Source: a virus. From it: a DNA stretch of 20,632 nt. This document shows, in pieces, positions 1 through 20,632 of the stretch (position 1 is its first letter; each line of letters begins with the position of its first letter). The position numbers were made by a program, and so were the translations under genes. Below the pieces are notes generated by a model, which had not been told where the DNA came from, did not search any database, and was given only the letters and a program-made list of their open reading frames with translations. The DNA lies in the IMG/VR virus record IMGVR_UViG_3300008261_000200, positions 1 to 20,632 of that record. One strand, given 5' to 3'.

Positions 1-2116
1 TGCTGCTATCGAGGAACGTGTTGTTCTGCGCTCCGTTCGTGCCGTTACCGGGCAGCAACAGAGTGGTGTAGTCGAAGTATGGATCGGCAGTCAGCGTGAC
101 CGTGCCGCCAATGTTGGGCAACTCCATCGTGGGGGGCGTGAAGTTGTAGGGGTAGCGGGCAATGCCTTTGGTTACGCGCCAATCGTCAAGATATCCATTC
201 CACGGCCAAGTGCCGCCCGGCTGCTGCCCAATGTTCAGCGTTTTAGAAACCGATCCGATTGAGTTGGCATTTGTAATCGTGGCAAACACGCTGCCGTTGA
301 TATATGCCTTGATGACTCCGGCACTGCGTGATGCGGCAAAGTGATACCAAGTTCCGGTCTTAATAAGACCGGTTGCAAAGAAACTTGTGTTGGCAGTCGT
401 TAAGAAGCGTAGCGACCCGTTGTTCTCGATTTGAATCAACCACTCATCAGTCGTTCCCGTAGTCCAAGTGCCGCCCAAAACGTAATACTGATTTGCAAAC
501 GAATTGAGGTAAAACCATCCCTCAATGGTGAAGTCGCCGGTTCCAAAATTGATGCTTTGACTGTACGGAGTCGTTAAGTAATCCCCCGTCCCATCAAACG
601 CCATCGACCCCGTGCCGTACTTCTTCACGCTAGTGCTGATCTGGGCATTGCCCACAGTCTCGTAGTCGGCAACAGCAGCGTTGTCGAAGATGGCTCCGTT
701 GGTGAAGTTGGTGAGCAGTTGGGTGTTGGTAACCGCTGTTGGAGGAGAAGTTGGCGGAGTGAACGTGGACGTTCCGTAGACAGCCGTGCCGTTTACATAT
801 CGAACACCCGACATATACCCAAAAACCGGGTATCCCCCAGACACCGAAAGATCGCCAATACGCAAAGCATCAGTTCCAGTTCCCGGCGCAGAAGACGATG
901 TGCCAAGGCTGCTCGCTACACCGTTAACAAATCCAACATATGAATTTCCGCTACGGGTAACTACTACGTGCTGCCATGCGTTGGCTATAAGTGTTCCAAA
1001 CGTCGCGTTGATGTAATACGTTCCGCTATTGTTTGAGGATAGCGCCAAACCCCACGCTGCACCGTTGCTATAAACCTGAATCCCTATTCCCTTCGTATAC
1101 CATTCACGAATACCGGAGGCGGTGAGCGGATAGGCCCAAAACTCAATCGTAAAGTCGCCAGCCGGAGTCAGTACGGCGTTGTGTGCTATGTCTAAATTAT
1201 CCCCGGCCCCATCAAAGTAACCGCTGCCACCGATACTGCTGGTTGAGTACGGCGTGGTGGGGTTGAAGGGGGAGAAGGGTTGGACGGAGACATCGCCGTT
1301 GCGCGTGATGGCAAAAGCGTTGGAGGAAGCGTCTAGGAAACGGTTGGCTTGGCAGGTCAGCAGCGACGTTCCGCTGATCGCGGTAAGGGGCGTGAGGCTG
1401 GGCGTGAAGTTGGCCGTGTAGACGGCCGTGCCTTTGACTACGCGAAGATTTGAGATATAACCATTTAAGGTATATCCCGAAAGGTTTATTCCACCGATTG
1501 CTGGAGTCGTCGTTACAGTCCAGTTTGAACTGTCGGTTCCTGTTGCAACAGCAGTTCCATTTACATAGATCTTCGTGTCGTTACTCGCGGTGCTATTTCT
1601 AACAACAGCAATGTGGAACCATTGATTTGGCGTAACCGAATTTGCCGGAGAAGAAAAAACGGCTCCCACTCCGTATGTACCTAAAGAAACGGCTCCATTG
1701 CTTAAGATTGACGTACTCAATGCGCCGGTATTTGTCCCAGCCTCAAAAAACGATGATTGAGTGGCTGCTTGAGCATTCAAATAAACCCAGCCTTCAACCG
1801 TATACGCACCAGTTCCAAACGCAAATGCCGTGTTACTCGGCATCGTCAGACGCGTTGCTGTAGCGCCATCAAAATAGTTGCCCCACCCCGTCTGACTGAA
1901 CGGGCTAAACGAGCCTTGGGTGGTATTCCCGTTGCGCGTGATGGTGAAGTTGTTGGTAGACGAATCCAAGAACGTATTGTTCTGGCCGCCATTGGTGCCA
2001 TCGCCGTGCAGCAGGGCAACTACATAGTTGAAGAACGGGTCTACTGCCTGAACGACGTTCGCAAAGAGTCCATAGCCTCGGGCAGTGGCAGCGGCAATTC
2101 GACCAATAAGAGGCAT
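1..2116 (-). CDS. LamG/concanavalin-like multi-domain tail adhesin (3' end cut by window edge)
   Basis: The reading frame is open from ATG 2116 to the left edge: 705 sense codons and no stop, so the C-terminus is missing. AAGGAG sits just upstream (CTTAAGGAGTTGTC-ATG). I see three jelly-roll LamG-type modules. Module 1 is at about residues 80-240 (FDGATATRLTMPSN, YTVEGWVYLN, ending VKGTAVYTANFTP). Module 2 is at about 299-455 (FDGAGDNLDIAHN, DFTIEFWAYP, VNGTAVYGTSTFTPP). Module 3 is at about 500-662 (FDGTGDYLTTPYS, DFTIEGWFYLN, VTKGIARYPYNFTPP). A fourth unit starts at 678. LamG_3/concanavalin folds usually bind glycans, and in phages they occur in tail adhesins. It is the last gene visible in the fibre cassette, so I infer a receptor-binding or virion-surface role. 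The domain type is clear from motifs; the ligand is unknown. Confidence 0.88.
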   Translation of the reverse strand, partial: MPLIGRIAAATARGYGLFANVVQAVDPFFNYVVALLHGDGTNGGQNNTFLDSSTNNFTITRNGNTTQGSFSPFSQTGWGNYFDGATATRLTMPSNTAFAFGTGAYTVEGWVYLNAQAATQSSFFEAGTNTGALSTSILSNGAVSLGTYGVGAVFSSPANSVTPNQWFHIAVVRNSTASNDTKIYVNGTAVATGTDSSNWTVTTTPAIGGINLSGYTLNGYISNLRVVKGTAVYTANFTPSLTPLTAISGTSLLTCQANRFLDASSNAFAITRNGDVSVQPFSPFNPTTPYSTSSIGGSGYFDGAGDNLDIAHNAVLTPAGDFTIEFWAYPLTASGIREWYTKGIGIQVYSNGAAWGLALSSNNSGTYYINATFGTLIANAWQHVVVTRSGNSYVGFVNGVASSLGTSSSAPGTGTDALRIGDLSVSGGYPVFGYMSGVRYVNGTAVYGTSTFTPPTSPPTAVTNTQLLTNFTNGAIFDNAAVADYETVGNAQISTSVKKYGTGSMAFDGTGDYLTTPYSQSINFGTGDFTIEGWFYLNSFANQYYVLGGTWTTGTTDEWLIQIENNGSLRFLTTANTSFFATGLIKTGTWYHFAASRSAGVIKAYINGSVFATITNANSIGSVSKTLNIGQQPGGTWPWNGYLDDWRVTKGIARYPYNFTPPTMELPNIGGTVTLTADPYFDYTTLLLPGNGTNGAQNNTFLDSS
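2..85 (-). repeat. Super-repeat unit copy 2 in the LamG gene
   Basis: This encodes residues 678-705 (from DPYFDY to QNNTFLDSS), the second copy of the block at 1958-2041. Because it lies at the window edge, a further LamG set probably follows outside. Confidence 0.8.
1296..1311. repeat. 16-base direct repeat, copy 2
   Basis: Exact copy of the 16-base word at 1929-1944, within the start of LamG module 2. Confidence 0.75.
1929..1944. repeat. 16-base direct repeat, copy 1
   Basis: CCGTTGCGCGTGATGG is identical at 1929-1944 and 1296-1311. On the coding strand it gives the AxTRNG strand that opens LamG modules 1 and 2 (NNFTITRNG and NAFAITRNG), a trace of internal duplication. Confidence 0.75.
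1958..2041 (-). repeat. Super-repeat unit copy 1 in the LamG gene
   Basis: This encodes residues 26-53 (from DPFFNY to QNNTFLDSS). The same 28-residue block returns at residues 678-705 with 20 of 28 positions identical, including GTNG and QNNTFLDSS. It marks the start of a composite unit of about 652 residues holding three LamG modules. Confidence 0.8.
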
Positions 2117-2125
2117 GACAACTCC

Positions 2126-2779
2126 TTAAGCAAACCGCGTTTGGGCAGCAAGTACCGTGAACGCCGCGCTACCTGTCTTGATGATCGTGTAAGTATAAGC
2201 ATCAATCCCCGAAGCGTTACCTGATGTCCACGCCGTGCCACCTTGATATTTCGGAGTCACACTCGCTCCGTCCACTTGCACCGCGTTGTTGTAGAACGCC
2301 GGACTGCCCTGCGTAACAAGGAACGCTACCGTGACGCTTTGCCCGGTAGACATCAACGTGTTGAGGGAGGTACCCGAGGAACCACGAAAGTTCACCGTCC
2401 AGTTCGCAGAAGCATTGCTTGTGTAGTATAGAACGCTCTGCGTGGTGACATCGTAGTTAATCGTGCCTGTAGCCGCTGTAGCTGAGATAGTCGTGGTTTC
2501 AGCGGTGTCTGCAACAACCATGGCCAAAACAGACGAAGTTCCATTGAAGGTCTGTGTTGCCGTGAATGTGTTGGCCACGCTAGTCGTAGGAATGCCTGCC
2601 CCGGCAAGCGTAGTTGCGCCAGTGCCACCAGATCCGACTGGAAGGGGATTAGTCAGCGTTACCGCCTGTCCTGACGAGATGGCAATAGCCGTCGTGCCGT
2701 TAGTCTGAATGTTCAGAGCGGCAGTGCTACTACCTGTTTGGACTATGCCCCCGGAGGTGGCGTTAACGATGTTTGTCAT
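2126..2779 (-). CDS. Tail fibre-like structural protein
   Basis: 217 residues, starting at the ATG directly after the stop of the upstream gene (TAAATG), with GGAG six bases before it. The protein is rich in Thr, Ser, Ala and Gly and has no enzyme motif. Residues about 47-62 read LPVGSGGTGATTLAGAG, a linker seen in many phage fibre and collar proteins. The C-terminal half (about 110-217, with SANWTVNFRGSSGTSLN, VAFLVTQG, and the ending AFTVLAAQTRFA) matches my recollection of a beta-rich terminal domain common in aquatic phage fibres. It lies between a small conserved tail-region protein and the LamG adhesin. I infer a fibre or adhesin subunit; the receptor is unknown. Confidence 0.8.
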   Translation of the reverse strand: MTNIVNATSGGIVQTGSSTAALNIQTNGTTAIAISSGQAVTLTNPLPVGSGGTGATTLAGAGIPTTSVANTFTATQTFNGTSSVLAMVVADTAETTTISATAATGTINYDVTTQSVLYYTSNASANWTVNFRGSSGTSLNTLMSTGQSVTVAFLVTQGSPAFYNNAVQVDGASVTPKYQGGTAWTSGNASGIDAYTYTIIKTGSAAFTVLAAQTRFA

Positions 2780-3097
2780 TTAAATCTCCGCACTCCACGG
2801 CAGCGGAAGGCTGACCACAGGAGGATTGATTTTATCATTAAGCTCGCGCTGTACGTTCGCCTCAACCTCGGCCTTGTCCACTCCGTTTGCCCAAATCCAA
2901 CCCAGCACTTCGACTTCGGTCAGATCGGGATAAGCAACAAAGTCACCGCTTGGTGAAGCGAAACCCATGCTGCCGTAGTTGGACGCGCTGTGGTCGCCAT
3001 CTACCGCCGTGCAGCGCCATGCAGCCGTTACAACCACATCTGCGTGCGAGCCGTCCTGCGGCTTAACGACCATGCTCTCAATTTTCCAAGTAGCCAT
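2780..3097 (-). CDS. Conserved small tail-region protein (DUF7936-like)
   Basis: 105 residues from ATG 3097. A TTG two codons upstream (3103) is possible, but AAGGAG (within the end of the sulfotransferase gene) is eight bases before the ATG and too close to the TTG. The sequence opens with MATWKIESM and holds AAWRCTAVDGDHSASNYG, then DLTEVEVLGWIWA, and ends in PPVVSLPLPWSAEI. This resembles a family of about 100 residues found beside fibre genes in aquatic phages, which I recall as DUF7936. No function is established for it. The stop touches the next start (TAAATG), which implies translational coupling with the fibre gene. Confidence 0.8.
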   Translation of the reverse strand: MATWKIESMVVKPQDGSHADVVVTAAWRCTAVDGDHSASNYGSMGFASPSGDFVAYPDLTEVEVLGWIWANGVDKAEVEANVQRELNDKINPPVVSLPLPWSAEI

Positions 3098-3099
3098 TT

Positions 3100-3690
3100 T
3101 CAATACTCCTTGCCAAGAACGTCCTTGGCAAACTGATAGTCGGCTGCGTAGTAGTTGCTAACAAAATCACGAACCTTGTCGGTGATGACGCTGCGGCCAA
3201 AGTCGCTTGCTTTATTCAACACGGGCATCGGCTCATCAAACGTCGCCACAACGCGGGTCAATTCAGCCTGCATATTGTGATAGTCCAGCGCAGTCACTTT
3301 TTGGTGTTTAAGCCAATCAACCTGAGGACGAAACAGCAACAGGCTGTCATCAAATAATGATGAAAAATTATCAACCATCTCATCGTAACTAATTTCTTCT
3401 AGGGTCTTAGTAACGCCTATGCTCTTCAGTTTAGCCTCTACAACTCGCGAAAAAATCCTATGTTGTTTAGCGTAGAGAAGCGCACTCTCAAATCGCTCAA
3501 TAGGATTTCTAAAAAACCCGTAAATTGAGTAATCGACTAAATTTGGATACAACTCAATAAGCTTATCTACGGTTTCGTGTTTTTCTTTCAGCCTAAAAAA
3601 ACCGTATTCCCGCAAATAGCAGCGCAGCGATGTCGATCCCGTTTTTGTCGGGAGTACGAAAGCAATCTTTAGTCGCTTGTCAAAAACCAT
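3100..3690 (-). CDS. Sulfotransferase-like protein (PAPS-binding motifs)
   Basis: 196 residues. Residues 14-22 read PTKTGSTSL, which fits the 5'-phosphosulfate-binding loop of sulfotransferases (PKTGTTxL type). Residues 58-70 read YGFFRNPIERFESA, which fits the 3'-phosphate-binding segment (RxPxERxxSA). The spacing and length suit a compact Sulfotransfer_2-like domain. Such enzymes move sulfate from PAPS to a sugar or other acceptor; the acceptor here is unknown. The gene starts in a TAATG overlap with the 96-aa gene, and its end carries the Shine-Dalgarno of the 105-aa gene, so it belongs to the tail operon. Base composition is unusual: two 60-base blocks (3361-3420 and 3541-3600) are about one third GC, against about 62% in a block of the portal gene. 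This suggests recent acquisition. Confidence 0.72.
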   Translation of the reverse strand: MVFDKRLKIAFVLPTKTGSTSLRCYLREYGFFRLKEKHETVDKLIELYPNLVDYSIYGFFRNPIERFESALLYAKQHRIFSRVVEAKLKSIGVTKTLEEISYDEMVDNFSSLFDDSLLLFRPQVDWLKHQKVTALDYHNMQAELTRVVATFDEPMPVLNKASDFGRSVITDKVRDFVSNYYAADYQFAKDVLGKEY

Positions 3691-3980
3691 TACGGCGTCA
3701 CCTGATCGAAGCCATCGGAATACTTAAATGCCGGAGCACTTGAATCAACAAACTTTAAATTTACCGGGTCCCAAATAAATCCAATTCCGGCATAAATTCC
3801 TCTGAAGCTGTTGTTGTATGAAGTTTGTTTCCATGTAGCGTTATCACCATACAAAGAATGCAAAAAATCAATCCCAACAGGTTCGGATTGCGGAAACGGA
3901 AGATTCCCAATAGTTTCGTTGTTTACCACAACAACTTCGGTCACAACATTGTTTTCATCTAGCTTTGCAAAGTGCGCCAT
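3690..3980 (-). CDS. Conserved small tail-region protein
   Basis: 96 residues opening MAHFAKLDENNVVTEVVVV, with ATWKQTSYNNSFRGIYAGIG at 48-67 and an aromatic, acidic C-terminus. A family with the pattern MAHFAxLDENNxV...WKQTSYN..FR..YAGIG is frequent next to fibre genes in cyanophages and other aquatic phages, but I know of no assigned function. It is soluble, with no signal peptide. Its stop overlaps the sulfotransferase start (TAATG), so the two are probably translated together. GC is lower than in the head genes (26 of 60 bases at 3781-3840). No strong Shine-Dalgarno is visible before ATG 3980. Confidence 0.8.
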   Translation of the reverse strand: MAHFAKLDENNVVTEVVVVNNETIGNLPFPQSEPVGIDFLHSLYGDNATWKQTSYNNSFRGIYAGIGFIWDPVNLKFVDSSAPAFKYSDGFDQVTP

Positions 3981-3983
3981 ATA

Positions 3984-4895
3984 TCACCAAGTAATAGAGC
4001 CAGAGCCATTAAAGGTATACGTTCTGAAGCCGCCAGAAACGGTGACAGTTGGTGATCCAGTAGTAGAAACTGCCGCTGTAAACGCATCTGAATAACGAAT
4101 AATTACAATTCCTGATCCACCGCTACCGCCTACGTTTCCGGTGCTGGCAGTATCGCCATAGGTGCAAGCCTTTGCGCCACCGCCACCGCCACCACCGCCA
4201 GTATTTGCGCTTCCCGAAGTACCGGCTGCTTCTCCAACAGCGCCTGCACCACCGCCGCCGCTACCACCACTACCGGGGCTTCCCTCTCCGCTAATTGCGC
4301 CACCGCCACCGCCACCGCCGCGAGTAACGCTTGCAAAGGTTGACCCTGCTCCGCCTGTTGCGCCTGATCCATTAGCACTTGCGCCACCAGCGCCACCACC
4401 TGCGCCGGAGCCACCTGCGGCACCGTTATTCCCTTGTCCGCTAGTCCCAGCGGCGCCACCCTGACCAAAGGCGGCAACAAAATTACAGAAAATATCTCGG
4501 TCAAGATAATACTGACCACCGCCGCCAGAGCCGCCGTCTGAGGCGGAACCGGAGCCAGCGCCTCGTCCATAGCCACCGGCAGTTGCAGTAATTGAAGAAA
4601 AAACAGAGTTAGAAGCGCTTCCCGGAGAAAACGCCGCAGCGCCGCCACCACCGACTGTCACCGTGTATGTCGTACCAGCAGATATTGAAAATCCGCTTGC
4701 CGTTCTATATCCGCCCGCACCACCACCGCCACCGGCTCGGCCTATGTGGTAGTACGCAGCAACAGAGGAAATATATTCGTAGACTTGATACGAATATCCG
4801 CCTGCGCCACCGCCAGCGACTACAAGATATTCAACAGACGGGGGAGCGGCTGGAGCCCCTTTTGCTGCAAGCAGCAATTGCATTATTCCCGACAT
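3984..4895 (-). CDS. Glycine-rich tail adhesin
   Basis: 303 residues. After a short helix, residues 22-33 read EYLVVAGGGAGG, followed by many Gly runs (up to eight or nine in a row) interrupted by short polar strands such as GGYRTASGFSISAG. The Gly-rich part closes with GGSGIVIIRY near residue 265. The last 35 residues (GGFRTYTFNGSGSITW) form a typical terminal strand pair. This architecture matches the glycine-rich-domain phage proteins and recalls T-even gp38 adhesins, where polyglycine-II helices form the receptor-binding tip. I infer host recognition. The coding strand is dominated by GGN codons, which creates long GC-rich low-complexity DNA. The start follows the fibre stop by one base (TAATATG). 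Confidence 0.85.
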   Translation of the reverse strand: MSGIMQLLLAAKGAPAAPPSVEYLVVAGGGAGGYSYQVYEYISSVAAYYHIGRAGGGGGAGGYRTASGFSISAGTTYTVTVGGGGAAAFSPGSASNSVFSSITATAGGYGRGAGSGSASDGGSGGGGQYYLDRDIFCNFVAAFGQGGAAGTSGQGNNGAAGGSGAGGGAGGASANGSGATGGAGSTFASVTRGGGGGGGAISGEGSPGSGGSGGGGAGAVGEAAGTSGSANTGGGGGGGGAKACTYGDTASTGNVGGSGGSGIVIIRYSDAFTAAVSTTGSPTVTVSGGFRTYTFNGSGSITW

Positions 4896-4896
4896 A

Positions 4897-5994
4897 TTAG
4901 GTCACGTTTCCGTTAACGACGCACACCGTGCCGCTGATGAACAAGATCGTCGCAATGCCGCGTGTTGCCAATGTAATGGTAGCCTTGTCTGCATCGGTTC
5001 CGCCAATGTAGGCGGTCGTAATGCTCATGGTCAGCGTGACGTTGCCGGAAGTGTTATTAAAAATGGAGACGACATCGCCGGTAGAAAAAGTCGCATTCGG
5101 TACGGTGATGCTGCCGCCAGAGCCGACGCCGATGAACCTACCAACATCCGTCGTAGCAAGCGTGTAGGACGTTGTTTTGTCCGATCCCGATTGCGGAATG
5201 GCGCGAATGTTGCCGTATTGGTCGGTTATTTTGCCGGAGGAGTCAATACGCATGCGCTCGGCGCTGTTTGTGCCGAACACCATATTGTTTGCACCAGTCC
5301 CAACAATTGCAAAATCTGTTGCGTTTCCTGTTGAAAGAATGGCTTTTTGCGATCCAACATAAACGGGCGTTGTTACGTTGTCTGGATAAAAGACTTGATA
5401 ACCGCCGTTGGCCGCGCTGCTAGAAAATCTACCTATTTCAGCCGCGCTTGTTCTGACATCAAGCCGTGATGCGGGCGACGCAGTACCAATGCCGACGTTG
5501 CCCGACGTATCCAGCCGCATACGCTCGCTGCCGCCGGTATAGAAGGTCATCGGCGTATAAGCGCCTGTGCCAAGTGCAATACCGCGAATCGTTGATTCTG
5601 TGGCGTTTTGGAAAATATTTAACGCTGCGCTATTAGAAAGATCGGTGTTAGCGTACAAAAGCAAATTTGTTTGAGTTGCCGTCCCGTTTGGAATGGCTTG
5701 GATAATTGTGTTGCCGTTGGTCGTGCTACTCTGAAACGCCAACCGACTTGTCGCCGTCGCATTGGACATATCGCCCGTAATGCGCCGTCCGGTGCCGATG
5801 AAGTTCAGATTCCCGTTAGCGTCGATATTCCCGCTAAACGAAACAGGATTCGCAAACGCCACATTCTGTGCGGCATCAATTGTCATCGCAGTCGTGCCAG
5901 CACCCGGACCGGTCTTGATAACCAACTCGCCAGAAGTATCGCCCGTGACGACAAACGCGGTAGTTAGGCTCGTGCCTGTTGAAATCGTACTCAT
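4897..5994 (-). CDS. Tail fibre protein with GIGT-type repeats
   Basis: 365 residues from ATG 5994, which overlaps the upstream stop as ATGA; an in-frame GTG at 6006 is less likely because no spaced Shine-Dalgarno precedes it. Two related blocks are clear: SERMRLDTSGNVGIGTASP near residues 155-173 and AERMRIDSSGKITDQYG near 245-262. ERMRIDxxGNVGIGTxSP repeats are a hallmark of beta-structured fibres in aquatic phages. From about residue 272 the sequence (TTSYTLATTDVGRFIGVG, then TVPNATFSTGDVVSIFNN) resembles a C-terminal beta domain shared by many fibre proteins. It lies directly after the fibre N-terminal domain gene, so the two may form one appendage. Confidence 0.85.
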   Translation of the reverse strand: MSTISTGTSLTTAFVVTGDTSGELVIKTGPGAGTTAMTIDAAQNVAFANPVSFSGNIDANGNLNFIGTGRRITGDMSNATATSRLAFQSSTTNGNTIIQAIPNGTATQTNLLLYANTDLSNSAALNIFQNATESTIRGIALGTGAYTPMTFYTGGSERMRLDTSGNVGIGTASPASRLDVRTSAAEIGRFSSSAANGGYQVFYPDNVTTPVYVGSQKAILSTGNATDFAIVGTGANNMVFGTNSAERMRIDSSGKITDQYGNIRAIPQSGSDKTTSYTLATTDVGRFIGVGSGGSITVPNATFSTGDVVSIFNNTSGNVTLTMSITTAYIGGTDADKATITLATRGIATILFISGTVCVVNGNVT

Positions 5995-6434
5995 ACCACT
6001 AACCACCTTTGCCCGGCAGGGACAGTCACAGCGTATCCAGAAGCCACAGTCACAGGGCCTACACTCAGTCCGTTACGCTCTGTCGTGATCGTGTAGTTGC
6101 TGGCGATGTTGATGAAGCTCTCAAGGATCGGCTTGTTCGCCGCGTACGCGGGGAAATCGCAAAACACGTCCTTGCTGCCGGCACTGAAGTCGATCAGGCT
6201 TCCGCCAGTGGAAGACGCCAACACGGTCGAGCGCGACAGTGTCGTGCCCGAAGCCGTGTAGGTGCCAATGCCCACTTCCCACTGGGACGTACCGACGATC
6301 GCGTAATACGTCGAATTGCCGTCGCCGATCGCAGCGAACGACTGGTAGCCGGTTTGAGCACCGGCCAGGGTAACGGTCCCCGTACCTGTGGTAGTGGTAG
6401 TCTCTAGGACTCGATCAGCAAGAACGAGGGCCAT
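5991..6434 (-). CDS. Tail fibre/virion protein, N-terminal attachment-type domain
   Basis: 147 residues. GGAGGG lies a few bases before ATG 6434. The start MALVLADRVLETTTTTGTG, then AGAQTGYQSFAAIGDGNST and QWEVGIGTYTASGTTLSRS, match a domain often found at the N-terminus of long phage fibres; the DRVxETTTTxGTG opening is very typical. Here it is a separate short protein that ends about 60 residues after the domain with AGQRWLVV. It may therefore be an adaptor linking the virion to the separately encoded fibre downstream. No catalytic motif is present. Its stop overlaps the next start (ATGA). Confidence 0.83.
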   Translation of the reverse strand: MALVLADRVLETTTTTGTGTVTLAGAQTGYQSFAAIGDGNSTYYAIVGTSQWEVGIGTYTASGTTLSRSTVLASSTGGSLIDFSAGSKDVFCDFPAYAANKPILESFINIASNYTITTERNGLSVGPVTVASGYAVTVPAGQRWLVV

Positions 6435-6446
6435 CTAACCCTCCGA

Positions 6447-6884
6447 TCAAGCAATACGGATGATCGCGTTCGTCGCATCGGCCGTCGGGAAGATGATCGT
6501 AAACGTGCCGTTGGTCGAGGTTTTCGCTCCACCAAAGTCCAGCACACACACCGCAGGGTTGCCCGCTGCCGTGTCGTTGTAGATCAACGCACCGTAAGCC
6601 GTGATCGTCGCACTCGTGAACGACAGATCCGCGAAGTCCGTGAACGCCGTTGTTCCGCTCGAGACCGGCGTGACATTCGTCAGCGTGCCGCCACCAGCCG
6701 AATACGTTCCGGAGTTGGCTACCTCGTTCGTCGCCGTGTACGCCGTCGTCGCCGCCGTGAAGGAGGCACTGTTGTCGTACAGAGCGAGTTTGAAGGTGTT
6801 GCCCGTGCTCGCGGTAAAGTTGTGCACAGCCTGCATCAGCTCGACCTTGAAGCTGGTGCACATGTAATTGCCAGAAAACGCCAT
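6447..6884 (-). CDS. Conserved virion structural protein
   Basis: 145 residues, starting MAFSGNYMCTSFKVELMQAV after a TAGGAGA site. The body is Thr/Ser/Ala-rich beta-type sequence (NTFKLALYDNSASFTAATT, AFTDFADLSFTSATITAYGA) and ends STNGTFTIIFPTADATNAII. I know this as a recurrent small protein in structural modules of tailed phages, next to fibre genes, with no defined role. No signal peptide or membrane segment is evident. Its position between neck-type and fibre genes suggests a tail-tip or appendage component. Confidence 0.8.
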   Translation of the reverse strand: MAFSGNYMCTSFKVELMQAVHNFTASTGNTFKLALYDNSASFTAATTAYTATNEVANSGTYSAGGGTLTNVTPVSSGTTAFTDFADLSFTSATITAYGALIYNDTAAGNPAVCVLDFGGAKTSTNGTFTIIFPTADATNAIIRIA

Positions 6885-6886
6885 TT

Positions 6887-7174
6887 CTATTCTCCTAACA
6901 GATGGACCAGCTCAGGATGCCCCGCCTCACGGAGCCGGTTGGCTACCGTAACACGGTCTTGCTCGATGGCCTCGTTTAAATAAAAGGCCACCACGTGCTT
7001 AACGCTCTCTTTAAACGCTCTCGCCTGCTCACGGACTGCCGGGTGCGACTGATCCCCAACGTACACGATCTTGTCCGCAGCGCGCTGCGCGAGCTCCTCA
7101 ACAGTCCACCCGCGGTGTTGGGTGGTTTGTACGGTTACCCCGCCGACTAGGACGGGGGATGAAACATTGATCAT
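6887..7174 (-). CDS. Conserved small helical protein, unknown function
   Basis: 95 residues. The start overlaps the upstream stop (ATGA). The first 20 residues are beta-like (MINVSSPVLVGGVTVQTTQ). The rest is predicted helical and charged: TVEELAQRAADKIVYVGDQS, HPAVREQARAFKESVKHVV, and a C-terminal RLREAGHPELVHLL. I recognise the pattern AxKIxYVGxxSHPxxREQAxAF as conserved among aquatic podovirus-like genomes at this location, but no function is known to me. No cysteines, no membrane segment. Its reproducible place between an adaptor protein and fibre genes points to a morphogenesis or packaging-related role, which is inference. Confidence 0.75.
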   Translation of the reverse strand: MINVSSPVLVGGVTVQTTQHRGWTVEELAQRAADKIVYVGDQSHPAVREQARAFKESVKHVVAFYLNEAIEQDRVTVANRLREAGHPELVHLLGE

Positions 7175-7827
7175 GGGCCGGGCGACTCCGATTTAAGCGG
7201 CAAGCGAATCATACCATCGCGGTACTCGTCGCGTCGGCGGCGTCCCTGCTGCTCGATGCCCAGGCCCTGGATCGCTTGGCGATACGAATTCGTGAAGTAC
7301 TGGAGCATGTTGTCCGGGCCCTTGGTGTAGCTGTAGGCCTGAATCAAGCAGGCGTAGAGCAAGGCTTCCGGAGCGTTATTGCTGATCCAGGTCGTCGTAT
7401 TGGTTGACGACAACTGAGCCGGGCGGTAGATATAGCCGAGCTCCACCACAAAGTTCGAGTTCGGGGTCGGGGCCAAGTAAAACGTGTTTTGGTCCCAAAC
7501 CGAGTAGTACTTTGGCGTCCCGGTCGACGAACCGTTCGGCCAATACTCCTTCATAAAGGAGGTGTCCCGGAAGTCCAGGAAGACCTGATTGCCACCCGAG
7601 GTGATCATCATGTACCGATGGGTCAGGATATCGTTCGGGGCGGACAGGAATTTGTTGCCACTGGTCATGTTGGTCGTGGCTTCGACCTTGAACACGTCCA
7701 GGTCGATTTCGCGGAGAATCTGGTTCTCCGCCATCGTAATGAACGTATTGATTACCGAGCTCGTGAACACATTGGAGTTCACCTCGGTGTAGTTACGAAT
7801 ATTGGTGACCAGTTCGTCGTATGTCAT
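7171..7827 (-). CDS. Neck/adaptor structural protein (SU10 adaptor-like)
   Basis: 218 residues. The start overlaps the stop of the zinc-ribbon-like gene (ATGA at 7824-7827) and its own stop overlaps the next start the same way. Residues 1-50 form helices (MTYDELVTNIRNYTEVNSNV, then AENQILREIDLDVFK). The middle is beta (FLSAPNDILTHRYMMITSGG; PKYYSVWDQNTFYLAPTP). The C-terminal helix carries PEALLYACLIQAYSYTKGPD and a basic tail QQGRRRRDEYRDGM. This helix-sandwich-helix plan is shared by the phage adaptor family that I recall under the SU10 adaptor name. Such proteins form a ring under the portal that joins head and tail. The family call is from memory of its pattern. Confidence 0.72.
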   Translation of the reverse strand: MTYDELVTNIRNYTEVNSNVFTSSVINTFITMAENQILREIDLDVFKVEATTNMTSGNKFLSAPNDILTHRYMMITSGGNQVFLDFRDTSFMKEYWPNGSSTGTPKYYSVWDQNTFYLAPTPNSNFVVELGYIYRPAQLSSTNTTTWISNNAPEALLYACLIQAYSYTKGPDNMLQYFTNSYRQAIQGLGIEQQGRRRRDEYRDGMIRLPLKSESPGP

Positions 7828-8174
7828 GACGTGCTTACCGTGACTCCACCAACAACGCCTTGGGCGATAAGGGCCTGCCCGACAATGTACGGACGCATAT
7901 CGTTCGTGTTGCGCGCTGTGCCAAAACTCTGGAACGCCGTAAACCCAGGTGCCCCCACGAACACGGAGACCGGTTCAATGCGATCGGGCCGCGGATCACG
8001 CAGCGCAATAGCATCGCCGCGATAACGAAGCGGCTCGAGTTGCGGTTCCTTTGGCTCATAGTCGTCTGGACACACCATGTAGCCCTGCCAGTTTTTGCGC
8101 AGGGTGTTGTACTGGTATCGCTGCCCGCAGTAGTCGCAGAGCCCGTAGGAGAACTTGCCACTAGCGTAGGCCAC
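7824..8174 (-). CDS. Small protein with zinc-ribbon-like N-terminus, GTG start
   Basis: 116 residues. The start is GTG 8174, immediately after the TAA of the upstream gene. The N-terminus has C13-x2-C16 (GLCDYCGQRYQYNTLRKNW), and then VCPDDYEPKEPQLEP places Cys35 where the second pair should be. The fourth ligand position is Asp38 instead of Cys. Relatives I recall from phage structural clusters carry CxxC...CPxC/D followed by a P-x-H-P-Q-like segment, so this may be an incomplete or Asp-liganded zinc site. The rest (ALRDPRPDRIEP, then a Gly/Val-rich tail) is not recognised. The conserved position between two adaptor-type genes suggests a small virion or assembly protein. Confidence 0.75.
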   Translation of the reverse strand: MAYASGKFSYGLCDYCGQRYQYNTLRKNWQGYMVCPDDYEPKEPQLEPLRYRGDAIALRDPRPDRIEPVSVFVGAPGFTAFQSFGTARNTNDMRPYIVGQALIAQGVVGGVTVSTS

Positions 8175-8840
8175 TTAGACCCCCATGTCCGGGATGAACT
8201 GCACACTGGCCGTGTCCCGATCCTCCATCGCAGCCCGGTTGAAGTCCTCCTCGTAGATGGCCTTGAGGGCCGGCGTACGATCGGGCGCAAACTTCAACGA
8301 GAGCTGATACGCCAAACCAGAAGCCAAGCACGGTAGGAAGCGGAAGTTGATGTCCGCGTCATTCGTGTAAGCCCCTGCGTCCTGCATCCGACGGATCTTG
8401 TAGTACACAAACGTGTACGTCTGATCCGCTGCCGGATAAAAGAAGACCTTTGGCGTATTGGTGCGCTGCACATAAAACTGCGCAGGGCGAGCCTGCGAAG
8501 TCTTATCCGGCACGTTCAACCAATCTTCACGGCTAATGCGCTCGATGTAGACATCGGTGTTGATGCCCTGGTTGTTCTGGCGAATGATCGCCTCCAGGAC
8601 ATTGACCGTATCGGTAGGCAGCGAGATTTCATTGACGCCTTGCGTCAGCGTGTACGTTGCCTGCTCGATCGTCCACAGGTTTAGCCCGCGGTTGGCCCAG
8701 TCCAGAAATAGCAAATTGAGCGAGCGACGTGCGGAGTTGAGCTGATAGCCGCTCGTCGGCCGCATGCCGCAACGCTCAAATGCCTCTTCAACCAAATCAT
8801 CGATCGACAGGTTGAAGTCTGTTGTGCCTGATGTAGCCAT
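8175..8840 (-). CDS. Head-tail connector/tail accessory protein (P22 gp4-like position)
   Basis: 221 residues, starting MATSGTTDFNLSIDDLVEEA. Residues 20-60 are helical (EEAFERCGMRPTSGYQLNSA; RRSLNLLFLDWANRGLNLW). The middle is beta (TQGVNEISLPTDTVNVLEAI; PKVFFYPAADQTYTFVYYKI), and the C-terminal helices (FLPCLASGLAYQLSLKFAPD) end in an acidic tail. This pattern is very common in podovirus-like structural clusters, where it is annotated as a virion structural or tail accessory protein; its place downstream of head genes parallels P22 gp4. The Shine-Dalgarno is weak, so translation may depend on the upstream gene, whose stop is three bases before the ATG. Confidence 0.75.
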   Translation of the reverse strand: MATSGTTDFNLSIDDLVEEAFERCGMRPTSGYQLNSARRSLNLLFLDWANRGLNLWTIEQATYTLTQGVNEISLPTDTVNVLEAIIRQNNQGINTDVYIERISREDWLNVPDKTSQARPAQFYVQRTNTPKVFFYPAADQTYTFVYYKIRRMQDAGAYTNDADINFRFLPCLASGLAYQLSLKFAPDRTPALKAIYEEDFNRAAMEDRDTASVQFIPDMGV

Positions 8841-8843
8841 CTA

Positions 8844-9095
8844 TTAGCCGCAAGATCCGCCGTAGCGCATCTTCTTGACCTTCTTCTTGGCCATGCCGCC
8901 CTTCTTGTAGCCGCGGGCCATGCCGCCGCCCATCATGCCCATAGCCATTTCTTTATGCTGATTGATGGCACCACCCTTAGAGGCCATGACGACCTTACCG
9001 GTCTTCATGCTGGGCTCGGAAACCACCTTGTTTTTTGGGCCACTGCCCACTGCGCCGCCGCCTTTGATGGCCGCGCCCATTCCACGTCCTGCCAT
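8844..9095 (-). CDS. Tiny basic Gly/Met/Lys-rich protein with GGGAV motif
   Basis: 83 residues from ATG 9095; the open frame extends to 9137 but the extra residues overlap the preceding gene. GAGGG lies seven bases before this ATG. The protein opens MAGRGMGAAIKGGGAV; residues 6-16 align, number for number, with residues 6-16 of the 108-aa protein at 9516-9842 (MG-x-A-I/L-K/R-GGGAV). The C-terminal half alternates Gly, Met and Lys (MAMGMMGGGMARGYKKGGMA) and ends KKMRYGGSCG. It is strongly basic and low in complexity, so probably disordered or nucleic-acid-binding. Similar tiny proteins are frequent in aquatic phage structural regions; their role is unknown. Confidence 0.72.
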   Translation of the reverse strand: MAGRGMGAAIKGGGAVGSGPKNKVVSEPSMKTGKVVMASKGGAINQHKEMAMGMMGGGMARGYKKGGMAKKKVKKMRYGGSCG

Positions 9096-9099
9096 GATA

Positions 9100-9261
9100 T
9101 TACCCTCGCATCGCGCGACCGCGCGCGTCCTTACCACCCTTCTTCATAGCACGGCCTTTCTTATCAGCCATGCCACCCTTCTTCATCTTACCGACGCCAT
9201 CGGCAGCGAAAGAAGGAACCTTCTTGCCACCTTTCATGACCATCTTAATCTTGCCAGGCAT
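9100..9261 (-). CDS. 53-residue basic KKGG-repeat protein
   Basis: A very short gene read directly from the sequence: ATG 9261 to TAA 9100. It begins MPGKIKMVMKGGKKVPSF and continues with KMKKGGMADKKGRAMKKGG and a basic tail KDARGRAMRG. GAGGGA precedes the chosen start by seven bases; an ATG two codons upstream (9267) is too close to that site. It fits exactly between its neighbours, with two bases after the previous stop and four bases before the next start, so the space would otherwise be an unexplained gap in a tightly packed operon. The KKGG(M) units echo the 83-aa neighbour (YKKGGMAKKK). Function unknown; possibly DNA- or RNA-binding. Confidence 0.65.
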   Translation of the reverse strand: MPGKIKMVMKGGKKVPSFAADGVGKMKKGGMADKKGRAMKKGGKDARGRAMRG

Positions 9262-9263
9262 TG

Positions 9264-9512
9264 TCATTCCCTCGAGCTTCTAAGCTCATCGAGTTTCAGT
9301 TCCAGACGATTAAATCGTTGGTCGACATGTGCGACAAACTTCTCGATCCGATCGTCCACTTCTCTGCGAGTGATGTGATCTCTCGCAATCTCTTCGCGGG
9401 TACGGTTCAACAAGATGTTCAAGCGAGCGAGCTCGTCGAACTTACCCTTAAGCATGAATCCCATCCCGGTCACAATTGCTGACAGGATGATGTTCCAAAT
9501 CAAAATATCCAT
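9264..9512 (-). CDS. Membrane-anchored coiled-coil protein
   Basis: 82 residues. Residues 3-21 (ILIWNIILSAIVTGMGFML) form one hydrophobic membrane segment, followed by a basic residue and then charged heptad-like helix from about 25 to 80 (KFDELARLNILLNRTREEIA, then RREVDDRIEKFVAHVDQRFN). There is no lipobox or cleavage site. The plan (short N-terminal anchor plus coiled coil) is shared by inner-membrane spanin subunits and by XhlA-type lysis accessory proteins, but also by unrelated phage membrane proteins. No endolysin or outer spanin is seen nearby, so a lysis role is only a possibility. It is coupled to the 53-aa gene downstream. Confidence 0.72.
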   Translation of the reverse strand: MDILIWNIILSAIVTGMGFMLKGKFDELARLNILLNRTREEIARDHITRREVDDRIEKFVAHVDQRFNRLELKLDELRSSRE

Positions 9513-9515
9513 CGG

Positions 9516-9842
9516 CTAACACTTCCATCGCCTACGAGCCTGACGAATCCGGCTGTTAGGGTCCTTTGCTGCCTCTGGGTACATCTTCATCTGGCCTGCC
9601 GAACGTGCGCAATATGACTTGCGACGCTTGGCGCGACCAGAACTTGGATTGTCTTCTGTCACCGCGGTCTGGAGCTTGCTGCCAGGATTGGCGCGGCGGA
9701 ATGCCGCCACGCCTTTCTTGGTCATGCCTGCGCCTTGCTTGGTCGGACGGAAATTGCCGCTTTTGACAGAGGTAGCGATGCCCATGCCTTTTCGCACGGC
9801 ACCGCCTCCCCTAAGCGCCAGGCCCATCGGACCGCGTTTCAT
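9516..9842 (-). CDS. Small basic protein with GGGAV motif (DUF6321-like region)
   Basis: 108 residues, starting in a TAATG overlap with the upstream gene. The N-terminus MKRGPMGLALRGGGAVRKGM shares its 6-16 block with the 83-aa protein at 8844-9095. From residue about 40 it reads MTKKGVAAFRRANPGSKLQT, followed by RAKRRKSYCARSAGQMKM and PNSRIRQARRRWKC. The segment GVAAxRRANPGSKLxTAV...KRRKSxCARSxG is widely conserved in aquatic phages and looks related to DUF6321, from memory. Highly basic, with two cysteines (SYCA and C-terminal WKC). I infer a nucleic-acid-binding or internal virion role; none is proven. Confidence 0.75.
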   Translation of the reverse strand: MKRGPMGLALRGGGAVRKGMGIATSVKSGNFRPTKQGAGMTKKGVAAFRRANPGSKLQTAVTEDNPSSGRAKRRKSYCARSAGQMKMYPEAAKDPNSRIRQARRRWKC

Positions 9843-10144
9843 TAGGCCGGAGCCCCACCCACGTACAGCACGGTGACGCTGAGAACTTCAGCCGAAGACA
9901 GCGTGGCATGCACACCGTCCGTGGCCAAAACACCGTCGTCAGGGATGATGATGTCGTAAGCACCCGCCGCAGGCGGTGTCTTAACTTCCATCACCACCGT
10001 ACCGCCAGATCCCCCCGTTTTCAGGGTGATCGCAGCGGCTGTTCCCGTGCACGTGTAGTAGATACCTTGGATACGCGTACGGCCGTTCACCATGTCGCCA
10101 GTGGCGATCACGGTTTTGGCTTTGACGTCACTTGCGAAGCTCAT
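9842..10144 (-). CDS. Small decoration-like structural protein
   Basis: 100 residues after a strong AGGAGG site. Begins MSFASDVKAKTVIATGDMV, then RTRIQGIYYTCTGTAAAITL, GGSGGTVVMEVKTPPAAGAY, IIIPDDGVLATDGVHATL and a terminal VTVLYVGG. It is an all-beta, small-residue-rich protein with no catalytic motif. Proteins with this RTRIxGxYxT...GVHATL pattern recur in phage head/neck modules and look like capsid decoration or surface proteins. It follows another such protein and precedes the basic small-protein cluster. The role is inferred from fold type and position. Confidence 0.75.
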   Translation of the reverse strand: MSFASDVKAKTVIATGDMVNGRTRIQGIYYTCTGTAAAITLKTGGSGGTVVMEVKTPPAAGAYDIIIPDDGVLATDGVHATLSSAEVLSVTVLYVGGAPA

Positions 10145-10157
10145 TGCGAGCCTCCTG

Positions 10158-10496
10158 TTAGGCTACTTTGACGACAACAACTCGGAACGAGCCAGAAGCC
10201 GGGTCAATGGCAGAGCCCGTGACGTTGGCAGCGCGCACCTTGACGGTATCGGCGGCCGAAACGTAACCCGTGACAACGAGACCCGAGGCAATCGTGGCCG
10301 GAACGCCGACCATCACTGCATCGCCCACCGCAGCACCGGTCACGGTGATACCAGACGAATCAGCCGTCGTGTTGGCAGAAATCGAAGTGAAGTCGATCGT
10401 TGAAGTAGCGGTCAGAACAGAGGTGATCGTTGCGCCGGTGCCGGCGATGAAGCCGTTATCGGATACTACCGGGCCTGAAAAATGAGTTGCAGCCAT
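10158..10496 (-). CDS. Small decoration/head-fibre-like protein
   Basis: 112 residues starting MAATHFSGPVVSDNGFI, then a repetitive Ser/Thr/Ala/Val beta pattern and the ending GSFRVVVVKVA. HFSGPVxSxNGF is a recurrent opening in small head-proximal phage proteins. The Shine-Dalgarno (AAAGGAGT, 10505-10512) is inside the last codons of the homing endonuclease gene, and the junction reads TGACATG. The gene probably followed the capsid gene directly before the endonuclease inserted. I infer a capsid-surface or decoration protein. Confidence 0.75.
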   Translation of the reverse strand: MAATHFSGPVVSDNGFIAGTGATITSVLTATSTIDFTSISANTTADSSGITVTGAAVGDAVMVGVPATIASGLVVTGYVSAADTVKVRAANVTGSAIDPASGSFRVVVVKVA

Positions 10497-10497
10497 G

Positions 10498-11088
10498 TCA
10501 CAAGACTCCTTTTAAATGCTGATACTTGAGCGCAAGCTTACGCGTGGACGAAATGTCCTTCCCCAGAACACGCGCGCGCTCTGCATACGTCATGTCTGGA
10601 TTGTCAACTATGTACTTGAGTTTTGCAATGAACTCGGGATCTGAAAAGTAACGAGCACGCTGCGCTTCTGACAGCGTCTTTCGATAGGTTTCAGCGCGGA
10701 AATCAAACGTCGAGGCTCTGCGGCCTACCCTGATCCGCTCACGCACCTCTTCAGAATGCTGACGGTTTCGCATGGGGGCTTTAGCAAAGTCCGCAATATT
10801 GTAAAACGTGGGCTCGTCAAACCACGCTTCCTTGGACAGAAACGCTTCTTCAATCTTGTCCAAATCCTCAGTGTCTTCGCATACCACCTCAACCTCCCAA
10901 ATGAAGTTGTGGCGGCCGTACTTGTTGTATGCGTACTGAAGCTTGGCGTTCGGGTGTTTGTTCCAGCGAAGCAGTCGAAAGTGTTCCTTTATACGCTTCT
11001 TGACGCGTTGGGATTGCCCGACGTAACAGGCGTTTGTCGCCTTGTTGACGATCTTGTAGATCCCGATAACGTCCTGAGCGTATGGCAC
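10498..11088 (-). CDS. GIY-YIG homing endonuclease (freestanding, SegA/I-TevI-like)
   Basis: 196 residues from GTG 11088, chosen because AAGGGGG lies six bases upstream. The longest frame starts at GTG 11160, but those extra 24 codons are read through the terminator hairpin. Residues 9-26 read GIYKIVNKATNACYVGQS: GIY at 9-11 and the YVG variant of YIG at 22-24. Next come R28/R32 and H36, and a likely catalytic Glu at 80-81 (KIEEAFL) before FYNIAD. A NUMOD3-like segment follows (RNRQHSEEVRERIRVGRR), then a C-terminal helix-turn-helix-like part (TYAERARVLGKDISSTRKLA). Such enzymes nick or cut phage DNA to spread their own gene. It sits between the capsid gene terminator and the next head gene, a typical intergenic invasion site. 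Confidence 0.9.
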   Translation of the reverse strand: MPYAQDVIGIYKIVNKATNACYVGQSQRVKKRIKEHFRLLRWNKHPNAKLQYAYNKYGRHNFIWEVEVVCEDTEDLDKIEEAFLSKEAWFDEPTFYNIADFAKAPMRNRQHSEEVRERIRVGRRASTFDFRAETYRKTLSEAQRARYFSDPEFIAKLKYIVDNPDMTYAERARVLGKDISSTRKLALKYQHLKGVL

Positions 11089-11094
11089 AAACAA

Positions 11095-11101
11095 CCCCCT
11101 T
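11095..11101 (-). promoter_or_regulatory. Shine-Dalgarno deciding the endonuclease start
   Basis: AAGGGGG on the minus strand, six bases (TTGTTT) before GTG 11088. It favours this start over GTG 11160, which would be inside the terminator region. Confidence 0.6.
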
Positions 11102-11134
11102 GGACGAACTCTATGCCAACCTACGGGTAAATGA

Positions 11135-11156
11135 AAGGGGGCCTTTCGGCCCCCTT
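11135..11156 (-). terminator. Intrinsic terminator after the major capsid gene
   Basis: Perfect 9-bp stem AAGGGGGCC / GGCCCCCTT with a GAAA tetraloop (minus strand), followed by TCATTT. It begins 13 bases after the capsid stop. It would end or attenuate transcription after the capsid gene, so genes at lower coordinates may be made in smaller amounts or need another promoter. I saw no clear sigma-70 promoter between it and the endonuclease start. Confidence 0.82.
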
Positions 11157-11169
11157 CCACTCTTGCCTC

Positions 11170-12078
11170 TTAGGCAGCGCCAGGCGATCCGAAGATGCCA
11201 CGCGGGTCGCTGAAGCCGAAGCTGTAGCGCTCGCGAGCCTTGTACCGCACGTTGCCGGTATCGAAGTCGCCCTCGAAACCAGTCTTGATGGCAACACGCT
11301 GGAACATCTTCATGCCGTTCGGAGCGTCGGTCTTAATGAACCAAGCGTCCGGGTCGGTCAAGAAGTGGTTCACGGTGTAGCCCTGCGGCACCATGCCCAT
11401 GTTCTTCACGGCGTTGATGTCGTTGTCCGCAGTGCCAACGCGCAGCGTTGACTTGAGGATACGGTCAGCCGTAAACATGAGTTCCTTCGGGATGATGAGC
11501 TTCAAGCCTTGAACAGCGATCTTCAGGCCGCGCTCATCAGTGAACGCAGCGATGTCGATCAAAGCCTGCTCAAGCGAGGTCTCGCTCAAATCCGCAGCGG
11601 TGGTCAGCTCGTTCTTAAGATCCGGGCCCGACAGGGTCGGGTGATCCAGAGCACAGAGCGGCTTTCCGTCGCCACCGACCGAGGTGTCAAACGCGCCGTT
11701 GAGCACGCTGGCAGCCTTGATCTGCTTGGTCTGAGCCATCGAACGGGCGAGAGCCTTGGTGTAGCGTCCGGCAAGACGGTCGTAGAGGTTGTCCTCGACG
11801 GCTTCTTCCGTGAGCGCGAACGCCAGGGCGATCGTCTCGTGGGTGTAGCGAGAAGTGTAGACTTCCTGCGCCTGGTCGTACGAAACGCCAGCGCCTTCCG
11901 TCTTCACCGGAGCTTCAGCGAAGCCCGACTCCATCACCTCTTCCTCGAACGCACGATCCGAAGTCTCCACCGAGTAGATCTCGGCGTGCTCGTTCTCGTA
12001 GTTCTTGTACTCAAGGCCGAACAGGGCGTTCAAACCCGGCTCGAGTTCCTTGACTAATTGTGCACGTGAAATAGCCAT
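11170..12078 (-). CDS. Major capsid protein (Mu gpT-like, HK97-type fold expected)
   Basis: 302 residues. Opens MAISRAQLVKELEPGLNALF, with an acidic helix and loop (NYENEHAEIYSVETSDRAFE), then VMESGFAEAPVKTEGAGVSY. Mid-protein helices read EEAVEDNLYDRLAGRYTKAL. The C-terminus is YSFGFSDPRGIFGSPGAA; FSDPRGxFGS is a strong signature of the gpT-like major head subunits. It forms the icosahedral shell. The order scaffold, 159-aa protein, 192-aa protein, capsid, terminator is canonical for a head module and implies high expression. The start has AGGGGC a few bases upstream and is 18 bases from the preceding stop. Confidence 0.92.
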   Translation of the reverse strand: MAISRAQLVKELEPGLNALFGLEYKNYENEHAEIYSVETSDRAFEEEVMESGFAEAPVKTEGAGVSYDQAQEVYTSRYTHETIALAFALTEEAVEDNLYDRLAGRYTKALARSMAQTKQIKAASVLNGAFDTSVGGDGKPLCALDHPTLSGPDLKNELTTAADLSETSLEQALIDIAAFTDERGLKIAVQGLKLIIPKELMFTADRILKSTLRVGTADNDINAVKNMGMVPQGYTVNHFLTDPDAWFIKTDAPNGMKMFQRVAIKTGFEGDFDTGNVRYKARERYSFGFSDPRGIFGSPGAA

Positions 12079-12096
12079 TTTTTATGCCCCTATATA

Positions 12097-12675
12097 TCAG
12101 GTTACGGCCTTAACGCCGGCGCTGCCGTACAGGTGCTCGTTGATTTTCACAACGACGACGGCGAAGTTCCCAAGCTCATTGCCCGGAGTGTTCCACAGAC
12201 CAACGATCTTGAGGTTCAGCGCCGCGGTGTCAGCGATGGTGGACGAATCCAATTCCATCGTCGAGACGCCCGTGGTGTTGCTGCCACCCGTGCCGACAAC
12301 ATCAGCGTTCTTGCCGATGTCAGCCTGCTCGATGTCTTCGTCAGCCTGAATGATGAACAACTGGCTCGGGTCGTCGATCACGTCGGCAGTGATTTTGCCG
12401 GAAGTGATGTTGACGCTGCCCGGGTAGTAGTTCTTCCAGGTCGGCTTGCCCGTGGTCGGGTCGACATAAAATACGCCGTTGAGAACGCCCAGCGCCGCAG
12501 AGTGCGTGCCCGGAAGGAACTTAACGACATAGCCATTCACGATCGTCACCAGGTCGCCCTGATAGATCGCACCTGATTGGTTATCCGCAATCTCGTAACC
12601 GTACTGCTTCTGGGCTCCAGTCGCAGACAAATTGCCGAGAGGACGGAGACCAAAGGCTTTATCTACGTTTGCCAT
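12097..12675 (-). CDS. Head decoration-like structural protein
   Basis: 192 residues, beginning MANVDKAFGLRPLGNLSATG. Beta-rich body with GAIYQGDLVTIVNGYVVKF, LGVLNGVFYVDPTTGKPTW, and the ending NFAVVVVKINEHLYG. The opening MANVDxAFGxRPxGNLSG is well conserved among aquatic phages immediately upstream of or near the capsid gene. The GDxVxxxNG...LGVxxG strands recall SH3-like decoration or cement proteins. I infer an outer-capsid stabilising protein. AGAGGAT precedes the ATG. Confidence 0.78.
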   Translation of the reverse strand: MANVDKAFGLRPLGNLSATGAQKQYGYEIADNQSGAIYQGDLVTIVNGYVVKFLPGTHSAALGVLNGVFYVDPTTGKPTWKNYYPGSVNITSGKITADVIDDPSQLFIIQADEDIEQADIGKNADVVGTGGSNTTGVSTMELDSSTIADTAALNLKIVGLWNTPGNELGNFAVVVVKINEHLYGSAGVKAVT

Positions 12676-12697
12676 TTGATTAATCCTCTAAAAAAAG

Positions 12698-13177
12698 TTA
12701 TTCACTGGCTTGTTTAGAGCCGCCGAATGAAACACGAGACCTGCGGTTCGGACGTTCGATGACCATGCTCGAGTGAGCATTGCTCTTCAGAAGTTCGTTG
12801 TCCGCGGCCTGCATTTGGTCGTTCGCCTTATTTCGGTAATGCGCATTGCGCTCCTCGACTGTCTCCTCTGGGATACGAGCCAGGAGAAGACCGCCCACGC
12901 TGATCACGCCAGCATGTCGGCCGTCATCCACCGTCGGAGTCGGAAAGTCAGGGTATTCATCCGCACGAACAAACTCGTACCCCTCACGGAGACGGCCTGC
13001 TACGTTCGTACGATCTTCTACCCCACCTGCCGAAGCCCGAATCCAACGGTGCTTGTATCCAGGGGGAGCCGGGGGAGCATCCAAGCGAGAAGGCGGAGCC
13101 CATGGTTTACGTCGCGCGGACTTCCCTCGAGTATCGGCCTCACGGGAAACGCGGTTAAGGTTTTTGACGTCGCTCAT
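12698..13177 (-). CDS. Conserved head-module protein, unknown function
   Basis: 159 residues, start preceded by AAGGAG at the end of the scaffold gene. Basic, Pro-rich N-terminus (RRKPWAPPSRLDAPPAPPGY), then HRWIRASAGGVEDRTNVAGR, REGYEFVRADEYPDFPTPTV, GVISVGGLLLARIPEETVEE and a basic tail (NRRSRVSFGG). I recognise this family from podovirus-like genomes, always between scaffold and capsid genes, but no role is established. Likely a minor head or assembly factor. No membrane segment; the central LLLARIPEE is too short and charged. Confidence 0.78.
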   Translation of the reverse strand: MSDVKNLNRVSREADTRGKSARRKPWAPPSRLDAPPAPPGYKHRWIRASAGGVEDRTNVAGRLREGYEFVRADEYPDFPTPTVDDGRHAGVISVGGLLLARIPEETVEERNAHYRNKANDQMQAADNELLKSNAHSSMVIERPNRRSRVSFGGSKQASE

Positions 13178-13182
13178 GTCTC

Positions 13183-14079
13183 TTACTCCTTCACGTACTT
13201 GGCGTATTCCTCAAGGGGAACGCCCAGCTTTTTTGCAATTGCCACTTGACTGGGGGTCAACTTGACAGTGCGGCGTGCAGCATTGTTGATCCCGGAGGAT
13301 CGGGAGGCAGGGGCTACCGTCTGCACGTTCCGGGTAGTCCTGGCCTGCGTAGCAGGGGCGGCTTCAGCAAATTTTTGCGGAAACGCGTCTCTGATACGTT
13401 TGTCAAGCTCATCATAGTACTCGTCAGAGCTGGGGTCAAACCCCTCAACTTGGATCAACTGACGATGGATGCCCCACGCAGCGTGAGTCATCACGTTGTC
13501 CTTGCCATACCACTTGTTGCGCTCGGCCCAATCCTCGACCCGAGGATCGACCTGACGCTGCTGCTGCACCGGAGCCTGTTGGGCCGCGGCCTGCTGCTGG
13601 GCCAGCCACGCGGTGCGCTGCTGGGCGGACTGATCGATCTGGTTCTGCTCGTACGTGAGCGAAGCCAGACGCTGCTGCGCCTCGGTCTCGGTGTCGATGT
13701 CGCCCTCTTCACGGGCCTTGCGGATGATCTGCTTGAGCGCAACCGCTTGCGTCTCGACACGGCTCTTGGCCTCCGTCAAACGGCCCTCGTCCGTCTGGAT
13801 GTACTGCTGCTCGAGCTGCTTCGCACGCTCTTGTACCTGCTTGGCGTACTCCAAGGCCGCCTGCTCACGACGCTGCGTCTCGCGCAGACGAGCGGTCAGC
13901 TTGTCGATGCGCTTCTTGACGTTGTCGCTGTACTGATCCAGTTCCTTCTCAGTCGAGGCTTGCGCAGGGGCAGGCTCCGGTGCCTCGGGCACTACTTCCG
14001 CGTTGCCGTCTTCCGACAAGTTCACAGTTGCCGGCTGTTCGTCTTCGCCGACACTGAACTCCAGTTGTTCGTTCGTCAT
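13183..14079 (-). CDS. Capsid assembly scaffolding protein
   Basis: 298 residues from ATG 14079; an ATG six codons upstream (14097) lies inside the end of the GroES-like gene, and AAGGAGAG lies between the two. Acidic N-terminus (VGEDEQPATVNLSEDGNAEV), then a long Gln/Arg/Glu coiled coil at about residues 50-180 (VKKRIDKLTARLRETQRREQ, IRKAREEGDIDTETEAQQRL), a Gln/Ala-rich linker, and a basic C-terminal helix-turn-helix-like end (KLTPSQVAIAKKLGVPLEEY). Phage scaffolds are acidic, helical, elongated and bind the coat through a C-terminal helical hairpin; all traits are present. It guides capsid assembly and leaves before DNA packaging. Confidence 0.87.
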   Translation of the reverse strand: MTNEQLEFSVGEDEQPATVNLSEDGNAEVVPEAPEPAPAQASTEKELDQYSDNVKKRIDKLTARLRETQRREQAALEYAKQVQERAKQLEQQYIQTDEGRLTEAKSRVETQAVALKQIIRKAREEGDIDTETEAQQRLASLTYEQNQIDQSAQQRTAWLAQQQAAAQQAPVQQQRQVDPRVEDWAERNKWYGKDNVMTHAAWGIHRQLIQVEGFDPSSDEYYDELDKRIRDAFPQKFAEAAPATQARTTRNVQTVAPASRSSGINNAARRTVKLTPSQVAIAKKLGVPLEEYAKYVKE

Positions 14080-14084
14080 GGTTT

Positions 14085-14092
14085 CTCTCCTT
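14085..14092 (-). promoter_or_regulatory. Shine-Dalgarno deciding the scaffold start
   Basis: AAGGAGAG (minus strand), five bases before ATG 14079. It overlaps the TAA of the GroES-like gene and rules out ATG 14097 as the main start. Confidence 0.7.
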
Positions 14093-14558
14093 ACCACATG
14101 TGCAGAATGTCTTCGGGATCCGCAACGATGCCGAGAACCTCGTCATCGTTAATCAGCCGGATCTCGCCACCGTCGATGGGGATACGCGCGCCGGCGTAGC
14201 GGCCGAAGATGATCCAATCACCCTCCGCGCACCACGGGCCGGTCGGGAACTTGGACTCGTCGTTGTACGCGATCGGGCCCATCTTCAACACGTAGCCACA
14301 GACCGTACTGACCTGTTGTCTACGTTGCGTTTCCTCTGCCAGAGCAATGCCGCCCTTGGTCTTCTCCGCACCGCGATACGGCAGGATGGCAATGCGCCAG
14401 CCCGTCGGGGTGGGGATACGATCAATGACAGCCTGATCCAGGTTTTGGGGCTTCAAGCCTTCAACGGTGTACGCGTCTTCGAGAGACGGTGCCTTGTTGG
14501 CTTCCTCCTCTTGCCACTTCTTTTCCAAAGCGGTGAGGGGTCTTGCATCTGCGCTCAT
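14091..14558 (-). CDS. GroES-like co-chaperonin (phage-encoded)
   Basis: 155 residues, longer than bacterial GroES (about 97) because of a 45-residue charged N-terminal extension. The Cpn10 barrel starts near residue 48 (IPTPTGWRIAILPYRGAEK). The mobile loop is at about 64-83 (EKTKGGIALAEETQRRQ) with GGIAL matching the GGIVL groove-binding tripeptide. Then STVCGYVLKMGP, an insertion YNDESKFPTGPW, and EGDWIIFGRYAGARIPIDGG and EVLGIVADPEDIL. GroES caps the GroEL ring. T4 gp31 and related phage versions adapt host GroEL to fold the capsid protein. The gene is immediately before the scaffold and capsid genes, which supports that role. GGAAGGAG precedes the ATG. Confidence 0.9.
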   Translation of the reverse strand: MSADARPLTALEKKWQEEEANKAPSLEDAYTVEGLKPQNLDQAVIDRIPTPTGWRIAILPYRGAEKTKGGIALAEETQRRQQVSTVCGYVLKMGPIAYNDESKFPTGPWCAEGDWIIFGRYAGARIPIDGGEIRLINDDEVLGIVADPEDILHMW

Positions 14559-14579
14559 AGGTCTCCTTCCAGGTTAAAA

Positions 14580-14765
14580 CTAGTCTTGCGTGCGCTTCTT
14601 CAAAAGCTCTTTCACGGTTTCCTCGACCAGCTTTAATCCCTCGAGACGGCCCATCATGAAGCGATAACGCTCCATGTCAGCGATGCTGCCACCCAAGACG
14701 ATGTCTTCCGCGCTTTCGCGCAGCTTTCTGATTTCTCGAAGTACAGACTCTGCAAATTCCAGCAT
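14580..14765 (-). CDS. 61-residue helical protein, unknown function
   Basis: Starts at ATG 14765, with only GGA as a weak ribosome site. Nearly all helix: MLEFAESVLREIRKLRESAE, then GGSIADMERYRFMMGRLEGL and VEETVKELLKKRTQD. It is charged and amphipathic, with no cysteine and no membrane segment. Small proteins with a central DMxRYRFMMGRLEGL-like segment occur next to portal genes in many aquatic phages; I know of no function. It lies after the hairpin that follows the 82-aa gene and before the GroES-like gene. A coiled-coil dimer is likely. Confidence 0.75.
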   Translation of the reverse strand: MLEFAESVLREIRKLRESAEDIVLGGSIADMERYRFMMGRLEGLKLVEETVKELLKKRTQD

Positions 14766-14784
14766 GGTGAGGTTCCATGAAAAG

Positions 14785-14807
14785 CAGAGGGGTTAGCGCC
14801 CCCTCTG
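14785..14807 (-). terminator. Terminator-like hairpin after the portal/82-aa genes
   Basis: Perfect 8-bp stem CAGAGGGG / CCCCTCTG with the seven-base loop GCGCTAA, followed by CTTTTC on the minus strand. It sits in the 54-base gap between the 82-aa stop and the 61-aa start, one of the largest gene-free gaps in the window. It may attenuate transcription or stabilise the upstream message 3' end. The T-run is short. Confidence 0.65.
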
Positions 14808-14819
14808 AAAGCGCTTCAA

Positions 14820-15068
14820 TCAATAAATCTTGACGGGGCGATTGCCGTCCTTCTTCTTGACGGTCCTAACCGGACCCATCACACCGCCCTTGCCCATCTT
14901 GCGGGACTTGCCCGCCTTCTCGTACGCAATGGCCGCGGCCTGAGCAGTCGCCTTCTTGACGCTGCCGGGCTTGCTGGTGCCGATCTTCCCCTTCTTCTTG
15001 AAGGAGCCGACCATCTCACCGATGTTTGAACTAATGGTCTTCTGACTTGAACCGCGCTTCAAAGGCAT
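14820..15068 (-). CDS. Small basic protein beside portal (DUF6496-like)
   Basis: 82 residues from ATG 15068, one base after the portal stop (TGACATG), with GGAGGAGG five bases upstream inside the portal gene. The open frame extends further upstream to 15371, but that part is a shadow of the portal. Sequence: MPLKRGSSQKTISSNIGEMV, GKIGTSKPGSVKKATAQAAA, IAYEKAGKSRKMGKGG and a KKK-containing tail. The pattern PLKxGxSxKTISxNIxxxV...KxxxQAxAIAxxKAGKS is very common in aquatic phages and resembles DUF6496 (from memory). Highly basic with 17 Lys. The role is unknown, possibly internal DNA-associated. Confidence 0.8.
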   Translation of the reverse strand: MPLKRGSSQKTISSNIGEMVGSFKKKGKIGTSKPGSVKKATAQAAAIAYEKAGKSRKMGKGGVMGPVRTVKKKDGNRPVKIY

Positions 15069-15069
15069 G

Positions 15070-17382
15070 TCAGCCTCCTCCAATTTTTGCTGCCTGTAAT
15101 TGCAGCTTCTGTTGATCGATCTGCGATGACTGTTGGAACTTCTGACGCTCCAACTGCAACTTCTGTTCGTTGAACTGGATCTTGGCCTGCTCGGAAGCCG
15201 CGCGCTGCTCGATCTCCTTTTCCTTGAGCGCCACGAGCGGATCTTCGCCGCCACCGCCACCTGCCAACTGGTTCTGAAGGTCACGAACCTGCTGCATATA
15301 CGAAGTGATCTTGATCGCGACCATGCCTTCCTTCTGGATCGGCGAAACCATTCGATCAGGATCCAGTCCATACAGTTTGAAGAGGTCAGCTTCCACGTCT
15401 TCCTCGGCCTTCAAGCGCACATGCTCGAGGATGTGCTGCTGCAAGGTCATCGCCGCCATCGGATTGCCCTGAAGGATCGGCGAGAGGCCCATCATCAAGT
15501 GCGTGGCGATGTGCGCATCGTGCTGCTGACCCGCGAACGCCTTCAACTGCATCCCGTTCAACACAGAAGCGTTCTCGCTTGCCGGATCACGGGGCATTTG
15601 GTTGTTCTGCGGCAGCAACAGACCGTCGATGTCACGCACGTTGAGCGCCGCGTACACGCGGTAGTACGCCTCGTAGATGTTGTGCATCTGCGGGGCGCTC
15701 TGTGCCATCTGCAACTGCATCTGTGCGAGCTGGATACGCTGCGCGCTGCTGAAGATGTTGGGATCGGCAACCGGAAGCACCGACACCATCTTGTTGAAGT
15801 CGGCCTTCTTGATCTTCCGGCTCGCACCCGGCACTTCGTACGGGTACTCATCCGGCAGATACTCGCCAAAGCCCTCGGCGAGCAGTCGGAACTCCAACGA
15901 CTGTGCGTAGTGCAGGCGTTTGTGGATCGCCGACATGACCATCGAGCCACGCTCGAGCAACGCGAGCGTCGTTCCGACCTGCGCGTACTGATTTCCGTCT
16001 CCGACCTGCATGTCGGCCGTGCTCGAGAGCCGCTTACCAGCGTCAACGAGGAACCCAAGCAGCGCAAACAGCACTTGGCTCGGCTCTTTGTACGGCAGCG
16101 GCAGCAAAGACGAAGAAAGTTCCGCGCCGCCCGCGTCAATGTCGCGCCACTCGCCCGGTTGGATCGGATCTGAGTCGTCCGCGATGCGCGCGCCCTTGGC
16201 TTTGAAGCCCGCAGGCAGGTTTGCCAGCGTTCCGGCGTCAATTAATTGACGAAGTGCGGTCGTCGCAGCCTTTGAAAGGCCGCCGATGAGGTGCACAAAG
16301 CCCAAACCGTACGCGCCAGGGCCTTCGACGAGCACGTAGTGCACGTAATAGTTTCGGCGGCGCTTGAGTTCGTCCTCTTCCTTCCAGTTTCGGCGGATTC
16401 CGATAACCGCAAGCGAGTCTTCGGCCAGTGTGACGACGTACGGGAGCTTAATTTTGGTCGGCTCGCCGCTTTCGTCAATGTCTTCAAAGCCCGGAATGTC
16501 CAAATCAACCAGCATTTCGAGCAAAAACACTTCGCCAGCCGAATCTGTGGGCTGTACGCCCACGACTTTGTCGATCGCAGCCTGAATCTGGCTCGGATCC
16601 GCAGGCGTCGGCTCCAAATCCACCGCTACATCAAGGTATTCGCCGGCCACAACGCGCTTGCGGAACTCGTTTGAGTCCATCGCAAGACGATGCGTCAGCC
16701 GCGGACACTGCGAAACGACGCTCGAACCGTTGTACGGGATGTAAACATCGTCCGCCAAGCACAGTTTGGACACCATTCGGCCCAACTGAGCGTCGTAGTA
16801 CACCTTCTTGAACGTCGATCCGCCGTATCCGGTGTAGTACAGGAGCTGATCGAACTCCGGTGTGTACTCTTCCATCACCGTCGTGATCTGGTAATTCATG
16901 AAATCCTGCACGCGAGCGGCTTGCTGGAACTTGTCCACCGTCTCTTTGCCCAGGATCTGCGTGCGGACAGGGCCGCCCGCGGGCATCAGCTCACGGAAAG
17001 CCTGCGCCTGGAACTGAATGATCGACTCTTGCAGCATCGGATGGGCTGCACCAGCCGCACCACGGAAGGGCTTGGTGCGCTCTTCCATGCGCAAGCCCAA
17101 CAGATCCAGCCCCTTGGCGTACATCTGCTCCCAATCCGAGCGCGATCCCTTGTCCGCCTCGAACATGGCAGACACGTCAATGGCTATCCGGGCTAAGGCC
17201 TCCGGCTCAATGACCTCGGCTAGGTTGGCGTAGAAGTCAACTTCCTTCGCCTCCTGCTCACCAATCTCGACTATCGCCCCACCGTCCTCGTCCAGGACGA
17301 TCTCGATCTCAGGGGCGGCGTCCTCCTCGAACACGACAATGTCCGCGTCCGGGGCTTGGTTGATAGCTTTGTCAATTGGCAT
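15070..17382 (-). CDS. Portal protein
   Basis: 770 residues, in the range of large podovirus portals such as P22 gp1 (725). The N-terminus is acidic and probably flexible. Residues about 75-140 carry the typical block (SRSDWEQMYAKGLDLLGLRM, TKPFRGAAGAAHPMLQESII, AFRELMPAGGPVRTQILG). Next come YTGYGGSTFKKVYYDAQLGR, VYIPYNGSSVVSQCPRLTHR and EFRLLAEGFGEYLPDEYPYE. From about 715 a Gln/Lys/Glu-rich coiled coil (KEKEIEQRAASEQAKIQFNE) ends in GGG, as expected for a barrel-like C-terminus. It forms the twelve-fold ring for DNA entry and exit at one vertex. AGGA lies upstream of ATG 17382, 32 bases after the PcfJ-like stop. Confidence 0.93.
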   Translation of the reverse strand: MPIDKAINQAPDADIVVFEEDAAPEIEIVLDEDGGAIVEIGEQEAKEVDFYANLAEVIEPEALARIAIDVSAMFEADKGSRSDWEQMYAKGLDLLGLRMEERTKPFRGAAGAAHPMLQESIIQFQAQAFRELMPAGGPVRTQILGKETVDKFQQAARVQDFMNYQITTVMEEYTPEFDQLLYYTGYGGSTFKKVYYDAQLGRMVSKLCLADDVYIPYNGSSVVSQCPRLTHRLAMDSNEFRKRVVAGEYLDVAVDLEPTPADPSQIQAAIDKVVGVQPTDSAGEVFLLEMLVDLDIPGFEDIDESGEPTKIKLPYVVTLAEDSLAVIGIRRNWKEEDELKRRRNYYVHYVLVEGPGAYGLGFVHLIGGLSKAATTALRQLIDAGTLANLPAGFKAKGARIADDSDPIQPGEWRDIDAGGAELSSSLLPLPYKEPSQVLFALLGFLVDAGKRLSSTADMQVGDGNQYAQVGTTLALLERGSMVMSAIHKRLHYAQSLEFRLLAEGFGEYLPDEYPYEVPGASRKIKKADFNKMVSVLPVADPNIFSSAQRIQLAQMQLQMAQSAPQMHNIYEAYYRVYAALNVRDIDGLLLPQNNQMPRDPASENASVLNGMQLKAFAGQQHDAHIATHLMMGLSPILQGNPMAAMTLQQHILEHVRLKAEEDVEADLFKLYGLDPDRMVSPIQKEGMVAIKITSYMQQVRDLQNQLAGGGGGEDPLVALKEKEIEQRAASEQAKIQFNEQKLQLERQKFQQSSQIDQQKLQLQAAKIGGG

Positions 17383-17414
17383 GTTGAGATCCTAATACTT
17401 TTCGTGGTGAAAGG

Positions 17415-19304
17415 CTACTCGCCTCGCTCTTGCCGACGTTCGGCGCGGCGCAGCTCTCGTAACTGCTGACGCGCGGCCTTCTGCTCAGGAGGCTCCGCGG
17501 CTTTGCGGACGGCTACCCGTTCTTTGACCATGGCGCTATGACGGGCGTTCAGCTCGTCCAGGGTAACAAAGCGCGCGCCCTCGTTCTGCATGTCCTCGAG
17601 TACTTGCCGAGCGACATGGTCAGCCATCTTAGTCCGAACCCAGTTGTCTGAAATCTGGCTGCTGTTAAGGTCGACTAAGTTCGCGTTACTTAAATCCTGA
17701 ACCATGTCCCACTGCTGGCTCTTGACGAAGTCCTGCACAAACGGGATGTAGTCGGCTTTTGGCTTGAGATTACCTTTACCTTTGATCTGAAGAATCCTTC
17801 CAAGCGGTGTCGGAAGTGGATCTCCGTTTTCATCGAGCCAGCCCTGCTCGTTGAGCATCCGCATCTTTTCGTTCTCATCAAGATCCGGATACATCGCATC
17901 GATCTGTCGCTTGGACTCGGCGAAGGAACCGTACGGCTCGACTTCGATCGTCACGTGCGGCGCACCCGTCTTCTTGTCGCGAAGCGAGTAGATTTGCGAT
18001 CGGCCAGCGAGGACGTCCTCGCAGTAGCCACGAACACAATGGCCCATTAGGTCCGCTTCGTAGTTGAGCGCATCCTGAAGGACTTGCCGATTTTTAGGGG
18101 AATCTGTTGTTAACTGGAACCAGCCATACTTCTGATCCGGATAGTCTTTAAACGGCACCGTAGCGGCGTTGTTCGCCAGCGCGAAGTTCGCCTCTGCCTT
18201 TTGCTTCTCACGCCACTTGTTGATCTTGCTGACATGGCGCACGGCATCAGGCACGGACATGCGGCCGAGCTGCTCGTTGGTTAGACGGAGTTGTTGCGGT
18301 AAGCCTGCCTCTGGGTCAATGGAATTCAACAACTCATCACGAAGGTGGTCAAAGCCCAGGTCTCGGCCCAACTCTGAAGAAGGAACATAAAACTTACGAT
18401 CTGGATCTACTTCTTGAACTTTATAGATCCAGGGATTTTCGTCTAAGAGCCGCTTTATGTTCGGATTCGAGCGATCCTGAGCCAGCAAACTATTAAGTCT
18501 CTCACTACCCATCATGTAGTCAGTGGCACCTTCCCATACACGGGCGGCGCCTGACTCTGCCATGAGCGTCGGGGCGGGCTGGCCGAAAAGGGGGACACCA
18601 TACATGCCAGGATCGTAGTTAATCATCTCAGGATCCACATGCAGAATGTCCTGCTCCGCAAGTTTGCGGATCGGATCCTCCGGAGTCGCCATCTCATTGC
18701 GGATGTATTTGGCGAGCTTGGTGTCGAGCCAGTTATTGATCGCCTTTTCTTTTGACGGTCCGTCTGTTTCCGGCTCCCAGTATCTTATCCTTTCGATCGC
18801 TTCCAGTTTAGTCGGGAAGTCTCCGCCCTTGGGCTTAACGACCTGCGATACAGGGCCGGCCTTCGGTGCGCCGGGCACCTTGGGCAACGGAGTGAGCGTC
18901 TCGGCAATGAACTGCGTTACGCCAGCAGGACTCGAGATGGTCTTCTCGCCGTATTCTTTGAGCGACTGCAATGCATTAGCAGCCGTTTTTCGCGGCTCAC
19001 GGACCGCGCCCTCCAAAGCAGACACCGCGGTGTCGTATGCAGCAGTGTCATACGGATCAGCCGTGCCACGAAGCTCCTCGGGACTCTTCTGCCGCTGACG
19101 CTCCATGAAACCACGCAGGACGTTGTACATAGACCCCGGCAACTGCGCGAGGCCCTCGTACACGTCCACTACCGCCTGACCACCGACCTGCGACAAGAAC
19201 GTCGGATCGTACTGACGCGGATCACGCCACGTGCCCGCGTTAGGATCGACCGGAGCCGGCTTGTCCACCGGCCGCGGTACAATCTTGGACAGATCCTGCG
19301 CCAT
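17415..19304 (-). CDS. PcfJ-like domain protein
   Basis: 629 residues, starting in a TAATG overlap with the upstream gene. The Pro-rich N-terminus (VPRPVDKPAPVDPNAGTWRD) is followed by helical sequence and a predicted soluble body. Near residues 418-450 I read MGHCVRGYCEDVLAGRSQIY followed by SLRDKKTGAPHVTIEVE, and near 499-507 LQIKGKGN. This matches the PcfJ-like signature (MxxCVxxYxxxVxxGxxxIYSLR...GxPxxTIE...QxxGxxN), with conserved Cys and His/Asn. PcfJ was first named on plasmid pCF10; the biochemical activity is not known to me. The C-terminus is a charged helix (LRELRRAERRQERGE). It is translated together with the 5'-cut gene and lies just before the portal gene, so it may be a virion or packaging accessory protein (inference). 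Confidence 0.8.
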   Translation of the reverse strand: MAQDLSKIVPRPVDKPAPVDPNAGTWRDPRQYDPTFLSQVGGQAVVDVYEGLAQLPGSMYNVLRGFMERQRQKSPEELRGTADPYDTAAYDTAVSALEGAVREPRKTAANALQSLKEYGEKTISSPAGVTQFIAETLTPLPKVPGAPKAGPVSQVVKPKGGDFPTKLEAIERIRYWEPETDGPSKEKAINNWLDTKLAKYIRNEMATPEDPIRKLAEQDILHVDPEMINYDPGMYGVPLFGQPAPTLMAESGAARVWEGATDYMMGSERLNSLLAQDRSNPNIKRLLDENPWIYKVQEVDPDRKFYVPSSELGRDLGFDHLRDELLNSIDPEAGLPQQLRLTNEQLGRMSVPDAVRHVSKINKWREKQKAEANFALANNAATVPFKDYPDQKYGWFQLTTDSPKNRQVLQDALNYEADLMGHCVRGYCEDVLAGRSQIYSLRDKKTGAPHVTIEVEPYGSFAESKRQIDAMYPDLDENEKMRMLNEQGWLDENGDPLPTPLGRILQIKGKGNLKPKADYIPFVQDFVKSQQWDMVQDLSNANLVDLNSSQISDNWVRTKMADHVARQVLEDMQNEGARFVTLDELNARHSAMVKERVAVRKAAEPPEQKAARQQLRELRRAERRQERGE

Positions 19305-20632
19305 TACTTTTTCTTCGGCGGGATACGGATGTTGACCGGACGATCAACGCCCTTCTTGTTTGCGTACTTGACGAGCGGGTTCGACTTCTCCCCTACATCG
19401 CCCGTGTAGTCATAACGATCCTTCACGACCAACGTGCCATCAGGCAACCGCTCAAACACAAACTGCCCAAGCGTATTACGCAGATTCGCCGACTCGCCAG
19501 GATTGAAGTCAGAGTCCAACAGCGCTAACGGCAAGCCAGTCTCAGGGTTGCGACGACGGATCTGCTCACGGTGATGTGCGTAATCGACCACACCCGGCAA
19601 CGGCTTACCCGTCTTCTCGCTCAATGCAGGATTCGACTCGGCAATTCCAATCAGCTCACGCAGCTTCTCCAACTCTTGCGCCGACATGCTCTTCTCCGTA
19701 AACGGAGCTCTGAGTTTGGCAGGGTCTCGCACCGACTCCGCGTAGGTCTTTACCTGCAACGGAGATGCGCCAAAGAGCTTGTCCATGAAGCTTGGCTCTT
19801 TGTCCGCAGGACCGCCTTCAGCAAAACGCCTCGCGGCTAATGGCCCGCGAGCCGTGAGCGTTGGTTTGGTCAGCGTGTTGCGAAGCAAATCTTTGTACTG
19901 CTCACGCGAGGTGGGCTCTTTCGACACCGTGGCCTCTTCCATCTTCGTGGAGATGCCTTTGCCCAAACCGCTCTCAACGGACTTACGCGTCGTCCTCTTC
20001 ACACTACGCGCATTAGGCGACACCGACACTTCGGTCTGCGTCTGCTCCGGTGCAAGGGCTAGGAGCCGACGAAGCGCGGCTTGGGCAGAGTCGGAAGCCG
20101 GCTCGAGGTTGTCCTCTTCCTCCTTCACCTCACCGCCCTCGGCAAAGCGCATGAGGCCGCCACCCGGGGACATGATGCGATTGCCCAAGCGATCCGTGTA
20201 GTAACCCAACCCACGCAAGCCACCGAGAATCTCCGGGCTCAGGTTCGGGTTCTGCGCAATCATGTCCGTGGGCAACGGGCCTTTGTAATTGCCAATCGGG
20301 TTGTAGTTCGAGGGCAACGTGCCAGGGAGCATGGACCCCGGGACATTGCCAAAGAACTGCGGCTTGCCCGGAGTGAAGTCGATGTTGCGCACGCCAGTGG
20401 CCGTCGGCGTCGAGATCGACACAGAAGGCGCGTTCGGGGTCGGCACCGTCACAGGGGTCGAACCAATCGAAGGGCCTCCAGTCGGCATGCCCTTGTAGCC
20501 ACCGAGGTTTACCGCAGGTGCCTTGCCAAACATCCTGTTGTACGCCTCAAGGAGCGCGGCCGACGGGTCGTACGGTGTGACCTTGCCCGGTGGGGGCTGA
20601 ACAGGCGGGGGTGGTGTCGGTGGAATAACCGG
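19304..20632 (-). CDS. Proline-rich protein with RFAEGG motifs (5' end cut by window edge)
   Basis: An internal ATG exists at 20533, but the frame stays open for 33 more codons to the right edge (including TPPPPVQPPPGKVTPYD and EAYNR), so the true start is probably outside. The visible part has 442 codons before the stop. Layout, numbered from ATG 20533: a Pro/Gly/Ser/Thr-rich, likely disordered N-terminus; RFAEGG at 129-134; a Lys/Glu-rich linker; a second RFAEGG at 236-241; then a more ordered C-terminal part (AQELEKLRELIGIAESNPAL, HHREQIRRRNPETGLPLALL, FVFERLPDGTLVVKDRYDYT) with a Lys-rich tail PPKKK. FAEGG-type motifs recur in aquatic phage proteins without known function. I do not recognise the protein. 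Its stop overlaps the PcfJ-like start (TAATG). Confidence 0.75.
   Translation of the reverse strand, partial: PVIPPTPPPPVQPPPGKVTPYDPSAALLEAYNRMFGKAPAVNLGGYKGMPTGGPSIGSTPVTVPTPNAPSVSISTPTATGVRNIDFTPGKPQFFGNVPGSMLPGTLPSNYNPIGNYKGPLPTDMIAQNPNLSPEILGGLRGLGYYTDRLGNRIMSPGGGLMRFAEGGEVKEEEDNLEPASDSAQAALRRLLALAPEQTQTEVSVSPNARSVKRTTRKSVESGLGKGISTKMEEATVSKEPTSREQYKDLLRNTLTKPTLTARGPLAARRFAEGGPADKEPSFMDKLFGASPLQVKTYAESVRDPAKLRAPFTEKSMSAQELEKLRELIGIAESNPALSEKTGKPLPGVVDYAHHREQIRRRNPETGLPLALLDSDFNPGESANLRNTLGQFVFERLPDGTLVVKDRYDYTGDVGEKSNPLVKYANKKGVDRPVNIRIPPKKK

Follow-up and report, generated by a model that had tools for sequence, protein, structure and literature searches.

What does a phage encode directly ahead of its portal gene, in the place where a terminase gene often sits, when the protein found there resembles PcfJ? 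The question is raised by P0001, a reading frame in a 20,632-base IMG/VR virus fragment; this whole stretch is called the window below. The ORF is intact, with 629 codons, an ATG start and no internal stops, and its length is not a product of chance, because none of 1000 base shuffles stays open over it. Its start overlaps the stop of an upstream partner gene, P0002, in the sequence TAATG, and the portal gene follows after 32 nt (Table 1). The original prediction had described P0001 as a PcfJ-like protein immediately upstream of the portal gene, with a Pro-rich N-terminus and a charged C-terminus, coupled to a motif-repeat protein; it had suggested a link to DNA packaging or, alternatively, an internal virion protein. 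Its description was borne out in every point: the neighbour is a portal gene, seven of the first 34 residues are Pro, the last 48 include 13 K/R and 9 D/E, and P0002 carries the motif FAEGG at residues 130 and 237 of its truncated ORF. The suggested functions divide, as will be seen.

Table 1 Features of the P0001 locus in the window.
Feature	Position (nt)	Strand	Basis
P0002, upstream partner, Pro-rich, two FAEGG motifs, 5' end cut by contig end	19304..20632	-	ORF
FAEGG motif 1 of P0002	20132..20146	-	sequence
FAEGG motif 2 of P0002, just ahead of the C-terminal domain	19811..19825	-	sequence
P0002 C-terminal domain, residues 245-409, colicin M-like by fold ranking	19307..19801	-	model, VIA-align
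DRYD, corresponding to the first half (DxYD) of the colicin M motif	19409..19420	-	sequence
Slot gene P0001, PcfJ-like protein, 629 aa	17415..19304	-	ORF, Pfam and PHROG matches
Constant N-terminal module (residues 1-150), retained when the C-terminus is exchanged	18855..19304	-	comparison of relatives
Border between the modules at residues 147-155 (PKAGPVSQV), where the window looks recombinant	18840..18866	-	DNA similarity to L008 / L005
Folded C-terminal part, residues 161-629	17418..18824	-	AlphaFold2, most 10-residue blocks pLDDT 88-98
PcfJ core, residues 391-546	17667..18134	-	near-invariant residues in aligned relatives
PF14284-matched stretch, residues 416-457	17934..18059	-	Pfam
QIKGKG, residues 506-511, position 511 variable	17772..17789	-	alignment of 75
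Charged helical tail, residues 582-629	17418..17561	-	model and composition
Portal protein	15070..17382	-	phrog_1216, E=1.3e-35

PcfJ-like proteins are widespread in mobile elements, both conjugative elements and phages, and to our knowledge no function has been assigned to them. P0001 matches the family profile PF14284 with E=0.0019 and 18.4 bits, short of the curated cut-off of 25; the same residues match phrog_3169 (unknown function) at E=5.5e-6. We take the weak PF14284 match to be real, because 56 of 75 aligned relatives match the profile at E 0.01 or better (best 1.3e-11) and the score of L069, 32.8 bits, lies above the cut-off. Judged by its sequence, P0001 is a diverged PcfJ-like protein. 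The core E-x5-HCVGGY...SLRD...PHVTIE is common to the family and to the P0001 group: E416, H422, V424, G426, L441, P449, T452, E454, Q506 and G509 are kept in 72 to 74 of the 75 rows (Q506 and G509 in 73 each), and G511 in 41. The group differs from the family at Cys423, which is Ser in 18 of the 75 sequences; the cysteine is therefore not essential to the PcfJ-like family here. NCBIfam returned no match for P0001 or P0002, and among proteins of known structure no sequence relative was convincing.

A relative is encoded in 445 viral stretches, and the best 80 of these were retained. Cellular genomes, by contrast, contain hardly any close relatives (5 loci in the collection, four of them from MAGs, the best at 48% identity), which argues against a bacterial origin. 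A conjugative-plasmid origin is likewise disfavoured, and the group again departs from the PcfJ-like family, in that the P0001 version of the domain had no match in the plasmid collection, even with E values as high as 1 allowed. Neither is P0001 a terminase: Pfam and PHROG contain no terminase match for P0001 or P0002, and relatives carry a separate large terminase subunit (TerL).

Relatives of the window phage share the gene order TerL, slot gene(s), portal, GroES-like gene, other head genes and capsid, where by slot we mean the place between TerL and portal. They include DSL-LC04 and the pelagiphages HTVC023P and HTVC027P; DSL-LC04, the nearest named relative, is a lake-metagenome assembly for which a new family has been proposed (PMC10611076). 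The phage group that carries the slot is large, widespread and aquatic. In the window itself, the GroES-like co-chaperonin lies between portal and capsid at 14091-14558 on the minus strand (Pfam Cpn10, 6.8e-8) and is likewise annotated in several relatives. In one relative, L019, the portal is spread over two ORFs (848-3174), owing to a frameshift or a sequencing error.

TerL and portal are both visible in 41 loci, counted without de-duplication; 38 of them have at least one intervening ORF of 100 aa or more, and in CRP-901, Pag-Yong1 and RLK the slot is empty. Of the complete portal-adjacent slot ORFs, the shortest has 201 aa (L022) and the longest 2016 aa (L102), about 6 kb. Single-linkage clustering by the last 300 aa sorts 98 slot proteins into 27 groups, and the PcfJ core, sought with a profile built in this analysis, is present in 35 of 84 portal-adjacent slot genes.

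Homologues of P0001 are not scattered at random among phage genes. In neighbourhood samples made non-redundant at 80%, the similarity-based sample has 34 loci whose flanks can be seen on both sides; 25 of them lie between TerL and portal, and seven show neither gene in the form typical of this lineage, in a sample biased toward the window's own lineage because the search retains the most similar loci. Among loci sampled by motif pattern, however, only 6 of 14 with both flanks visible lie between the two genes, and eight have neither marker. By PHROG, 57 neighbours (of 78 listed) in the marker-less loci include another portal family (3 members) and several TerL families, together with scaffold, major head protein, helicases, polymerases and nucleotide-metabolism genes. 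The link of the PcfJ-like slot gene to packaging genes is thus strong in the window's lineage and partial outside it.

The contents of the slot change abruptly between close relatives. L017 and L008 are 96.4% identical in DNA up to L017 base 3596, which corresponds to slot residue ~137; the remainder of the slot gene is unrelated, and 12 nt ahead of the start of the portal gene identity returns, at 97.2%. The pair L018 and L015 shows the same pattern with flanking identities of 95.0% and 97.5%, so that in both sibling pairs the slot gene is wholly replaced from residue ~140 onward. In the window, DNA similarity to L008 extends as far as residue 155 and similarity to L005 sets in at residue 152, which suggests a natural recombinant joined where the two modules meet (residues 152-155).

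The same holds beyond single pairs. Where portal identity is at least 95%, similarity between the last 250 aa of the two slot proteins is undetectable in 27 of 50 pairs, but for TerL this is so in 0 of 9 pairs and for capsid in 0 of 12; at 85-95% portal identity the corresponding figures are 83/133, 0/23 and 0/20, all from pairs that are not independent, as loci recur and some contigs are near-copies. At the sequence level, the slot is hypervariable, with sharp-bordered module exchange behind a constant N-terminus.

These observations weigh on the packaging half of the original prediction, here considered in the form of a terminase- or portal-associated protein needed for packaging. Such a factor would well adjoin TerL and portal, and in other phages the gene does recur near other portal and TerL families. 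We nevertheless consider a direct packaging role very improbable: P0001 and P0002 have no terminase match in Pfam or PHROG, the relatives' TerL is separate and upstream, 3 of the 41 loci contain nothing in the slot, and the C-terminal contents of the slot are replaced wholesale between siblings whose flanking genes are nearly identical, TerL and capsid staying constant.

The domains exchanged in the slot point to effectors. A Pfam scan of 41 slot proteins gave, over the cut-off, six matches to DUF6973, two each to LPD23 and zeta toxin, and one each to PcfJ (L069), ART-PolyVal (L096), DUF4214 and a calcium-binding repeat. Below the cut-off it gave ART-PolyVal in six more proteins, RelA/SpoT, GNAT, PcfJ and DUF6973 in one each, and other weak matches; many of the 41 have no informative Pfam match. 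LPD23 and PcfJ are combined in the slot protein of L040. The module swapped into L017 and L018 belongs to no family found by Pfam, by a slot-ART profile or among PDB sequences, and our guess by eye that it is an ADP-ribosyltransferase was dropped, none of the three supporting it; its relatives are hypothetical proteins in four phage records.

We propose, with a probability of roughly 0.6, that P0001 is one allele of an exchangeable cargo slot, with a constant N-terminal module and an exchangeable C-terminal effector delivered with the DNA. We infer virion packaging, delivery and enzymatic action as follows. A flexible N-terminal module of ~150 residues would tie the slot product to the portal or the head interior; made late and packed into the head or portal, the product would enter the host together with the DNA, and its C-terminal enzyme would modify or disarm host functions. 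Phages would swap the module against different hosts or defences. The virion half of the original prediction fits better than the packaging half, in the form of exchangeable delivered cargo.

The partner gene bears on the same question. A single ORF in L046 and in L053 unites P0002-like and P0001-like parts, so P0001 and P0002 appear to be one protein divided over two genes, and would correspond to the single large polyvalent protein of relatives. The C-terminal domain of P0002 is exchanged for DUF6973 in some relatives. A resemblance of this domain to colicin M was noted from the sequence before any fold search; in VIA-align, the colicin M family then accounted for 11 of 14 listed entries, including all of the first eight, with a top Z of only 4.2. 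Foldseek returned a mixed list for the same model. DxYD is conserved in both P0002 and the colicin M family, for which the full motif, DxYD(x5)HR, is described as required for activity (PMC8469651, PMC5821083). P0002 differs from that family in having no His-Arg pair: its DRYD is followed by YTGDVGE. Lipid II hydrolysis by P0002 is not to be assumed, because only the first half of the motif is present.

A colicin M-like partner, suited to periplasmic action on cell-wall precursors, would also agree with a structural or pilot protein, which would belong to the internal core, assist the DNA in crossing the envelope and vary at its C-terminus to match host envelopes. The slot's place between TerL and portal favours this too, and the delivery step would be identical to that of an exchangeable effector. 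A pilot protein is still unlikely in our estimation, since the slots of relatives hold zeta toxin, ART and LPD domains, which are not structural, and since three of 41 loci do without any slot gene.

An exchangeable, delivered effector has close precedents. Phage polyvalent proteins occur among late virion genes and are predicted to be packaged and injected, according to Iyer et al. 2017 (PMC5512222). The proteins covered there and those of the slot are both large and variable, lie near late genes and carry ART, LPD, zeta toxin and RelA/SpoT-type domains. The slot differs from that account by its fixed place between TerL and portal, its constant N-terminus with an exchangeable C-terminus, and its PcfJ domain; the word PcfJ is absent from the main text of the paper. 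Location among late virion genes, one criterion for polyvalent proteins, applies to the slot gene, and P0001 itself has one recognised Pfam domain, so by Pfam it is not multi-domain. In the open-access literature searched, neither PcfJ as a cargo of virions nor the slot itself was found to be described.

The MuF polymorphic toxins of temperate phages (PMC5576092) resemble the slot in their constant N-terminus, variable C-terminus and position adjoining the portal. They differ in possessing a MuF domain, a gene immediately downstream of the portal and a small immunity ORF, whereas the slot gene lies upstream of the portal. P0001 matches no MuF family in Pfam or PHROG at an E value of 1 or lower, and most loci have no room for an immunity ORF behind the slot gene: in 76 of 84 the gap to the portal does not exceed 60 nt, and in the window it is 32 nt. 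P0001 is therefore not a MuF toxin. An immunity gene would be superfluous for a phage whose host dies in any case.

A gene so freely exchanged and dispensable may also recall a moron, a late accessory gene whose product, for example in superinfection exclusion, never enters the virion; the virion location of a cargo is, after all, one that we infer. We regard this as quite unlikely, for the slot has a fixed place, new C-termini are joined to the constant N-terminal module in sibling pairs, and genes of up to ~6 kb are large for a dispensable function outside the virion.

If P0001 is delivered as an effector, what would it do? AlphaFold2 predicts its structure with a mean pLDDT of 81, residues 161-629 being mostly confident and residues 1-160 of low confidence. 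In a viral structure library, the best matches are other phage proteins named PcfJ-like. Foldseek found nothing significant in the PDB for the PcfJ core (best E=0.084), although 47 of the 50 matches listed are, by title, acetyl- or acyltransferases or their complexes; such a uniform list is not automatic, as the mixed one for P0002 attests. VIA-align ranks HAT1 first for the core, with Z 7.8 over 117 residues, a value within the tool's stated background.

The GNAT motif is Q/R-x-x-G-x-G/A, and QIKGKG of P0001 resembles it. GNAT acetyltransferases dominate the fold ranking of the PcfJ core and P0001 has a Q-x-x-G-x-G-like stretch, but the scores are not significant. Sequence profiles lend homology to GNATs no support: hhalign with nine E. 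coli GNATs gave E=0.38, and no Pfam GNAT match was found for P0001. From the model, a GNAT-like fold of the core is possible, with odds somewhat below even, and an active acetyltransferase is a more doubtful proposition; a GNAT-like transfer reaction may yet be the likeliest chemistry of the PcfJ module, a weaker point than its delivery. Acetyl transfer offers a concrete, testable biochemical guess for PcfJ.

A short motif recurs along the slot proteins. The pattern [FY]xxGG, its middle positions restricted, is present 151 times among 98 slot proteins, as against a mean of 11.3 and a maximum of 20 in 200 shuffles. The 171 portal ORFs contain no copy of it, the 104 TerL ORFs two and the 79 capsid ORFs 14. 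The motif often stands 11-20 residues before the C-terminus, or ahead of domains. We speculate that this FAxGG-type motif is a processing or packaging signal. A KKGG variant was seen by eye in a small ORF at window positions 8844-9137.

A fuller scenario would combine these elements into an immunity-free polymorphic cargo locus, in which PcfJ is a GNAT-fold transferase delivered with the DNA, the partner a colicin M-fold protein acting at the envelope, and the FAxGG linkers processing or packaging signals; taken as a whole, we think it rather improbable. The proposed cargo slot as such has wider uses. With its modules exchanged between near-identical phages, the fixed slot is a natural catalogue of candidate virion-delivered effectors, and those phages supply natural allele pairs for testing them. 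In phages from freshwater and the sea, new proteins for host takeover or counter-defence might also be sought there.

Three further ORFs of the window, all on the minus strand, drew attention by eye. The one at 10498-11160 adjoins the major capsid gene and resembles a GIY-YIG homing endonuclease, with a start reading GIYKIVNK...YVGQS. Among the tail-side genes, the ORF at 3100-3690 is sulfotransferase-like (PTKTGSTSLR, FRNPIERFESALLY). The ORF at 3984-4895 is very glycine-rich and is possibly a tail adhesin.
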